From NCBI GenBank assembly GCA_944324655.1, contig CALUXF010000002.1, positions 1 through 64,000 of the forward strand: a stretch of 64,000 nt of DNA. The letters run 5' to 3'. Made by a program: the position numbers and the translations under genes. Below the pieces are notes generated by a model that made no database searches, was not told the DNA's origin, and saw nothing but the letters and a program-made list of their open reading frames with translations. Numbering within the stretch: position 1 is the first letter of the stretch; each line of letters begins with the position of its first letter. Source of the stretch: Candidatus Avelusimicrobium aviculae. Lineage in GTDB: Bacteria; Elusimicrobiota; Elusimicrobia; Elusimicrobiales; Elusimicrobiaceae. Of the stretch, positions 1-64,000 are shown piece after piece.

Positions 1-36
1 AAGGAGTTTTTATTTCCCAACGGTAAACCTGAGTAG
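1..36 (+). CDS. 3' end of an unidentified upstream gene (partial)
   Basis: The first 36 bases are open in frame 1 and read KEFLFPNGKPE followed by TAG. A strong terminator hairpin starts three bases after that stop, which is what a real gene end looks like. Eleven residues are too few to assign a family. It could also be chance, since any short frame can be open. Confidence 0.4.
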   Translation, partial: KEFLFPNGKPE

Positions 37-38
37 CA

Positions 39-60
39 CCCCCGGCATAGCCGGGGGTTT
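39..60 (+). terminator. Rho-independent terminator of the upstream gene
   Basis: An 8-bp perfect stem (CCCCCGGC / GCCGGGGG, loop ATA) is followed by only a short TTT. It sits just after the putative stop at 34-36. Confidence 0.7.
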
Positions 61-73
61 CAAAAACACAAAC

Positions 74-105
74 AAAACCCCGGGCCAAACGCCCGGGGTT
101 TTTAT
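74..105. terminator. Bidirectional terminator
   Basis: Stem CCCCGGGC (78-85), loop CAAAC, arm GCCCGGGG (91-98), flanked by AAAA before and TTTTT after, so it can act on both strands. It ends the long minus-strand operon that finishes at 116 and backs up the hairpin at 39-57. Confidence 0.85.
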
Positions 106-115
106 TTGTGGAAAT

Positions 116-1420
116 TTATCCTTGGCAAACGGCTTTTACCACTTGGGGGTCTTCCATACATAAATACACCACCGTTTTTGGAAAAACCTTTTTTAACAGC
201 GGCACAAAATAACGGTATACTTCCAGGCGCTGCCCGTCCCCGTAGCGCATTTTTCCGTCAAAATCCAGCAGGAATTCTCCGTCCAACAATTTGCCGTTCG
301 GAAAGCGGGTTTCCATCATTTTCTTCAGTTCCCGGCTAAAGCGCAGCGTACCCACGCTAATCCAGGCCACTTTGTCCGCGGGAACGGCTTGGGCAATGGC
401 CTCTACCGTTTGGGCGTAGTCTTGTTTCCAGCCGTCATAAACGATTACCGGGTCAAAATGAAAAGCCGTGCGGTAACCGGCTTTTACCACCTCGGCCGCG
501 GCCGCCAGGCGTTCCTGCAAAGACGGGGTAAAATGTTCCGCCGTTTGAATAACGGGCTGCGCGTTGACGGACCACGCCGCAACCACGTTTTCCGCTCCGC
601 CCGCCTGCAAAAGGCCCTCAATATTTACGCTTTTGGTCTTAAACTCAAACTGTAAATGCGGGCGCGCCCGAAAGAAAGGCACTATTTGCTGGCTGTACTG
701 GGTAATGTGGTCAAATACCAGCGAGTCCGTAAATTCCCCGCTGCCGATGCGGGGGCGGTCAAACGGTCCTTTATTAAAAGAAGCCGTGTCTATTTTCGCC
801 AAAAATTCTTCCACATTGGCCGGCAACAAAACAGCGTGTAAATTTTGGTATTGCTGCAGGAAACAATATTCACACTCAAACCGGCAGCCAAACCCCAAAT
901 TGATTAAATTGTACCCGCAGCCCGCGGCCGCACAGCTGCAGGGGCAAGGTTTTAAAAAATCATATTTTTCACGGTGGATAAGCAGCGTTTCCGTACGGCG
1001 GGAAAAATGGGGGCTGCCCACTTGGGTTTTGCCGTCCGTTAACTCAAAACGGGCTTTGGGAAACAACTCCCGCACGCGTGCGGCCAGCGGCGTATTTTGC
1101 ACGCTTTCTTCTATATACACCGTTTTGGGATAAAAGGGGCGCGGAGTTAAATCCGCCCGGAGGGCCGGGTCCAGCTCCAGCTTGGGCAAATAAAAACGGT
1201 TGCGCGCGGCCGTTTTAAAATTAACGGGATAGCGTTTTTTTAACAAATGGGTTTTGGCTTTTTCAAAATTCCATTTTTCTTCTTGGGGAAGAATTTGGGG
1301 CAAGGGGGCGCCGTCGCGCTGGGCGATTTCATACAAAAGCCGCACCAGCTCCCGCATTTTATTAATGCCCAGCCCGGGCAGTACAACGGATAAATAGTTT
1401 TCAATATCAACGGGCCCCAT
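116..1420 (-). CDS. Spore photoproduct lyase-like radical SAM protein
   Basis: 434-residue radical SAM protein. The cluster motif CxxxCxxC lies at C179, C183 and C186 (GCRFECEYCFLQ) and is preceded by a second cysteine-rich stretch (CPCSCAAAGC, about residues 159-168) and a conserved CGYN-LINLG segment. This arrangement is typical of the spore photoproduct lyase family, whose members in non-sporulating bacteria have no settled function. I chose ATG 1420 because GGAGGG lies five bases upstream; a longer frame reaches 1468. The gene overlaps the 3' end of the aldo/keto reductase by 14 bases and is the last of the minus-strand operon. The family call is solid. Actual thymine-dimer lyase activity is not shown, because no sporulation genes are visible here. 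Confidence 0.8.
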   Translation of the reverse strand: MGPVDIENYLSVVLPGLGINKMRELVRLLYEIAQRDGAPLPQILPQEEKWNFEKAKTHLLKKRYPVNFKTAARNRFYLPKLELDPALRADLTPRPFYPKTVYIEESVQNTPLAARVRELFPKARFELTDGKTQVGSPHFSRRTETLLIHREKYDFLKPCPCSCAAAGCGYNLINLGFGCRFECEYCFLQQYQNLHAVLLPANVEEFLAKIDTASFNKGPFDRPRIGSGEFTDSLVFDHITQYSQQIVPFFRARPHLQFEFKTKSVNIEGLLQAGGAENVVAAWSVNAQPVIQTAEHFTPSLQERLAAAAEVVKAGYRTAFHFDPVIVYDGWKQDYAQTVEAIAQAVPADKVAWISVGTLRFSRELKKMMETRFPNGKLLDGEFLLDFDGKMRYGDGQRLEVYRYFVPLLKKVFPKTVVYLCMEDPQVVKAVCQG

Positions 1421-2345
1421 GGTTTCCCTCCAAAAATTCCAAATCCCCGGGTTTAGGTTCCCACCCAACCGCCGCGGCGTTTTGTGCCGCCTGCTGCGCC
1501 GTTCTGGCCCCGGCTAATACGCTGGTTACCCCGGGCATATGCAACACCCAGCCCAAGGCGATATGCGCGGGCGGAACGCCGTCGCGCTCAGCTAGTTGGT
1601 TAATGCGCTGCACGAATTGACAACTGCGGTAAAAATTTTCCCCTTTGTAAAAACGGTAAAAATAGCTTCTGGCGTCCGCACGGCGGATATTGGCTTCTTT
1701 TTTATATTTAGCGCTTAGTATTCCCCCACCCAATGCGCCGTATGCCAAAAAAGACAGGTTTTTCTCCCGCAACAAAGGCATAAGCGCCCGGGCTTTTTGC
1801 GTATCCAGCAAAGAATAAGCGCCCTGCACGCAGGAAATCTCCGCCACGGAGCACGCTCGGCGAAGTAAATCCGGCGGAAAATTACACACGCCTATAAAAC
1901 GTATTTTGCCGGACGTTTTTAAACGGGAAAGTTCTTGCAACGCGTCTTCCAGCGGGGTGGCCGGGTCCGGCCAGTGGATTTGATATAAATCAATGTAATC
2001 GGTTTGCAGGCGGCGCAGGGAGTCTTCCAGCTCCCGGCGTATGGAATCAGGCTTAAGCCAATGGTTAATCCCTTTGGCAAAACGCACCAACCCGCATTTG
2101 GTAGCCAAAAAAACCTGGTGGCGGCGGCCTTGCAAGGCTTGGCCCAGCACTTCTTCGCTATGGCCTAAGCCGTAAATGGGGGCGGTGTCTATCCAGTTTA
2201 CGCCACTGTCCAGCGCGGCGTGCACCGCGCTGACGGACTGGGCGTCATCGGCCGGGCCCCAATCGCTCCCGCCGCCCATGGCCCAGGTACCCAGCCCAAT
2301 GCGTGAAAGGTGTATCCCCGTATTTGCCAACGCCGCGTATTGCAT
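1407..2345 (-). CDS. Aldo/keto reductase
   Basis: 312-residue NAD(P)H-dependent oxidoreductase of the aldo/keto reductase superfamily. The catalytic tetrad is visible as D53, Y58 (WIDTAPIYG), K83 (ATKCG) and H124 (YQIHWPDP), all on the expected strand ends of a TIM barrel. The C-terminal ALGWVL and VLAGARTAQQ segments match the cofactor-phosphate binding region. Start ATG 2345 shares its first base with the last base of the upstream stop (TAATG), so translation is probably coupled to the CoA-binding gene. Substrate cannot be told from sequence. Confidence 0.9.
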   Translation of the reverse strand: MQYAALANTGIHLSRIGLGTWAMGGGSDWGPADDAQSVSAVHAALDSGVNWIDTAPIYGLGHSEEVLGQALQGRRHQVFLATKCGLVRFAKGINHWLKPDSIRRELEDSLRRLQTDYIDLYQIHWPDPATPLEDALQELSRLKTSGKIRFIGVCNFPPDLLRRACSVAEISCVQGAYSLLDTQKARALMPLLREKNLSFLAYGALGGGILSAKYKKEANIRRADARSYFYRFYKGENFYRSCQFVQRINQLAERDGVPPAHIALGWVLHMPGVTSVLAGARTAQQAAQNAAAVGWEPKPGDLEFLEGNHGAR

Positions 2346-2710
2346 TACCACAAACCGTTTTCCGCCATAAAACAACCGTCTTGCGCGGCAATGCCGGCCT
2401 GCACGGCCAAATCATAAGCCTCTTGGGACTGCGCGCCGGGCTGAAACCAAATCTCTTTTACTCCCCCGTCTATACATTGCCGCACGGCCTGCGGCAAAGC
2501 CGCCGGAGGAATAACCATAATGGCCGTATGCGCCCGCTGAGGCAAATCAGCCAAACACATATATAGCGGGGCTCCTAAAATCTGCCCGCCCTTTGGGTTA
2601 ATGCCAAATACCGTAAAGCCTTTGGCTTGCAATGTTTTAAAAATTTTATGACCGTATTTGGCAGGCTCTTGCGATACGCCAAACACCGCCACCACGGGGT
2701 GCGCGTTCAT
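2345..2710 (-). CDS. CoA-binding domain protein (YccU-like)
   Basis: 121-residue single-domain Rossmann protein of the CoA_binding_2 family. Visible marks are the N-terminal VAVFGVSQEPAKYG nucleotide-binding turn, the FGINPKGGQILG strand-loop, and the KEIWFQPGAQS segment. Such proteins bind CoA or a related nucleotide, but their role is poorly known. It lies four bases downstream of ybaB and is followed without a gap by the reductase, so it is inside one operon. Confidence 0.85.
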   Translation of the reverse strand: MNAHPVVAVFGVSQEPAKYGHKIFKTLQAKGFTVFGINPKGGQILGAPLYMCLADLPQRAHTAIMVIPPAALPQAVRQCIDGGVKEIWFQPGAQSQEAYDLAVQAGIAAQDGCFMAENGLW

Positions 2711-2714
2711 ATAT

Positions 2715-3017
2715 TTATGCCTGCGGCATGGTTAAGCCGGCCATTCCGCCCATGGCTTGCGCGGCCATGGATTGGGAATCACGCACGGCTTTGTTAACGG
2801 CGGCTTTGATTTCTTCCCCCAGTTCGGCCGGGGTAACTTCTTTATACGTTTCAGCCAGTTTTACTTCTTTAATTTCCTGGGAGCCGGAAATGGTGATTTC
2901 CACCAAATGTTTGGGGCCTTGCGCTTTAACCACCATGCCGTCCAAGCGTTTTTTTAATTCTTCCATTTGGCTTTTTAATTTCCACAAATCTTTTAACTGT
3001 CCCAACTTATCAAACAT
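2715..3017 (-). CDS. ybaB: YbaB/EbfC family nucleoid-associated protein
   Basis: 100-residue protein with the usual YbaB plan: an N-terminal helix (LGQLKDLWKLKSQMEELKKRL), a beta core, then a C-terminal helix ending in a Met/Gly/Ala-rich tail (MAAQAMGGMAGLTMPQA). The family forms DNA-binding dimers and often sits beside recR-dnaX. Here it follows addBA, another recombination setting. GGAGG lies eight bases before ATG 3017. Confidence 0.92.
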   Translation of the reverse strand: MFDKLGQLKDLWKLKSQMEELKKRLDGMVVKAQGPKHLVEITISGSQEIKEVKLAETYKEVTPAELGEEIKAAVNKAVRDSQSMAAQAMGGMAGLTMPQA

Positions 3018-3054
3018 AATACAACCTCCAAAAGTGTTTTATTTATTTTAGCTT

Positions 3055-6000
3055 TTATAAATCCACCCCCGCAAACCGCCGCACAAAAAACACCGTGCAG
3101 CGCAGTGCAACGCCGGGAAATAATTTTTCCACCGCCCGGCGGTACATATCTAGCTGGGGCGCGTATTTTAAAGCGGCGGTTTGCAAATCCCCCTCCACCA
3201 CGTCCGTCTTATAATCAGCCAGCCACAACCCTTCGGGCGTGCGGACCAGGGCGTCCATCTCGCCCGATACGGTTTGCCCGTCCTCATTGATAAACGTAAA
3301 AGGGATTTCAGAGCCAACCAGCTGGGCCTGCAAAAACGGGGCAAACGCCTCGCATGAAATAAAATTCTCCGCCAGCAGGCAAGCCTCTTGCTGTAAGGAT
3401 TCGTCCGCCTGCAACAGCGCCGCGGCGCGCGCCAAAGCGCGGGCTAAATTACGCTCTTTATCCGCCAAATACAATTCCAGCGTTTTATGGGTTAAACTGC
3501 CCAAAGCCATGGCCTGCTGGTGGGAAGGGAGAGAATCCCCCTCCAAATGGCTGGGGGCAAGCGTTCCCTTGCGCGCGCAAGCTAAAGCGTAGCGCGTTTC
3601 CCGCGCAGCGCGCGCCTGTTTCCAGCGCGCGAGCTGGGCTCCGCTTTGGCTATGCGCTGAGGACCCAACAGCCTGATAAATAAATTCTTCCGGCGGGCGA
3701 TAAGCAATATAACGCACCGGCACGCTTAAAAGTTCCCGCTGCATTTGGGCGGGGCGGTTGTCCTCGTGCGGGTATAAACCCGCTGCCACAAAAGCGGCGG
3801 CCGGGGTTTTAGCGTTGCCGGATAAATTGCCCGCTATTAACAATTTTTCTTTGGCGCGCGTAAGCGCCACATACAACACGCGAACTTCTTCACAGCGGGC
3901 GTGCTTTTTTTGTTCTTCTTCCAAAAACGCCAAATTTACGTCACACACATTTCCGACGCGAAGCCCGTGCATATCATACTGCCAGGAATAAATATGCTGC
4001 GCCCGTTGGGTGGGAGAATAAGATTCTTTGCGGGAAACATCCGCGAAAATCACCACCGGGAATTCCAACCCTTTGGATTTATGCACCGTGGTGACACAAA
4101 CCGCATCCAGCGCCTCATCGCTGACGACGCCTTTCAGCCGCTCCGGTTCTTCTTCTATCAACTGCTGGGCCTGCGCCAAAAACTGCCCCAGCGTAACCGG
4201 GGCTTGCTGGGCGTATCCCCCCGCCAAGGCGCATAATTTTTCCAGGTTGGAAAGAGTCCTTTCCCCATCATAAGCCATAGCACAAAGCGGCAACAGGAAA
4301 GTTTCCTTCTTGACGGCTTGCAGCAACTGCTCCAGCGGTACGCGCCCGGCGCGCGCGATAAACGAACGAATTAAACGGTAAAAATTATTTAGCTCTTCAC
4401 TCTGGGTTTTGGCAAAAACGTTCAGCTCCCCCCGTTGGGAAAACTGGAAAATTTCCTCATCCGTAAACGCGCCCAGCGGCCCGCGCAAAAGCCCCGCCAA
4501 AGAAATTTTGTCATCCGGGTCATCTATTACCCGAAGCAGGTTTAAAAAATCACTGACTTCCTGGTTTTGGTAAAAATGTTTATCTTCCTCTACATTAAAT
4601 TTAATGCCGCTGCGGCGCAGAGCGTCCAAATAAAATTCCTGAGAGGTGGACGCGCGGGATAAAAGCGCGATATCCCCATACGCCAGTTTTTTGCCGTTGG
4701 AAAGCGTCATCTTGCCCACATGGGCGCAAATCCAATCCGCTATAAACTGGGCCTGATTGCGGCGCAGGTCGTCCGCCAGCGGGGTTTTATCCCCCCCGTC
4801 CACCACGGCTAATTCCACCGCGCCCGTACGGGCGGTTTTATCCGTAAAAATAGGCACATACGCTGGCTGAAACGCCGCGCTTTGCACCATAACGCGCCCG
4901 CAAACGGCGTTGGCCGCGTCTATAATTTCCGCTTCACTGCGGAAATTCTTTTGCAAAAAACATTTTTGCCCGCCTTGTTTTAAAATCAAATCGGTAAACA
5001 ATTCATAAGCGGTGATGTCCGCCCCGCGGAAGCGGTAAATGGATTGTTTGGGGTCCCCCACCACAAATAATTTGCCGGGGGCCAAGCGCACATCCTGCCA
5101 GCGGGCGGCGTGGGAGGTTTTTTCCTCCGCCAGGAAAAGGAGCATCTCCCCCTGGACGGGGTCCGTATCCTGGAATTCATCAATAAACAAAGCGTCGTAA
5201 TCTTCTTTCAGGCGGCGGCGCACGGCAAAATTATGCTCAAGCAAATTGCGGGTTTTAACAATTAAATCATCAAAGCTTAACACGCCCTCCTGCGCTAAAC
5301 TCTGGCGCACCAGCTCAACCAGCGGCTGCACCAAAGAAAGCGCAGCGCGGAAAACCTGTTGGTTTTGGGGAGCCGCCTTTTGGGCGAAATCCGCCAAAGC
5401 TTCCGCCTCTTCAAAACTTTCTTCGTCCCAGCCTTTTGGGGCCTTGCCGGAAAAATCAATTTCTTCTTCCAAAACGGGGCCGGGGTCTTTGCCTTGCAAA
5501 TAAAGAGCCGCCCGGTTAAGTTCCCGCGCGCTTAACAAAAGCATTTTTTCCGCCTTGCGGGGGGTTTTTACCCCCTGGGAAAAATACGCCGCCATTTCTT
5601 GCGCGCGGGCCGCTTTTTGCAAACAAATTTTAGCCAGCATGTCCGCGTGGGAAAAATAATCGTACTTTTCTATGCGCCCGCTGCAAAGCTGCCGGGCAAA
5701 GTTTCTTAAATCGGCAAGACTAACGCGGGAAAGAACGCTTTTCCACTCCTGTGCGCGGGGCGCGTTTACGCCCAGCTGCTCATCTAAAAAAGTATTCCAG
5801 GCCGCGTCAAACAAGCGCGCCGCGCGCGTGCCCGTATCAATTTGCGCATTGGGGGAAAGACCGGCTTCCAGCGGGTAGGCGCGCAAAATATCGGCACAAA
5901 AACCGTGTATGGTGCCTATGGAGCTGCGGTCCAGCAAAGCCAAAGCCTGCTGGCTGCGTGACAGAATATCTTCCTCTTTTACGGCAAAATGCTCCCGCAG

Positions 6001-6264
6001 CAAAGAGAGGGTGCGGTCCTCTTGGTTGTTTTGTACGCAGAAAGCCAAACGCTGTAATTTAAAAATTAAACGGGTTTTAATTTCCGCGGCGGCTTTTTCC
6101 GTAAAAGTTAAAGCCACTAAACGCGGCGCGGGAATGTTTTGCGCCACCAAAGCCAAACAAAGCCGGTCAATAAGCAAAGTGGTTTTACCGGTTCCGGCGC
6201 CGGCCTCCACCACCATATTTATCCCAAGCAGGGTTTGCACTTTGGTGCGGTCTTCTGAAATCAT
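3055..6264 (-). CDS. addA: AddA-type helicase-nuclease subunit
   Basis: 1069-residue UvrD/Rep-family superfamily 1 helicase with a nuclease tail. Motif I is GAGTGKTT (K27), Walker B is IDEFQDTDP (D362, E363), motif III is VGDPKQSIYRFRGAD, and motif V/VI is VTTVHKSKGLEFPVV. The C-terminal RecB-type nuclease residues are D1004, D1017 and K1019 (LADYKTD). Its expected role is resection of double-strand breaks with AddB, loading RecA. The start codon overlaps the addB stop as ATGA, implying coupled synthesis of the two subunits. Confidence 0.92.
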   Translation of the reverse strand: MISEDRTKVQTLLGINMVVEAGAGTGKTTLLIDRLCLALVAQNIPAPRLVALTFTEKAAAEIKTRLIFKLQRLAFCVQNNQEDRTLSLLREHFAVKEEDILSRSQQALALLDRSSIGTIHGFCADILRAYPLEAGLSPNAQIDTGTRAARLFDAAWNTFLDEQLGVNAPRAQEWKSVLSRVSLADLRNFARQLCSGRIEKYDYFSHADMLAKICLQKAARAQEMAAYFSQGVKTPRKAEKMLLLSARELNRAALYLQGKDPGPVLEEEIDFSGKAPKGWDEESFEEAEALADFAQKAAPQNQQVFRAALSLVQPLVELVRQSLAQEGVLSFDDLIVKTRNLLEHNFAVRRRLKEDYDALFIDEFQDTDPVQGEMLLFLAEEKTSHAARWQDVRLAPGKLFVVGDPKQSIYRFRGADITAYELFTDLILKQGGQKCFLQKNFRSEAEIIDAANAVCGRVMVQSAAFQPAYVPIFTDKTARTGAVELAVVDGGDKTPLADDLRRNQAQFIADWICAHVGKMTLSNGKKLAYGDIALLSRASTSQEFYLDALRRSGIKFNVEEDKHFYQNQEVSDFLNLLRVIDDPDDKISLAGLLRGPLGAFTDEEIFQFSQRGELNVFAKTQSEELNNFYRLIRSFIARAGRVPLEQLLQAVKKETFLLPLCAMAYDGERTLSNLEKLCALAGGYAQQAPVTLGQFLAQAQQLIEEEPERLKGVVSDEALDAVCVTTVHKSKGLEFPVVIFADVSRKESYSPTQRAQHIYSWQYDMHGLRVGNVCDVNLAFLEEEQKKHARCEEVRVLYVALTRAKEKLLIAGNLSGNAKTPAAAFVAAGLYPHEDNRPAQMQRELLSVPVRYIAYRPPEEFIYQAVGSSAHSQSGAQLARWKQARAARETRYALACARKGTLAPSHLEGDSLPSHQQAMALGSLTHKTLELYLADKERNLARALARAAALLQADESLQQEACLLAENFISCEAFAPFLQAQLVGSEIPFTFINEDGQTVSGEMDALVRTPEGLWLADYKTDVVEGDLQTAALKYAPQLDMYRRAVEKLFPGVALRCTVFFVRRFAGVDL

Positions 6265-9200
6265 GCGGGTATTTTCTCCTCTACTTCCTTAGCCGCCGTA
6301 CAACGCAGGGCGCGCTGGCGCATTCTAAAAGCGTCTTTGCGGCAAACGGCCGCGTAACCGCAGTATTGGCAGTCCGCCGCCGGGCGCAAATAAAAATCCC
6401 CCTCTTTTACCAAACGGGCCAAACGCGCGAAAAACGCGTCCGCCGCCGGCTTTAAAGCCTCAAACTCCTGCGGGGTTAAATCTTTGCGCTGATACCCCTT
6501 ATTAATGGACATTAAACAAGAACCCGCGCTCTGCCACCCTTTAAGAGGCTCCCACTGCTGCACCAATAACACGTATAAAAAAGGCTGAAAAATGCGTTTT
6601 TTAAGTATATCCTGCGCCAAAGATTTGCCCGCCTTGCGGCCGGACTTGTAATCACACACGCGGTAAAGTTTGCGGGAAGGGTCCGTATCCACACGGTCCA
6701 AAATGCCTTTTAAACGCAAAGAAACGAAAGAATCCGGCCGGTAAAGGCCTACCAGTTCCCGCTCAAAATAAGAGGGAACAAGCCCCTCCAGCTGGGCGAT
6801 ATCCGCAAGGACGAATTCTTCCAAAGCGAATTGTATGTCTTCTAAAATTAAATCCCAAATAACCGGATAAATGCCAAAGCGTTTATAAGCGTTTGGCGGG
6901 TACAGGGAAAAAAGCGTTTTTTTAAGCTGCGCGCGCAGGCCGTCTGCAAATAACTGGTGCAAAGCGCCGGTTTTTACCAGTTCCCCATAAAAAGCAGCCA
7001 GCACTTCATGATAGGCGCTGCCGCGCAGGTTGGGGGCCAGCTCCTGCCGGCTGAGCGCTTCTTCCGGCTCGCCCAGCCCTAGAGCCCGGGACAAAAAATA
7101 ACGCATGGGGCAGGAAGCCAACATCATTAACGCCGAGGCGGAAAAACCTTTTTCGTTTGCCCGCGCAAAAATAACTTCCCCGCTTTGTACTTTTCCGTCA
7201 TAAGGAGTTAAATCCCCGCGGGTGCATACACAAGCGCCGGCGGAAAGCCCCCTGCTTAAAGAAGGGGTTAACAGGCCGGCTTCCTCAAATTGGGTTTCTT
7301 TGTCTTTCTCACCGCTTAGCGCAAGATAAACCGCCATTTCCTGCGGGGTAAAATAAACGTCTTCCGTATACTCCAGGCGCTCCAAAATGCGCCCGCTGAC
7401 GCGCTGCACTTCTTGGGAATGCAAATCCACCCCGCAGGCGCGCGCCAACTCCGCCACGTAAACGGATAACACCGCCTCTTTGCCTTCGCCATCCGTACGC
7501 TGCCAGCATACAAACAGCCGTTCTTTGGCGGCGGTAAGCGCAATATAAAACAACAGTTTTTCCTCTTCCAGCCGCTCCCGCGTTTGGTTTATCCAATAAC
7601 CCAAACCGTCCCGCAGAACAAAACGGTAATAATCTTTTAAAATGGGGTCTTCCGGCACGACGCGGGGAAATATTTTTTCATTCATTCCCAACACAAACAC
7701 CGCTTTAAACGAAAGCCCGCGCAAAGACAGCGCATCCGTAAATGTTACCCCGCCGGGATGGTTTACCCCTCCGCCGGCCGGGGTTTGGGCCAAAACGGCC
7801 GTCAAATCAGGTAAAAATTCCCCTTCTTTTGCCATAGGCCGTACGCTGGCGCGGCGGGTGAAACTTTCCAGCGTTTGCAATATTTGGCTAAGTAAAGCGT
7901 TTTCCCCTTCCGTTAAGGAAAGTTCGTCTATATTGCTTCGCAAATAAGCTTGGGCCATGGCGCACAAATCCGCCCACGGCAAGGGTTTGTTTAATTGCTC
8001 CAAGCGGGTTTTGCAGTCCGCCAGCCAGGTCAAAAAATCCGGGTCATAAAATTTGGTTTGCGGGGTGATTAAATCTACCCATTGGGCATAATCCCGGCTG
8101 GCCAGGCAGGCGTTTACCAACTTGCGCCAACGCTCCGCTTTGTATTTAAAATAAGGAGAAGTAACCAACGCTAAAATAGTTTCACGCGCAAAGCCGTTTT
8201 GCGCAAGCGTTAACAAATTCAAACAAAATACGCCAAGCGGGGTAACCCCCAGCAAATTCTCAAAAGAGGCGTTTAACGCAATGCCGTTTTGTTCAAAAAC
8301 GTTTACTATTTCTTGGCGGTAAGGTTCCGCAGATCGGGCCACTACGGCAATGTCTGAAAAGTCAAACCCCTCTTCTTCCACCAGTTTTAAAATTTGTTTG
8401 GCGGTATAAAAAACCTCCCCCCGCGCGCCGGGCGCCTGCACCAAACGCAAAGCCGGGCATAGCGCACTTTGCCCGGGGTTAAACAAGGCTTGCCGCGCCG
8501 GGCCCAAAGCGCCTGGCTCCGCCGGGCATTCTTCCACCTGCCCGGCCCCCATATAATTGCTTTCAAAAAATTTGCGGGCAAAAGAAAAAGCGGGCACTCT
8601 TTCATACGGGGCGAAAACCGTTACCGGGTAATGCCCCGCTATGCGGGAAAACAGCTCCAGCTGGCGGCCCGTCATATCATAAAAGCCGTAAAAAATAATT
8701 TGGGAAAAAGACGCCAAATAAACCGAATTTTCCGCCTGTTCCAACGCGGAAGAAAAAAACTGCGCGTACGAACGGTACCCCGGCACTTGGGCGGTGGCTT
8801 GCAGGTACGCCTCGTACACCTCCACCAGCCACGTTAAGTGGGGAAGGTCTTCCTGCAAGCACGGGTCCGACGAAGACAGCAGCTGTTCCCTCAGTACTTC
8901 CGGCTCCGCCAAGGAATCGGCCAAGTCCCGCAAAGAACTTTTTAACGCGCTGACAAACCCCCTGCCCGCCGCATAGCGGTTTAGGCCGGGGCGGGAAATA
9001 ATTTCCCGTATAATAAAATCGTGCAAATCATCATTGGGCAAAAGCTTTTGCTGCGGGGCGGGGTTTTGGGCGTCCAGCTCACGCATCAGCCCGTTAAAAG
9101 AAACAAAACGGATATTGCACACTGCTTGGTAAGCGTGCGCCAAGCAATCACGCAAACGCGCCCCCACCCGCTGGGAGGCGCACACCACCAGCACCCTCTC

Positions 9201-9281
9201 CTGCGGCGTACGCCGGGCCGGGTTCATATACTTAACAAAAGCCTCTTCCAAGGCGGGATAGTTTGCGTATTCCAAGCGCAT
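6261..9281 (-). CDS. addB: AddB-type nuclease subunit with Fe-S cluster
   Basis: 1006-residue partner of AddA. No P-loop is visible near the N terminus, so this looks like an inactivated helicase fold. The region around 620-690 (LRGLSFKAVFVLGMNE, FYIALTAAKERLFVCW) keeps helicase-like shape. The C terminus has the nuclease residues D862, D877 and K879 (CDYKSG) and the four AddB iron-sulfur cysteines C724, C971, C974 and C980. The open frame runs to 9749, but that extension lies antisense to the sixA gene and is unlike protein, so I start at ATG 9281. No Shine-Dalgarno lies before it; AT-rich -10-like hexamers do. Confidence 0.88.
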   Translation of the reverse strand: MRLEYANYPALEEAFVKYMNPARRTPQERVLVVCASQRVGARLRDCLAHAYQAVCNIRFVSFNGLMRELDAQNPAPQQKLLPNDDLHDFIIREIISRPGLNRYAAGRGFVSALKSSLRDLADSLAEPEVLREQLLSSSDPCLQEDLPHLTWLVEVYEAYLQATAQVPGYRSYAQFFSSALEQAENSVYLASFSQIIFYGFYDMTGRQLELFSRIAGHYPVTVFAPYERVPAFSFARKFFESNYMGAGQVEECPAEPGALGPARQALFNPGQSALCPALRLVQAPGARGEVFYTAKQILKLVEEEGFDFSDIAVVARSAEPYRQEIVNVFEQNGIALNASFENLLGVTPLGVFCLNLLTLAQNGFARETILALVTSPYFKYKAERWRKLVNACLASRDYAQWVDLITPQTKFYDPDFLTWLADCKTRLEQLNKPLPWADLCAMAQAYLRSNIDELSLTEGENALLSQILQTLESFTRRASVRPMAKEGEFLPDLTAVLAQTPAGGGVNHPGGVTFTDALSLRGLSFKAVFVLGMNEKIFPRVVPEDPILKDYYRFVLRDGLGYWINQTRERLEEEKLLFYIALTAAKERLFVCWQRTDGEGKEAVLSVYVAELARACGVDLHSQEVQRVSGRILERLEYTEDVYFTPQEMAVYLALSGEKDKETQFEEAGLLTPSLSRGLSAGACVCTRGDLTPYDGKVQSGEVIFARANEKGFSASALMMLASCPMRYFLSRALGLGEPEEALSRQELAPNLRGSAYHEVLAAFYGELVKTGALHQLFADGLRAQLKKTLFSLYPPNAYKRFGIYPVIWDLILEDIQFALEEFVLADIAQLEGLVPSYFERELVGLYRPDSFVSLRLKGILDRVDTDPSRKLYRVCDYKSGRKAGKSLAQDILKKRIFQPFLYVLLVQQWEPLKGWQSAGSCLMSINKGYQRKDLTPQEFEALKPAADAFFARLARLVKEGDFYLRPAADCQYCGYAAVCRKDAFRMRQRALRCTAAKEVEEKIPA

Positions 9282-9345
9282 AAAATGATATAGTAATAAA
9301 GATAAATTTACTTTATTATTGCATTTTTTAAGGATACTTTCACCC

Positions 9346-9801
9346 ATGAAAACGCTTATTTTGGTGCGCCACGCCCACGCGCTTGGCGCTTTGGAGGCAG
9401 GCGTACAAAAAGACGCATTGCGTCCGCTCTCCCCACAGGGGCTGGAAAAAGCCGCCCATACCGCCAAACGGCTGCAAAACGCTGGCTGCCGGCCGGAACG
9501 CATTTTGCACAGCCCGTTGCTGCGCGCCTCCCAAACGGCGGATATTTTATCCGGCGCGTTAAACGCCCCTTTACAGCCTTGCGCGGAATTAAACGGCATG
9601 CATGATGACCAAGCAGTGTGCGATTTTTTAATACAACAAATACAAGAAGCCAACTGCCTGGTTGCCGTGGGGCATAACCCCAATATTGCCGTTGTGCTGC
9701 ATTTGCTTACCGGGCAGACGAGGCACTTTTCCCCCGGTTCTTTTGCCATATTGAATATGCAAAAGGCACAGGAACCCCAATTAATGAGCTTTGAGGAATA
9801 A
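9346..9801 (+). CDS. sixA: SixA-like histidine phosphatase
   Basis: 151-residue member of the histidine phosphatase superfamily. The phospho-acceptor His is H9 in LVRHAHA, and the second catalytic His is in VAVGHNPNI. Short SixA-type proteins remove phosphate from phosphohistidine, for example on phosphotransfer proteins. ATG 9346 is chosen over the frame start at 9319 because AAGGA lies upstream and the family begins with MKTLILVRH. It is divergent from addB and two bases ahead of uppP. Confidence 0.85.
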   Translation: MKTLILVRHAHALGALEAGVQKDALRPLSPQGLEKAAHTAKRLQNAGCRPERILHSPLLRASQTADILSGALNAPLQPCAELNGMHDDQAVCDFLIQQIQEANCLVAVGHNPNIAVVLHLLTGQTRHFSPGSFAILNMQKAQEPQLMSFEE

Positions 9802-9803
9802 TC

Positions 9804-10583
9804 ATGACTATTTTTGACGCCGTTTTACTGGGTCTTTTGCAAGCGCTGGGAGAGTTTTTGCCCATCTCCAGCTCCGCCCATTTGGTGCTGTTGCCTTATT
9901 TGCGCGGGCAGCAATACCAGGGGCTGGCTTTTGATGTCATGCTTCACGTAGCCACCTTGCTGGCGGTACTGTTGTATTTTTGGAAAGATTGGTACCAGCT
10001 GATAAAAGACGGGCTGACGCGCCCTTTATCTGATGAGGGCCGCACCATTTGGTACTTGGCTTTAGGCACGGTGCCCGCCGGCTTGGCCGGCGTGTTGCTG
10101 GGGAACTGGGCGGAAACCACCTTTAGAAACCCGTTAATGATTGCCGTTTGCTTAATGGTGTTTGCCGTTATTTTGTGGGCGGCGGACCGCAAAGCTTCCA
10201 GCCAAACCGGCACGCTGTTAAATTTAAAAACCGTACTGCTTATCGGATGCGCGCAGGCGTTGGCCATTATGCCGGGAGTGTCCAGAAGCGGAGTCACCAT
10301 TACGGCGGCTTTGCTGTTGGGGCTTTCCCGCGCGTCCAGCGCACGGGTGTCGTTTTTGCTCTCCGCCCCCGTCATAGGCGGGGCGGCGGTACTGGAACTG
10401 AAAAACCTTTCCTGGGCGGAAATAAACGCCCCGTTTATATGGGGGTTTGTCAGCGCGTTTTTAGGGGCGCTTTTGGTAATCGGCTGGCTGATGAAATACA
10501 TTAAAACCCACAGCTTTAACGTGTTTGTTGTTTACCGGCTGCTGCTGGGGTTGTTTATTATCGGGTTTTATTTTTGGAAATAA
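9804..10583 (+). CDS. uppP: Undecaprenyl-diphosphatase UppP (BacA)
   Basis: 259-residue polytopic membrane enzyme that recycles undecaprenyl pyrophosphate to the monophosphate lipid carrier for peptidoglycan and LPS. Both family signatures are present: the N-terminal EFLPISSSAHL and the PGVSRSGVTI motif in the second half. Length matches the family. GAGGA lies six bases before the start, and the gene follows sixA after a 2-base gap. A bidirectional terminator separates it from convergent proC. Confidence 0.95.
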   Translation: MTIFDAVLLGLLQALGEFLPISSSAHLVLLPYLRGQQYQGLAFDVMLHVATLLAVLLYFWKDWYQLIKDGLTRPLSDEGRTIWYLALGTVPAGLAGVLLGNWAETTFRNPLMIAVCLMVFAVILWAADRKASSQTGTLLNLKTVLLIGCAQALAIMPGVSRSGVTITAALLLGLSRASSARVSFLLSAPVIGGAAVLELKNLSWAEINAPFIWGFVSAFLGALLVIGWLMKYIKTHSFNVFVVYRLLLGLFIIGFYFWK

Positions 10584-10603
10584 TCTCGCCCAAACGCAAA
10601 CTA

Positions 10604-10635
10604 AAAACGCCCCTTGTTTCCAAGGGGCGTTTTTA
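10604..10635. terminator. Bidirectional terminator between uppP and proC
   Basis: Perfect 10-bp stem ACGCCCCTTG / CAAGGGGCGT with a TTTC loop at 10607-10630, flanked by A-run and T-run. It serves both convergent genes. Confidence 0.92.
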
Positions 10636-10643
10636 ATAAAAAG

Positions 10644-11441
10644 CTATTTGGCAAATTCCCGCGCTTTGTTTACGGTGGCTTGCACCACTTTTTCAAACAA
10701 TTGGTCCGCGCGGGTTTCTTCCAACACGGCCACACCGGCCGCCGTACAACCGCCGGGAGTGGTTACGCTTTTTTGCAAAGCCGCCGGGCTTTGGCCGGAC
10801 AGAAGCGCCATTTCCGCCGCGCCGGCCGTCATTTGCGCGGCCAGCAAATTGGCCGTTTTTTCCGGCAGGCCCAAATCTTGCCCGCCCTTGGACAACGCCG
10901 CAATAACATAATAAATAAACGCCGGGCCGGAGCCGGAAACCGCGGTAGCCGCGTCAAACAAATCTTCCGGCAGTTCTTCCACGCGCCCCGCACAGCCGAA
11001 AATGTTCCGCGCGGTTTGCATTTGCTCGTCCGTTACATACTTTCCACGCGCCAGCAGGCTCATCCCTTTGCCTAAGGCAATAGGGGTGTTGGGCATTACC
11101 CGCACCACGGGAAAACCGGGCAGCGCTTTTTCCAGCATAGCCGTAGCAGACCCCAACGCCACTGAAAGCACCAGCTTGGGGGCGGTTAATACGCGCGCGA
11201 TTTCCCGCAATACTTCAGGCACCACGGCGGGCTTAACCGCAATAATCAGCACGTCCGCCTGGGCGATAACGCGCGCGTTATCGGTACAAGCGGTTATGTT
11301 AAAGCGGGAAGACAAATCCCGCGCTGATTTTTCCGTATGTACGCTAGCCAAAATGTCTGCACTGCGGTAAGAGCCGTAATTTAGTAATCCTTTAATAATG
11401 GCGCCGCCCATTTCTCCGGCGCCTAAAAAACCTATTTTCAT
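10644..11441 (-). CDS. proC: Pyrroline-5-carboxylate reductase
   Basis: 265-residue enzyme for the last step of proline synthesis, NAD(P)H reduction of P5C. The Rossmann motif GFLGAGEMGGAI is at residues 4-15, and the family C-terminal block SGSGPAFIYY...TPGGCTAAGV is intact. It starts inside the proA stop (ATGA), so it is translationally coupled as the third gene of proB-proA-proC. Confidence 0.95.
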   Translation of the reverse strand: MKIGFLGAGEMGGAIIKGLLNYGSYRSADILASVHTEKSARDLSSRFNITACTDNARVIAQADVLIIAVKPAVVPEVLREIARVLTAPKLVLSVALGSATAMLEKALPGFPVVRVMPNTPIALGKGMSLLARGKYVTDEQMQTARNIFGCAGRVEELPEDLFDAATAVSGSGPAFIYYVIAALSKGGQDLGLPEKTANLLAAQMTAGAAEMALLSGQSPAALQKSVTTPGGCTAAGVAVLEETRADQLFEKVVQATVNKAREFAK

Positions 11442-12757
11442 TTTTTATCCTCTTGCAATAAATTTTTATGTGTAAATTTCTGCGCGTGCGGGCCCACAAA
11501 ATCCCCCACTATCTGCCCCGCACCGCGCAAGCGGTATTTATAAATGGTTAATCCTTCCAGCCCCACCGGGCCGCGCGCGTGGGTTTTGGCGGTGCTGATG
11601 CCTACTTCCGCCCCAAAGCCGTAGCGGTAGCCGTCCGCAAAGCGGGTGGAAGCGTTGTGGTACACGCCGGCGGAGTCCACGGCAGAAAGGAAATATTCGG
11701 CTTCTTTATCGTTTTGGGTTAAAATGGCGTCCGTATGGTGGGAACCGTAACGGTTAATATGCAAGGCGGCCTCTTTTACCCCATGCACCGTACGTACGGA
11801 AAGTTCCGGCGCGCCGTATTCCGCATGCCACTCCAGCTCTTGGGAATACGCGCCGCCGGGAAAGCGTTCTTTTTCTTCTTCCAACGCGTGTACGGTTACC
11901 CCCGCCTGATGAAGCGCAGACAGCAAACTATTGACGCTCTCCTGCGGCCAGGCCGCGTCCACCAAAAGCGTTTCCACGGCGTTGCAGGCTGCCGGATATT
12001 GGGTTTTGGCGTCCACACAGATTTTTATTGCCAAATCCGCCGGGGCGGAGGGAGCTATATAAATATGGCATACGCCGTCCGCATGGCCCAAGACGGAAAT
12101 GGAAGTATTTTCTTTTACATATTGCACCAACGCGTTGGAACCGCGGGGAATGACTAAATCTATATACGCGTCTTGCTTTAACAATTCGGCCGCGTCTTGG
12201 CGGGAGTGCACCAAACTAAGCGCGCCCTGTGGCCAGCCGCCGGGCAAAGAAGAAAGCGCCCCCGTAAGAATTTTTAAAAACGCTTCGTTTGTATGCTGGG
12301 CTTCTTTGCCGCCTTTTAAAATCACCGCATTGCCGGATTTAACCGCCAACGCCGCAATTTGGGGAAGTACGTCCGGCCGGGCCTCAAAAATAACCAATAA
12401 TACCCCCAGCGGACAGCTTACTTTTTGCAAAGTAAGGCCGGGAGCCATTTCCGTATACGCCAGCACACGGCCAACCGGGTCCGGCAAGCTGGCTAAATCT
12501 TCCATGCCGCTGGCTACGGCGTTTAATTTATTTTCATCCAATTTTAAACGGGCAAACAAAGACGGCTTCATTTTGCCTTCTTTTACGGCCTGTTCGGCGG
12601 CTTGCAAATCCAGTTTATTGGCGGCAAACAACGCCCGCGCCCCCGCGCGCACCGCCTGCGCCATAGCCAAAAGCGCGGCGTTTTTTTGCGGCGTTTCAAC
12701 CAACGCCAACAGGCGGGAAGCCTCTTTTGCTTGTAAAGCCAATTCTTGCGCGTTCAT
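11438..12757 (-). CDS. proA: Gamma-glutamyl phosphate reductase
   Basis: 439-residue aldehyde-dehydrogenase-superfamily enzyme that reduces gamma-glutamyl phosphate to glutamate semialdehyde. The catalytic Cys sits in TQYPAACNAVETLL, and the C-terminal GPVGLEGLTIYKY block is diagnostic. I use ATG 12757, preceded by GAGG at six bases; a GTG at 12769 overlaps that ribosome site and is less likely. It lies eight bases after the proB stop. Confidence 0.95.
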   Translation of the reverse strand: MNAQELALQAKEASRLLALVETPQKNAALLAMAQAVRAGARALFAANKLDLQAAEQAVKEGKMKPSLFARLKLDENKLNAVASGMEDLASLPDPVGRVLAYTEMAPGLTLQKVSCPLGVLLVIFEARPDVLPQIAALAVKSGNAVILKGGKEAQHTNEAFLKILTGALSSLPGGWPQGALSLVHSRQDAAELLKQDAYIDLVIPRGSNALVQYVKENTSISVLGHADGVCHIYIAPSAPADLAIKICVDAKTQYPAACNAVETLLVDAAWPQESVNSLLSALHQAGVTVHALEEEKERFPGGAYSQELEWHAEYGAPELSVRTVHGVKEAALHINRYGSHHTDAILTQNDKEAEYFLSAVDSAGVYHNASTRFADGYRYGFGAEVGISTAKTHARGPVGLEGLTIYKYRLRGAGQIVGDFVGPHAQKFTHKNLLQEDKK

Positions 12758-12765
12758 AACATACC

Positions 12766-13908
12766 TCACAAAATGACAATATTGTCGCGGTGGATTACTT
12801 CATCGTAATTTTTGCCGCCCAGTTTTTTGGCGATGTCTTCACTCTGGCAGCCTAAAATTTTGCCGCAGTCCGCGCTGGAATAATTCACCATGCCTTTGGC
12901 AAATTCGGCGCCGTTTTCGTCAAATACGCTGATTACGTCCCCTACGTCAAACTCGCCCGCTACGCCTGTAATCCCGGCCGCCAGCAGGCTGGCCCCTTTC
13001 TGGCACAGCGCTTTAAACGCGCCGGCGTTTACCACCACGCCGCCCGTCATATTGGTGGAATAGGCTATCCACACTTTTTTACCGGGCAAATCAGCCACCG
13101 GCCTAAATAAAGTGCCGGTAAACTCGTCCGAAAACACACGCCCCAACGCGCCCGGCGTTTTGCCGTTGGCAATCACCATGGCGCAGCCGGAATGGGTAAC
13201 CACTTTGGCGGCCTCCAGCTTGGTTTTCATGCCGCCGCGGCCCCGTTTGGAGGCGCCTCCGGCGGCGGATTCTATTTCCGGCGTAATGGCTTTTACTTCC
13301 GCAATCAGCTTGGCGTCTTTATTTTTGCGCGGGTCACTGTCATACAAGCCGTTGATGTCTGACAAAATAACCAGCAAATCCGCGTCCAGCCCGCCGGCTA
13401 CCAGAGCGGAAAGTTTGTCATTATCTCCAAAGCAGACCTTAACCCCTTTGTCTTTATAGGCGCGAAGTTCGTTGGTGGAAACGGTGTCATTTTGGTTAAT
13501 AATGGGAACCACCCCCAGCTCCAGCAGGCGGCAGAGCGTATCGCGCAAACTTAAATAACGGGGGCGGATGGAAAAGTCGTCCTCCGTTAAGAGCACCTGG
13601 GCGGTGGTAAGGCCCAAAGCGGCAAAGCCGTCTTCATAAAATTTCATCAGCCCGCACTGGCCTACCGCCGCGCAAGCCTGCTTAATGGAAACCAAATCCG
13701 GCATTTCCGTTAAGTGCAAACGCTGCGCGCCCAGCCCCACCGCGCCGGAAGTAACCACAATAATCTCTTTGCCTTTGGCTTTTAAGCGGGCCATGTCTTC
13801 CATAAAAGAATAAATGCGCGACAGCGCCAGCCCCCCCTCTGCCGATGTAAGCACATTGGTGCCAAATTTAAAAACAATGCGTTTTGCGTTTTTGATTAGT
13901 TCATGCAT
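12766..13908 (-). CDS. proB: Glutamate 5-kinase with C-terminal PUA domain
   Basis: 380-residue amino-acid kinase giving gamma-glutamyl phosphate, the committed and normally proline-inhibited step. The kinase domain (about 1-265) shows KFGTNVLTS, VTSGAVGLGAQ, IINQNDTVS and FGDNDKLSALVA. The glycine-rich GGASKRGRGGMKTKLEAA loop precedes a PUA domain from about residue 285. First gene of the proline operon; a terminator at 13925-13953 insulates it from the nuclease gene upstream. Confidence 0.95.
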   Translation of the reverse strand: MHELIKNAKRIVFKFGTNVLTSAEGGLALSRIYSFMEDMARLKAKGKEIIVVTSGAVGLGAQRLHLTEMPDLVSIKQACAAVGQCGLMKFYEDGFAALGLTTAQVLLTEDDFSIRPRYLSLRDTLCRLLELGVVPIINQNDTVSTNELRAYKDKGVKVCFGDNDKLSALVAGGLDADLLVILSDINGLYDSDPRKNKDAKLIAEVKAITPEIESAAGGASKRGRGGMKTKLEAAKVVTHSGCAMVIANGKTPGALGRVFSDEFTGTLFRPVADLPGKKVWIAYSTNMTGGVVVNAGAFKALCQKGASLLAAGITGVAGEFDVGDVISVFDENGAEFAKGMVNYSSADCGKILGCQSEDIAKKLGGKNYDEVIHRDNIVIL

Positions 13909-13924
13909 AAATAAATATCCTCTG

Positions 13925-13953
13925 CAAAAAAGCCCGCTTGGTTAAGCAGGCTT
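13925..13953 (-). terminator. Terminator after the kinase-rsmD-nuclease operon
   Basis: Read on the minus strand, AAGCCTGCTT pairs with AAGCGGGCTT (one G.T pair) around AACC, followed by a T6 run. It lies 13 bases past the nuclease stop and upstream of proB. Confidence 0.85.
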
Positions 13954-13966
13954 TGGAAAAAATAAA

Positions 13967-14701
13967 TTATTCTTGAGTTTGTTTCGCCAAAGCCGAATGT
14001 TCGCACCGGGTATTGAACGGACACTGCGCGCAATGGGAAAGGTTGGGCTCAAAATCGTTTACTTCTATTTTTTTCCCAATTTCTATAAAAGTGTTTAAAA
14101 TTTTATCTTCGTCAAACGCGTCAAAAGGGACGCTTTCGGTTTTATCGTACGCTACAAAATACAAAGTGGCCCGCCCGTTTTGCAGCCCCCACGCCCGGCG
14201 CGCGCCAATGGCGTAAATGCCCAGCTGCAAAGAATCTTTTACCTCCTGCGCAAAGTCTATATCCGTACCGGTTTTATAGTCTATCACTTCCCAGGAACCG
14301 TCCGGCCATTTGTCTATGCGGTCAATTTTACCGCGAAAGGTCCACGGTTTTTGTTCAAAAATAAATTCCCGCTCGGTAGCGTCCACCGTGGTTTTGCGCT
14401 CATATTCCCGCTGGGCGTAGGTTTCCAGCATTTTTTTGCCTTTTAAATACCACTCCATCTGTTCCCCGGCGCTGGAATAACCGGCGCCAAGCCAGCAGTC
14501 ATCGTAAAAAGAAAGCAGTTCAGACGGGTCATTGCTTTCCCGGTGGTACTCTTCCAACGTGCGGTGAATAGACACCCCTAAAGAAGAAGCGGGCACCAGC
14601 CCTTCGCGCTTGCCTTCTATGTATTTTAATTTGTAAAGGAAAGGGCATTCCTGATAGGTTTTTATTTTGGAAAAATTTAACTCGTAAACATCGCTGTACA
14701 T
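13967..14701 (-). CDS. Stand-alone PD-(D/E)XK nuclease with AddB-type Fe-S cysteines
   Basis: 244-residue protein built like the detached C-terminal nuclease domain of AddB or a Cas4-like exonuclease. Nuclease residues are H46, D127, D141 and K143 (VIDYKTG). The iron-sulfur ligands C19, C224, C227 and C233 follow the AddB spacing (one N-terminal Cys, then C-x2-C-x5-C). No helicase domain is attached. It is three bases downstream of rsmD, last gene of the kinase operon. No cas genes are in the window, so Cas4 is unlikely. The physiological substrate is unknown. Confidence 0.85.
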   Translation of the reverse strand: MYSDVYELNFSKIKTYQECPFLYKLKYIEGKREGLVPASSLGVSIHRTLEEYHRESNDPSELLSFYDDCWLGAGYSSAGEQMEWYLKGKKMLETYAQREYERKTTVDATEREFIFEQKPWTFRGKIDRIDKWPDGSWEVIDYKTGTDIDFAQEVKDSLQLGIYAIGARRAWGLQNGRATLYFVAYDKTESVPFDAFDEDKILNTFIEIGKKIEVNDFEPNLSHCAQCPFNTRCEHSALAKQTQE

Positions 14702-14704
14702 AAA

Positions 14705-15292
14705 TCAGCCTTTATTTGTTTTATAGCGGAAAAAGTGCACCAACGTATCGCCGTATTTTTCTTGGCGGTACATTTCAAATTCGTCCGGTATGGAAAATGC
14801 TTCGCTTTTATGCGTTTGCAAAATGACAATGCCGCCCGGGGCCAATAATTTAGCCTGAGCCACGTTTTTTAAAGCCGGTTCTGAGAAGGCCAACATTTTG
14901 TTGTTTTGGTCCCGGTAGGGCGGACCCATAAAAATAATGTCGTAGCCTTCGTTATCACTATATGGAAGCAGCCAATCCAGCGGGCGCAAAATATCCCCTT
15001 TAAGCACTTTGGCGCGGTCCTCAAACCCCAAATGGGCCAAGTTGCGGTGGATGTTTTTAATACAGGCGGGCTCCCGGTCCACCATGACCGTTTTCTGCGC
15101 CCCGCGGGAAAGCGCCTCCAAAGACACGCTTCCCGTACCGGCAAACAAATCCAGCATAATGGCGGCCGGAACGCGCGGACGGATAATATCAAACAAGGAT
15201 TGTTTGATACGGTCCGAAATGGGTTTTACGGGCAAATTTTTAGAAACGGAAAATATCCTCCGCCCTCTGGCGCTGCCTGCGATAATGCGCAT
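14705..15292 (-). CDS. rsmD: 16S rRNA (guanine-966-N2) methyltransferase RsmD
   Basis: 195-residue class I SAM methyltransferase. The family start MRIIAGSARGR, the KPISDRIKQSLFDII block and the SAM motif LDLFAGTGSVSLEA are present. The catalytic motif that is normally DPPY or NPPY reads GPPY here (residues 123-126), confirmed in the bases. AAGGAG lies about 12 bases before the start. It sits between a two-component pair and a nuclease, not beside coaD as in many genomes. Confidence 0.88.
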   Translation of the reverse strand: MRIIAGSARGRRIFSVSKNLPVKPISDRIKQSLFDIIRPRVPAAIMLDLFAGTGSVSLEALSRGAQKTVMVDREPACIKNIHRNLAHLGFEDRAKVLKGDILRPLDWLLPYSDNEGYDIIFMGPPYRDQNNKMLAFSEPALKNVAQAKLLAPGGIVILQTHKSEAFSIPDEFEMYRQEKYGDTLVHFFRYKTNKG

Positions 15293-15307
15293 AAAAAACG
15301 TTTCTCC

Positions 15308-15955
15308 TTATAACTGGGCAATGCCTTCCTTAATGGCGTAACGCACCAGTTCCGCCTGTTTATGAATGGAAAGCTTCTTCATAATATTATTGCGGTGTAC
15401 GTGAATGGTGTTTAAAGACAAATTAAACGTTTTGGCGATTTGCTTGCTGCTGTAGCCTTCCGCAATTAACTGCAAGACTTCTTTTTCTTTGGGGGTAAGG
15501 CCGGTTACATCGCGCTTGCGGCCGGAGGTTTTACCCAAAAAGCCCTGCACAATGTATTTGGAAATTTTGCTGCACAGGTAAAAACGGCCGGAGGCTACTT
15601 CGTGTATGGCTTCCACAATTTCATCGGCGGTGGATACTTTTACAATGAAGCCTTTTGCCCCCGCTTTGAGGGATTTTTCCACCGCTACGCGGTCATCATA
15701 CATGCTTAAAATGATTACTTTGGCGGAAGGTTTCATTTTTACCAAACGCTGCACCGCTTCCACCCCGTTTAAAAGCGGCATGGAAATATCCACTACATAT
15801 ACGTCCGCATCGTTGGAGGAGGCCCACTCCAACAGTTCTTTTCCGTTGCCCACTTCGGCCACAACGCTCAAGTCTTTGCCTTTGCGTTCCAACACCGCTT
15901 TCACACCGTCACGCACGATAATATGGTCGTCCGCCAATACAATTTTGATAGTCAT
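15308..15955 (-). CDS. NarL/DegU-type response regulator
   Basis: 215-residue regulator. The receiver domain (about 1-120) has acidic residues D9 and D10 and the phospho-acceptor D56 (VVDISMP). A LuxR-type helix-turn-helix (about 148-210; LTPKEKEVLQLIAEGYSSKQIA...VHRNNIMKKL) binds DNA. Its start overlaps the kinase stop as ATGA and carries GGAGGA upstream, so kinase and regulator form a pair. The target genes are unknown. Confidence 0.94.
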   Translation of the reverse strand: MTIKIVLADDHIIVRDGVKAVLERKGKDLSVVAEVGNGKELLEWASSNDADVYVVDISMPLLNGVEAVQRLVKMKPSAKVIILSMYDDRVAVEKSLKAGAKGFIVKVSTADEIVEAIHEVASGRFYLCSKISKYIVQGFLGKTSGRKRDVTGLTPKEKEVLQLIAEGYSSKQIAKTFNLSLNTIHVHRNNIMKKLSIHKQAELVRYAIKEGIAQL

Positions 15956-17055
15956 GGTCTTCCTCCGTATACTACCCGCGGGCAGGTAACCGTTATTTGG
16001 GTACCTTTTCCGGGTTCGCTTTTAATCTTTAAAGTGCCGCCCAAATAAGCGGCGCTGTCTTTCATGGCCAGCAACCCCACATGCCGTATGGAACGCTGTT
16101 TGGAGGGGGCAAACCCCACCCCGTCGTCTTCTAATTTAACGGTAACGTTTTTTTCCGTCTTGCGAAGCACCAGCTTTACCTTTTTGGCATGGGCGTGCTT
16201 TACCACATTATTAAGGCCTTCCTGTATCACACGGTACAACATAATGTTTACGTTGTCAGAAGAAGGCTCCTCACACTGGTCATCCACCACCAGCTCGTGT
16301 TGGATGCCGGTAAACGCGCTGAAATTTTCCAACAGTTCGCGCGCCGCCCCTTCCAGCCCCAAGGCTTCCAAATGCGGAGGGCGCAAATTGACAATAATGT
16401 TTTTCACCCGGTCAATGGTGTTTTTTATTTGTTCGTCCAGCCGGGCAATATCCTGCAGCGCCTGCTTTTTATTATTAGAGCGGACGCTGTCTTTCACCAA
16501 GGCCAACAAAGAGGTCAGCGTGACGGCTGAGGTGCCTATTTCGTCATGCAGCGCTTTGGATATTTCCCTCTTTTCATCTTCCCGCGCCGCCAACAAAATT
16601 TGGGAGAAGGTGTGTTCCCCTTTCTCATGCAAGGCCTTTTGGTGCCGCAATGAGGAGGACTTGTCCAAATTACGCACCAACCCCAACACGTTGGCTACTT
16701 TTTTGTCATTGTCAAACAACGGCAATAAGGTGGAATGATAATAATAAGTGACGGATCCCCGGTCCAAACTCCACGCGTATTTGACCACATTGCCTTTTAA
16801 CGCTTGCTGGAAAGCTTTATCATGCAAGGCAAAAGCGTCCGGCCCTTTGGCGTTTGTATAAAAACCTTCCGCATTGCCAAACATAAATACTTTTTTCGTT
16901 TCCGGGTGGGCCACGTAAATTAAATCATACCCGTATATTTTGGAGTTATGCGCGGAAGCGACGGCTTGGGGACTGTCTACATAAAAAGCCGCTTCGGCGC
17001 AATGTTCCTTGCACGGGTAGATACACGTTTGCTTTTTGTTTTTTTCACAGGGCAT
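15952..17055 (-). CDS. Soluble NarX/DegS-type sensor histidine kinase with N-terminal cysteines
   Basis: 367-residue kinase without membrane segments. Residues 1-20 carry four cysteines (C3, C11, C15, C19), then a PAS-like sensor region (about 24-130). The HisKA_3 dimerisation helix follows with the phospho-acceptor H170 in ALHDEIGTS, and then an HATPase domain (NNVVKHAHAKK, EDDGVGFAP, GLLAMKDSA). The cysteines could bind an Fe-S cluster or metal, as in the oxygen sensor NreB, but the spacing differs. A GAGGT ribosome site precedes ATG 17055. It is transcribed divergently from the PBP gene. Confidence 0.9.
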   Translation of the reverse strand: MPCEKNKKQTCIYPCKEHCAEAAFYVDSPQAVASAHNSKIYGYDLIYVAHPETKKVFMFGNAEGFYTNAKGPDAFALHDKAFQQALKGNVVKYAWSLDRGSVTYYYHSTLLPLFDNDKKVANVLGLVRNLDKSSSLRHQKALHEKGEHTFSQILLAAREDEKREISKALHDEIGTSAVTLTSLLALVKDSVRSNNKKQALQDIARLDEQIKNTIDRVKNIIVNLRPPHLEALGLEGAARELLENFSAFTGIQHELVVDDQCEEPSSDNVNIMLYRVIQEGLNNVVKHAHAKKVKLVLRKTEKNVTVKLEDDGVGFAPSKQRSIRHVGLLAMKDSAAYLGGTLKIKSEPGKGTQITVTCPRVVYGGRP

Positions 17056-17164
17056 AAATACCTCGGAAACGATACTTAGTAAAATTTTACTATTTTTATT
17101 CTTATTTTGTACAAAAAGACGTCCCTCTTTTATATAGGTACTGCCCCGAAAATATCCTTAAGTT

Positions 17165-17173
17165 TGATATAAT
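17165..17173 (+). promoter_or_regulatory. Extended -10 promoter of the PBP gene
   Basis: TGATATAAT, a perfect TATAAT with the TGn extension, ends nine bases before ATG 17183. Transcription would start about three bases before the start codon. No clear -35 and no Shine-Dalgarno are seen. Confidence 0.7.
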
Positions 17174-17182
17174 TTTAATAAT

Positions 17183-19318
17183 ATGAAGAAATACTTAAAA
17201 AAACTTTTTTCCACAAAACCCATCCTTTTCGGCTGTCTGGCCGTTCTATTTTTACTTATTATCTGCACCGCCGTGTTTATGCGTTATATTTTTTCCGGCT
17301 TGCCGCCGGTGTATGAAATGGAGGAGTACACCCCCTCCCTCACCACCCGCGTATATGACCGCAACAATAAACTAATTCATGAATTTTCCATAGAAAAACG
17401 CAGTATGGTGCCCCTTTCGGAAATACCGGTGGACTTGCAAAACGCCGTGGTGGCTATGGAAGACCGGGAATTTTTTGAGCATTCCGGTTTGTCTTTTAAA
17501 GGTATTTTCCGCGCCGCCTTGCACGATCTTATCCACGTAAGCGCCAAACAAGGGGCTTCCACTCTCACCCAGCAGCTTTCCCGCGGGGTATTTTTAAGCC
17601 AAGAAAAAAGACTCATCCGCAAAATACGCGAAATTATTTTGGCCGTACAAATTGAACACCAATTCAGCAAACAGGAAATTCTGCAGCTTTATTTAAACCA
17701 GATGTATTTAGGGCGCGGGGCTTACGGCGTAAAATCCGCCGCAAAACGCTATTTTAATAAAGATTTGTCCGAACTGACCACCGGGGAAGCCGCCATCATT
17801 GTGGGTTTGGTGCCGGCGCCGGAACGCTATAACCCGTTTACCAATCCGGAACTTTCCCGCCAGCGCAGGGATTTGGTGCTCTCCGTCATGAAAGAGCAGG
17901 GTTACATCACCCAAGAAGAATACGAAACCGCCAAGCAGGAACCCATGCCCACCCGCCAAACGGTAACGGAAGAATACAAACCCGGTTTGTATTTTATTGA
18001 GCACATCCGCCGCGTGTTAGAAGAAAAATACGGAACGGAAACTTTATGGAAAGGCGGTTTAAACATTTATACCACCGTGGATATTGACCAACAGTCCGCC
18101 GCCGAGCAAATTATGAACGACCGCCTGCAAAAATTGGACGAGCGCGTAGCCAAAAGCTTAGGGATAGACATTACCCCCAAAGAACCGCAGCCGCAAGAAA
18201 CCCCCGAAGGGGAAGAAGCCCCCGCGGAAGAAGAAACCGAACCGGATTTTCCCCGTCTGCAAGGCGCTTTTATGGTGCGTGACGTAAAAACCGGGGCCGT
18301 GCGCGTGCTGATAGGCGGGCGGGAATTTGACGAAAGCAAATTCAACCGCGCCACCCAGGCCAAACGCCAGCCGGGGTCTTCTTTTAAACCTTATGTATGG
18401 ATGGCCGCCTTACAGAAAGGCTACACCCCCGCCACGTTGGTAAAAGACTTGCCCACCATGTTCTATAACGACGGCAGAAACTGGCGCACGTTTGATGAAA
18501 CGTCTGACTTGTATTCTTTGGATTTAGCAAAGCAGTCTTTTATCTCCTCCAAGGATTTTAACGTATGGGTGCCGCAAAACTACGGCGGACGCAACGAAGG
18601 ATGGATTACCCTGCGCCGCGGGTTGGAAAAATCCAAAAACCTGGTAGCCGTAAACTTAATTGACGCCGTAGGCGTACCGGCCGTGGTGCGTGTGGCGCGC
18701 AAAGCGGGGCTTACCTCCGCCCTTCCCCGCGTGCCCGCCTTGGCCTTGGGCGTAAGCGTGCTGACGATGGACGAACACCTGGCCGCCCTTACCACTTTCG
18801 CCAATGCCGGCATTCATACCGACAACTATTATATTGAACGCGTGGAAGATGCCAACGGACGCATTCTGGAACAGCATATTCCGATGGAAAAAGCCGCTTT
18901 CTCCCCGCAGGATTCTTACCTGCTTATTAATATGATGAAAGGCGTTGTGCAGCGCGGAAGCGGACGGTATGTATCGCGCCTGGGGCGCAATATTGCCGGT
19001 AAAACCGGCACCACCCAAAGCCACCGGGATATGTGGTTTGTGGGTATGACGCCGCGCACCGCCGCCATTGGCTGGATGGGGTATGACGACGACTCCGCCT
19101 ACGCAGACAAAATCCACCTGGAAGGAAGCAACACCGGCCATTGGTGGAGCGATATTATGGAAGAGCTCTTAAAAGACGAGCCTAACGACGATTTTGCCGT
19201 GCCGGAAGGGATATCCTTTGCGTATATCAACCCCAATACCGGCAAACTGGCCATGCCCACGGAACGCAACAAATTCTGGGAAGCGTTCATCAAAGGAACC
19301 GAACCCAAAAGTTATTGA
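17183..19318 (+). CDS. mrcA: Bifunctional penicillin-binding protein 1A
   Basis: 711-residue class A PBP that polymerises and crosslinks peptidoglycan. It has a short cytoplasmic start and one membrane anchor (about 13-35). The GT51 glycosyltransferase carries catalytic E93 in AMEDREFFEHSG and the GASTLTQQLSR and RGAYGVKSAA blocks. The transpeptidase carries S399-S-F-K402, an SKN motif (KSKNLVAV) and KTG at 607-609. A Glu/Pro-rich insert (about 332-352) separates the two halves. It is shorter than E. coli PBP1A. Start is supported by the -10 element directly upstream rather than by a ribosome site. Confidence 0.94.
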   Translation: MKKYLKKLFSTKPILFGCLAVLFLLIICTAVFMRYIFSGLPPVYEMEEYTPSLTTRVYDRNNKLIHEFSIEKRSMVPLSEIPVDLQNAVVAMEDREFFEHSGLSFKGIFRAALHDLIHVSAKQGASTLTQQLSRGVFLSQEKRLIRKIREIILAVQIEHQFSKQEILQLYLNQMYLGRGAYGVKSAAKRYFNKDLSELTTGEAAIIVGLVPAPERYNPFTNPELSRQRRDLVLSVMKEQGYITQEEYETAKQEPMPTRQTVTEEYKPGLYFIEHIRRVLEEKYGTETLWKGGLNIYTTVDIDQQSAAEQIMNDRLQKLDERVAKSLGIDITPKEPQPQETPEGEEAPAEEETEPDFPRLQGAFMVRDVKTGAVRVLIGGREFDESKFNRATQAKRQPGSSFKPYVWMAALQKGYTPATLVKDLPTMFYNDGRNWRTFDETSDLYSLDLAKQSFISSKDFNVWVPQNYGGRNEGWITLRRGLEKSKNLVAVNLIDAVGVPAVVRVARKAGLTSALPRVPALALGVSVLTMDEHLAALTTFANAGIHTDNYYIERVEDANGRILEQHIPMEKAAFSPQDSYLLINMMKGVVQRGSGRYVSRLGRNIAGKTGTTQSHRDMWFVGMTPRTAAIGWMGYDDDSAYADKIHLEGSNTGHWWSDIMEELLKDEPNDDFAVPEGISFAYINPNTGKLAMPTERNKFWEAFIKGTEPKSY

Positions 19319-19346
19319 TTTCCCGGCAGGCTTATAAAACGGTTTT

Positions 19347-22300
19347 GTGTGTATGACTGCACAGGAAAACCAAAACAAAACTGCTTGTTTTTACGGGCTG
19401 CCCAACGCGGCAGCCCGGGGCTATTTTTTGTGTGAAAAATTCCTGCATAAAGGGCAAAGCGTGGTATTTGTGCGCGGAGCCCAAACGCAAGAAGACGCCC
19501 TGCACGCCGCGGTAAAAGAATTCGGCCCCCAAAACGCGCTTGCCGTACACTTGCCGGAACAGCATATCGGCCGCATGGCGGCCCTTTATCAGTTATTACA
19601 AAACCAACAACCTTTTTTGCTGGATATTCACCCGCAAGACCTGGACGCGGCCTTCCCCTCTGCCCAAGAATTTAAACGGCGTTTGTTTGAAGTGCACCGC
19701 GGGGCCACCCTGCGCCGGCAGGATTTGCTGGACGTATTGGAAAACGCCGGCTACCAACGCGAAGATTACGCCGAATCCCCCGGCCAATACGCCGTGCGCG
19801 GCAGCGTGGTGGACGTGTTTTGTTTGGACCAGCACCTCCCCCTGCGCTTGTATTTTTCCGGCCGAACCGTGCAGTCCATCGCCAGTTTTGACCTAGACAC
19901 CCAAAACACCCAAGAACAAACGGATAAAGCCGTTATTGTGCCCCTGCGTTTTGAGCGGGAAGAAGATCCATTATCCGCCTATACCGCCGGAGCCGTTTAC
20001 GCGTTTGAGGAAAACCTTCCCCCGGAAGGCAGCTTCCCTCAAGCCGTTGTTTTATCCACCCTGCCCGCGGCTCACGCTACGGACTGCGGGCTGCAGGCCA
20101 ATATCCGCTTCGGGGCCAACTGGCCCCTGCTGGAGCGGGAAGCCCAACAGCTAAAAAACCGCAACATACACTTAACCCTATGCTGTTTAAACCGCGGGGA
20201 ACTGGACCGCCTGGGCGAAATCATGCAGGAATACCCCACCCTATCCAAAACACCTATTAAAATATCCCCCCTTATACAAGGTTTTGTAAACCCGGTCAAG
20301 CAGCAGGCTTTTATCACTTCCTGCGAAATTTTAGACCGCCGCTACAATACCTCCGGCGTGTTAAAAAGCTTTACGGTGGAAGGCGCCAAACGGGTGCGCT
20401 TTAAAGAATTGGCGCCGGGAGATTATGTAGTACACCAAACCCACGGCATAGGCAAATACCTGGGGCTGGAAATTATGGATAAGGAAGAAAACCCCACAGA
20501 CTGCCTGATTATTGAATACCGCCGAGGAAGCAAACTGTATGTGCCGATGTATGACTTTAAAAAAGTGCAAAAATACATCAGCGCGGGAGGCAAAATACCC
20601 GCCTTGTCCGCCTTGGGCGGAACGGCTTGGCGCGACGTAAAAAAACGCGTAAAAGAAGAAGCGCAAAAAACCGCCAAAGAGATTTTAAAGCTGGAGGCCC
20701 TGCGCCAGGCTTCCCCCGCGCCGCTCACCCCGGGGGACCCGCGCATAGAGCAGGAATTTGCGGACTCTTTCCCCTACGACCTTACCCCCGGCCAACAGCA
20801 AGCCATAGAGGACGTCCTGCGGGATTTAAATTTATCCCGCCCCATGGACCGTGTTCTAGTGGGGGACGTGGGCTTTGGCAAAACGGAAGTAGCCATGCGC
20901 GCCGCCTTGCGGGTGGCCGTATCCGGCAAACAGGTAATGGTATTGGTGCCCACCACCATTTTGGCGGACCAGCACTATAAAACTTTTTCCAAACGCTTGG
21001 CGGGTTTCCCGGTTAACGTGCGCATGCTGTGCCGCTTTCAAACCCCTAAAGAACAGCGGGAAGTGGTACAGGAAATAAAAAGCGGCGTGTGCGACATCAT
21101 CATCGGCACCCACCGCCTGATGAGCAAAGACATTGTATTTAAAGATTTAGGGCTGGTAATTATTGACGAGGAACACCGCTTTGGCGTAAAACAAAAAGAA
21201 AAAATCAAGGCCAAAAGCGCCGGCGTGCATACCTTAATGTTAAGCGCTACGCCCATTCCGCGCACGTTAAACCAATCGCTATCCAGCCTAAGGGACATAT
21301 CCCTCATAGACACCCCTCCGCGCGGGCGCACCGCCATAAAAACCGTGGTAACCGCCTGGAACAATGAACTGGCCGCCGCCGCTATTACCGAAGAACTTGC
21401 CCGCGGCGGGCAAGTATATTATGTGTACAACAGCGTGCAAAGCATGGAAAGCCGCTACCTGTTTCTTAAAAAACTGGTGCCGGAAGCCAAAATCTGCATG
21501 GCGCACGGACAAATGGACGAAAAACTGCTGGAACAAACCCTGTGGGACTTTAACCAAGGCAAATACGATATTCTTTTAGCCTCCACCATTATAGAATCCG
21601 GCATAGACATTACCAACGCCAACACGTTAATTGTGGAAAATGCACACAACTTCGGCCTAGCCCAGCTGTACCAGCTGCGCGGGCGCATCGGGCGCGGCAG
21701 CACTAAAGCCTACTGTTATTTATTCCACCCGGACTGGCTGTTTAAAAAACCCGCCCCGCAGGAAGAAGACAATTTTGCCCAGCTGGCCGCCGTACCTTGG
21801 AACCCCAAACCGGAAAAAGACCCCACCGAAGAAGCCAAAAAACGCCTGGCCGCCTTAATGGAATTTGGCGAACTGGGCAGCGGCTTTAAACTGGCGCTTA
21901 GGGATATGGAAATACGCGGCGCGGGAGAACTGTTAGGCGTCAAACAGCACGGGTACGTGAACGAAGTGGGGCTTAGTTTGTACTGTGATTTAGTGGCTAA
22001 CGAAGTAAAAAAATTAAAAGGGGAGCCCGTCAAGAGGGAGCTTCGCTCCACCGTTAATCTGCCTTTGCCGGCGTATATCCCGCCGGATTATTTGCCCGAC
22101 GAAGCCGAACGGCTGAAATATTATAAGGAACTAATGAGCGCGGATGAAACCAAAACCCACCTGCTTCTTACCCGCCTGGCGGATTTATGCGGCCCCGTAC
22201 CGGCGGAAATAATCAATTTAACCAAGGTGTTTGCTTTGTCGGCCCGCGCGGGGGAATTAAAAATACAGCATATTGACGCCAGCGATGACAAGCTGGAATT

Positions 22301-22496
22301 TTCTTTCTCACGGGATTTTAGAATGCCGGCGGATTTTCCTTCCCTTCTTTTTAAGCGTTACGGGGCGGCGCATGTAGAATTTTTAAAATCCAATTCGGGA
22401 GACGGCATCCGCCTGCGTTTCGCGCCGGGGACGGACTTGGTAAAAGAAGCCCAAAACGCCGTTTGCTTTTTTCAAACGCTCCCCTCCGGCGCGTAA
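19347..22496 (+). CDS. mfd: Transcription-repair coupling factor
   Basis: 1049-residue Mfd, which removes RNA polymerase stalled at lesions and recruits UvrA. An N-terminal UvrB-like module (about 120-260; RRQDLLDVLENAGY, YAVRGSVVDVF) precedes the polymerase-binding CarD-like domain (APGDYVVHQTHGIGKYLGLE). The translocase has GDVGFGKTE (K512), DEEH (607-610) and SATPIPRTL. A TRCF C-terminal domain closes the protein. Start is GTG 19347 or ATG 19353; no ribosome site is clear, and TATAAA at 19333-19338 hints at a short leader. Confidence 0.95.
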   Translation: MCMTAQENQNKTACFYGLPNAAARGYFLCEKFLHKGQSVVFVRGAQTQEDALHAAVKEFGPQNALAVHLPEQHIGRMAALYQLLQNQQPFLLDIHPQDLDAAFPSAQEFKRRLFEVHRGATLRRQDLLDVLENAGYQREDYAESPGQYAVRGSVVDVFCLDQHLPLRLYFSGRTVQSIASFDLDTQNTQEQTDKAVIVPLRFEREEDPLSAYTAGAVYAFEENLPPEGSFPQAVVLSTLPAAHATDCGLQANIRFGANWPLLEREAQQLKNRNIHLTLCCLNRGELDRLGEIMQEYPTLSKTPIKISPLIQGFVNPVKQQAFITSCEILDRRYNTSGVLKSFTVEGAKRVRFKELAPGDYVVHQTHGIGKYLGLEIMDKEENPTDCLIIEYRRGSKLYVPMYDFKKVQKYISAGGKIPALSALGGTAWRDVKKRVKEEAQKTAKEILKLEALRQASPAPLTPGDPRIEQEFADSFPYDLTPGQQQAIEDVLRDLNLSRPMDRVLVGDVGFGKTEVAMRAALRVAVSGKQVMVLVPTTILADQHYKTFSKRLAGFPVNVRMLCRFQTPKEQREVVQEIKSGVCDIIIGTHRLMSKDIVFKDLGLVIIDEEHRFGVKQKEKIKAKSAGVHTLMLSATPIPRTLNQSLSSLRDISLIDTPPRGRTAIKTVVTAWNNELAAAAITEELARGGQVYYVYNSVQSMESRYLFLKKLVPEAKICMAHGQMDEKLLEQTLWDFNQGKYDILLASTIIESGIDITNANTLIVENAHNFGLAQLYQLRGRIGRGSTKAYCYLFHPDWLFKKPAPQEEDNFAQLAAVPWNPKPEKDPTEEAKKRLAALMEFGELGSGFKLALRDMEIRGAGELLGVKQHGYVNEVGLSLYCDLVANEVKKLKGEPVKRELRSTVNLPLPAYIPPDYLPDEAERLKYYKELMSADETKTHLLLTRLADLCGPVPAEIINLTKVFALSARAGELKIQHIDASDDKLEFSFSRDFRMPADFPSLLFKRYGAAHVEFLKSNSGDGIRLRFAPGTDLVKEAQNAVCFFQTLPSGA

Positions 22497-22498
22497 AA

Positions 22499-22507
22499 TG
22501 ATATAGT
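22499..22507 (+). promoter_or_regulatory. Extended -10 promoter of the parvulin lipoprotein gene
   Basis: TGATATAGT ends six bases before ATG 22514, so the predicted first transcribed base is the A of that codon. No Shine-Dalgarno is present. It starts four bases past the mfd stop. Confidence 0.6.
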
Positions 22508-22513
22508 ATGGGT

Positions 22514-23356
22514 ATGCGCAATATTTTTTTATTTTCTGTTTTATGTGTCTTGTTGGCGGCCGCTTGCAATAAGCCGGCCGAAACCCCTGTTGCCGAAACG
22601 CCCGCGGAACCGGAAATCGCCGCTAAAGTGGGGGCCGTTATCATTACGGAAAAAGACCTGGAAGATAAATTGGTTTTCATGTCCCCCGAAGACCGGGACT
22701 TTGCAAAAACATCCATCGGGCGCACCAATTTTATTAACGCCTTGGTGCGGGAAAAACTGGCCGAACTGGCCGCCCTAGACGCTAAGTTGGACGAGTCTGA
22801 CTCCTATTTAGCCGCGTTGGAAGACAAACGCGCCCAACTCAGAAAAATTTACGACGACTACGCCCAGCAGCTGCTTATCCGCTCTTGGTATGACCAGCTG
22901 GAAGAATCCGGCGCAACCGCGGTAACGGAAGAGGAAATAAAAGATTATTTTGACAAATACCCTTATGAAATGACCGTCAAACAAATCATCATTTCCAACG
23001 CCCAAACGGCGGACCAAGTACTGCGCGCTTTAAAAGCATCCCCCTCCCGCTGGAAAGAGCTGGAAAGGCAATATTCCATCGCGCCGGAAGCTATACGCGG
23101 AAAGGAGTTTTCTTTCATGCCCGGGGAATTTATACCGGAAATTGAAGTCATAGCGGCCAACTCCCCCTCCGGCAGCGTACAGGGATTTATCAAAACTTCC
23201 CAAGGATTTCATATAATAATGAAAGTTAAGGAAAAACGGCTTTCTCTTAAAAACGCAAAAGAACGCATAGAGCAGATTTTGCGTTTACAAAAAGAAGACG
23301 CCGCTTTAAATGCTTTAAAAAATAAATATGAGGTGTTTGTGTATGAAAAAAACTAA
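22514..23356 (+). CDS. Parvulin-type peptidyl-prolyl isomerase, lipoprotein
   Basis: 280-residue exported foldase of the SurA/PrsA group. A signal peptide ends in a lipobox with C18 (LLAAAC). A helical N-terminal chaperone region (about 35-150) precedes a parvulin domain (about 150-250; VKQIIIS, SFMPGEFIPE, KTSQGFHIIMKV). ATG 22508 lies two codons earlier in frame; I prefer 22514 because of the -10 spacing. It overlaps the following PPIase gene by 14 bases, so the two act as a pair. Likely role: folding of envelope proteins in the periplasm. Confidence 0.85.
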   Translation: MRNIFLFSVLCVLLAAACNKPAETPVAETPAEPEIAAKVGAVIITEKDLEDKLVFMSPEDRDFAKTSIGRTNFINALVREKLAELAALDAKLDESDSYLAALEDKRAQLRKIYDDYAQQLLIRSWYDQLEESGATAVTEEEIKDYFDKYPYEMTVKQIIISNAQTADQVLRALKASPSRWKELERQYSIAPEAIRGKEFSFMPGEFIPEIEVIAANSPSGSVQGFIKTSQGFHIIMKVKEKRLSLKNAKERIEQILRLQKEDAALNALKNKYEVFVYEKN

Positions 23357-24578
23357 CCTAACGGCTTTACTGGCCCTGGTGCTGGCCTTCGGGGTAGGCG
23401 TACAGGCCAAAGTGATGGAATCCTCCGTCGCCACGGTGAACGGACAACCGGTACTCAGTTCCGAATATGATTCTTATTTGGAAGGCGTGCTGGAACAATA
23501 CAAAGTGGCGGCTCCGCAATTTTTAGAACAGCCTTACGCGCAGGACGTACTGGGGCGCGAAGTGCTTAAAGAGCTTATTTCCAAAGAACTCTTATACCAA
23601 GCCGCCGATGAAGCCAAAATACAGGTAAAAGACAGCGAGGTAGATGCCGGCATCAACGAAATCAAAGCCCGGTTTATCGTGGATGAAAAAACCGGAAAAG
23701 AAGACCCCAAAGGCGCCGATAAACGCTTTAACGAAGCCCTTAAAAATCAGCATATGAGCTTAAAAGCGTATAAAGAAAAAATCAAAAAAGACATCGCCGT
23801 GCGCAAACTGATGGAACAACGCATCACCGCCACGGTAAAACCGGTGGAAGAGGCGGACGTAAAAGCCTTGTATGAAGATGTGGAAATCTGCATGAAAGGC
23901 AACAGCAAAAAAATGAAAGCGCTGGAGAAAAAAGACCCGGCCCGCTTTAAAGAAGCTACCGCCATCGCCGCCAAATTAAAACAGCTTACGGCGGAACAGG
24001 TGCGCATTGGGCATATTTATTTAGCCGTAACCAAGGACATGAAGCCTGAAGAAGCCAAAAAGAAACAAGAACTGGCCGTTAAAATCAAAGAAGAAATTGA
24101 CGGCGGAAAAGATTTCTCCGAAGCCGTAAAAGAATCTACGGAAGACAAAGCCGCCTTGGCCTCCGGCGGGGACATGATTTTAATTAAGGGCATCGCCCCC
24201 AAAGAAATTGACAATAAGGCGTTCTCTTTGGCTGTTGGCAAAGTGAGCGACCCCATTAAAACGGATCTGGGCTACCATATTATTAAAATTAAAGAAAAAC
24301 GCGCCGAAAAAGATTTTGGTTACGATGATATCGCCAAAGATCTGGCCCAATATTTAGCCCAGCAAAAAATTCAAAACGCCATGGGCGATTATATCGGCGA
24401 ATTGTATGACAAGGCGGACGTAAAAGTAACCATTAGCTTTGAGTCCGACAAACTGATTGAAGAAGCCTTGGCCCAACAGGCCCAAGCCGCCCAAAAAGCG
24501 GATAAAAAAGAAGTAAAATCCGAAAAAAAAGCGGACAAAAAAGAAGCTAAAGAAGAGAAAAAAGAAGAAAAAAAATAA
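23343..24578 (+). CDS. Periplasmic SurA/PrsA-like peptidyl-prolyl isomerase
   Basis: 411-residue foldase. A signal peptide (about 1-22, cleaved near VQAKV) leads to a SurA-like helical region starting with SVATVNGQPVLSSEYDSYL. A parvulin domain follows (about 220-335; VRIGHIYLAV, DFSEAVKESTED, GDMILIKGIAPKE, DLGYHIIKIKEKR). The last 27 residues are almost only Lys, Glu, Asp and Ala. ATG 23343 has GAGG eight bases upstream and lies inside the previous gene. Length resembles E. coli SurA, but only one parvulin domain is seen. Confidence 0.88.
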   Translation: MKKTNLTALLALVLAFGVGVQAKVMESSVATVNGQPVLSSEYDSYLEGVLEQYKVAAPQFLEQPYAQDVLGREVLKELISKELLYQAADEAKIQVKDSEVDAGINEIKARFIVDEKTGKEDPKGADKRFNEALKNQHMSLKAYKEKIKKDIAVRKLMEQRITATVKPVEEADVKALYEDVEICMKGNSKKMKALEKKDPARFKEATAIAAKLKQLTAEQVRIGHIYLAVTKDMKPEEAKKKQELAVKIKEEIDGGKDFSEAVKESTEDKAALASGGDMILIKGIAPKEIDNKAFSLAVGKVSDPIKTDLGYHIIKIKEKRAEKDFGYDDIAKDLAQYLAQQKIQNAMGDYIGELYDKADVKVTISFESDKLIEEALAQQAQAAQKADKKEVKSEKKADKKEAKEEKKEEKK

Positions 24579-24608
24579 TTTCCGCCAAGCGGTTAAATTT
24601 ATAAAATA

Positions 24609-24637
24609 AAGAGGGAGCAAACGCTTCCTCTTTATTT
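24609..24637 (+). terminator. Terminator after the two PPIase genes
   Basis: GAGGGAGC pairs with GCTTCCTC (one G.T) around AAAC at 24611-24630, followed by TTTATTTATT. It precedes pdxA. Confidence 0.7.
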
Positions 24638-24650
24638 ATTGGGGTTTGCT

Positions 24651-25580
24651 ATGTTACAAAAACCGTTTATCGCCGTAAGCGCGGGTGATCCGCTGGGCAT
24701 TGGGCCGGAAGTAACCGTAAAAGCGTTGCAAAATCCGGCCGTACGGCAAGCCTGCCGCGTGATTGTAGTGGGGGAGCCGCACTCGTTAGAGGCGGCCGGT
24801 TTCACGCCGGATCTGGCGCAGCTTCTTCCCATAGAGCACCCAAACGCCTTCGCCAAAACCAAACCCGCTCCTTGCAAATGGGCGGGGGAAGTGTCTTTTA
24901 AAGCCTTGCAAACCGCCTGCAAATTAGTGGCCGCACACACCGCCAAGGCGTTGGTTACGGCCCCCATATCCAAACAAAGCTGGGCGCTGGCGGGCGTCCC
25001 GTTTACCGGACATACGGAATTTTTACGCAAATACTACGGCAAAACCGCTTTAATGATGTTTGTAAGCGGAGCGTTAAAATGCGCCCTGGTCAGTGAACAT
25101 TTTGCCATTAAAGACCTGCATAAAATCATCACCCGCCAACGCATAGAACAAACTTGTTTGGATTTTAACTCCGCACTAAAAAAGCTGGGCGTAAAACACC
25201 CTCAAATTGCGCTGGCTTCTTTAAACCCGCACGGCGGGGACAACGGACGCTTTGGCAAAGAAGAAGGGCAAACCATTCTGCCCGCCATGAACTATTTAAA
25301 AAAACACGGTTTGCGCGTGCAGGGGCCCTTCCCCGCAGACAGCCTGTGGCTGGCGCATAAACACGGCAATTTTGATGGGCTTTTGTGCATGTATCACGAC
25401 CAGGCCCTCTTGGGCTTAAAACTGGCCGCCAAAGAACCTATTGTGCACGTGACGGCAGGCCTGCGTTTCTTACGCGTTTCCCCCACCCACGGCACCGCTT
25501 TTGATATTGCCGGCAAAAACCTGGCGGACCCGCAAAGCATGGCCGCCGCCCTGCTGTTTGCCGCCCAACACGCCGGCTAA
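24651..25580 (+). CDS. pdxA: 4-hydroxythreonine-4-phosphate dehydrogenase
   Basis: 309-residue enzyme of the DXP-dependent pyridoxal phosphate pathway. Family marks are SAGDPLGIGPE at the start, the PISKQSW and PFTGHTEFL metal/substrate segments, LNPHGGDNGRFG, and the C-terminal CMYHDQALLGLKL with THGTAFDIAGK. ATG 24651 is preceded by GGGG; a TTG four codons earlier is the alternative. No other vitamin B6 gene is near. Confidence 0.95.
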   Translation: MLQKPFIAVSAGDPLGIGPEVTVKALQNPAVRQACRVIVVGEPHSLEAAGFTPDLAQLLPIEHPNAFAKTKPAPCKWAGEVSFKALQTACKLVAAHTAKALVTAPISKQSWALAGVPFTGHTEFLRKYYGKTALMMFVSGALKCALVSEHFAIKDLHKIITRQRIEQTCLDFNSALKKLGVKHPQIALASLNPHGGDNGRFGKEEGQTILPAMNYLKKHGLRVQGPFPADSLWLAHKHGNFDGLLCMYHDQALLGLKLAAKEPIVHVTAGLRFLRVSPTHGTAFDIAGKNLADPQSMAAALLFAAQHAG

Positions 25581-25608
25581 TGTTTTCCGTCAATAACCGC
25601 GTTTATTT

Positions 25609-25617
25609 TGTTACAAT
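25609..25617 (+). promoter_or_regulatory. Extended -10 promoter of birA-oadGAB
   Basis: TGTTACAAT ends six bases before ATG 25624, putting the predicted transcription start on the A of the start codon. No -35 or Shine-Dalgarno is visible. Confidence 0.65.
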
Positions 25618-25623
25618 GAAGGT

Positions 25624-26328
25624 ATGCCCCGCATATTGCATTTTCCAGCGTTAAATTCCACCAACGCGTACGCCAAAGAGCACGCGCGGGAACTGGAAAA
25701 CGGCACCGTTGTCTGCGCCGAAGAACAAACCGCCGGGCGGGGCCGGTTTAACCGCAAGTGGTTTTCCGCAAAGGGCGGCTTATATTTTTCCGTTCTTTTA
25801 AAAACAGAAAACACCCAATACCTGCCCAACTTAACCCAGCTGATGGCTTTGTGCATTTGCCAAACCGTACGGGAGCTGGGGGTTCCGGCGCAATTAAAAT
25901 GGCCCAATGACGTGTTGGTAAACGGCAAAAAACTTTCCGGCATATTAAGTGAGGCGGTATTGGAAAACAACCGTTTTTACGCTTTGGTAATAGGCGTGGG
26001 GATAAACATCCGGCAGCCGGATTTAGGGCACGTGGGCCAGCCGGCCGTTTCCCTGGGGGAGCTACATATTTCCGTCACCGCGCGGGAATTGTTAAACGCC
26101 TTGCTTGCGCGTTTTAACGCCCGCCTGCCCAAAGCGCTGGCTGAAGGGTTTTCTTCTTTCGGGCAGGAATACAAGGCCTTGTTTCCGTACATAGGCCAAA
26201 CCGTTTGCATTACCGCCGCAGACCGGCAACATACCGGAACCGTGCGGGATATTTCCTCCGCCGGGACTTTGCTGCTTAACACGCCGCAGGGCCCGAAGGA
26301 GTTTTCTATAGGAGACATGAACGCATGA
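25624..26328 (+). CDS. birA: Biotin-protein ligase, without DNA-binding domain
   Basis: 234-residue class I biotin ligase that makes biotinyl-AMP and attaches biotin to carrier lysines. The biotin loop is GRGRFNRKW (residues 38-46), KWPNDV is near residue 98, and a C-terminal SH3-like domain ends the protein. There is no N-terminal winged helix, so it should not act as the biotin repressor. It overlaps oadG by four bases, placing the ligase in the operon with its obvious substrate, the biotin domain of OadA. Confidence 0.94.
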   Translation: MPRILHFPALNSTNAYAKEHARELENGTVVCAEEQTAGRGRFNRKWFSAKGGLYFSVLLKTENTQYLPNLTQLMALCICQTVRELGVPAQLKWPNDVLVNGKKLSGILSEAVLENNRFYALVIGVGINIRQPDLGHVGQPAVSLGELHISVTARELLNALLARFNARLPKALAEGFSSFGQEYKALFPYIGQTVCITAADRQHTGTVRDISSAGTLLLNTPQGPKEFSIGDMNA

Positions 26329-26567
26329 ACCTTGCAGAAAGTACCTCCTTGATGGACAGCGTAAACTTAACCATTATCGGCATGATGGTGGTGTTTACGT
26401 TTCTTTTCATCATGGTACTCGTGATGAAAGTGCTGGGCTGGCTGGTGAAAGTATTGGAAAAATATTTTCCGCAGTCTGCTCCCGCGCCGGCCGCCGTGGC
26501 CGCCCGCGCGGATAATTTGGCGATAGCCGCCGCCGTGGCCGCCGCCAAGAGATTTACCGGTAAATGA
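26325..26567 (+). CDS. oadG: Oxaloacetate decarboxylase gamma chain
   Basis: 80-residue protein with one membrane helix (about 14-40; GMMVVFTFLFIMVLVMKVLGWLV) and an Ala/Pro-rich tail. Short OadG proteins anchor the alpha subunit to the beta pump. Sequence alone is weak for this family; the position between birA and oadA is the strong evidence. Start overlaps the birA stop as ATGA, with GGAG ten bases upstream. Confidence 0.85.
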   Translation: MNLAESTSLMDSVNLTIIGMMVVFTFLFIMVLVMKVLGWLVKVLEKYFPQSAPAPAAVAARADNLAIAAAVAAAKRFTGK

Positions 26568-26581
26568 GAGGAAGCCAAAAA

Positions 26582-28381
26582 ATGAAAAAAATTGATTTTA
26601 TGCTTACCGCTTTCCGTGACGGGTTTCAATCCGTATACGGGGCGCGTGTGCTGACTAAAGATTTTATGCCCGCGGTGGAAGCTGCGCGCCACGCGGGTAT
26701 TACGCATATGGAATTTGGCGGCGGGGCCCGCTTCCAGGCGCTGTTCTTCTATTGCAATGAAAACGCTTTTGACATGATGGACACGTTCCGCAAAACCGCC
26801 GGGCCGGACGCCAACCTGCAAACCTTGGCCCGCGGCGTAAACGTGGTGGGGTTAGACAGCCAGCCTTCCGACGTTATTAAAGCCCACGCCCAACTGTTTA
26901 AAAAACACGGCACCACCACTATCCGCAATTTTGACGCGTTGAACGACATAAACAACCTCATTTACTCCGGCCAGTGCATTCATGACGCGGGCTTAAAGCA
27001 CGAAGTGTGTGTAACCATGATGTCTTTGGCCCCGGGGTGGGACCCCACCGGCAAAATCCACACGGAAGAATTTTACGAAAAAGTACTGCGCGAAATTTTA
27101 AAATCCGGCGTACCTTTTGACTCCGTCTGCTTTAAAGACGCGTCCGGCACCTCCACCCCCAGCACGGTGGGCAAAACCATCGCCATGGCGCGGCGCATCC
27201 TGCCGCAAGGCACCAAGATTGTGTTCCATACGCATGAAACGGCGGGCAACTCCATCGCCTGCTGCTTGGAAGCCATTAAAGCGGGGGCGGACTCGCTGGA
27301 CTTGTCCATGCAGCCCGTTTCCGGCGGAACCTGCCAGCCTGACATCTTAACCATGTGGCACGCTTTGCGCGGCACGGAATACACCCTGGATATTGATTAC
27401 AAAAAAATCCAAGAAGCGGAAAACGTATTTAAAGACTGCATGAGCAAATACTTCCTGCCGCCGGAAGCCACCGCCGTCAACCCGGAAATTCCTTTCTCCC
27501 CCCTGCCCGGCGGTGCGTTAACCGCCAACACGCAAATGATGCGCGACAATGGCACCTTTGACAAATTCCCCGAAGTGGTAGACGCCATGGGCGAATGCGT
27601 CAAACTGGGCGGGTTCGGCACGTCCGTCACGCCGGTTTCCCAGTTCTATTTCCAACAGGCGTACAGCAACGTAATGTTTGGCCGCTGGAAAAAAATTACC
27701 CCCGGTTACGGCAAAATGGTGCTGGGCTACTTTGGCAAAACCCCGGTGGAACCCGCAGAGGAAGTGGTAAAAGCCGCCAGCCAGCAGCTGGGCTTGGAAC
27801 CCACCGCCAAAACCCCGCTGGAAATTAACGACGCGGACCCCAAAAAAGGCTTAAAACCCGCCAAAGAAAAACTGGAAGCCGCCGGCCTGCCGGTAACGGA
27901 CGAAAACGTGTTCATCGTAGCCACCTGCGCCGACAAAGGGTTAATGTATTTGAAAGGCGAATCCAAAATAAACGGCATCCGCTGGGCCAAAGACGCCAAA
28001 CCCGCCGCCGCGGCGGACGGCGCCAAAACCTGTAAGGTAACCGTAGACGGAACCGCCTATAACGTAAGCTTTGACGGCGACAACGTGGCTGTTGTAAACG
28101 GCAAACGTTTTGCCATTTCCGTAGGCGAAGCGGACGCAAACGCCGCCGCACCGGCCCAATCCTCCGGCACCGCGCAGGAAGTAAAAGCCCCCGTACCGGG
28201 CGCCATTTTGCGCTTCAGCGCCAAGGAAGGGGACAGCGTTTCCGAAGGGCAGGAAATACTGGTGATGGAAGCCATGAAAATGGAAACCGCCATCAGCGCG
28301 CCCAAAGCCGGGACGGTCAGCTTCCTCGTTAAACAGGGGGACCAAGTGCAAACCGGCCACCCCATTGCGCTGATTAAATAG
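26582..28381 (+). CDS. oadA: Oxaloacetate decarboxylase alpha chain (carboxyltransferase plus biotin domain)
   Basis: 599-residue protein moving CO2 from oxaloacetate (or a related 2-oxo acid) to biotin. The TIM-barrel carboxyltransferase has FRDGFQS near residue 11, the reactive lysine K185 in [11 protein letters not shown], and the metal ligands H216 and H218 (FHTHETAG). A second domain spans about 300-460. The C-terminal biotinyl domain holds K566 in EAMKMET, 33 residues from the end. ATG 26582 has GAGGAAG upstream. The pyruvate carboxylase B subunit is a close relative, but oadG and oadB next to it favour the decarboxylase. Confidence 0.93.
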
Positions 28382-28389
28382 GGGGCGTT

Positions 28390-29538
28390 ATGGATATTAC
28401 CGTTGCATTAACTAAAATATTGCATACCACTTCCCTATACGCCATTACCTGGCAGCAGCTGGTAATGATTGGGGTGTGTTTGTTCCTGCTGTGGCTGGGT
28501 ATTAAAAAACAGTTTGAACCGCTGCTCTTAATCCCCATCGCGTTTGGCGGGCTGTTGTCCAACATTCCGGTGGCGGACATGGCCGGCCCCAACGGGTTTT
28601 TGGGCATTGTGTACAACGCCGGCATACAAACGGGTCTTTTCCCGCTGTTTATCTTTATGGCCGTGGGCGCGATGACGGACTTTGGGCCGTTAATCGCCAA
28701 CCCGAAAATGGCCCTATTGGGCGGCGCGGCCCAGTTTGGTATTTTTGCCACGCTTATCGGCGCCATTGCCATAACCAATATGCACATGGGGGACTTGTCT
28801 TTCACCATGAAGCAGGCGGCCTCCATTGGCATTATTGGCGGGGCGGACGGCCCAACGGCCATCTTTTTAACCAGCCGCTTGGCGCCGGAACTGCTAGGCG
28901 CTATTGCCGTGGCGGCGTATTCATACATGGCGCTGGTGCCGATTATCCAGCCCCCCATTATGAAACTGCTGACTACCGAAGCCGAACGCAAAATTAAAAT
29001 GGAGCAGCTGCGCCCCGTAACCAAACGGGAAAAAATCCTCTTCCCGCTTACGCTGCTTTTGCTGTGCGCGTTTTTGCTGCCGGACGCGGCGCCCTTAATC
29101 GGCGCGCTTACGTTTGGCAACCTGATTAAAGAATCCGGCGTGGCGGAACGCTTATCCAAAACCTTGCAAAACGAGTTTTGCAACATCGTGACCATTTTGC
29201 TGGGGTTATCGGTAGGTTCCAAATTGCAGGCCAGCCAATTCTTAACCGCGCAAACGTTGGGTATTTTGGTGCTGGGGGTGGTGGCGTTCTCCATTGCTAC
29301 GGCTTCCGGCGTGTTAATGGCTAAACTAATGAACCTGTTCAGCAAAACCAAAATCAACCCTCTTATCGGTTCGGCCGGGGTATCTGCCGTGCCCATGGCG
29401 GCGCGCGTATCCAACAAATTAGGCTTGGAATACGACAAAAACAACTACCTGCTGATGCACGCCATGGGGCCCAATGTGGCGGGCGTTATCGGCAGTGCGG
29501 TGGCGGCGGGGATTTTGCTTTCTCTGCTTGGCAAATAA
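28390..29538 (+). CDS. oadB: Sodium-pumping decarboxylase beta chain
   Basis: 382-residue polytopic membrane protein that decarboxylates carboxybiotin and exports Na+. The hallmark [23 protein letters not shown] with the pump-region aspartate is intact. The matching C-terminal block ([19 protein letters not shown]...[18 protein letters not shown]) is also present. It lies eight bases after oadA and is the last gene before a strong terminator. It should generate a sodium gradient during fermentation. Confidence 0.95.
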
Positions 29539-29552
29539 AGTTTACCAAAACC

Positions 29553-29584
29553 AAAAACCCCGCTTTTACAAGCGGGGTTTTTTA
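29553..29584 (+). terminator. Terminator of the oad operon
   Basis: ACCCCGCTT pairs with AAGCGGGGT around a TTAC loop, with a T7 run after it and an A5 run before it. Confidence 0.93.
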
Positions 29585-29631
29585 TTTTTATAAAAAGACG
29601 AATATTTTTCCGCAAAAACTAAACGCATGTG

Positions 29632-29664
29632 TAAAAAATTCCCGCCTTTCTTTTTAGGCGGGAA
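29632..29664 (-). terminator. Terminator of znuACB-nth
   Basis: A 9-bp stem TTCCCGCCT / AGGCGGGAA lies at 29639-29664. Only the minus strand has a T-run after the stem, so it serves the convergent minus-strand operon. Confidence 0.82.
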
Positions 29665-29724
29665 CAGCTAAAACAAAATAATAACATCCTTCTTTTATGG
29701 CATGGGCGGCACCGATACGTGCGC

Positions 29725-30375
29725 TCAGGCGGAAACTTTCACCCCGTTTTTGGGGCACAGCCCGCATAGCGCGCAAGCCGTACACACGGGTTTGCGCGCG
29801 TTACACACATTGCGCCCGTGCAAAATAAGCGCAATGGCTATCCAGCCCCAATATTCGTACGGAATAAGACGGATTAAGTCTTTCTCCACCTTTACGGGAT
29901 CCGTCTGTTTGGTAAGCCCTAGGCGCAAAGCCAGCCGCTTTACATGCGTATCCACCACAATGCCTTGCGGGGTTTTAAAATAGTCCCCCAACAGCACATT
30001 GGCCGTTTTTCTGGCTACCCCGCGCAAGGACAGCAAATCCTGCATATTTTGGGGAACCTCTCCATTAAAAGCTTCACAAATGCGCTTGGAACTCTCTATT
30101 AAGGACAGGGCCTTGCTGTGGTAAAAACCGGCGGAGTGGATGATTTCTTCCACCTCTTTGAGATCCGCCGCCGCCAAAGCCTGCGGAGTGGGATATTTTT
30201 TAAATAAGTTTGGGGTAATGGTGTTTACGCGCGCGTCCGTACATTGGGCGGATAAAATCACTGCCATTAACAGCTGCCAGGCGTTTTGGTGGTGAAGCGG
30301 AATGACGTGCTCCGGGTAGAGTTTTTTTAATTCCTTAATTAAGGGAATAACCTCTTTTTTACTTTTCTGCGGCAT
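29725..30375 (-). CDS. nth: Endonuclease III
   Basis: 216-residue bifunctional DNA glycosylase/AP lyase for oxidised pyrimidines. The helix-hairpin-helix has the Schiff-base lysine K123 (LRGVARKTANVLLG), the catalytic aspartate is D142 (VDTHVKR), and the 4Fe-4S ligands are C191, C198, C201 and C207 (C-x6-C-x2-C-x5-C). ATG 30375, with AAGGA upstream, lies inside the znuB 3' end, so it is read with the zinc transporter. Confidence 0.96.
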   Translation of the reverse strand: MPQKSKKEVIPLIKELKKLYPEHVIPLHHQNAWQLLMAVILSAQCTDARVNTITPNLFKKYPTPQALAAADLKEVEEIIHSAGFYHSKALSLIESSKRICEAFNGEVPQNMQDLLSLRGVARKTANVLLGDYFKTPQGIVVDTHVKRLALRLGLTKQTDPVKVEKDLIRLIPYEYWGWIAIALILHGRNVCNARKPVCTACALCGLCPKNGVKVSA

Positions 30376-31183
30376 AGGCGTTCCTTATCCGGCTGTATGC
30401 GTAAGCGCAGGCCAATATGAATAAATTTACCAAAATAATAGTGGCCCCGGAAGGAATATCAAACAAGAAAGACAAATACACCCCCGCCCATACCGCCGCC
30501 AGCGCCAGCCCGGCGGCCCAATACAGCACCTGTTTAAACGTACGCGCCAGCATAAGGGCGGAAACGGGCGGAATGATTAATAAGGCGGAAATAAGAAAAA
30601 TCCCTACCACCTTAAACGCCAACACCACCGCCGCGGACGTAATTAAGGTAAGCGCCAAATTCACCGCGCGCACGTTAATGCCGCGCGTATGGGCAAACGG
30701 CGCATCAAATGAAGCGGAAACCAAATCCCGGTAAAACACAATGACAAAAAACAACAAAATAACCAGCAATACAGCGCACAGAATCACTTCATCCGTGCCC
30801 ACGGTTAAAATACTGCCAAATAAATAGCCAAACAAATCCGTATTAAACCCGCCGGCCAGGCTGGTAATAAAAATACCCACCGCCAGCCCCGCCGCGCTGA
30901 TGATGCCGATGGCCGCGTCCCCATAAATGCGGAATTTTTCCGTCAGTTTTAAAATCCCCAAAGAGGACGCCATCACCACCGGAATAGAAACATACACCGG
31001 CGAAGCCCCCATTAGCAGCGCCGCCGCCACCCCGGTTAAACACACGTGGCTGAGGCCGTCCCCAATTAAAGAAAGCCGTTTAAGCACCAAAAACACACCC
31101 AGCAACGCGCAAATAACCGCCGCCAAAGAGCCCGCCAACAGCCCGCGCTGCACAAAGCCGTAACTTAAAAATTCACTCAGCAT
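30359..31183 (-). CDS. znuB: Zinc/manganese ABC transporter permease
   Basis: 274-residue permease of the ABC-3 family with about eight membrane helices. Visible marks are GVFLVLKRLSLIGDGLSHVCLTG near the N terminus (coupling region) and the HTRGINVRAVNLALT and GIFLISALLIIPPVSALML blocks. It overlaps znuC by 11 bases and nth by 17 bases. Confidence 0.93.
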   Translation of the reverse strand: MLSEFLSYGFVQRGLLAGSLAAVICALLGVFLVLKRLSLIGDGLSHVCLTGVAAALLMGASPVYVSIPVVMASSLGILKLTEKFRIYGDAAIGIISAAGLAVGIFITSLAGGFNTDLFGYLFGSILTVGTDEVILCAVLLVILLFFVIVFYRDLVSASFDAPFAHTRGINVRAVNLALTLITSAAVVLAFKVVGIFLISALLIIPPVSALMLARTFKQVLYWAAGLALAAVWAGVYLSFLFDIPSGATIILVNLFILACAYAYSRIRNAYAAEK

Positions 31184-31970
31184 GGTCTTTCTCCCCGCAG
31201 TGGCAGCCCAAAGGGCAGTGCCCGTTATTATGCAAGTGGTCTATGGTGTGTTGGGCAAAAGCGCCCAGCTTGGCGGCCACTTTTTCCGATTGGCAAAACT
31301 CCTGCTTGGTGCCGTAGAAAACCAATTCCTTATCCACGTACATAAATTTAGAAATGTATTTGCCCACTTCGCCCGTGTCATGCGTGATGAGCAAAATGGT
31401 TACCCCGTGGCGGGAGTTTAACTCCCCCAGCAAACTAAAAAAATCTTCCCGGCTGCCCGCGTCCAACGCGGCGGAGGGCTCGTCCAAAATCAATAATTCC
31501 GGGCGGCTTACCAAGGCGCGCGCCAACAATACGCGCTGCTGCTGGCCGACGGATAAATCGTGAAAAATCCGCTTGGCGTAGCTTAGCGTATTGGTTTTTT
31601 CCAACGCGTCATATACTTTTTTTAAATCTCCGTGGGTTACCCGGTTGTGAAAGCGCTCAAACCCAAGCCCCATAAACACCACTTCTTCCACTGAAATAGG
31701 AAACCGGCTCTGCGCCACCGGGCTTTTTTGCGCCAGATAGCCTATTTTTTTCCAGTCTTTAAATTGCCCCAAATCCTGCCCGAACAAACGCACCGCGCCT
31801 TGGGCTTTTTCCAACCCTAACAGCACTTTTAACAAAGTGGTTTTTCCGCCGCCGTTGGGACCGATGAGTCCCACATAATCCCCCGGCTGAACCTGAAAAG
31901 AAATATCATCCAGCACCCAGGCCGTTTCATACCGAAAGCGCACCCCCCTGGCTTCAATTACGGCTGGCAT
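31173..31970 (-). CDS. znuC: Zinc/manganese ABC transporter ATPase with His/Cys-rich tail
   Basis: 265-residue ATPase. Walker A is GPNGGGKTTL, the signature is LSVGQQQR, Walker B is LLILDEPSAALD, and the switch His is in LLITHD. After the ATPase fold, the last 25 residues are rich in His and Cys (DHLHNNGHCPLGCHCG), a likely metal-binding tail. It starts inside the 3' end of znuA. Confidence 0.93.
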   Translation of the reverse strand: MPAVIEARGVRFRYETAWVLDDISFQVQPGDYVGLIGPNGGGKTTLLKVLLGLEKAQGAVRLFGQDLGQFKDWKKIGYLAQKSPVAQSRFPISVEEVVFMGLGFERFHNRVTHGDLKKVYDALEKTNTLSYAKRIFHDLSVGQQQRVLLARALVSRPELLILDEPSAALDAGSREDFFSLLGELNSRHGVTILLITHDTGEVGKYISKFMYVDKELVFYGTKQEFCQSEKVAAKLGAFAQHTIDHLHNNGHCPLGCHCGEKDHAE

Positions 31971-32857
31971 TCAAGCCCCCTTTGCAAACTGGATAAATTA
32001 CGGCGCATTAAATCGGCATAGGTTACATTGTTTTGCGCGTCTTGCAGGCTTACGTGTTCCACGGTATACAGGGGCAACAACTTGGCGCCCGTTTCTTTAG
32101 CCACTACGCCGGCTAAATTTTGGGAGAGGGCCTCTTCCGTAAATACATACGGCACGCCGGAATTTTTAACCAAATCCACCACTTGCGCCAAACGTTTAAC
32201 GGAATGTTCCCCGTCGTGCGAAGTGCCCGCCAAGGCGGTCAGTTCCAGCCCGTAGCGGGAGGCCAAATTGCCAAAAGCCAAATGCCCCACGTGCACAATG
32301 CGCCGCTGACGGCAATTGGCAAGAGCGGCAGAAAAGGCTTGTTCCAGCTCGTCCAGCTGCGTATTAAACGCGGCTAAATTGGAGGCGTACACGTCTTGAT
32401 GAGCGGGGTCTTTTTCCTGCAAAGCTTGGGCAATGGCCCGGGCAAACGGGCGCATATTGTCAAAGTCCATCCAGATATGCGGGTCTTTGGAAGGTTTGGC
32501 TGATTGAGCCGCCTCCACCACCACGGCCCCTTCTTTTACGTTTTCCGCGATATCCGTTACCCACGGTTCTATGCGGCCGGATACATAAATAAATACGTCC
32601 GCCCCGTGCACGGCAATAATGGCCCCGGGGGTGGGCTCAAAAGAATGGGGCTCCGCATTGGCGGGAAGCAGCATAGACAAATCTATAAGCTCCCCCCCTA
32701 TCTGTTTGGCTACGGTATAGGGTACGTAGCCGGAGACCACCACTTTTATTTTTCCGTCCGCTCCCGGCCCTTGCGGGCGGGAGCTGTTGGCGGACCAAAA
32801 CCAAAATACACCGCCAACCAACAATATGAGCAAGACAAAAAAGAGTATTTTCTTCAT
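31958..32857 (-). CDS. znuA: Zinc/manganese-binding periplasmic protein
   Basis: 299-residue solute-binding protein of the ZnuA/TroA cluster. An N-terminal hydrophobic export segment (about 3-24) has no lipobox. Probable metal ligands are the His in NAEPHSFEP, HIWMD and HVGHLAF, and the late acidic/His block. The long His-rich loop typical of ZnuA is absent, so manganese is also possible. AAAGGA lies six bases before the start. Confidence 0.88.
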   Translation of the reverse strand: MKKILFFVLLILLVGGVFWFWSANSSRPQGPGADGKIKVVVSGYVPYTVAKQIGGELIDLSMLLPANAEPHSFEPTPGAIIAVHGADVFIYVSGRIEPWVTDIAENVKEGAVVVEAAQSAKPSKDPHIWMDFDNMRPFARAIAQALQEKDPAHQDVYASNLAAFNTQLDELEQAFSAALANCRQRRIVHVGHLAFGNLASRYGLELTALAGTSHDGEHSVKRLAQVVDLVKNSGVPYVFTEEALSQNLAGVVAKETGAKLLPLYTVEHVSLQDAQNNVTYADLMRRNLSSLQRGLECQP

Positions 32858-32874
32858 AAATTTCCTTTATATAT

Positions 32875-32880
32875 ATTATA
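32875..32880 (-). promoter_or_regulatory. -10 element of the znu operon
   Basis: A perfect TATAAT on the minus strand predicts a leader of about 11 bases that consists of little more than the AAAGGA ribosome site. No Zur-like palindrome is evident. Confidence 0.55.
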
Positions 32881-34132
32881 CTTTTTTACTCAAGCGCCCT
32901 TTTTGGCAAACCCAAGCCAAAACACGCCGCGCGGCATCAACCAACCCCGCCGCGCACAGCACCGCAAACAAAACCAATACGGCAAAACGGCATACCAGCG
33001 TTTCCCCAAACAACGCCACGTTGCCCGCGTACCAGCTTTTAGGCAAAGCAAACAACCATACCGGAAGCCATATAATAAGAAACAAAGCAAAACAAAACCA
33101 ATCCAAAGGGGATTTTTTATCCGCTTCGTCCACCAGCAACACAAACGCCGGGAATAATAAAATCAAAGCGTAAAACCCGCTCATCTGCGGCACCAGCGCC
33201 ATTAAACACCCCGCCAGCGCCCACGCCCGCCACGTTTTTTTGCTAAACCAAGCGGCCAAAGCCCCCACCCCTAGCACACTATAAGAAACGGCGTGTATCC
33301 CCGCCAGGGAAACCGGCTTCCCCAGCCAATACGACACCAGCATAAATGTATTGGGCGCGCTGACCTCATAGCCAAACCCGCCAAAACGCCTAAGGTAATT
33401 TAAATGCAGCTGCATATTGCGCCACAAACGGTGGTACACGGCCTCCGGTCCGCCGTACAAAAAAGAAGGCAATAACAGCAAAGCCGCCGTATAAACGCCC
33501 AACATCAAAATATCTTTCCAACGTCTTTCCCGCACCAAAATAATGCCCAGCGCCAGCGGATAAATTTTACACGCCCCGGCCGCCGCCAAACAAATAAGCG
33601 CCAAGTGGCGCACCCAGGGGAGGGGGCTGTCTTTCCAACGCAAAAAACCTAAGATTAACAGAAGTACGGGGAAAATAAAATTAGCCCGCTCAAACTGAAA
33701 TAAAAACGGGGCCGAAAACAAAGCCGCCGTTAAAAACAGCGCTCTTTCTTTTTTCTCCCCTTTTTTAATCCCTAATACCAACGCGCAAAACAGATATATC
33801 CCCGCTATTTGATACAACGCATATAATCCCGTCCCCTGCCAGCTGGCCCGCAAAGTGACCGCGCCGCCTTGCCATATCTCCGGGGGGAAACAAAGACCGA
33901 TTGCGTTATAAAACGCCATAGGCAAGGGCGGATACAAACTGGCCGTGCCGGACAAAGCGGCATAAATAGGATTAAAAAAATCCATGCCCATATCCCACTT
34001 ATTTCCATAAAACAAACAGTATGGGTTGGCCGTTCCCAGCAGAACCCCCGCACCTGCCGCCAGCACCCCGGTTAATACCACTACGCAAAACAAAAAACTC
34101 ATGGTATTTTTTTTATAAAACCACATACACAC
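32876..34132 (-). CDS. Polytopic membrane protein, GT-C / GT87-like
   Basis: 418-residue protein with about ten hydrophobic helices. The first long loop holds GMDFFNPIYAALSG...LYPPLPMAFYNA, and later segments read FQFERANFIFPVLLLILGFL and KIYPLALGIILVRERRWK. These resemble polyprenyl-phosphate mannosyltransferases of the GT87/DUF2029 type that build glycolipids on the outer face. GTG 34132 is chosen because GGAGG lies six bases before it; ATG 34126 is possible. Substrate unknown. Confidence 0.6.
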   Translation of the reverse strand: MCMWFYKKNTMSFLFCVVVLTGVLAAGAGVLLGTANPYCLFYGNKWDMGMDFFNPIYAALSGTASLYPPLPMAFYNAIGLCFPPEIWQGGAVTLRASWQGTGLYALYQIAGIYLFCALVLGIKKGEKKERALFLTAALFSAPFLFQFERANFIFPVLLLILGFLRWKDSPLPWVRHLALICLAAAGACKIYPLALGIILVRERRWKDILMLGVYTAALLLLPSFLYGGPEAVYHRLWRNMQLHLNYLRRFGGFGYEVSAPNTFMLVSYWLGKPVSLAGIHAVSYSVLGVGALAAWFSKKTWRAWALAGCLMALVPQMSGFYALILLFPAFVLLVDEADKKSPLDWFCFALFLIIWLPVWLFALPKSWYAGNVALFGETLVCRFAVLVLFAVLCAAGLVDAARRVLAWVCQKGRLSKKV

Positions 34133-34205
34133 CTATCCTCCGCAGAAGGAAAGTAAAAAATGGGATAGGTATATTTTATAAAACTTACCCCGCTTAACAA
34201 TTTAC

Positions 34206-34211
34206 TATAAT
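34206..34211 (+). promoter_or_regulatory. -10 element of the EamA transporter-thrC operon
   Basis: TATAAT, preceded by AC rather than TG, lies 23 bases before ATG 34235. This leaves a short leader with GGAGG at 34221-34225. It is a normal leadered promoter, unlike the leaderless candidates. Confidence 0.55.
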
Positions 34212-34234
34212 GTTATTTACGGAGGTTTTTATAC

Positions 34235-35122
34235 ATGAGTTACTTACTGGCGTTTTGTTTGGCCCTGTGTTGGGGCACGGCCTTTCTGGCTTCTAAAAAC
34301 ATGGTGGAAGCCCTGCCGCCTTATTGGAGCACCTTTTTCCGCGTGGCGGCCGGCTTGGCGTTTTTCCTTGTATTATACGGGGTGCAGCGCAAAAGCTTAA
34401 AAATTAATCCGCGCGAGCTGTGGCGCCCGTGGCTTATTGGTTTTTTACTTATTTTATTTCCGTTTGCGGCAATCTCCTGGGGGCAGCGGTTTGTGGCCCC
34501 TACCATTGGAGGTATTTTTAACGGTACCGTGCCCATATGGTCTTTCATCGCCGGGGCAATTATCTTAAAAGGGGAAGACCGCTTTACCTGGCGCCGCGCC
34601 ATCGGGGTAACCATCGGTATGGCGGGGCTGCTAATTATTGTTTGGCCCTCTTTTACTTTAGGCAGTGACAAAATGGCCCTTTACGGCTGTTTTGCGTTTT
34701 TATTAATGGCGTGGTCTTACAGTTTAGGAAACGTCATTACCAAGCTGGTCATGGTGGACAATACTTCCGTTACGCTGGAAGCCAACACGTTCCACCAATA
34801 TTTGTTTTCCGCCGTGGTGCTGGTGATTGTGGCCGCACTGGCGGAGCCGTTCCCCCCCGCTTCGGCATTTAGTTTAAAAGTGGTGTTGTCCATTTTCAGC
34901 GCGGGTATTTTTTCTTCCGCGGTGGCTTTCCTGCTGATGGTGGCCTTAATCAAACGCTGGGGGGCTACCCGCATGGCCTCTGTTACTTATTTCACGCCGG
35001 TGGTAGCCATGGCCAGCGATATTATCGCCCGCGGGCGTATTCCTTCCGGCATGGAAATCATCGGGCTTGCAATTATTTTTGTAAGCTTATTTTTAATACA
35101 AAAACCGGTAAACGCCAAATAA
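34235..35122 (+). CDS. EamA-family (DMT) transporter
   Basis: 295-residue protein with ten predicted membrane helices in two EamA repeats (about 1-140 and 150-290). Typical segments are LALCWGTAFLASKNMVEALPP at the start, the loop FVAPTIGGIFNGTVPIW, and VALIKRWGATRMASVTYFTPVVA in the second repeat. Such proteins export amino acids or other metabolites. It is seven bases upstream of thrC, so export of threonine or a related compound is a reasonable guess, not more. Confidence 0.88.
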   Translation: MSYLLAFCLALCWGTAFLASKNMVEALPPYWSTFFRVAAGLAFFLVLYGVQRKSLKINPRELWRPWLIGFLLILFPFAAISWGQRFVAPTIGGIFNGTVPIWSFIAGAIILKGEDRFTWRRAIGVTIGMAGLLIIVWPSFTLGSDKMALYGCFAFLLMAWSYSLGNVITKLVMVDNTSVTLEANTFHQYLFSAVVLVIVAALAEPFPPASAFSLKVVLSIFSAGIFSSAVAFLLMVALIKRWGATRMASVTYFTPVVAMASDIIARGRIPSGMEIIGLAIIFVSLFLIQKPVNAK

Positions 35123-35129
35123 ACCCTTT

Positions 35130-36368
35130 ATGAAAAAAATCTTAAACCTGCAATGCATCAACTGCGGCAAAGAACACAAAACCAGCGAAACGGATTTTGT
35201 GTGTACGGCCTGCGGCGGAAATTTGGAAGTGAATTATGACTATAAATTAATTTCCAAACGTTTCAGCATCGGCAAATTAAAAGACAACCGGGAATACAAC
35301 ATGTGGCGCTATATGGACCTGCTTCCTATTGACGACCACGACAAAGTGCCCAATGTACACGTAGGCTGGACGCCGCTGTACCGCTGCAAAAAATTGGCCA
35401 AAGAGCTGCATATTTCTAATTTGTTTATTAAAGACGAGGGACGCAACCCCACCGGTTCCATTAAAGACCGCGGAAGCGCCGTGGCCGTGGCCCGCGCGGT
35501 GGAACTAGATAAAGAAATTATCGCCGACGCTTCCACCGGAAACGCCAGCGATTCTCTAGCCTGCCTGACCGCCAGCCTGCCCATGAAGAGCGTTATTTTC
35601 GCTCCCACCTCCGTACCGGAACCCAAACTGGTGCAGCTGCTGGTATACGGGGCGGATGTCATAGCGGTGGAAGGTTCTTATGATGACGCCTTTGAGCTGT
35701 GCAAACAAACCGTGGAACAATATGGCTGGTATTCCCGCGCGGCGGGGTTTAACCCTTATACGCGCGAAGGCAAAAAAACTTGCGCTTTTGAAATTTGTGA
35801 ACAGCTGGAATGGGAAGCCCCGGACAAAGTAATTGTGGCCGTGGGGGACGGAACCATTTTATGCGGCTTATGGAAAGGATTTGTGGATTTCGCCAAACTG
35901 GGCATTATTGAATCCATGCCGCAAATGATTGCCGTGCAAGCCCAAGGAAGCGCCGCCATTAAAGAAGCGTTTGACGCAAAACGCGAGGTCCGTTCCGTTA
36001 AGGCCCATACGGTGGCGGACAGTATTTTGGTAAATTACCCGCGCGACGCGGCGCTGGCTATGCAGGCGCTGGAAGAATCCCACGGGTTTGCCGTTTCGGT
36101 AACGGACGAGGAAATCATCACCGCCATACCGGAACTGGCCCGCAAAGCCAATATTTTTGCCGAACCCGCCGGGGCGGCCACTTATGCCGCGCTGAAAAAA
36201 TTGGTGGCGGAAGGAAAGATAGAACATGATGAATCCGTCTGCCTGATTATAGGCGGCAACGGGTTAAAGGATACGGACTCCGCCTTAAAAGCGGTTCAAA
36301 CGGCGGATATTATCCCCGCCAATATGAACGCCGTGCGCCAAGAACTGAAAAAGAAAGGGCTTATTTAA
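35130..36368 (+). CDS. thrC: Threonine synthase
   Basis: 412-residue PLP enzyme turning O-phosphohomoserine into threonine. An N-terminal zinc-ribbon-like segment has CINC and CTAC pairs (about residues 9-29). The PLP lysine is K112 in NPTGSIKDRG, with the ASTGNASDSLA phosphate loop and GDGTILCGLW after it. The Cys pairs are found in the class of threonine synthases with a short N-terminal zinc finger. A bidirectional terminator follows. Confidence 0.94.
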   Translation: MKKILNLQCINCGKEHKTSETDFVCTACGGNLEVNYDYKLISKRFSIGKLKDNREYNMWRYMDLLPIDDHDKVPNVHVGWTPLYRCKKLAKELHISNLFIKDEGRNPTGSIKDRGSAVAVARAVELDKEIIADASTGNASDSLACLTASLPMKSVIFAPTSVPEPKLVQLLVYGADVIAVEGSYDDAFELCKQTVEQYGWYSRAAGFNPYTREGKKTCAFEICEQLEWEAPDKVIVAVGDGTILCGLWKGFVDFAKLGIIESMPQMIAVQAQGSAAIKEAFDAKREVRSVKAHTVADSILVNYPRDAALAMQALEESHGFAVSVTDEEIITAIPELARKANIFAEPAGAATYAALKKLVAEGKIEHDESVCLIIGGNGLKDTDSALKAVQTADIIPANMNAVRQELKKKGLI

Positions 36369-36384
36369 GCCCAAAAATTCATTT

Positions 36385-36411
36385 AAAACCCCGGGTTCGG
36401 CCCGGGGTTTT
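36385..36411. terminator. Bidirectional terminator after thrC
   Basis: An 11-bp perfect stem AAAACCCCGGG / CCCGGGGTTTT around TTCGG. It serves thrC and the convergent small gene. Confidence 0.93.
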
Positions 36412-36445
36412 CATTTTACATGTTTTATAAATGATTCTGCCGCCG

Positions 36446-36667
36446 CTACTCAAACTCACTCAGCGGGCAAACTCCGCTGGCGTCATCACAGGAGGGGCGG
36501 GGCTCCTGCGCCTGTTGCTGCGCCGCGCGCCCGCCTTGCATTTGTTTTAACGTTTGGGACTGTGTTTTTTGAAACATAGCCTGCACCTGCAGCAATACAA
36601 AAAGCAGTACTCCTCCGGCCGCCAGCACAATAACGGCCCCTATCCAGCCAAATCCTTTTTTATTCAT
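36446..36667 (-). CDS. Small single-pass membrane protein, unknown
   Basis: 73-residue protein starting MNKKGFGWIG, with one hydrophobic helix (about 7-30), a Gln/Ala-rich stretch, and a tail with two cysteines (SCDDASGVCPLSEFE). The KKGF start followed by a helix recalls a type IV prepilin leader, but the conserved Glu at mature position 5 is absent. A -10 element six bases upstream fits a real, leaderless gene. No family is recognised. Confidence 0.6.
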   Translation of the reverse strand: MNKKGFGWIGAVIVLAAGGVLLFVLLQVQAMFQKTQSQTLKQMQGGRAAQQQAQEPRPSCDDASGVCPLSEFE

Positions 36668-36673
36668 GCTTTT

Positions 36674-36682
36674 ATTGTAACA
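36674..36682 (-). promoter_or_regulatory. Extended -10 promoter of the small membrane protein gene
   Basis: TGTTACAAT on the minus strand ends six bases before ATG 36667. It is the same nine-base string and spacing as upstream of birA. Confidence 0.6.
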
Positions 36683-36768
36683 AAAAAAGATTTTTTGCCC
36701 AAGAAATTCCCCTTCTTTAAAACTTTTTTAATTTTCCGCAAAAAAAACCCTATTTTACGCCGAATAAA

Positions 36769-36782
36769 TGCTACAATATAAT
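36769..36782 (+). promoter_or_regulatory. Extended -10 promoter of DUF4912-GH57
   Basis: TGCTACAAT overlaps a perfect TATAAT (36777-36782), giving two possible -10 hexamers. The leader to ATG 36839 would be about 50 bases and holds a GTGAGG ribosome site. Confidence 0.55.
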
Positions 36783-36838
36783 GGCTGAAGACTATCATGC
36801 TTTTTTATTGTTTTATTCTTAAAGGGTGAGGTAATAAT

Positions 36839-37714
36839 ATGACACAAAATTTATCGTCCTCCGCGCTGGTGAAACCCGCGGTGAAAGACGCGAAAGCGGA
36901 AGCCGATATTCCGGCTTCTTACGGCAAGACTGAAAGCTACCTTTTGCCAAAAGACCCGGCCTGGCTGTTTCTGTTTTGGGAAATTACCGCCGCTACCATT
37001 GAATGCATCAAAAGCCAATACAGCGCCGATGTATTAAACGCCGCTAAAACCATTATCCGTTTATACGACGTAACCGGCATCAGCTATTTTGACGGCACCA
37101 ACGCCGTGCAATTTTATGATATGCCTGTTATTTTTGAAGCCCGCAGCTGGTACATCAACGCGCCGGCAACCGGCCGCAGCTACGTGGCGGATTTGGGCTA
37201 CCTGACGGCGGACGGCCGCTTTATTTTAGTGGCCCGCAGCAACCAAACCCTGCTGCCCCCGGGCAAAATTTCCGATATCATTGACGACAAGTGGATGATT
37301 GTGGAGGGCGACTTCCAAAAATTATTGAAACTTTCCGGGGCGGATTACATCGGCCTGGGCGCCAGCGAGCTGATGCAGGTAATCGGCCAGCGCTGGAAAC
37401 TGACTCAGCTGCCTTCTTCCGGCACGCCTACGTCTTGGTCTTCCTTTGCTTTGCACTTGGAAAAACCGGAAAAGAAAGAGGACGAAGACATTTGGCTGAA
37501 AGCGGATTGCGAAATCATCATTTACGGTTCCGCCTCCAGAAACGCCACCGTCTCCATCAACGGCCAAATTATTGAATTAAAGGAAGGCAAATTCTCTATC
37601 CGCCAACACCTGCCCGCCGGCAGCGTGGTGGACTTGCCCATCAAAGCCCAAAACGCCAAAGGGGATAAAGTCCGCCAAATCAACATAAAAGCGCTTCGCG
37701 AACAGGGGAAATAA
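36839..37714 (+). CDS. DUF4912 domain protein
   Basis: 291-residue protein with a DUF4912 domain (about 28-200). Its marks are DPAWLFLFWEIT near the start, the RLYDVTG strand, SWYINAPATGRSYVADLGYL and RFILVARSNQTLLP. DUF4912 resembles carbohydrate-binding beta-sandwiches and often sits next to GH57 genes, as here (1-base gap). A likely role is carbohydrate binding or support for the neighbouring branching enzyme. No signal peptide is seen. Confidence 0.88.
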   Translation: MTQNLSSSALVKPAVKDAKAEADIPASYGKTESYLLPKDPAWLFLFWEITAATIECIKSQYSADVLNAAKTIIRLYDVTGISYFDGTNAVQFYDMPVIFEARSWYINAPATGRSYVADLGYLTADGRFILVARSNQTLLPPGKISDIIDDKWMIVEGDFQKLLKLSGADYIGLGASELMQVIGQRWKLTQLPSSGTPTSWSSFALHLEKPEKKEDEDIWLKADCEIIIYGSASRNATVSINGQIIELKEGKFSIRQHLPAGSVVDLPIKAQNAKGDKVRQINIKALREQGK

Positions 37715-37715
37715 C

Positions 37716-39341
37716 ATGGCAGAAGAAAAAGGCTATCTAGCACTTGTATTACACGCGCATTTGCCGTTTATCAAACACCCCGAATACCCGGACTTCTTGG
37801 AAGAAGACTGGTTCTATGAAGCCATGGTGGAAACCTACCTGCCGCTTCTGAACGTGTTTGAAAATTTAACCAACGAGGGGACGGATTTCCGTTTAACCAT
37901 GTCCCTCACGCCGCCTTTGTGCAATATGATGTCGGACCCGCTTTTAATAGACCGCTTCCGCCATTATTTAAACCAACGGGTGGAGCTTTCCGGCAAAGAA
38001 ATAGAGCGCACCCGCGGTACGGAATTTGAAGCCGTGGCCAAGATGTATTATGATAAATTCCGCCGCTACCAAGACTTGTTTGAAAACCGCTACCACGGGC
38101 GGATTTTGGAAGGATTTAAGAAATTCCAAGATATGGGCAAGCTGGAAATTATCACCTGCTGCGCCACCCACGGCTATTTGCCGCTAATGGTACACAAAGA
38201 AAGCGTAAACGCCCAAATCAAAATCGCCGCCAACGATTACCGCAGCCGCTTTGGCCGCAGCCCGCGCGGCATTTGGCTGGCGGAATGCGCCTACAACCCG
38301 GGAGACGATAAGTTCCTGCGTGATGAAGGCATCCGCTTCTTCTTTACCGAGTCCCACGGCATTTTACACGGCACTCCCCGCCCCAAATACGGTATTTACG
38401 CCCCCGTGTACTGCCCGCAAACGGGCGTAGCCGCCTTTGCGCGCGATATGGAATCCGCCCAGCAGGTATGGAGCGCAGAATCCGGCTATCCCGGTGATGC
38501 CAGATACCGTGAATTTTACCGCGATTTAGGGTATGACTTGGATTACGATTACATCAAACCTTACCTGCACAGCGACGGCGTACGCCGCAATATCGCCATG
38601 AAATACTATAAAATTACCGGCAAAGTGCCCTTGAACCAAAAACAGGCCTACAACCCGCAGGAAGCGCGCGAAGTGGCCGCCGTACACGCCGGCAATTTTA
38701 TGTTTAACCGCCAGAAACAAATTGAATATTTAAGCACCTTGCTGGACCGCAAACCGCTGGTTGTTTCTATGTACGACGCCGAGCTGTACGGCCACTGGTG
38801 GTATGAAGGGATAGACTTCTTGGAATATCTCTTTAAAAAGATTTATTACGACCAGACGGATATTAAGCTGATTACTCCCAGCGAATACTTGGCAAAATAT
38901 CCCGTCAACCAAACGGTGCAGCCTTCCATGTCCTCCTGGGGGGATAAAGGCTATCACGACGTGTGGCTTAACAGCGGAAACGACTGGATTTACCGCCATT
39001 TAATCAAAGCGGCCGAACGCATGATGGAAATGGCCAACCAGTTCCCCAATGCGGACGGGCTGCTGCGCCGGGCGCTCAACCAGCTGGCAAGAGAATTACT
39101 GTTAATGCAGTCTTCCGACTGGGCCTTCCTGATGACTACCGGTACCGCTAAGGAATATTCCACCAAGCGCACCAAAGACCACATACAGCGCTTTAATGAG
39201 CTGTATGAGCAAATCAAAGGCAACCGCATTAACGAAGCCTATGTGTATGAGCTGGAACAGAAAGACTCTATTTTCCAACAAATAGACTATAACCACTACT
39301 CCAGCGCTTCTAAAGAAGCGGTGTTAAAAAAATATCAATAA
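37716..39341 (+). CDS. GH57 family 1,4-alpha-glucan branching enzyme
   Basis: 541-residue cytoplasmic glycoside hydrolase family 57 enzyme. The family start LVLHAHLPF is at 10-18. The catalytic nucleophile is E190 (GIWLAECAYNPG) and the acid/base is D354 (SMYDAELYGHWWYEG). A DUF1957-type helical C-terminal domain (about 400-541) is characteristic of the branching enzymes within GH57. It would introduce alpha-1,6 branches into glycogen-like polymer. Follows the DUF4912 gene directly and ends at a strong terminator. Confidence 0.92.
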   Translation: MAEEKGYLALVLHAHLPFIKHPEYPDFLEEDWFYEAMVETYLPLLNVFENLTNEGTDFRLTMSLTPPLCNMMSDPLLIDRFRHYLNQRVELSGKEIERTRGTEFEAVAKMYYDKFRRYQDLFENRYHGRILEGFKKFQDMGKLEIITCCATHGYLPLMVHKESVNAQIKIAANDYRSRFGRSPRGIWLAECAYNPGDDKFLRDEGIRFFFTESHGILHGTPRPKYGIYAPVYCPQTGVAAFARDMESAQQVWSAESGYPGDARYREFYRDLGYDLDYDYIKPYLHSDGVRRNIAMKYYKITGKVPLNQKQAYNPQEAREVAAVHAGNFMFNRQKQIEYLSTLLDRKPLVVSMYDAELYGHWWYEGIDFLEYLFKKIYYDQTDIKLITPSEYLAKYPVNQTVQPSMSSWGDKGYHDVWLNSGNDWIYRHLIKAAERMMEMANQFPNADGLLRRALNQLARELLLMQSSDWAFLMTTGTAKEYSTKRTKDHIQRFNELYEQIKGNRINEAYVYELEQKDSIFQQIDYNHYSSASKEAVLKKYQ

Positions 39342-39353
39342 CAAGCCTTATGT

Positions 39354-39384
39354 AAAAAACCCCGGCGATAAGCCGGGGTTTTTT
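39354..39384 (+). terminator. Terminator after the GH57 gene
   Basis: ACCCCGGC pairs with GCCGGGGT around GATAA, flanked by A6 and T6. Confidence 0.92.
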
Positions 39385-39694
39385 AATTGCTCCGCGTCTT
39401 AAAATAAACCCTCAAATAAGCCCAAGCCCCAAGGCAAGAAGTTAAAAAATTTTTACCTGTATTTTCCAATAACACACAACAGGCTACACCCGCCAAAGCC
39501 GCCGCGGGTTTTTGTTGCCCAAGAAGAGCCTCCTGGGGAAAGCAGACAAGACCTCTTTTGCTTATCTTTAAAAACAAACCCGTCCATGCGCCTGTATTTT
39601 TAACAATTTATCTGAAAAATTAGGCCCAAAGGCCCAACGGGACTTAGGTCTAAAGACACTGGTTAGGGATTTATAGGTTTACTACACTAAAATT
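39385..39694 (+). other. 310-base gap with a compact symmetric element, no gene
   Basis: I find no convincing gene here; the 64-codon minus frame at 39383-39577 would start with TTG and looks like noise. Between 39623 and 39657 lie a tandem GGCCC AAA GGCCC, the inverted repeat GAC TTAG GTC (39641-39650) and the overlapping GTCT AA AGAC (39648-39657). This dense symmetry sits just ahead of the putative promoter of the 383-residue protein and may be an operator. Confidence 0.45.
39683..39688 (+). promoter_or_regulatory. -10-like element of the 383-aa secreted protein gene
   Basis: TACACT ends six bases before ATG 39695; TAAAAT (39688-39693) is an overlapping alternative. No ribosome site is seen. 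Confidence 0.4.
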
Positions 39695-40846
39695 ATGAAG
39701 AAAATTACTTTATGTTTAACCTTTATTTTAAGTGCATGTTGCGCTTTTTGTGCCACCGGCCCAGGCGGAGGGAAGAAAGCGCTTCGCCGTTTAGTAAAGG
39801 AGGCTTCTTCCTCCTCTTCCAAAACTGCCGCTAACGCCGAGAAAATCCTGTCAAACCTGAACCGGGGAACTCAGGGCCTGTATTCCACCAGCACTTACCG
39901 CCACTTGGGGCAAAAGCTGGAAGTGGTTATGTCCGCCTCTCCTTTTAAAAAATTGTTAAACCGTCACCAGGCTTACCAACATGAAATTAACGCCATGACG
40001 GAAATACTCCCCCGCGTGATGGCCTTACAGGCAGACCCGAAACCCTCCGAGGTGGCTTGGGCAGAATTGTTAATCAAAGACCAAGTAATTAACCAAACCT
40101 TATCCAGAACGTTGCTTAAACTTTTGGAAAATGAAGAGTATGCCCAATTGTCCAAAGAAATTTCAGATTACTACGCCATTCCGCTTGACCGGGATCTGGA
40201 AAGCTTGTCTAAACAAGATTTGCGTGAATTTGTGGTAAACAGCGCGTTAAATTACGCAATCAGCCACCCGCATAAACCCAATTTGCCGCTGCGCGAATTG
40301 TTGAAATCTTGGAAAGTATCCCATCGCACGAAAGAACATCTGCGCAGATTTTTAGCTATACCGGAACTTTTATACAATAATCCGGAAGAATTCAAAAAAT
40401 TTACCCGAGACGCATATAACCAACATCAAAAAGGCATGCAGCAATCTATTAACGCCCCAGAAGTGCAGGCTACTATCAGCGCCTATAATTTAACCTTAGA
40501 AGACCTGCGCGCGTTTGTGGCTAAAAACCACCGCCAGCCTATGTGGAACGCCCCCATTAAAGAACGGCGTTTATACAACACCCTGCAGCTTATTTTAACG
40601 CGCAATGTTACCAATACCTTTTTGGAAACAGAAACCATTAAACGCCAAATACGTGATTTACTGGCAAAATATCCTAACCGCTCTTACTATGATTTTTTAG
40701 AAGACTTTAAAGCCTTCCGCGAAAAACACCAAAGGCTGCCGCAATCCGTGCAGGAGCGCCCGTCCGCCAGCCTGCACGAACGCATCTTGTATGATGAAAT
40801 GGTACGTTATATGGTAGACGGCAAACTCACCTTACCCCTGAAATAA
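39695..40846 (+). CDS. Secreted protein with an internal duplication, unknown
   Basis: 383-residue protein with a signal peptide (about 1-20, Cys-rich: SACCAFCAT). The mature part is charged and mostly helical. Two segments align: residues 268-301 (LEDLRAFVAKNHRQP, then ERRLYNTL) and 335-370 (LEDFKAFREKHQRLP, then ERILYDEM). A weaker copy may lie near 176-200 (LREFVVNSALNYAISHPHKPN). The pattern LED-x-[RK]-AF-x2-K-x2-R-x-P is not one I can name. Preceded by a possible operator and a -10 element, followed by a terminator, so it is a single-gene unit. No function assigned. Confidence 0.75.
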   Translation: MKKITLCLTFILSACCAFCATGPGGGKKALRRLVKEASSSSSKTAANAEKILSNLNRGTQGLYSTSTYRHLGQKLEVVMSASPFKKLLNRHQAYQHEINAMTEILPRVMALQADPKPSEVAWAELLIKDQVINQTLSRTLLKLLENEEYAQLSKEISDYYAIPLDRDLESLSKQDLREFVVNSALNYAISHPHKPNLPLRELLKSWKVSHRTKEHLRRFLAIPELLYNNPEEFKKFTRDAYNQHQKGMQQSINAPEVQATISAYNLTLEDLRAFVAKNHRQPMWNAPIKERRLYNTLQLILTRNVTNTFLETETIKRQIRDLLAKYPNRSYYDFLEDFKAFREKHQRLPQSVQERPSASLHERILYDEMVRYMVDGKLTLPLK

Positions 40847-40885
40847 TAAGCCCCGTTAAACACAGTTTCCAAACGTAGCCATTGC

Positions 40886-40918
40886 AAAAAACAGGCCGCT
40901 TAAAAGCGGCCTGTTTTG
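40886..40918. terminator. Bidirectional terminator before greA
   Basis: A 12-bp perfect stem AAAACAGGCCGC / GCGGCCTGTTTT around TTAAAA, between convergent genes. Confidence 0.93.
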
Positions 40919-40937
40919 CTATAAAATACGGAACAAA

Positions 40938-41408
40938 TTATTTGTATTCCAACTTTATCAATTTATATTTTTTGGGCCCGCGGGGAAGGATGGCCTCAAA
41001 CTCTTCCCCTTCTTTTTTGCCCAGAACACCACTGGCTAACGGGGATTTTACAGACAATAACCCTTTATCCGGGTTGGACTCCATAGACCCCACCAGCGTA
41101 TAGGTAAACTCAATATCTGCGGCTAAATCTTTAATGGTAACAGTGGCGCCAATGCGGGCTTCGCTGCGGTCTACCGCCAAATCGTCGGTAATTTCTGCGT
41201 TGCGAAGCTTCATTTCCAAATCATCAATGCGGCGCAAGGTTTCCGCTTGTTTTTCTTTGGCGGCGTGATACTCCGCATTTTCTTTTAAGTCCCCCTGGGC
41301 GGCAGCCGCGCCGATTTCTTCAGACAGCTGGGCCTTTATTTCCTTTAACGCTTTTACTTCTTTTACTAAATCTTCATACTTTTTGCGGCTAACGTAAAAC
41401 TTTTCCAT
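40938..41408 (-). CDS. greA: Transcription elongation factor GreA
   Basis: 156-residue factor that reactivates backtracked RNA polymerase by transcript cleavage. The N-terminal coiled coil (about 8-75) bears the acidic tip in QGDLKENAEYHAAKEKQ. The C-terminal FKBP-like domain ends SPLASGVLGKKEGEEFEAILP. AGGAG lies upstream of ATG 41408. Stands alone between a terminator and the divergent protease gene. Confidence 0.96.
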   Translation of the reverse strand: MEKFYVSRKKYEDLVKEVKALKEIKAQLSEEIGAAAAQGDLKENAEYHAAKEKQAETLRRIDDLEMKLRNAEITDDLAVDRSEARIGATVTIKDLAADIEFTYTLVGSMESNPDKGLLSVKSPLASGVLGKKEGEEFEAILPRGPKKYKLIKLEYK

Positions 41409-41482
41409 AAAACACTCCTGTTACACTAAAGTTTACAATTTATACCCACTCTTTTCAACCGCGCCTAAAGGCCAAAATTTAT

Positions 41483-41488
41483 TATAAT
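41483..41488 (+). promoter_or_regulatory. -10 element of the HtrA-like protease gene
   Basis: A perfect TATAAT ends seven bases before ATG 41496, predicting no leader or one base. No TG extension, -35 or Shine-Dalgarno is seen. Confidence 0.6.
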
Positions 41489-41495
41489 CGGTAAT

Positions 41496-42236
41496 ATGAA
41501 AAACCTTTTTCCGGCTTTTTTGCTGTTTTGCTTTTTAACACCTTCATTGGAGGCAAAAACCCATGTGGAAATTGCCGATGAAAACGCCAAAACCGTGGTA
41601 GCGGTTAACGTGGCCAAAAACGACGGCACCACCTTTACCGGGACAGGGTTTGTCGTCCATCCGGACGGGATAATAGCCACCAGCCGCCATGTGGCGGACA
41701 ACGCCCTGTACATAAATGTAACTTTTAACACGGGAGCCGTGTCCGGAGAGGCAAAACGGATTGCCCAGTCCCAAGAAGTGGATTTAGCCTTACTTAAAAT
41801 ACAGGCGGCCAACCTGCCCGCCGCCGTTATTGGCGATTCAGACACCGTGCTGCCGGGGCAGGTGATTACCGTAATCGGCAACCCAAGACGTTTGCAAAAT
41901 ACCGTTTCCTCCGGTCTGATCAGTCAGGTGCGCCAAAAATCAAACGGCATCCTGTGGCACCAAATAAGCGCCCCCATTTCCCCCAGTTCCAGCGGAAGCC
42001 CTGTTTTTAATAGGGAGGGAACCGTCATATCCGTGGTCTTTGGCAGCTATAAAGGGGAAGGAAACCAAAACTTAAATTTCGCCGTTCCTTCTAATTACCT
42101 AATCCAACTCATGGAGCAAGCAGGATATCCCCCTCTGCGCAGTCTCCAACAGCCGGCCCAGCCCCAGCCCAACGCTTTTGTAAAGCATATTCAAAAATCC
42201 TGGCAAATACTAAAACGCCTGTTAAAAATGGAGTAA
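41496..42236 (+). CDS. Exported HtrA-like serine protease without PDZ domain
   Basis: 246-residue trypsin-like protease with a signal peptide (about 1-20). The triad is H65 (ATSRHVAD), D96 (EVDLALL) and S166 (SPSSSGSPVF, replacing the usual GNSGGP). The fold ends near residue 215 with NFAVPSNYLIQLM; only a short Pro/Gln-rich tail follows and no PDZ domain. DegP-type proteases usually carry one or two PDZ domains, so this is a minimal form. It may process or degrade envelope proteins. The next gene, after 111 bases, has its own promoter. Confidence 0.88.
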   Translation: MKNLFPAFLLFCFLTPSLEAKTHVEIADENAKTVVAVNVAKNDGTTFTGTGFVVHPDGIIATSRHVADNALYINVTFNTGAVSGEAKRIAQSQEVDLALLKIQAANLPAAVIGDSDTVLPGQVITVIGNPRRLQNTVSSGLISQVRQKSNGILWHQISAPISPSSSGSPVFNREGTVISVVFGSYKGEGNQNLNFAVPSNYLIQLMEQAGYPPLRSLQQPAQPQPNAFVKHIQKSWQILKRLLKME

Positions 42237-42241
42237 GACCC

Positions 42242-42270
42242 TTGAAAAATGCTCTTTAAACGGGTAGACT
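42242..42270 (+). promoter_or_regulatory. Sigma-70-type promoter of the 683-aa protein gene
   Basis: TTGAAA (42242-42247), a 17-base spacer, then TAGACT (42265-42270). Start would be near 42277, giving a leader of about 70 bases with a GGAAG stretch. One of the few places with a recognisable -35. Confidence 0.5.
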
Positions 42271-42347
42271 ATGAATAACCTTTTGCGGGGGCGTTCTTTA
42301 CGCGGCCCGGAAAAAGGAAGATTTTTATTTATGTCAGGGGCTATCGT

Positions 42348-44399
42348 ATGAAGAAAACCATTGGCAAAACTTTTTTAATCATATGTATTTGCGCGCTGCT
42401 TCTCTTTTTGCTTCTGCCGTTTTTAGAAACGCAAGAAACTGCCGGCGGGCCGGGTAAAAAGGCTTCCCCGCAGATTTTTACCTCCAACCCGTTAACAGAG
42501 CTTGTAAACCGCATAGCTTCTATATTTCAAAGCAAACAGAAGCGCCTGGCTAAAGCCCGGGGGAAAATACAAACTTCCCCCGAGGATTTAAACGAACTGT
42601 ATGCCGACGTCCCGCCCGAAATCGCCACCCGCTACGCCGCAGAAAGCTCGGAAGAAGGGGCTTCTTCCCAAACCACTTTGTTAAGACCCTCCAATTTTGA
42701 TTATGGAGACGCCGCCCTGCAAAACGACGACGGAGACTGGGTACTTGTGCGCCAAACCGCCCCTCAGGCTAACGCAAAAGGCATATACGAGATAAACACG
42801 ACCGATACCGCCTATGACCGCTATGTTCGCCAGGAACGGGCCGCCCGTTTTACACCGGGGCTAGACGCCCCCGCCCGCCCGGCGGATTCCGCGCTGGCGC
42901 GGCTTTTGGCACCCATTAAAAATTTGCTTGGAAAGAAACCGGCTTCAGAAACCGTTCAAACAAATCTTTCGGCGCGCCCGGTGGCCTCTTCCCAGGGATT
43001 AGGTGGAAACCAAGGGAAAACCCCTTCTTCCACCCGTACCGCCGCGGCTCCCGCCATGCCTAGTTATACCGTGGCTTCTTTGCCCAGAACAGGCGCAAGA
43101 ACCCCGGCCGCATCCACCGGGACGGAAACGGCTACCGTCTACTCCGGCGGGGATTTGTTTAACCCCATGCTGGCCATCACCCGCACAAGCGAGTGGATTA
43201 TAAATAACCAGGATGAAGACGCCACGGATGAAGAAAAGAAAAACAATCAGCAAAAATTGGCGGCAATCATCTCTCGGACAAAAGAAAACCTTTCTAACAG
43301 ATTAACCCGCCAAGTACGGGAAGAAGCCGGCAACGCCCCCGCGCCGGACCGGCTTCCTACCACGATTGGCTGCAAAGGGGAGAGTGACTCTTTCTACGCA
43401 GAAGATCTTACCCTCTGTGGCACGATTCCTTCCATTTCGCAGGATGCCAGCGCCTGGATGAGCCCGGAAGAACAAGAAAAGCAAAACCAACAAGGCAGAC
43501 AAAAACTGGTGGAAAAACTGAATTTACCGGCCGGGCATCCGGCCTTGCCGGAAGTAAACGTGATGGTTGTTTTGGGTAAAACAAAAAATATGCGTCCCCC
43601 GGACATGGAAGACGATACGGAAGACATGCCGGAACAGAAGCAAGCCAAGGAAGCCATATCCCGCATCTACGAGCTGATGCTGGAAAAACAAAACTGCGCA
43701 AACGAAGAGTGTTATTGGATCCCCAATCAGCTGCAGCAATATCCCAACGTGCGCGAAACTGTTATTTCCGCCGGTTTAAACTCCGTAGAGGATCCGTTAA
43801 ACTTATATAGTCAATGGGTGCCGGAACTGGAAAAAAGGTTGCTGGATGACACCCAAGACGATGAATCCGGCGAACGTTTTATAATTATGCAAGAGGCTTT
43901 ATCTAAAAACGCCCCGGCGTATATTCCCATAACACGCGCGCAAATGGAAGAGCTTAACCGCCGCAACGATGACCGCAAATTATTAAACCCGCAAACACGG
44001 CAGGAGCACATTATCTTTTACGTGCCGGACCCCCAAAACGCCCGTGACATGACAGACGTGTTTAAAGAACATCCGGCTTTTTTGGTATGGGGTAAAGACG
44101 GCAAAGTGTTTGACCGCAGCGCCAAATTAGACACCGCCGCCCGGGCCGACATCTTACAAAATGATTTAACCGAACGCGCCAAAGACATGGCTGCATTCGC
44201 CCAAGGGGTTATACAGGAACTGTATAGGGAAAACTTAATTGATTCTTCCCGCCGCAAAACCCAAAAAATAAGCAACATGACAGCAAGCCAAGCCACGCAA
44301 GAATTACAAAGAAACATACCGGAGGGGAAAAAATCCTCCGGCAATAAAATAACAAACAGCAAAATCCCCGGGCTTCAGTTTAAAGAATACAAACCATAA
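42348..44399 (+). CDS. Membrane-anchored protein of unknown function
   Basis: 683-residue protein with one N-terminal helix (about 7-27) and a long exported part. Residues about 35-260 are low-complexity, rich in Ala, Pro, Ser and Thr (ARPVASSQGLGGNQGKTPSS). Residues about 275-680 are charged, with motifs such as SEWIINNQDEDATDEEKKNNQ, IGCKGESDSF and EHIIFYVPDPQNARDM, and a few paired cysteines (CKGESDSFYAEDLTLC; NCANEEC). No known domain is recognised. It lies between the HtrA-like protease gene and a terminator. Confidence 0.75.
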   Translation: MKKTIGKTFLIICICALLLFLLLPFLETQETAGGPGKKASPQIFTSNPLTELVNRIASIFQSKQKRLAKARGKIQTSPEDLNELYADVPPEIATRYAAESSEEGASSQTTLLRPSNFDYGDAALQNDDGDWVLVRQTAPQANAKGIYEINTTDTAYDRYVRQERAARFTPGLDAPARPADSALARLLAPIKNLLGKKPASETVQTNLSARPVASSQGLGGNQGKTPSSTRTAAAPAMPSYTVASLPRTGARTPAASTGTETATVYSGGDLFNPMLAITRTSEWIINNQDEDATDEEKKNNQQKLAAIISRTKENLSNRLTRQVREEAGNAPAPDRLPTTIGCKGESDSFYAEDLTLCGTIPSISQDASAWMSPEEQEKQNQQGRQKLVEKLNLPAGHPALPEVNVMVVLGKTKNMRPPDMEDDTEDMPEQKQAKEAISRIYELMLEKQNCANEECYWIPNQLQQYPNVRETVISAGLNSVEDPLNLYSQWVPELEKRLLDDTQDDESGERFIIMQEALSKNAPAYIPITRAQMEELNRRNDDRKLLNPQTRQEHIIFYVPDPQNARDMTDVFKEHPAFLVWGKDGKVFDRSAKLDTAARADILQNDLTERAKDMAAFAQGVIQELYRENLIDSSRRKTQKISNMTASQATQELQRNIPEGKKSSGNKITNSKIPGLQFKEYKP

Positions 44400-44404
44400 T
44401 ATAC

Positions 44405-44430
44405 AGGCCGCTGGAAACAGCGGCCTTTTT
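44405..44430 (+). terminator. Terminator after the 683-aa protein gene
   Basis: A 9-bp stem AGGCCGCTG / CAGCGGCCT closed by a GAAA tetraloop and followed by T5. Confidence 0.92.
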
Positions 44431-44469
44431 ATGTAAAAAATATATTTCCCATTTCATTCCAAAAACGGG

Positions 44470-44475
44470 TATAAT
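44470..44475 (+). promoter_or_regulatory. -10 element of the envelope operon
   Basis: A perfect TATAAT predicts a leader of about 43 bases with AAGGAG (44512-44517) before ATG 44525. A TAGACT at 44492-44497 could be a second -10. Confidence 0.55.
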
Positions 44476-44524
44476 TTATTAGCGAAAGGTATAGACTATT
44501 CTGACCTTTTTAAGGAGTTTTATT

Positions 44525-45079
44525 ATGAAAAAACTAATTCCCGTTTTAGCCGTTTTATGCGTTGTGGCGTTTGCCGGCGCGTGCCGCCATACCGAAGAAC
44601 CTTATAACCGCTCCGACTATAAAAAAGAATACGAGCGTCTCTTCCGCCGCAATGTTTTTGCCCAATGCGAGAATATGGGCACTTTCTATGCTACCTATTG
44701 TTTGGCCCGGCTTGACCAAAAACCCGCCAATAACGACCCGCGCTATAAAGTGACGTTTCTGCGCGGTCCGTTAAAAGGGAAAACCGTTTGGACTACCAAA
44801 GTAATCACCAAAACAATCCCGGTAGACGCCGGACCCTTGCCCAAAGGCATGGTGGTGTTGCGCAATTACGACAACCCCCGCCAAGCCTATGACGCGGACC
44901 ATATAGACCGCTGGCACCTGGGCGTTGTTCATGACACCCGCAATATAGACAAAGGCAATATTGAGCTGGAATTTCCCCGCGACGCCAACGACTTTATGGC
45001 CGCGCGCGAAAGTATTTATTTGCACAACATCCGCTATGTGGTTAAACCGGAAGTAAAAGATATACGTGTTTGGCTGTAA
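44525..45079 (+). CDS. Putative lipoprotein, unknown
   Basis: 184-residue protein with a signal peptide and a likely lipobox (FAGAC, C20). The mature part has KVTFLRGPLKGKTVWTTKVITKTIPVD and a beta-rich middle that could bind a ligand or a partner. Two further cysteines lie in QCENMGTFYATYC. No family recognised. First gene of a run of six reading into the barrel, HAMP, TolC-like, patatin and TPR genes. Confidence 0.72.
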   Translation: MKKLIPVLAVLCVVAFAGACRHTEEPYNRSDYKKEYERLFRRNVFAQCENMGTFYATYCLARLDQKPANNDPRYKVTFLRGPLKGKTVWTTKVITKTIPVDAGPLPKGMVVLRNYDNPRQAYDADHIDRWHLGVVHDTRNIDKGNIELEFPRDANDFMAARESIYLHNIRYVVKPEVKDIRVWL

Positions 45080-45112
45080 GTAGTATAAATCCAGAAACAC
45101 AGGAGCGCTAAC

Positions 45113-45853
45113 GTGAAACTTAAACAAGCTTTTTTTCTTACTGTATTAACCGTTTTTCCCTTAGGAGCATGGGCCGCGGAAGGAGATCCCATCACCACGG
45201 AAACCATGCTTTTGGACGTCCCCACCGCGCAAGTGCTGGACCGCTACCAGGCCTCTTTCCTAACCCGGGCTTATTCCCATGGCTCGCTTATGGAAACCAT
45301 AGAATTTGGCGTATTTCCCCGGATTAATTTAGGGGTTTCTTTTTCGGCGCATGAACTGGTGGGGAACTCGTCTTCTGTAAAAGTGTTGTCTCCCGATTTC
45401 CAGGCAAAATGGAAATTGTTTGACGGCGATTTATACCTTCCGGCTATCGCCATCGGCTATGACGGGCGCCGCTATGGGTACGGCTATAAAGACCATCTCT
45501 ATACTTACCCCATAGATAAAAGTAAAGAATATATGGATAACCGCAAAGGCGGCTACATTGCCATGTCCCGCGAGATTATTATCCCCGGGTTAGACGCTTC
45601 CGCCGGGTTGAACTTTTCAGATTTTGACTGGGAAGAACTGTATTTCTTTACCGGTATGTCTTATGTGTTTAAAGACGCCATCGGTTTAGTGGCGGAGTGG
45701 GATAATATCCGCAATATCCGCGATTCCCGCTTCAACGCCGCGCTGCGGTTCTATTTACACCCTTCCCTTTCGCTTGACGCGGCCGTGCGCCGTATAGGCC
45801 GCGGAGATGAGGCCGAACGTATTATACAAATCCGTTACGTCGGCAATTTTTAG
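45113..45853 (+). CDS. Outer-membrane barrel-like protein (YjbH-like)
   Basis: 246-residue protein with a signal peptide (about 1-21, GAWAAEG) and alternating hydrophobic strands ending in a C-terminal Phe (RYVGNF), as outer-membrane barrels do. Segments such as RINLGVSFSAHELVG, SPDFQAKWKLFDGDLYLPAIAIGY and AALRFYLHPSLSLDAAVRRIG resemble YjbH-type proteins linked to exopolysaccharide export. The family assignment is tentative. It lies 33 bases after the lipoprotein gene. Confidence 0.65.
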   Translation: MKLKQAFFLTVLTVFPLGAWAAEGDPITTETMLLDVPTAQVLDRYQASFLTRAYSHGSLMETIEFGVFPRINLGVSFSAHELVGNSSSVKVLSPDFQAKWKLFDGDLYLPAIAIGYDGRRYGYGYKDHLYTYPIDKSKEYMDNRKGGYIAMSREIIIPGLDASAGLNFSDFDWEELYFFTGMSYVFKDAIGLVAEWDNIRNIRDSRFNAALRFYLHPSLSLDAAVRRIGRGDEAERIIQIRYVGNF

Positions 45854-45931
45854 GGCCGTTTTTCATTTGCGTACGGCTCCGCGGTTCCTGAAAAGGGAGG
45901 CAAACGGGGCCGTTGTTATTTAAGAGGTTTT

Positions 45932-46399
45932 ATGACAGATAAATCTACCCCGGCACCCGCGCAAAACGCGGCGCCCCAGTTTAAACGCCGAACGATTTTT
46001 ATTAAAAAATCGCTCCAGCTGCGTTACATGCTGATGATAATTTTCAGCGTATTAATCGGGCTGGGCATCATGGCTTTTGAGTTAACCGTTACGCTGGATG
46101 AAATTTTTGACCGTTACCCGGTACTGGTGCAGCCTTTATACGAAAATATACTTCCTATAATGACGTCTTTCGCTTACAAAATATCCCTATACGTATTATG
46201 TGTGGTGGTTATATCCGCTTTGGTTTCTCATAAAATGGCCGGGCCGGTGTACCGGTTTGAACAGGTGTGCAAGGCCATTGCCAAAGGGGATTATTCCCAG
46301 CGGGTTCACCTGCGCAAAGGGGACCAGCTGATGGAACTGCAAGACGAGTTTAACAACATGATGGATAAAATAGAATCCGACATGAAAAATAAAAAATAA
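45932..46399 (+). CDS. Stand-alone HAMP membrane protein
   Basis: 155-residue protein with two membrane helices (about 30-52 and 75-95), a short periplasmic loop, and one cytoplasmic HAMP domain (about 95-150; MAGPVYRFEQVCKAIAKGDYSQRVHL...FNNMMDKIES). No kinase, cyclase or methyl-accepting domain follows. The N-terminal RRTIFIKKSLQLRY block recurs in small HAMP proteins of other bacteria. It might pass a periplasmic signal to a partner, unidentified here. Eight bases upstream of the TolC-like gene. Confidence 0.82.
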   Translation: MTDKSTPAPAQNAAPQFKRRTIFIKKSLQLRYMLMIIFSVLIGLGIMAFELTVTLDEIFDRYPVLVQPLYENILPIMTSFAYKISLYVLCVVVISALVSHKMAGPVYRFEQVCKAIAKGDYSQRVHLRKGDQLMELQDEFNNMMDKIESDMKNKK

Positions 46400-46407
46400 G
46401 GGGGCCT

Positions 46408-47718
46408 ATGAAAAAACTTTTTATGTTGCTGCTGGCACTATGTTTAACGCAGGCAGTTTTTGCCCAAAAAGAATACGGCATTAAATTTTCCAGCCTTATT
46501 AACGACGACCTAACCCTGGAAAACGCCATCCGCTTAGGGCTGGAAAATAATTCGGACTTTTTAGCCGCACGGCAAGAAATTACCATTGCCGAGCAAAAAG
46601 TAGCCGAGGCTAAATTTATGTATTTGCCTCAAATTTCTTTGCAAGGCACCGCCACTTGGTTTAATTTAGATTATCCCATGGTATTGCCGGAAGCCGTTGG
46701 GAACCGTTTTTTAATCAGCGACGACCTGCTAAAGCTGACGGAAGACTCTATAAAGAACCAATTCTACGGCGTCGGAGTAACCGCCACGCAGTATTTATAT
46801 TCCGGCGGCCGCATTTCCAGCACGCTCAAAATGGCCAAAGCCAATTTAAAACAAGCCCAAAGCAAATATGACACGGTAAAAAACGCCGTCGTATTAAATA
46901 TTAAAAAAGCTTTTTTTAATTTGCTTTACGCCCAGGAACACACCAAATTAACCGAACAAACCGCCCAACAAGCGCAAAGTTTTTATAATGCCTCCACACT
47001 AAACGCGTGGGAAAAAGTACAGGCCCGGGCAAAGCTTGCTTCTTTGCTGGGGGCGCGCAACGGGGCTGTTAAAGAATTAAAAGACGCCGAGCTGGCTATG
47101 CTGGTAGCCCTAAACAAAGAACTCAACACCCATGTAAAAGTGGTGGGAAATTTTAAACCCGTAAAGACGGATTTGGACTTGCCTCATTTAAATTTGTGGT
47201 CTATGGAATTTAGACCGGAGCTTAAATCCGCCATTTACGCCTTGGAACTGGACAGTTTATCTATTGACTTGGCATTATCCCGCCGCTATCCGGATATTAT
47301 TTTAACCGGCAGTTATGAACAATTGGGTTATGATAATTTGGACTCCGTAAACCGCCAAATATCATTGGCCATGCGCTTGCCGCTGTCTTATAATTTGGCT
47401 ACGCAATCAGCCCAAAAAAAGGCGGAACAGACAAAAAGCACCCTGCGCCGGGCAGCCATAGAAGACAAAATACACGTACAAGTAGCCCGAGCTCATGCGG
47501 ATATGCTTTTTTGGCAGACGGAAGTACTGCAAAGACAGGAAGCGTTTAATGAAATTTCCAAACTCTTTTCCCAAGCGCAAAAAACACCTAAATACGGAAC
47601 GGCCCCCCTGGAAGCGTTAAGCGCTTATTTACAAGCCGGTAGCGACTACTACTGCGCCATCCGCGACAACTTAACGGCCAAGGCGGAATTGGAATGGGCC
47701 ATTGGACGGGATTTATAA
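46408..47718 (+). CDS. TolC-family outer-membrane efflux protein
   Basis: 436-residue exported protein (signal peptide about 1-19, VFAQK). The fold has two similar halves: LTLENAIRLGLENNSDFLAARQEITIAEQKVAEAKFMYLPQISL opens the first, and MEFRPELKSAIYALELDSL opens the second. These are long helical hairpins with short barrel strands (YLYSGGRISSTLKMA). Trimers form a channel through the outer membrane. No ABC or RND pump or adaptor gene is next to it, so it may use partners elsewhere. One base separates it from the patatin gene. Confidence 0.88.
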   Translation: MKKLFMLLLALCLTQAVFAQKEYGIKFSSLINDDLTLENAIRLGLENNSDFLAARQEITIAEQKVAEAKFMYLPQISLQGTATWFNLDYPMVLPEAVGNRFLISDDLLKLTEDSIKNQFYGVGVTATQYLYSGGRISSTLKMAKANLKQAQSKYDTVKNAVVLNIKKAFFNLLYAQEHTKLTEQTAQQAQSFYNASTLNAWEKVQARAKLASLLGARNGAVKELKDAELAMLVALNKELNTHVKVVGNFKPVKTDLDLPHLNLWSMEFRPELKSAIYALELDSLSIDLALSRRYPDIILTGSYEQLGYDNLDSVNRQISLAMRLPLSYNLATQSAQKKAEQTKSTLRRAAIEDKIHVQVARAHADMLFWQTEVLQRQEAFNEISKLFSQAQKTPKYGTAPLEALSAYLQAGSDYYCAIRDNLTAKAELEWAIGRDL

Positions 47719-47719
47719 T

Positions 47720-48682
47720 ATGCGCAAAGCTTTTCTAATCTGCTTAACAACCGCTGTGCTGGCCCTGCTGCCGGCAGCGGCTGTTTACGGACTGGGAAGG
47801 CAAACGGATGATGAAATCCTGCGGGATTTTTTGTGGGAAGAATTTACCCAGCTGCCTAAAAACAAACGCCCTACGGTAGGGTTGGCGCTTTCCGCCGGAG
47901 GGGTGCGCGGTTTTGCCCACGTGGGCGTGTTGGAAGTGTTAGACAACGCCGGCGTACCCATTGATATGATGACCGGAACTTCTATGGGTTCTGTGGTAGG
48001 CTCCCTATACAGCGCGGGGCTGCCCGTATCCAAACTATGGGAAATAAGCCATCACATGACAATGGAAAAAATCACCCCGGATTTTAACGTAGGCGGACTC
48101 TTGCGCTTTTTGCTAGCAAAGAAATTACCGTCTTCCAGCAATCTGCAAAAATTTTTTAACGAGCAAATTGGGGAAATGCGTTTTGAGGATTTGCAAATTC
48201 CTTTTTCCTGCGCGGCCATGGACGTAAAAACCGGGGAACGCGTTTTATTCAATTCCGGGCCGCTTTCTATCGCGGTGCGCGCCAGCATGAATTTACCCGG
48301 CGTATTTGAGCCGGTGGAATACCGCCACCGCCATTTGGTGGACGGGGCGGTGGTAGACTACCTGCCCACGGAAACTTTGCGCAAAATGGGAGCCCAATAC
48401 GTTATAGCCTCTGTCACCCCGCCGGACTTCTCTTCCCAAACACCTCGCACCATTGCGGAATACTTCCTGCGGGTAGGAGACGTGCGCGGGGCGGCCATGA
48501 TTGAGGAATCCTCTAAAAAAGCAAATTTTGTCATTACCAACCGGGTGTTAGATATTTCCACCTTGGAGCTAGACAAACTGCCCAAAGCGGGAGAAGAGGG
48601 CATACTTTCCGCCACCAAAAGTCTGGCGGATTTGCAAGAAGATATGCTTCTTAAAATGGGACATTATGTATACCAACCGTAA
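47720..48682 (+). CDS. Exported patatin-like phospholipase
   Basis: 320-residue serine hydrolase of the patatin/RssA group with a signal peptide (about 1-24). The catalytic dyad is S88 (GTSMGS) and D208 (LVDGAVVDYLP), and the oxyanion loop is SAGGVRGFAHVG. It lacks a fused barrel, unlike the PlpD type. Acting on periplasmic or outer-membrane phospholipid is likely. I use ATG 47720, one base past the TolC-like stop; the frame opens at TTG 47702. Confidence 0.88.
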   Translation: MRKAFLICLTTAVLALLPAAAVYGLGRQTDDEILRDFLWEEFTQLPKNKRPTVGLALSAGGVRGFAHVGVLEVLDNAGVPIDMMTGTSMGSVVGSLYSAGLPVSKLWEISHHMTMEKITPDFNVGGLLRFLLAKKLPSSSNLQKFFNEQIGEMRFEDLQIPFSCAAMDVKTGERVLFNSGPLSIAVRASMNLPGVFEPVEYRHRHLVDGAVVDYLPTETLRKMGAQYVIASVTPPDFSSQTPRTIAEYFLRVGDVRGAAMIEESSKKANFVITNRVLDISTLELDKLPKAGEEGILSATKSLADLQEDMLLKMGHYVYQP

Positions 48683-49679
48683 TTTTTTACTAACGCTTTT
48701 AAGCGCATGTTTTCTAGCCGCCTGCGCCGGCCAGCCCGGCCTGCTGGGGTTAGACTTCGCCACCCGCCATGACCGCAAAGAATATGTACAAGCTCGTGAT
48801 TTATTTAATGAAGGCAAATACCAAGAAGCCATTACCGAATTAAGCGCCTACATTTATAAAACCAAAAACGTTAAACGCCGCGAAGTGCGCGCCTACCGCC
48901 TGCTGGGCCAAAGCTATGAACAATTGGGGGATTTAAGCAAGGCGTTGGAAACGTATCAGGAAGCGCTGGAATTTCACCCGGACGACGTGCCTCTGCTGCT
49001 CTCCGCCGCCGCTTTGTATAAACGCACTGGACTGACGGACCGCTCTTTATCTTTATATGAACACGCCCTTTCTTTAGAACCCAATAACCAAAATGTGCTG
49101 GCCGGTGTGGGAGAAATCTATTTAACCACCGGGTATTACGCCAAAGCCCGCTCTTATTATGAACAGCTTTTTAAACTCAACCCGCAGGCGCCGGCGGTCC
49201 ACCGGGCCCGCTACGCCCAAACGTTCTATCAACAAAAAGATTATGCCAACGCTTTTATAAATATTACCATGGCTCTTTCCGAAACGCCTGACAACCCGGA
49301 CTTTTGGCTCCTAAGCGCCAAAGCAAACCGCGGTTTAGGCCGTTTTAATGACGCATTGGCCGATTTGGACACCGCTTTATTATTGTCCCCCCACCGCCCG
49401 GATTTAGAAGCATACCGCGCTTTATGGTTGCACCAGGCCAAACGCTATGCCGAGTCTGACTGGCAGGCCCGCCAAATACTGGATAAACAACCCGGAAATG
49501 AACTGGCTCTTTTTGTCATGGCCATGAACGCCAGCGGCCAAGGCCGGCATGAGCAAGCCAAATCCTTGCTGGAGCAAATACGCCAAGGGGAAAAAGACAC
49601 CTTTATCCGCCGGTTTACTGACAGCCTGTTTGCGGCTCCGGCCATTTCCCTTACGCAACCCTCCGCCAAACCCAACTGA
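48666..49679 (+). CDS. TPR-repeat lipoprotein
   Basis: 337-residue protein with a lipobox (FLAAC, C20) and about seven tetratricopeptide repeats over residues 40-310 (AYRLLGQSYEQLGDLSKALETYQEALEFHPDD and similar). TPR lipoproteins scaffold envelope complexes such as the BAM machine or secretins. The C-terminal tail is short and Pro/Ser-rich. It overlaps the patatin gene by 17 bases and closes the operon. Confidence 0.88.
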   Translation: MYTNRNFLLTLLSACFLAACAGQPGLLGLDFATRHDRKEYVQARDLFNEGKYQEAITELSAYIYKTKNVKRREVRAYRLLGQSYEQLGDLSKALETYQEALEFHPDDVPLLLSAAALYKRTGLTDRSLSLYEHALSLEPNNQNVLAGVGEIYLTTGYYAKARSYYEQLFKLNPQAPAVHRARYAQTFYQQKDYANAFINITMALSETPDNPDFWLLSAKANRGLGRFNDALADLDTALLLSPHRPDLEAYRALWLHQAKRYAESDWQARQILDKQPGNELALFVMAMNASGQGRHEQAKSLLEQIRQGEKDTFIRRFTDSLFAAPAISLTQPSAKPN

Positions 49680-49720
49680 TAAGTAGAATTTTCTTTTAAA
49701 CACATACATCAAAACCCAAA

Positions 49721-49749
49721 AAAACCCCGCCTTTAACGGCGGGGTTTTT
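49721..49749. terminator. Bidirectional terminator
   Basis: CCCCGCC pairs with GGCGGGG around TTTAAC, flanked by A-run and T5. Lies between the convergent TPR and tldE genes. Confidence 0.93.
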
Positions 49750-49775
49750 AACATAAAAACCTAACTAAATGCTTT

Positions 49776-51404
49776 TTACGGCTTAGGCACAAAAGGTTTA
49801 CGGTCCGGGTGTTTGCCCGTAGGAACCAGTTCCACTTCGTCCACCAATAAAGAAGGAACGATGATAGCATGCGCTGGATCTGAATCCTCGGAAAAATTGA
49901 AAATGGTTTCATCATCTCCCGCCGCTAATATATCACGCAAAGAGCGGGATGTGAAATTTTCCAACTTGGCGCCATATACTTGTTCTTTACGCCCGTCTTT
50001 TACATAAACACGCGTAATGTTGGGCAAATCCTGTTTGGCATTGGGCATCATTTCCACAATATAACCGTATTCCAGGTCCAGCTCACGGCAGCGGTCCAAG
50101 AGTTTCTGTTCCAGCTCTTGCTGGGATAAAGGATCCTGGGGCGTAACAAACAAATTGGTTATTCCGGCGCGCGGGCGCTGGCGGTAAGAAACCCGCGCGT
50201 GCCCGTTGCTCTTTTTGCGTCCCTGCGTTAAACTGCGGCTAAAAGGCAAATCCAATAGTTTGCCGTTGCTCACCAAAAGCAGGTTTTCAGCCGGTACGCC
50301 TTCGGCATCAATAGGGGCAAAACCCGCCAGCGAAACCCCCTTATATTCCCTTAACAGGGGTTTGTCTTCCACCGTAAATTGCTGGGCAAACACCCGCTGG
50401 CCTATTTTATCTTTAAACCCGCCGGCGCTAAGGTCCTCCCCCTCCTCTTGAAGCAAAGGCTTGGTGTTAGACACGTTAGACACAAAAAGGGAGTTTATCA
50501 TCTCTTGCGCGGCGGCCGGTTTAAATAAAACAGGCCCTATGTAAGGGGTGGCTTTTTCGGCTGAATAGCCCTCACTGACCCATTTATAAAACGCATTGGC
50601 TTTTTGCAGCAGTTCTTCTTTAGAAGGAAGTTCTTCCAACGTATACATCCACTGCGCCATAGGGCGTTGTTTTATACCGTCTTTATTACGTATTTGGGCT
50701 TGCAAAAAGACGTTCTTCCAAGTGGTGTTTAGGCGCATTTTGCCGCCTTGGCTGTTTACGTACCATAACATGCTAAGCAAAACACGCACGCCGGCGGAAG
50801 CTTCTTCTAAATTCGGATATTTTTTAGCTTCGGCTGACAAAGCTTTTGTTAAATCTTCATAATAGGCGTAATCCAGCTCTTCCCATTGGGGTTGCGGCTC
50901 CAAGAAAGACCCTTGTTTGGCGGGGGCGAAATCGGAAGATTTATCCGCCAGGTTTTTTTGGCGCATAAAGGCCTGTTTTTGGGCAAAAATTTCTACCATT
51001 TCCCGGTATTCCGCATCCGTAATACCCCATAACCCCAGACGCACGGCGTCATATCCGTCGCCTATTTTAAACACCTCGTTGGGGATGTAATAATAATGGC
51101 TGTGTAAAAAGCCGTGGCTGTTTTCTTTTTTATCACCCACCACCATATGCACCCGGCCCATCAGCAGCCAATCGTCCGATACGTCTGTGCTGGATACGGT
51201 CAGTTCCCCCCATAAAGATTCGTAAATTACGCCTTTGGTTTTGGTCAGCCAGTAGGCCGTAAAATACGGGCGGGGAGCATTAGGAATGCGAAGCTGCTTT
51301 TGCGTGCGGGCCAGCTCGTCCTGCATGGCTTTAAAATACACATCGTCCTGCGCCCAGGAAAAAGCGGGAAACAACAAACATAACAAAACAAAGAACTTTC
51401 TCAT
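49776..51404 (-). CDS. tldE: Exported TldE/PmbA-like subunit
   Basis: 542-residue protein of the TldD/PmbA family with a signal peptide (about 1-18, FSWAQ). The HExxxH zinc motif of TldD is absent (the equivalent region reads AAQEMINSLF), as in TldE subunits. The later strands LREYKGVSLAGFAPIDAEGVPAENLLLV and KKSNGHARVS match the family. It overlaps the tldD stop as ATGA, so both subunits are made together and both are exported. Confidence 0.85.
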   Translation of the reverse strand: MRKFFVLLCLLFPAFSWAQDDVYFKAMQDELARTQKQLRIPNAPRPYFTAYWLTKTKGVIYESLWGELTVSSTDVSDDWLLMGRVHMVVGDKKENSHGFLHSHYYYIPNEVFKIGDGYDAVRLGLWGITDAEYREMVEIFAQKQAFMRQKNLADKSSDFAPAKQGSFLEPQPQWEELDYAYYEDLTKALSAEAKKYPNLEEASAGVRVLLSMLWYVNSQGGKMRLNTTWKNVFLQAQIRNKDGIKQRPMAQWMYTLEELPSKEELLQKANAFYKWVSEGYSAEKATPYIGPVLFKPAAAQEMINSLFVSNVSNTKPLLQEEGEDLSAGGFKDKIGQRVFAQQFTVEDKPLLREYKGVSLAGFAPIDAEGVPAENLLLVSNGKLLDLPFSRSLTQGRKKSNGHARVSYRQRPRAGITNLFVTPQDPLSQQELEQKLLDRCRELDLEYGYIVEMMPNAKQDLPNITRVYVKDGRKEQVYGAKLENFTSRSLRDILAAGDDETIFNFSEDSDPAHAIIVPSLLVDEVELVPTGKHPDRKPFVPKP

Positions 51405-53104
51405 TTTGTACCCCCTTTAGAAGAATTTTCTGTATATGGGGGGCGTAAAATGGGAGGCTTGGAGGGATTTTTTTGCACCTTTTCCACCTCCATTTCCGAA
51501 ACTAAAATACTGGGAGACACGGCCGACACCGGCACCCAGCCCGACTCGGCCCCGCAGCTGCCGTTGAACACGGCGTAATCGTCCGCCGCCGCAATGACTT
51601 TGCTAAAACTGGTCAGCGGAGTGCCCACCAAGTCTACCCCGCGCACCATTTCTTTATGCCCGTCCGGATAGATTTTATACACCAACAGCGGGTTTACTTT
51701 AAAAGCCTGCGGGGCGGAGGTTTCCGTCATGGTAAAACCGCCGGAAATGTCTTCAATAATTAAACCGTACGGCTTGCCTTGGCGTTTAATTTCCGCCAAA
51801 AGCCGCTTTTCCAACTCTTCATAAGAAACGGCTGAAACCGGGGTAATCATGGTATTGCCCATACGGGCCACGGCGCGGTTCCCTAAAGACTTGCGGCCAT
51901 GCCCGTTGGAAGCGGGAAACCCTTTAATGGGGCTGGAACCCATGAGGAAATTTTTTAACACGCCCCTTTCTATCAACAGAACGTCTTGGGCGGGGTTTCC
52001 CTCATCATCATATACATAATGCCCGCGCAGCGGCACTCCCTGAAAGTGGGAAAGGAGCGGGTTGTCGCTCACGTTTAAAATGGGGGATACCACTTGTTTA
52101 CCTACCCGGTTGGTAAAAGTCTGCCCAAAAGAATCGCTTTTTTGGCGGTGCCCTTCTAAGCGGTGGCCTAATATTTCATGAAAAAACACCCCACTGGCGC
52201 GGTTTTTTAAAATAACCGGCCCGGTATAGGGTTCCGCCGCCGGGGCGGAAAGCAGACTTTTTAATTCCTGCGCCATACGGGTAAAATCTTCTTTCATTTG
52301 CCGCATAGAAGGGAAATCTTCCATGGTAATGCCGTCATATAATTCATTGCGTTCCAGCACCATTCCTTCCGGCGTTTGCGCGCGGATAACCATGGAGTAG
52401 CGCCCCAAAATACGCGGGGTGCGAAGACGGCTGCCCACACTGTTTACAAAAAAAGTATCTTCCTGCGTGAGAACAAAACTAAAAGAGCTTTTGTCTATAA
52501 AATCATAATCTTTTACCAATGAGGAAAGCGTTTTTAGGCGTTGGGCTATTTCCTGGCGGTCATAGCTTACCGAAGGCTGCGTTTGGCAGAAGAGGGCCTT
52601 TTGCGGAAGGACAAAATCGTCCGAAGTATCCAAACTGGCGGAAGACACCTGTTTATTGCTGATTACATTATTATAATCATCCTGCGCCTTCTCCACCGCT
52701 TCTTGGGTGCCCCGCCATAATACATTACGTAATACTTTTTGGGACTCAGCATCCAGCGGGGCTTCTTTTTCCACTTGGCGGAAATTATTCCAAAAACCTT
52801 TTAATTCGTGGGTGTTATCCGTCTGCACGCTGCCTACGCGCACGTCAAAATCCACCCAGTTGGAGCGGCTGTCCGTATTTTGGCGGATTGCGCCCGCTTG
52901 CGCCGTTATCACCAACTCCTGTATGGACGTTAGCTGATAAGACATATAATACACCGGCGGATTCTGTTTTTTAAGGGTTTTAAAATTGCGCATCAACTCA
53001 TCTGACAAAATAGAAAGGGTAGAGTCTTTCTGCGCATTACACTCTGCCCCTTGGGCCGAAAAGCCGCACACACAAAGCAACAGCAATAAACAAATTTTCT
53101 TCAT
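51401..53104 (-). CDS. tldD: Exported TldD-like zinc metalloprotease
   Basis: 567-residue metallopeptidase of the TldD/PmbA family. A clear signal peptide (about 1-20; LLLLLCVCGFSAQGA) exports it. The zinc motif is H309-E310-x3-H314 (FFHEILGHRLEGH), followed by the family blocks PLLSHFQGVPLRGHYVYDDEG and ASNGHGRKSLGNRA. TldD-TldE heterodimers cleave unfolded peptides. ATG 53104 has GGGGG upstream; the frame opens to 53224, but that extension runs antisense into the tRNA gene and is rejected. Confidence 0.88.
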   Translation of the reverse strand: MKKICLLLLLCVCGFSAQGAECNAQKDSTLSILSDELMRNFKTLKKQNPPVYYMSYQLTSIQELVITAQAGAIRQNTDSRSNWVDFDVRVGSVQTDNTHELKGFWNNFRQVEKEAPLDAESQKVLRNVLWRGTQEAVEKAQDDYNNVISNKQVSSASLDTSDDFVLPQKALFCQTQPSVSYDRQEIAQRLKTLSSLVKDYDFIDKSSFSFVLTQEDTFFVNSVGSRLRTPRILGRYSMVIRAQTPEGMVLERNELYDGITMEDFPSMRQMKEDFTRMAQELKSLLSAPAAEPYTGPVILKNRASGVFFHEILGHRLEGHRQKSDSFGQTFTNRVGKQVVSPILNVSDNPLLSHFQGVPLRGHYVYDDEGNPAQDVLLIERGVLKNFLMGSSPIKGFPASNGHGRKSLGNRAVARMGNTMITPVSAVSYEELEKRLLAEIKRQGKPYGLIIEDISGGFTMTETSAPQAFKVNPLLVYKIYPDGHKEMVRGVDLVGTPLTSFSKVIAAADDYAVFNGSCGAESGWVPVSAVSPSILVSEMEVEKVQKNPSKPPILRPPYTENSSKGGTK

Positions 53105-53197
53105 AAATCCCCCTTTTTTGTATTGTAGCATAATACCCTTGCGGCGTTTTGGTTGGCCTTTGACCTTAAAAATGATAAAATAATTTAAATTTATTGC

Positions 53198-53270
53198 GCC
53201 GAGATAGCTCAACTGGCAGAGCAACGGTTTTGTAAACCGTAGGTTGTGGGTTCGACTCCCATTCTCGGCT
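53198..53270 (+). tRNA. tRNA-Thr (anticodon TGT)
   Basis: A 73-base cloverleaf. Acceptor GCCGAGA pairs perfectly with TCTCGGC. The D arm contains AGCTC-AACTGGCA-GAGC. Anticodon stem ACGGT/ACCGT has loop TTTGTAA with anticodon TGT. The T arm GTGGG-TTCGACT-CCCAT is normal. No CCA is encoded. A terminator follows 11 bases later. Confidence 0.97.
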
Positions 53271-53280
53271 TTCTTCTTTT

Positions 53281-53302
53281 CCCGCTTCGTGGCGGGTTTT
53301 TT
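53281..53302 (+). terminator. Terminator after tRNA-Thr
   Basis: A short stem CCCGC / GCGGG with loop TTCGTG, followed by T6. Confidence 0.8.
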
Positions 53303-53348
53303 ATTGTTTACCCCCCTAAAAGCAAAGGAAAAGTTCTTTTTCCTAAAT

Positions 53349-53357
53349 TGCTATAAT
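53349..53357 (+). promoter_or_regulatory. Extended -10 promoter of the terC-like gene
   Basis: TGCTATAAT, a perfect extended -10. The leader to ATG 53391 would be about 27 bases and includes GGAG. Confidence 0.65.
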
Positions 53358-53390
53358 ATAAAAGCATCTTAACTTTTGGAGAATAATTTA

Positions 53391-54335
53391 ATGGAACCTG
53401 TCAGCACTTCCGTTTCGGTGGCTATGTGGATTGCCTTTTGGGTAATTGTACTGGCCGCTTTATTTATTGATTTAGCCGTTTTAAACAAACACCACGGCAA
53501 AGTAACCATTAAAGAAGCCGCCGTGATGGTTTGCGCTTGGGTGTCTTTGGCCGTTTTATTCGGCGGAGCCATTTGGTTGGTGGAAGGCCCCAACCACGCG
53601 CTGGAATTTTTTACCGGGTATGTGTTGGAGTACTCATTGTCCGTAGACAATATGTTTGTGTTTATTATGATTTTCGGGTACTTTGCCATACCGTCCCACT
53701 TGCAGCCTAAAGCCTTGCTGTGGGGTATTTTGGGCGCGGTGATTATGCGTTTTATCTTTATCTTTATAGGGGTAAAACTTATTTCCGCCTTTTCGTGGAC
53801 GATATACGTCTTCGGCGCGCTGCTCATTTTTACCGCCACCAAAATGCTATTGCAAAAAGAAGACGACAATTTTGACCCCAGCCAGTCTTTCATATTAAAA
53901 GTATTCAAAAAAATCATGCCCATTAAGACCGATTACCACGGCGAAAACTTTTTCATCAAAGAAGCCGGTAAATGGTTTGCCACCCCTCTGTTTGCCACGG
54001 TGCTGGTAATTGAAATGTCTGACTTGATCTTCGCGGTGGACTCTATCCCCGCCGTTTTGTCCATTACGCAAGACACGTTTTTGGTGTATTCCTCCAATAT
54101 TTTTGCCATTATCGGGCTGCGCTCGCTGTATTTCCTGCTGTCCGGCATGGCCACCAAATTCCCGTATTTGAAATACGGTATTTCGGTCATTTTATTCTTT
54201 GTGGGCGTAAAAATGATAATCAGCCGCTTTTTCCATATACCCGTAGTGGCGTCTTTAGGCGTTATTGTGGGCATTTTGGTATTGTCCGTTTTGGCCAGCC
54301 GCTTCTTCCCCCCGAAAGAAGAACAAGCCGGTTGA
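53391..54335 (+). CDS. TerC/Alx-family membrane protein
   Basis: 314-residue protein with about nine membrane helices. The two TerC signatures FTGYVLEYSLSVDNMFVFIMIF and LVIEMSDLIFAVDSIPAVLSIT carry the conserved acidic residues in membrane helices. Alx/TerC proteins are linked to manganese export and to metal supply during protein secretion. ATG 53391 with GGAG upstream is preferred over TTG 53376. Confidence 0.92.
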   Translation: MEPVSTSVSVAMWIAFWVIVLAALFIDLAVLNKHHGKVTIKEAAVMVCAWVSLAVLFGGAIWLVEGPNHALEFFTGYVLEYSLSVDNMFVFIMIFGYFAIPSHLQPKALLWGILGAVIMRFIFIFIGVKLISAFSWTIYVFGALLIFTATKMLLQKEDDNFDPSQSFILKVFKKIMPIKTDYHGENFFIKEAGKWFATPLFATVLVIEMSDLIFAVDSIPAVLSITQDTFLVYSSNIFAIIGLRSLYFLLSGMATKFPYLKYGISVILFFVGVKMIISRFFHIPVVASLGVIVGILVLSVLASRFFPPKEEQAG

Positions 54336-54408
54336 CAGGGTAGACAAAACGGCCCGGATTTAATAGAATATAAGGACCAAATTTAATTCAGTTATAAGGA
54401 AGGAAACT

Positions 54409-54603
54409 ATGGCGTATAAATGTGCTGTGTGTGGCAAAGCCCCGGTATCCGGCGGTTCTTACAGCCACTCTAACATGAGAACAAAAAGAAGCTTTAAGCC
54501 CAACTTGCAAAAACAAAAAGTGATGTTGGACGGCAAAGCACAGACTGCGTATGTTTGCACTGTCTGCATCAAAAGCGGCCGTGCAGCCAGACCCACCAAA
54601 TAG
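54409..54603 (+). CDS. rpmB: 50S ribosomal protein L28
   Basis: 64-residue L28. The start MAYKCAVCGKAPVSG and the SYSHSNMRTKRSFKPNLQK block are typical. It is the cysteine-bearing form (C5, C8 and CTVC near residue 53) that can bind zinc. GGAAGG lies before the start. Followed by its own terminator. Confidence 0.96.
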   Translation: MAYKCAVCGKAPVSGGSYSHSNMRTKRSFKPNLQKQKVMLDGKAQTAYVCTVCIKSGRAARPTK

Positions 54604-54626
54604 TCATACTTTTTGCGCATTCAATC

Positions 54627-54659
54627 AGCCCGTGCTTTCTATTAGTGCGGGCTTTTTTT
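54627..54659 (+). terminator. Terminator after rpmB
   Basis: AGCCCGTGC pairs with GTGCGGGCT (two G.T pairs) around a 9-base loop, followed by T7. Confidence 0.85.
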
Positions 54660-54677
54660 GTTAAGTGAGGGAACGGT

Positions 54678-57041
54678 TTGATTAACTTTTATAAAACAAG
54701 CATAGTTTTAGGGGCCGCTTTGCTGCTGGTACAGCCCGTATTTGCCGCTGAGGTCTTGGAAGAAGAAGTAGACCCCAACGGCCCGTGGATGATTTGTGAA
54801 ATTGACGCAACTGGCCTTCGCAATATATCCAAAAGTACCGTTACCAAAGCCGCCAACGCCAAAAAAGGCACCCTGTACGAACGGTATACCGTTTCTGATG
54901 ATATTCATGATATTTCCGCTTTAGGCAATTTTGATAAAGTGGAAGTAGACATTTCCCGCATATCCGGCACCAAAAAAGACAAACAGTTTTTTCAGGAATA
55001 TCCCTGCCACCGCATTACCTACATGGTGGAAGAAAAACCCATTTTTGACCGCTTAACCTACGAAGGCAGAAAACACCTGGGCAAAGGCGCCATCACCCAG
55101 GCCATGACCTTAAAACTAAAAGACCCTTTCAACCAAGCCAAGCTGGATTTGGACCTGGAACGCATCAAAGCCAAATACGCAGAAAAGGGCTACGTCAGCG
55201 CCCAAGTAAAGTACGAGCTGACTGCCGTTGAAGACGAAAACACCGTAGAAGTAAAACTGATTATAGACGAAGGGGAACGCACCCGCGTGGAAGCCGTAAA
55301 CATAAACGGGTTAAAAGAAATCCCGCTGGAAAAACTTATCAAAAAATCCTCCAACCGCCCGGGCAAAGTGTATAAACCCCAAAACCTGCCCAAGGATTAC
55401 GTAAAAATGATGCTTTTCGGGCGCGATAAAGGCTACGCCCAATTTATGATGAGCCAGCCTAAGCTGGATTATAATGAAGATAAATCCCGCGTAACCATTA
55501 CGTATGACGTTACCGAAGGCCCGAAGGTGGATTTTGGCAAAACCGCTTTTGAGGGCAGCAACGTATTTACCACCGAAGAACTAAACGAAAAAATCTACTA
55601 CCGGGAAGGAAAACTCTACAACCAAAAAGATTTTGAAGACACCGTGGCCGCCATTCAGGAAGCCTACGCCGACAAAGGCTACCTGCAAGCCCGCGTAGAG
55701 CCCCAATATAACGTGCAGGACGGGCTGTTAAACATCCGCTTTGACATCTCCGAAGGCGGCATATTTTACATTGACAATGTAGACGTAACCGGATACGGAA
55801 AAACCAAAAAATACGTTTTTACAAGGGAGCTTTCCATTAAATCCGGCGATTTGTACGACGCGGCAAAAATACGCCGCAGCCAAACCAAAATCATGAATTT
55901 GGGCTTTATTAACGACGTACAAATAGACCTTCAACCCACGGTAGACCCGCAAAAAGTGGACCTGGGCTTTAACGTGGTGGAAGGCCGGCCGGGCATGTTC
56001 CAGGCGGGGTTAGCCATGTCCTCCATGGACGGGCTGTACGGGGAAGTATCTGTCAACCATTTGAACTTTTTAAACCGCGCCCAGCGTTTAACTTTGCGTA
56101 CGCTGTTTGGGGAAGACATTTTGGACTATACCGTCAGCTGGTCTACCCCGTGGATTTATGATAAGCCCACTTCCCTAGGGGTAGATTTGTTCAGCACCCG
56201 CCGTTACCGCTCTTTTTCTACTGACGACCAAGCCTATACAGAAAAGCGCACCGGCGGCCGCTTGAGAGTAGGCCCCCGCTTTAATGACGATATCTACCAA
56301 CTCAGCTTTGGTTATTCTTTTGAAAACATTGATATTTATGACATTGACGAACAATTCCAATGGGCGGAGGGCAAAAAACCGGGCAGCTATTTGGAAGAGG
56401 GAGATACCAATGTATCCACCATCAGCACGGATTTTGCCGTAGATACCCGCGATAATATTTGGGATCCCACCTCCGGCTGGCGCAACTCCGTTGGGTTGGC
56501 GTTGGCTGGCGGACCCATCGGAGGGGATTTGGATTTATGGTACTTTAACGCCCGTTCCGTACTCAACTATACAGTGCTGAACGTGGGCGGCAATTACCCC
56601 ATTGTGTTTGTATTGTCCAATAAAATAGGTTCCGTACAGCCGTACGGCCGCACGAAAGAAGTGCCCCCTTATGAAAAATTCTTCCTGGGCGGGGCCGACA
56701 CCATCCGCGGTTATGACCGCGCCGGCGAAGTGGGTCCGGAATACGGCGGCGATATGTATTATGTCATGAACGCGGAGCTGCGCTTCCCCATCGCGCGGGA
56801 AGGACGGCGCAATATGGCGCAGTTTGCGTTCTTCTTTGATTTGGGCAACTCCTGGAATAAATTTGACGAAATTGACTTTAGCCTCGGCCCCGATTCGGAC
56901 CAGTTTAAAGCGGGCGTAGGCGTGGGGCTGCGTTTTACCACCCCGGCCCTGCCCATACGCATAGACTGGGGCTACGGTTTAAACCACAGAGACGGGCAGG
57001 ACAAGTCCCACTTCTATTTCAATATGTCTAATATGATGTAA
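54678..57041 (+). CDS. bamA: Outer-membrane assembly factor BamA
   Basis: 787-residue Omp85 protein that inserts beta-barrels into the outer membrane. Signal peptide (about 1-23), five POTRA domains (about 35-440; e.g. VEAVNINGLKEIPLEKL, TAFEGSNVFTTEEL, IDNVDVTGYGKTKK) and a 16-strand barrel whose lid motif reads FLGGADTIRGYDRAG. The start codon is TTG, supported by GAGGG six bases upstream and by the signal peptide beginning there. First gene of the envelope run bamA-ompH-lpxD-lpxC-fabZ-lpxA-lpxI. Confidence 0.95.
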   Translation: MINFYKTSIVLGAALLLVQPVFAAEVLEEEVDPNGPWMICEIDATGLRNISKSTVTKAANAKKGTLYERYTVSDDIHDISALGNFDKVEVDISRISGTKKDKQFFQEYPCHRITYMVEEKPIFDRLTYEGRKHLGKGAITQAMTLKLKDPFNQAKLDLDLERIKAKYAEKGYVSAQVKYELTAVEDENTVEVKLIIDEGERTRVEAVNINGLKEIPLEKLIKKSSNRPGKVYKPQNLPKDYVKMMLFGRDKGYAQFMMSQPKLDYNEDKSRVTITYDVTEGPKVDFGKTAFEGSNVFTTEELNEKIYYREGKLYNQKDFEDTVAAIQEAYADKGYLQARVEPQYNVQDGLLNIRFDISEGGIFYIDNVDVTGYGKTKKYVFTRELSIKSGDLYDAAKIRRSQTKIMNLGFINDVQIDLQPTVDPQKVDLGFNVVEGRPGMFQAGLAMSSMDGLYGEVSVNHLNFLNRAQRLTLRTLFGEDILDYTVSWSTPWIYDKPTSLGVDLFSTRRYRSFSTDDQAYTEKRTGGRLRVGPRFNDDIYQLSFGYSFENIDIYDIDEQFQWAEGKKPGSYLEEGDTNVSTISTDFAVDTRDNIWDPTSGWRNSVGLALAGGPIGGDLDLWYFNARSVLNYTVLNVGGNYPIVFVLSNKIGSVQPYGRTKEVPPYEKFFLGGADTIRGYDRAGEVGPEYGGDMYYVMNAELRFPIAREGRRNMAQFAFFFDLGNSWNKFDEIDFSLGPDSDQFKAGVGVGLRFTTPALPIRIDWGYGLNHRDGQDKSHFYFNMSNMM

Positions 57042-57053
57042 CAGGCAGAAGGC

Positions 57054-58142
57054 ATGAATAATAAAAAGGGTGTTTTTACTTTACTGGTTTGTTTGGCGGC
57101 CTTAAACGCTTGGGCGGAGGACGACTTATCCCTCACCCCGCAGGAAGCCGCCATCGTGCAGGCCATTAAAGCGCAAAACGCCTCGGGTACGCTCTCCGCC
57201 GCGCAAGCCCCCGCGCCGGACGCGGGCACCCAGCCGGTGGATGAAGACGCCATCCAACTGCCGGAAAGCACCAAACAACAAGCCTTTGCGGAAACGCCTT
57301 CCCCCCTGCCGCCGGAACCGGAACAAGAACACGGTGCCGTACAACCAACGCCGGAAGTGGCGCCCTTCGCCGAGGAGCAGGCGGCCCCTTCTTCTATAAC
57401 GGAAAACGCCGGGCTGCCCGCGCAAGAACCGCAAACGCCCGCGGAAAACGCGCCGCGGCAGCCTTTAGCCGAAGCGGAACCGGAAGAAGACCTTTCCCAA
57501 TATGAAAACAAATGCCTGACGGTGGCCTATGTGGATATAGACGAGGCCTTCAACAAACACCCGCGCACGGTGGCGGTAAAAGAGCAAATCCACCTAAAAA
57601 TTTTAGCCAAAGAACAAGAGGTGGAAAGCGCCAAACAAATCATCTCCGCCCTAAACGCTGAAAACAAAATGCTGGCGGCGCAGCTTTTGCAGTTAAAGCC
57701 GTTTTATGAACGCATTGTGGTGCAACCGCAGGAATTTGAACCCAAAATTGAGGAAAAGGCGGACTCTTTACTGCTAGGCAATATCATCAACCGGCTGTTG
57801 TTCTCCGGGGCGGAAGTTATTACCACGTCCCCTTTAAACACGCCGGAAGAACTGGAAGACATTACCGCCCGCATATCCGCCAACAAAAGAATTATTGCGG
57901 AAAGAACCTTTTTTATTGATAATTATAAATATGCCACCCGGGAAGAAATTTTAAAGCTGGAAGAAAAAGAAGTAAAAGAAATTTTGAAAGACATTTATAC
58001 CGAAATAAAATCCTTCGCCAAAAAAAGAAACATCGGCGCCGTGGTGCGTAAAGACGAAGTGCTATACGGGGAAAAACCCGTCAACGTCACTAAGGATTTT
58101 ATCAACCGGTTAAAAAAATCTAAAAAGTACCGCAAAAAATAG
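57054..58142 (+). CDS. OmpH/Skp-like periplasmic chaperone with long linker
   Basis: 362-residue protein with a signal peptide (about 1-21). Residues about 40-155 form a Pro/Glu/Ala-rich linker with no evident fold. An OmpH-like part starts at about 160 (LTVAYVDIDEAFNKHP), followed by a long charged coiled coil (about 175-345) and a very basic tail. Ordinary Skp is under 200 residues, so this is an extended version. Its place between bamA and lpxD is the classic position of skp. Confidence 0.82.
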   Translation: MNNKKGVFTLLVCLAALNAWAEDDLSLTPQEAAIVQAIKAQNASGTLSAAQAPAPDAGTQPVDEDAIQLPESTKQQAFAETPSPLPPEPEQEHGAVQPTPEVAPFAEEQAAPSSITENAGLPAQEPQTPAENAPRQPLAEAEPEEDLSQYENKCLTVAYVDIDEAFNKHPRTVAVKEQIHLKILAKEQEVESAKQIISALNAENKMLAAQLLQLKPFYERIVVQPQEFEPKIEEKADSLLLGNIINRLLFSGAEVITTSPLNTPEELEDITARISANKRIIAERTFFIDNYKYATREEILKLEEKEVKEILKDIYTEIKSFAKKRNIGAVVRKDEVLYGEKPVNVTKDFINRLKKSKKYRKK

Positions 58143-58159
58143 TGCGGCCAAGAGGTATT

Positions 58160-59233
58160 ATGAACATCACTTTAAAAGAAGCCGCCCGCATTGCCCAGTG
58201 TGAAACCGCGGGAGATGAAAATTTTGTTCTGCGCCAATTATGCGCCTTGGACGAACCGACAGAAGACGGTATTTGTTATTTAACAAATTTAGAAAAGCCG
58301 GAAGTGTTGCAAAACTTAAAAGCGGGCTGCGTGATTTTGCCGCTGGAAGCCAAAGGGCAGGACTTGCCTTTTAAAGGCAACATCTTGTACGCCAAAAACC
58401 CGGAATGGGCCTTCATCCTGCTGTTAAAATACGTGGATTCCCTGCGCGTAAAATATACGCCCGGCATTCACCCCACGGCCGTGGTAAGCCCCACGGCTAA
58501 CATCGGCGCCAACGTAAGCATTGGGGCGTACAGCGTGGTGGAGGAAGATGCCGTAATCGGGGAAAACACCGTTATTTATCCGCAATGCTATATAGGCAAA
58601 AACGTAAAAATAGGCAAAAACTGCTTAATCTACCCCCAAGTGGTCATACGGGAAGACTGCGTTTTAAAAGATTTTGTTATTTTACAGGCGGGAGCCAAAA
58701 TAGGGTCCGACGGGTTTGGCTTCTCTTTCCACGAAGGGCGGCACCAAAAAATACCGCAAATCGGCAATGTCATTATTGAAAGCGATGTGGAAATCCAATC
58801 CAACACCTGTATAGACCGCGCCAAAATTTCCAGCACGGTAATCGGCGCCAACACCAAAATTGACAACTTAGTGCAAGTGGGCCATAACGTAAAAGTAGGT
58901 ATGAGCAGCATCATGTGCGCCCAGGTAGGCGTCGCCGGCACAACGGACATCGGCAACGGGGTGGTGTTAGCCGGCCAAGTGGGTTTGGCCGGACACATGA
59001 AAATAGGGGACCGCGCCCAAGTAGGCGCCCAATCCGGCGTGATGAACAGCATCCCCGCCGGGCAGACCTATTTTGGTTATCCGGCCATGCCGCAGAAAGA
59101 AGCCTTCCGCCAGTTGGCTATTTTGCGTAAACTGCCGGAAATGTATAAAGAGATAAAAGAATTTAAAAAGCAATTATCCCAAACCAAGAAACTTTCTCTC
59201 TTGGGTAAAATTAAAAAATTGGCAGGCAAATAA
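58160..59233 (+). CDS. lpxD: UDP-3-O-acylglucosamine N-acyltransferase
   Basis: 357-residue enzyme adding the N-linked acyl chain in lipid A synthesis. An N-terminal uridine-binding domain (about 1-95) precedes a left-handed beta helix of hexapeptide repeats (about 100-330; IGANVSIGAYSVVEEDAVIGENTVIY). The catalytic-type His is in NLVQVGHNVKVG. ATG 58160 has AGAGG just upstream; GTG 58142 is rejected. Confidence 0.94.
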   Translation: MNITLKEAARIAQCETAGDENFVLRQLCALDEPTEDGICYLTNLEKPEVLQNLKAGCVILPLEAKGQDLPFKGNILYAKNPEWAFILLLKYVDSLRVKYTPGIHPTAVVSPTANIGANVSIGAYSVVEEDAVIGENTVIYPQCYIGKNVKIGKNCLIYPQVVIREDCVLKDFVILQAGAKIGSDGFGFSFHEGRHQKIPQIGNVIIESDVEIQSNTCIDRAKISSTVIGANTKIDNLVQVGHNVKVGMSSIMCAQVGVAGTTDIGNGVVLAGQVGLAGHMKIGDRAQVGAQSGVMNSIPAGQTYFGYPAMPQKEAFRQLAILRKLPEMYKEIKEFKKQLSQTKKLSLLGKIKKLAGK

Positions 59234-59236
59234 TTT

Positions 59237-60061
59237 ATGAGAAAAAAACTTCAAAAATCCGTATCCGTAAGCGGCGTTGGGCTGCATACGGGCGTGCCGT
59301 CCACCATGACGTTTAACCCGGCGGAAAACGGCATTTCGTTTTTGCGCACCGATATTCCCGGTGCAGAGCCCATAGCGGCGCTGGCGGCAAACGTCAGCTC
59401 CACCCTGCGCGGCACCAATTTAAAAAACGCTACGGCCGAAGTATGGACGGTGGAACATGTACTTTCCGCCCTTAACGCTTTAGGCATAACGGACGTATTG
59501 GTGGAAATGGACGGCCCCGAACCGCCTATTATGGACGGCTCCTCTTTATTGTTTGCCAAAGCCGTGCAAGAAGCCGGCATAAAGGAACTGGAGAATAACC
59601 GCCCTACCCTGAAAATTAACCGCAAAATCACCTACTCCAGCGGCAATATTTCCTACTCGGCGGAGCCGGCGGATAAACTGACGTTGAGTTTTGAGTACAT
59701 TCACAACCATCCGTTGGTGGGCCGCCAAACGTACACCTTGGAGCTTACCCCGGAAAATTACCTAAATCAAATCGCCCCTGCCCGCACATTTGGGTTTGAG
59801 GAAGAACTGGAGTTCTTAAAAAAACACGGCTTAGCCAAAGGCGGTTCTTTGGAAAACGCCGTAGTGGTGGGCAAAGACAAATTTTTAAACGAACTGCGCT
59901 TTCCGGACGAACTGGTGCGCCATAAAATTTTAGACCTGGTGGGAGACTTGAGTCTTACCGCCCAAAATTTGCCGTCTTTAAAAATTGTTTGCTCCTGCGG
60001 GGGGCACAAACACAATGTAATTTTTGCTAAACTGTTACTAGAAAACTCGGAGGACAAATGA
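59237..60061 (+). CDS. lpxC: UDP-3-O-acyl-N-acetylglucosamine deacetylase
   Basis: 274-residue zinc hydrolase, the committed step of lipid A synthesis. Start KSVSVSGVGLHTG is typical. Zinc ligands are H74 (WTVEHVLSAL), H229 and D233 (RHKILDLVGD). The late catalytic His is in CGGHKHN (H257 or H259). It is a little shorter than E. coli LpxC. It overlaps fabZ as ATGA; in some phyla the two are one fused protein. Confidence 0.94.
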   Translation: MRKKLQKSVSVSGVGLHTGVPSTMTFNPAENGISFLRTDIPGAEPIAALAANVSSTLRGTNLKNATAEVWTVEHVLSALNALGITDVLVEMDGPEPPIMDGSSLLFAKAVQEAGIKELENNRPTLKINRKITYSSGNISYSAEPADKLTLSFEYIHNHPLVGRQTYTLELTPENYLNQIAPARTFGFEEELEFLKKHGLAKGGSLENAVVVGKDKFLNELRFPDELVRHKILDLVGDLSLTAQNLPSLKIVCSCGGHKHNVIFAKLLLENSEDK

Positions 60062-60546
60062 GCGAAAGACGTGATACGCTTAAACATTTTTTAGAATTGC
60101 CTGTTATTAAAACATTAAACAAAGCAGACATTGAAGCCAGTATTCCCCACCGAGACCCGTTTTTATTGGTGGACGAGGTGCGCGTACTGGAAGAAAAAAA
60201 GAAATACTTAGGAATAAAACACGTCCGGGCGGATGAGTACTATTTTAAAGGGCACTTTCCGCAGAAGCCCGTTATGCCGGGCGTGCTGATAGTGGAAACT
60301 ATTTCCCAAGCGTTTGGCGGAGCCATTATGAGCCAAATTTCCAAAGGAGGGGGCATCCCCCTGTTTTTAAGTATAGACAGCGCCAAATTCCGCGGTATGG
60401 TTGTGCCCGGGGACACGCTGGAAATGCCCATAGAAATTTTACGTCTTGGAAAGATTTCCAAAATTTATGCCGAGGCTTACGTAAAAGGCAAACTTTGCAC
60501 GCAAGCCTGTTTGACTTTTATTTTAGGAGAAAACCTTCATGCCTAA
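60058..60546 (+). CDS. fabZ: 3-hydroxyacyl-ACP dehydratase FabZ
   Basis: 162-residue hot-dog-fold dehydratase of fatty acid synthesis. The catalytic pair is H66 (FKGHFPQKPVMPG) and E80 (LIVETISQAF). It uses the same 3-hydroxyacyl-ACP pool as LpxA and LpxD. Coupled to lpxC by a 4-base overlap and to lpxA by an 8-base overlap. Confidence 0.95.
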   Translation: MSERRDTLKHFLELPVIKTLNKADIEASIPHRDPFLLVDEVRVLEEKKKYLGIKHVRADEYYFKGHFPQKPVMPGVLIVETISQAFGGAIMSQISKGGGIPLFLSIDSAKFRGMVVPGDTLEMPIEILRLGKISKIYAEAYVKGKLCTQACLTFILGENLHA

Positions 60547-61339
60547 TATACATCCCACCGCTGTTATAGATCCTTCGGCTCAAATAGACCGCTCCACCCA
60601 AATAGGCCCTTTTACCGTAATTGGGCCCAATGTCATCATCGGAAAAGATAACATCATCGGCCCCCACTGCGTTATAGAAAACACTACTATGGGTGATAAA
60701 AACCGCATTATCGCCAGCGCGTTTATCGGCGTTATGCCGCAAGATTTATCTTATAACGGGGAAGACACCCGCGTCGTAATGGGCAACGGCAACCAAATAC
60801 GCGAATGCGTCACCATTCACCGCTCCACTAAGCTGGACGTTCCCACCTCTATCGGCAACAACTGCCTGCTGATGGCAAACTCCCATGTAGCGCATGACTG
60901 CCATTTAGGCAATAATATTATTGTTGCCAACAGTACCGGCATCGCCGGACATGTTATTGTGGAAGACCGGGTGGTAATGTCGGGCATGGTGGGCATACAC
61001 CAATTTGTACGCGTGGGTACTATGGCTATGCTTTCCGGCGGAGCCATGCTGCCGCTGGATATTCCCCCCTACTGCATCGCCCAAGGGGAACGCGCCCGCC
61101 TGGTGGGCCTCAATATTGTAGGCATGCGCCGCGCCGGCCTTTCGCGCGAAACCATTATGGAAATCCGCCGCGCTTTTAAAACCTTGTTCCGCGGAACCAA
61201 ACGTCTGGAAGAAGCCATGGCCGAACTGGAGGCCGAGCACCCTTGCAAAGAAGTGCAGCATATGATTGATTTTTGCCGCGCCTCTTCCCGCGGGGTGGCC
61301 CTGGCCAAACGCAAAGTGAACGAAGCTGATAATGACTGA
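60539..61339 (+). CDS. lpxA: UDP-N-acetylglucosamine acyltransferase
   Basis: 266-residue first enzyme of lipid A synthesis. Left-handed beta helix from residue 1 to about 185 (IHPTAVIDPSAQIDRSTQIGPF). The catalytic His is H119 (NSHVAHDCHLG), and a second conserved His is H154 (GIHQFVRVG). A helical C-terminal domain follows. Overlaps lpxI by eight bases. Confidence 0.96.
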   Translation: MPNIHPTAVIDPSAQIDRSTQIGPFTVIGPNVIIGKDNIIGPHCVIENTTMGDKNRIIASAFIGVMPQDLSYNGEDTRVVMGNGNQIRECVTIHRSTKLDVPTSIGNNCLLMANSHVAHDCHLGNNIIVANSTGIAGHVIVEDRVVMSGMVGIHQFVRVGTMAMLSGGAMLPLDIPPYCIAQGERARLVGLNIVGMRRAGLSRETIMEIRRAFKTLFRGTKRLEEAMAELEAEHPCKEVQHMIDFCRASSRGVALAKRKVNEADND

Positions 61340-62156
61340 GAAAATAGGAATCATCGCGGGTGAAGGAAAAATGCCCCTCTACATAGCCCAAAAAGCCGCA
61401 CAAAAAGGCTATGAGGTGGTTATTGCCGGCATTAAAGGCAACGCCCGTGAAGAGGACTTCAAACATATTACCGGCGTTTTTCGTCCGCTTAGGCTGGGGC
61501 AGTTGGGCGCCGGACTGGAATTTTTTAAATCCCACGGCGTTAAAAAAATCTTAATGGCGGGAAGAGTACAACATACCTCTATATTTGCCAATTTAATGCC
61601 GGATTTGCGGGGCGCCAAATTTTTGGCTTCCCTAAAAAATATGGGCACCCAGTATTTATTATCCCGCGTAATAGACGAGTTTAAAAAAGAAGGCATAGAA
61701 TTTACCAATTCCGCCTTGTTTTTGGAAGATTTCATGCCGGGCAAAGGGGTTTTGACCAAACGCCCTCCCACCCCGCAGGAAACGCAAGCGGCCTCTTTTG
61801 GGTTTAAAATAGCCAAAACCGTGGCCGGGCTGGATATTGGGCTCACCTGCGTGGTAAGCCAAAACGCCACTATTGCGGTGGAAGGGATGGAAGGAACGGA
61901 TAAATGTATTCTGCGCGCGGGGGAATTATATAAAAAATCCGCCGATAAAGAATCCGCCGTGGCCGTGGTGAAAGTGGCCCGCCCCCAGCAAGATGAACGC
62001 TTTGACTTGCCCGTCATCGGCAAAGGCACGGTGGAAAGCCTGAAAAAAGCCGGTTTTAAGATGCTGGCTTTTGAGGCCGGGAAAACCTTGGTTTTAGACT
62101 TAGAAGACGTAATACGCCTGGCGGATAAATACGGCATTACAGTGGCCGCTATTTAA
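61332..62156 (+). CDS. lpxI: UDP-2,3-diacylglucosamine pyrophosphatase LpxI
   Basis: 274-residue member of the LpxI (DUF1009) family, the alternative to LpxH that makes lipid X. Start IGIIAGEGKMPLYIAQKAAQKGY, the KILMAGRVQHTSIF block and the C-terminal LAFEAGKTLVLD stretch are characteristic. Completes the diacylglucosamine branch here; lpxB is not in the window. Confidence 0.93.
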   Translation: MTEKIGIIAGEGKMPLYIAQKAAQKGYEVVIAGIKGNAREEDFKHITGVFRPLRLGQLGAGLEFFKSHGVKKILMAGRVQHTSIFANLMPDLRGAKFLASLKNMGTQYLLSRVIDEFKKEGIEFTNSALFLEDFMPGKGVLTKRPPTPQETQAASFGFKIAKTVAGLDIGLTCVVSQNATIAVEGMEGTDKCILRAGELYKKSADKESAVAVVKVARPQQDERFDLPVIGKGTVESLKKAGFKMLAFEAGKTLVLDLEDVIRLADKYGITVAAI

Positions 62157-62177
62157 GAAATAAATTTTCTCTTATCC

Positions 62178-62205
62178 AACCCGGCTTATATGCCGGGTTT
62201 TTTAT
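62178..62205 (+). terminator. Terminator of the bamA-lpx run
   Basis: AACCCGGC pairs with GCCGGGTT around TTATAT, followed by T6. Confidence 0.92.
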
Positions 62206-62323
62206 GGTTTTTAAACTTTTTTACAGGCTTTTCAAAAAGCCCCTTATTTGATAGTATTTAATAGGATACTTCCCCCCTTTTGCGGGAGGATATTTTGCCG
62301 TATTTTATTTAAGAGGAAAAAAC

Positions 62324-63082
62324 ATGACTAAAAGAACACCTATCATCGCCGGAAATTGGAAAATGCATAACACGCTGGCGGAATCCGCCGCGCTGATTGA
62401 AGGCTTAACCAAAAATTTTGAAAATAAACAAAACGCAGAAGTAATTGTGGCCCCGTCTTACACTTCTTTGGCTAAAGTGGCCGAATTGTGCAAAGGCACG
62501 GCTATTCAAGTAGCCGCCCAAGACGTACACTGGGAAGACAAAGGCGCTTTTACCAGCGCGGTTTCCCCCGTGCAGGCTAAAGATGCCGGCGCCACCCACA
62601 CCATTATCGGCCACAGCGAACGCCGCAGCGTATTTGGCGATACCGATGAAATCTTAAACAAAAAAGTAGCCGCCGCTTTGCGCCACGGCTTAACCGTTAT
62701 CTTCTGCGTGGGCGAAACCTTGGAAGAACGCGAAGCCAACAAAACCCTTAGCGTAATTGAAAGCCAGCTGGAAGGCGGCTTGAAAGGTTTCAGCGAAGCG
62801 GATTTGAAAGGTTTAATTATCGCTTATGAACCGGTATGGGCTATCGGTACCGGCAAAACCGCCACGCCGGAACAAGCGCAGGAAGTACACGCCGCTATCC
62901 GCAAATATTTAGCCGGTAAATACTCCGACGCTTTTGCCCAAGCCACCCGCATTTTATACGGCGGCAGCGTAAAAGATTCCAATGTGGACGAAATTATGGC
63001 AAAAGAAGACGTGGACGGCGCTTTGGTGGGCGGCCAGTCTTTAATTGCGGAAAAATTCCGCCGCATTATCAACTTTAACTAA
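62324..63082 (+). CDS. tpiA: Triosephosphate isomerase
   Basis: 252-residue glycolytic TIM barrel. Substrate residues N11 and K13 (NWKMHN), the catalytic His in IIGHSERR, the catalytic Glu in [14 protein letters not shown], and the phosphate loop YGGSVK are all present. AAGAGG lies before the start. The 167-base gap upstream contains an imperfect C-rich/G-rich hairpin (about 62271-62290), and no clear promoter was identified. deoC follows after ten bases, giving a glyceraldehyde-3-phosphate pair. Confidence 0.96.
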
Positions 63083-63092
63083 AAGAGGCTTT

Positions 63093-63737
63093 ATGAACTT
63101 GGCCAAAGTGATAGACCACACCCTGTTAAAACCCACGGCTTCCCTGGCGGATATAGAAAAACTTTGCCGGGAAGCGTTGGAATACGGTTTTTACAGCGTT
63201 TGCGTGAACCCCTGCTGGGTTAGCGCGGCGCACGCTTTGTTAAAAGACAGCGATGTAAAAACCTGCACGGTGATTGGTTTTCCCTTAGGGGCCAATACTA
63301 CGCAGGCCAAAGTTTTTGAAGCTAAAAACGCGTTGGAAAACGGCGCCGACGAACTGGACATGGTCATCAACATCGGCGCCCTGAAAGGCAAAGATTATCA
63401 AACCGTCTCCCAAGACATACGCCAAATCCGCGGCTTGGGGGACGGCTTTATTCTAAAAGTAATTATTGAAACGTCCGAGTTAACAGACGAGGAAAAAGTA
63501 AAAGCCTGCCAGCTGGCGGCTGAGGCGGGCGCCGATTTTGTAAAAACCTCCACCGGGTTTTCAAGCGGGGGAGCCACCGTAAAAGACGTTGCTTTAATGA
63601 AGAAGTCTATCCCCGCCGCCATGCAGGTAAAAGCCTCCGGCGGCGTGCGTACGCGCGCGGATGCGGAGGCTATGCTGGCAGCGGGAGCCTCCCGTTTGGG
63701 CGCTAGCAGCGGCATTAAAATTATTGAGGGCAAATGA
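63093..63737 (+). CDS. deoC: Deoxyribose-phosphate aldolase
   Basis: 214-residue class I aldolase that splits 2-deoxyribose-5-phosphate into glyceraldehyde-3-phosphate and acetaldehyde. Start VIDHTLLKP, the [12 protein letters not shown] block, Schiff-base K151 (FVKTSTGF) and K180 (VKASGGVR) are intact. ATG 63093 has AGAGG upstream. Works with TpiA next door in deoxynucleoside catabolism. Confidence 0.95.
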
Positions 63738-64000
63738 TTAATAACTGGGATATTATCTCTCATATTGATCCGCAGACCAAGAGTTTGCTTTACAGCCTGG
63801 TAACTGACGGAACAGAGCATGACGCCCGGCTTATAGCAAAAAAGCTGGAAGGATACGCGCAGCCTCCGGTTCCGGCCGTGGCCCCGTTTGTGTATCAGTT
63901 TGATTTGCCGTCTGATATGGACGAGGGCATGTTGGATAAAATTCGCACGGCTGTGGCGGAAGGCGTTGCCCAAACCAATAAAGTAAACCAGTTTGTTCCG
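63734..64000 (+). CDS. 5' part of an unidentified gene (cut by window end)
   Basis: Starts as ATGA on the deoC stop and stays open for 89 codons to the window edge. It begins [22 protein letters not shown] and continues with an [19 protein letters not shown] segment. No signal peptide is seen. Coupling to deoC supports it as real; I do not recognise the family. Confidence 0.75.

Follow-up and report, generated by a model that had tools for sequence, protein, structure and literature searches.

A conserved TolC-patatin-TPR gene cluster of Elusimicrobiota and its possible role in outer-membrane phospholipid turnover

Introduction

In descriptions of the TolC family, its members serve pumps and secretion machines as exit ducts, and the TolC protein of E. 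coli is encoded apart from its pumps. E. coli TolC also has a lipoprotein partner, YbjP (PMC13082787). On the side of the lipids, exported patatins associated with an outer-membrane protein are represented by the patatin-Omp85 proteins PlpD of Pseudomonas aeruginosa and FplA of Fusobacterium; the patatin domain of PlpD, originally proposed to be secreted, has been located in the periplasm, and deletion of PlpD raises phospholipids, an effect read by its authors in terms of outer-membrane lipid homeostasis (PMC11116518). Phospholipid asymmetry of the outer membrane is the concern of the Mla pathway (MlaA, PldA), whose task is the removal or degradation of misplaced phospholipids.

The present analysis concerns a locus of Candidatus Avelusimicrobium aviculae (Elusimicrobiota; genome size 1.62 Mb) in which a TolC-type protein (D), a patatin (E) and a tetratricopeptide (TPR) protein (F) are encoded side by side; the window, that is, the whole stretch of DNA analysed, comprises the first 64,000 nucleotides of contig CALUXF010000002.1. 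With the outer-membrane factors of tripartite pumps, D shares two OEP repeats and a predicted TolC fold, but it has neither a nearby adaptor or pump gene nor the Y-x-x-G signature at its periplasmic tips. E matches the patatin domain of PlpD, its closest solved relative (2e-54; next match, 3.5e-07), and each is an exported patatin associated with a protein of the outer membrane; unlike PlpD, however, E is a separate protein of 320 residues consisting of the patatin domain alone, no POTRA domain or 16-stranded barrel having been found in it, and the part of its partner barrel would fall to a TolC-type protein together with a TPR protein. The job proposed below for D, E and F is akin to that of the Mla pathway, whereas the proteins differ and 32 of 34 genomes are without MlaA. 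The TolC-YbjP pair resembles the locus in combining a TolC-type protein with an accessory lipoprotein, F carrying a lipobox in the window; F differs in being a TPR protein, not always a lipoprotein, encoded beside its presumed partner D. No literature report joining Elusimicrobia, TolC and patatin was found, and no patatin-TolC-tetratricopeptide operon appears in the titles and abstracts of the literature found.

Organization of the Locus

The claim of the first-pass annotation that six co-directional, tightly packed genes lie between two terminators holds: all six (A to F; Table 1) are on the plus strand and both hairpins are present. From A to E the intergenic gaps are of 33, 78, 8 and 1 bases, and E and F overlap by 17 bases; the start of E is most likely the ATG at 47720, the mechanical open reading frame beginning with the TTG at 47702. 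Lipoboxes (A and F), Sec-type signals (B, D and E) and hydrophobic segments (C), all read from the sequence by eye, agree with the claim that every product is exported or resides in a membrane, and family scans bear out the TolC-like, patatin and TPR labels, returning OEP for D, patatin for E and TPR for F.

Table 1. Features of the locus; positions are those of the window.
Feature	Position	Strand	Remarks
Terminator-like hairpin	44405..44426	+	Ends upstream gene; 9 pairs, 7 G-C, then T run
Promoter-like site before gene A	44446..44475	+	TTCCCA-18-TATAAT, 10/12; consensus match only
A: lipoprotein without family	44525..45079	+	184 aa; no Pfam family; lipobox
B: predicted 12-stranded outer-membrane barrel	45113..45853	+	246 aa; GTG start; Sec-type signal
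C: putative stand-alone HAMP protein	45932..46399	+	155 aa; two hydrophobic segments; class-level extension
D: TolC-fold channel protein, core	46408..47718	+	436 aa; OEP 2.5e-35; Sec-type signal
E: exported patatin-type phospholipase (predicted), core	47720..48682	+	320 aa; Patatin 1e-30; Sec-type signal
F: TPR protein with lipobox, core	48666..49679	+	337 aa; TPR families
Symmetrical terminator-like hairpin	49720..49749	.	12 pairs; between F and convergent gene at 49776

The genes flanking the locus in the window deserve a brief description. On the 3' side of F, two convergent TldD/PmbA-like genes occupy 49776-53224 on the minus strand. TldD/PmbA is a normally cytosolic protease family in which Sec-type signals are unusual; both products apparently begin with such signal sequences, and the one encoded at 51401-53224 retains an HExxxH-type motif. 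In Elusimicrobiaceae loci, too, the pair comes after F; it is fast-diverging. The genes at 42348-44399 and 39695-40846 encode exported or membrane-anchored proteins without family, conserved in position at just 24-31% identity in most of the genus.

Conservation of the Gene Order in Elusimicrobiota

Whole-genome searches covered Elusimicrobiota; gene order at the level of the order was mapped by tblastn on the loci of relatives, and families and genera are given anonymous labels (f1, f2 and so on; g1 and so on), f1 being equated with Elusimicrobiaceae. All g1 loci long enough to show the six genes have them in the order and orientation A-B-C-D-E-F, and the median gaps in f1 are of -4 (C-D), 9 (D-E) and -17 (E-F) bases. 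In f2, the second family of the order, and in related families of the class the gene order is B-[pfkA]-C-D-E-F, flanked in f2 by dnaE upstream and dapF-dapA downstream (annotations made by eye, pfkA and the dap genes being identified from sequence); some f2 loci (e.g. L064, L087) are without D or E within the stretch. Since D-E-F alone is kept together elsewhere in the phylum, amid arginine and lysine biosynthesis genes, these three genes are taken as the core. A search of genome contigs for close relatives of D returned Elusimicrobia and uncultured records.

The surroundings of the core in the other classes are an odd home for envelope genes: argD-argG-argH stand upstream of D-E-F (e.g. L241, L250, L251, L254), argH lies immediately 5' of D in the other tested lineages (assigned by family scan in three loci and inferred from size in the others), and at one locus (L254) the downstream genes are, by Pfam, lysA-dapF-dapA.

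As counted from best-hit coordinates, 45 of the 50 genomes searched (48 genera) carry the orthologues of D and E next to each other and in the same orientation on one contig; both are missing from four genomes (G101, G132, G142, G174), and a fifth (G266) has a weaker E-like protein only. Because the flanks differ between the two families of the order (PmbA/TldD-like genes in f1, dapF-dapA in f2) and C-D-E-F stays together, the four genes behave as a unit; in other lineages D-E-F is flanked by arg and lys genes. The neighbourhood check for scattering found C-D-E-F together within the taxonomic order and D-E-F together across the phylum, an arrangement that is not chance. It could be argued that D, E and F share a transcript and not a function, their linkage being a frozen gene order like that of the biosynthesis genes around them; indeed, the position of D-E-F inside arg and lys/dap clusters in other classes means that unrelated genes do co-localise there. 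This explanation is nevertheless improbable, given that the internal order of D-E-F is constant while the flanks change between lineages and that four of the five genomes without D are without E as well.

Genes A, B, and C

Homologues of gene A occur in g1, g12 and g13, all of family f1, and none was found in the f2 or other-class loci scanned. Gene B is present in 228 of 248 genomes (75 of 76 genera), single-copy in nearly all carriers and retained even in reduced genomes of 0.6-1.0 Mb; in most other classes it lies apart from D-E-F. Its earlier description as YjbH-like could not be maintained, the match being of 13.3 bits against a cut-off of 24 (E = 0.035) over 84 residues of a 658-position model. 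The AlphaFold model of B, built like that of D on an alignment of 20 sequences, has 12 strands and is of moderate confidence (pLDDT 71); in Foldseek the predicted barrel gives a 200-column alignment with KdgM (TMt 0.80), a likeness to the 12-stranded porins of the KdgM/NanC type to be set against an identity of about 10% and the moderate quality of the model. A PDB sequence search with B gave matches only to "Bagel" and "cell surface protein" chains. A C-terminal phenylalanine is typical of outer-membrane proteins, and in B this residue is invariant.

In most classes gene B neighbours accA and fba or pfkA (e.g. L169-L177); this position, together with its retention in reduced genomes, suggests a porin tied to central metabolism. 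pfkA was initially considered its constant neighbour, an idea dropped when B was seen to adjoin accA, and then fba or pfkA, elsewhere. A 669-residue second patatin near B in f8, considered as a PlpD-type Omp85 fusion, turned out to be a cyclic-nucleotide-binding and patatin protein.

Gene C encodes a protein whose HAMP score in Pfam is 24 bits (cut-off, 25); kinase-type models match it in its HAMP part only, and a HAMP core is present, an output domain is not. C was detected in 101 of 101 relative genomes and lies immediately 5' of D in f1, f2, f7, f8 and f10; outside part of the class, the D-E-F locus is without it. Short HAMP proteins distantly related to C precede proteins with GAF and HD domains in f13 (L192, L197, L200), possibly forming with them a two-protein signalling pair; on account of these relatives, short HAMP proteins of the C type are suggested to relay signals to partners.

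That all six genes form one machine, as the first reading of the locus would have it, is very improbable. The fixed order A-B-C-D-E-F throughout g1 and its tight spacing speak in favour of such a machine; against it, B is phylum-wide and located elsewhere in most classes, A is limited to f1, and C is off the D-E-F locus beyond part of the class. On the evidence of gene order, the proposed six-gene device shrinks to a putative three-gene core with one class-level addition, and A (a family-level lipoprotein) and B (a phylum-wide, porin-like barrel) are, as far as their distribution indicates, neighbours outside this core. The history of the locus was likely one in which C was added within the class to an ancient D-E-F core, and B and A joined later.

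Gene D: An Orphan TolC Homologue

Gene D encodes a protein with two OEP stretches (Pfam PF02321), whose AlphaFold model (pLDDT 84) retrieves TolC in Foldseek (5.8e-17, TM about 0.66). A search of the source genome with PF02321 returned, besides D, four other complete TolC homologues, on contigs C1 (adaptor-RND-OMF), C18 (OMF-adaptor-RND), C22 (OMF-adaptor-ABC ATPase-FtsX-type permease) and C10 (TetR-OMF-adaptor, followed by ABC-2-type genes); a fifth, weak match on C22 falls inside an adaptor. An RND search of the same genome agrees with the pump reading for C1 and C18 and gave a third, weak match on C35, the other pump genes being assigned by eye. In the lineages examined, the neighbourhood of D yielded no ABC, RND or adaptor gene, in line with what the first-pass annotation had claimed of the TolC protein; since each of the other four homologues has a complete pump and D has none, D is the sole orphan TolC homologue of the genome. 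The genes of about 400 and 445 codons situated 5' of D in other classes, considered on the basis of length as ABC permeases and an adaptor, were identified by Pfam and NCBIfam as argD, argG and argH, and the idea of a pump at these loci was therefore dropped.

The orthologues of D were also aligned with the four pump-linked paralogues, a comparison in which the alignment of loops between such distant proteins is uncertain. The tip glycine of the Y-x-x-G turn is present at both periplasmic tips in all four paralogues, and D sequences are gapped at this position in 112 of 113 cases at tip 1 and in 111 of 113 at tip 2. The missing motif is compatible with a pump, because replacement of the TolC turn by poly-Ala was tolerated and BesA/BesC functions without the adaptor hairpin (PMC4446572). 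As aligned, the absence of the tip glycine lowers the likelihood that D is coupled to a pump.

These observations bear on the possibility that D is a housekeeping TolC serving pumps encoded elsewhere, with E and F merely co-transcribed. Such a role would have the precedent of E. coli TolC, would suit the most widely conserved TolC homologue among those searched, which D is, and would be eased by the tolerance of the TolC turn to mutation; it is however unlikely, as the other four homologues own an adaptor and a pump, no obvious orphan pump emerges (the weak RND match on C35 aside), the tip glycine is missing from D at both tips, and the constant linkage of D to E and F would be left unexplained.

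Genes E and F and Their Lipid-Handling Context

E is the only patatin of the source genome. Its patatin domain carries the oxyanion loop and the G-x-S-x-G and D-G-G/A motifs, which are conserved; among 104 orthologues, the strict catalytic pattern is broken only by variants of the oxyanion loop and by one or two open reading frames in a wrong frame. On a simple hydrophobicity scale an N-terminal hydrophobic segment is present in 96 of the 104, consistent with export. A plasmid search with E gave patatins only, all below 60% identity. F lies downstream of E in most loci across the phylum; as judged by eye, its signal is a lipobox in the window and in some of the relatives, and of type I in other relatives.

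Of the functions put forward earlier for the locus, PlpD, as the closest solved relative of E, speaks for the removal of lipids or a remodelling of the outer membrane; surface export is conceivable. A specific form of export, in which E would reach the periplasm by Sec and leave through D, assisted by F as a chaperone, to act on extracellular lipids, can be imagined from the adjacency of a channel gene to that of an exported enzyme and from the initial proposal of a secreted PlpD; it appears quite improbable, however, since neither an energy source nor an adaptor is encoded nearby, the PlpD patatin domain was later assigned to the periplasm (PMC11116518), and a folded enzyme of about 30 kDa would be an unlikely passive cargo.

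As for the lipid-transport machinery of the phylum, 30 of 34 genomes gave a match to MlaD and only 2 to MlaA, so that the role of MlaA is apparently vacant in most of the phylum; this vacancy fits a lipid reading of D-E-F without proving it. Both MlaA-bearing genomes (G252 and G256) keep D-E-F. The same two genomes are among the four without an MlaD match, yet are the sole MlaA carriers of the 34, and a swap of lipid-transport systems is possible in them.

A Possible Module for Outer-Membrane Phospholipid Turnover

The explanation that we prefer, tentatively and with somewhat less than even confidence, is that D-E-F, with C as an extension in this locus and B and A alongside, is a phylum-wide envelope module for pump-independent turnover of outer-membrane phospholipids; being conserved side by side in nearly all of the families sampled, without the usual pump, D, E and F would probably form an undescribed lipid-care unit. 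The analysis shows the gene order and its conservation, the catalytic motifs of E, and the predicted TolC fold, orphan status and missing tip signature of D; that the products form a complex, what it acts on, which way it transports and what C contributes are inferred. As to this mechanism, E would be exported to the periplasm and, as does the patatin domain of PlpD, would hydrolyse glycerophospholipids accessible from the periplasmic face of the outer membrane. D would be a TolC-type trimer in the outer membrane that has lost the periplasmic adaptor-docking tip signature and, owing to this loss, is proposed to work without an ABC or RND pump; it may act as an outer-membrane anchor of E, as a passive exit for the released fatty acids or lysolipids, or as both. 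F, the TPR protein, would bridge E to D, and C may link the complex across the inner membrane or signal its state. Against the lipid module stand the genomes without D and E (e.g. G101, G142), which live without it, the embedding of D-E-F among unrelated amino-acid biosynthesis genes in other classes, the tolerance of the TolC turn to mutation, and the retention of D-E-F in both genomes with MlaA.

A more pointed version of the proposal, in which D-E-F is a lipid-disposal duct whose TolC trimer, having dropped the adaptor interface, takes the lipid products from a docked patatin and replaces the missing MlaA in most of the phylum, is in our estimate rather unlikely. The pump-independent module as a whole, if it proves true, would represent a different use of the TolC fold, coupled to the turnover of outer-membrane lipids, and it offers a candidate answer to how misplaced outer-membrane phospholipids may be handled in bacteria that have MlaD and are mostly without MlaA.
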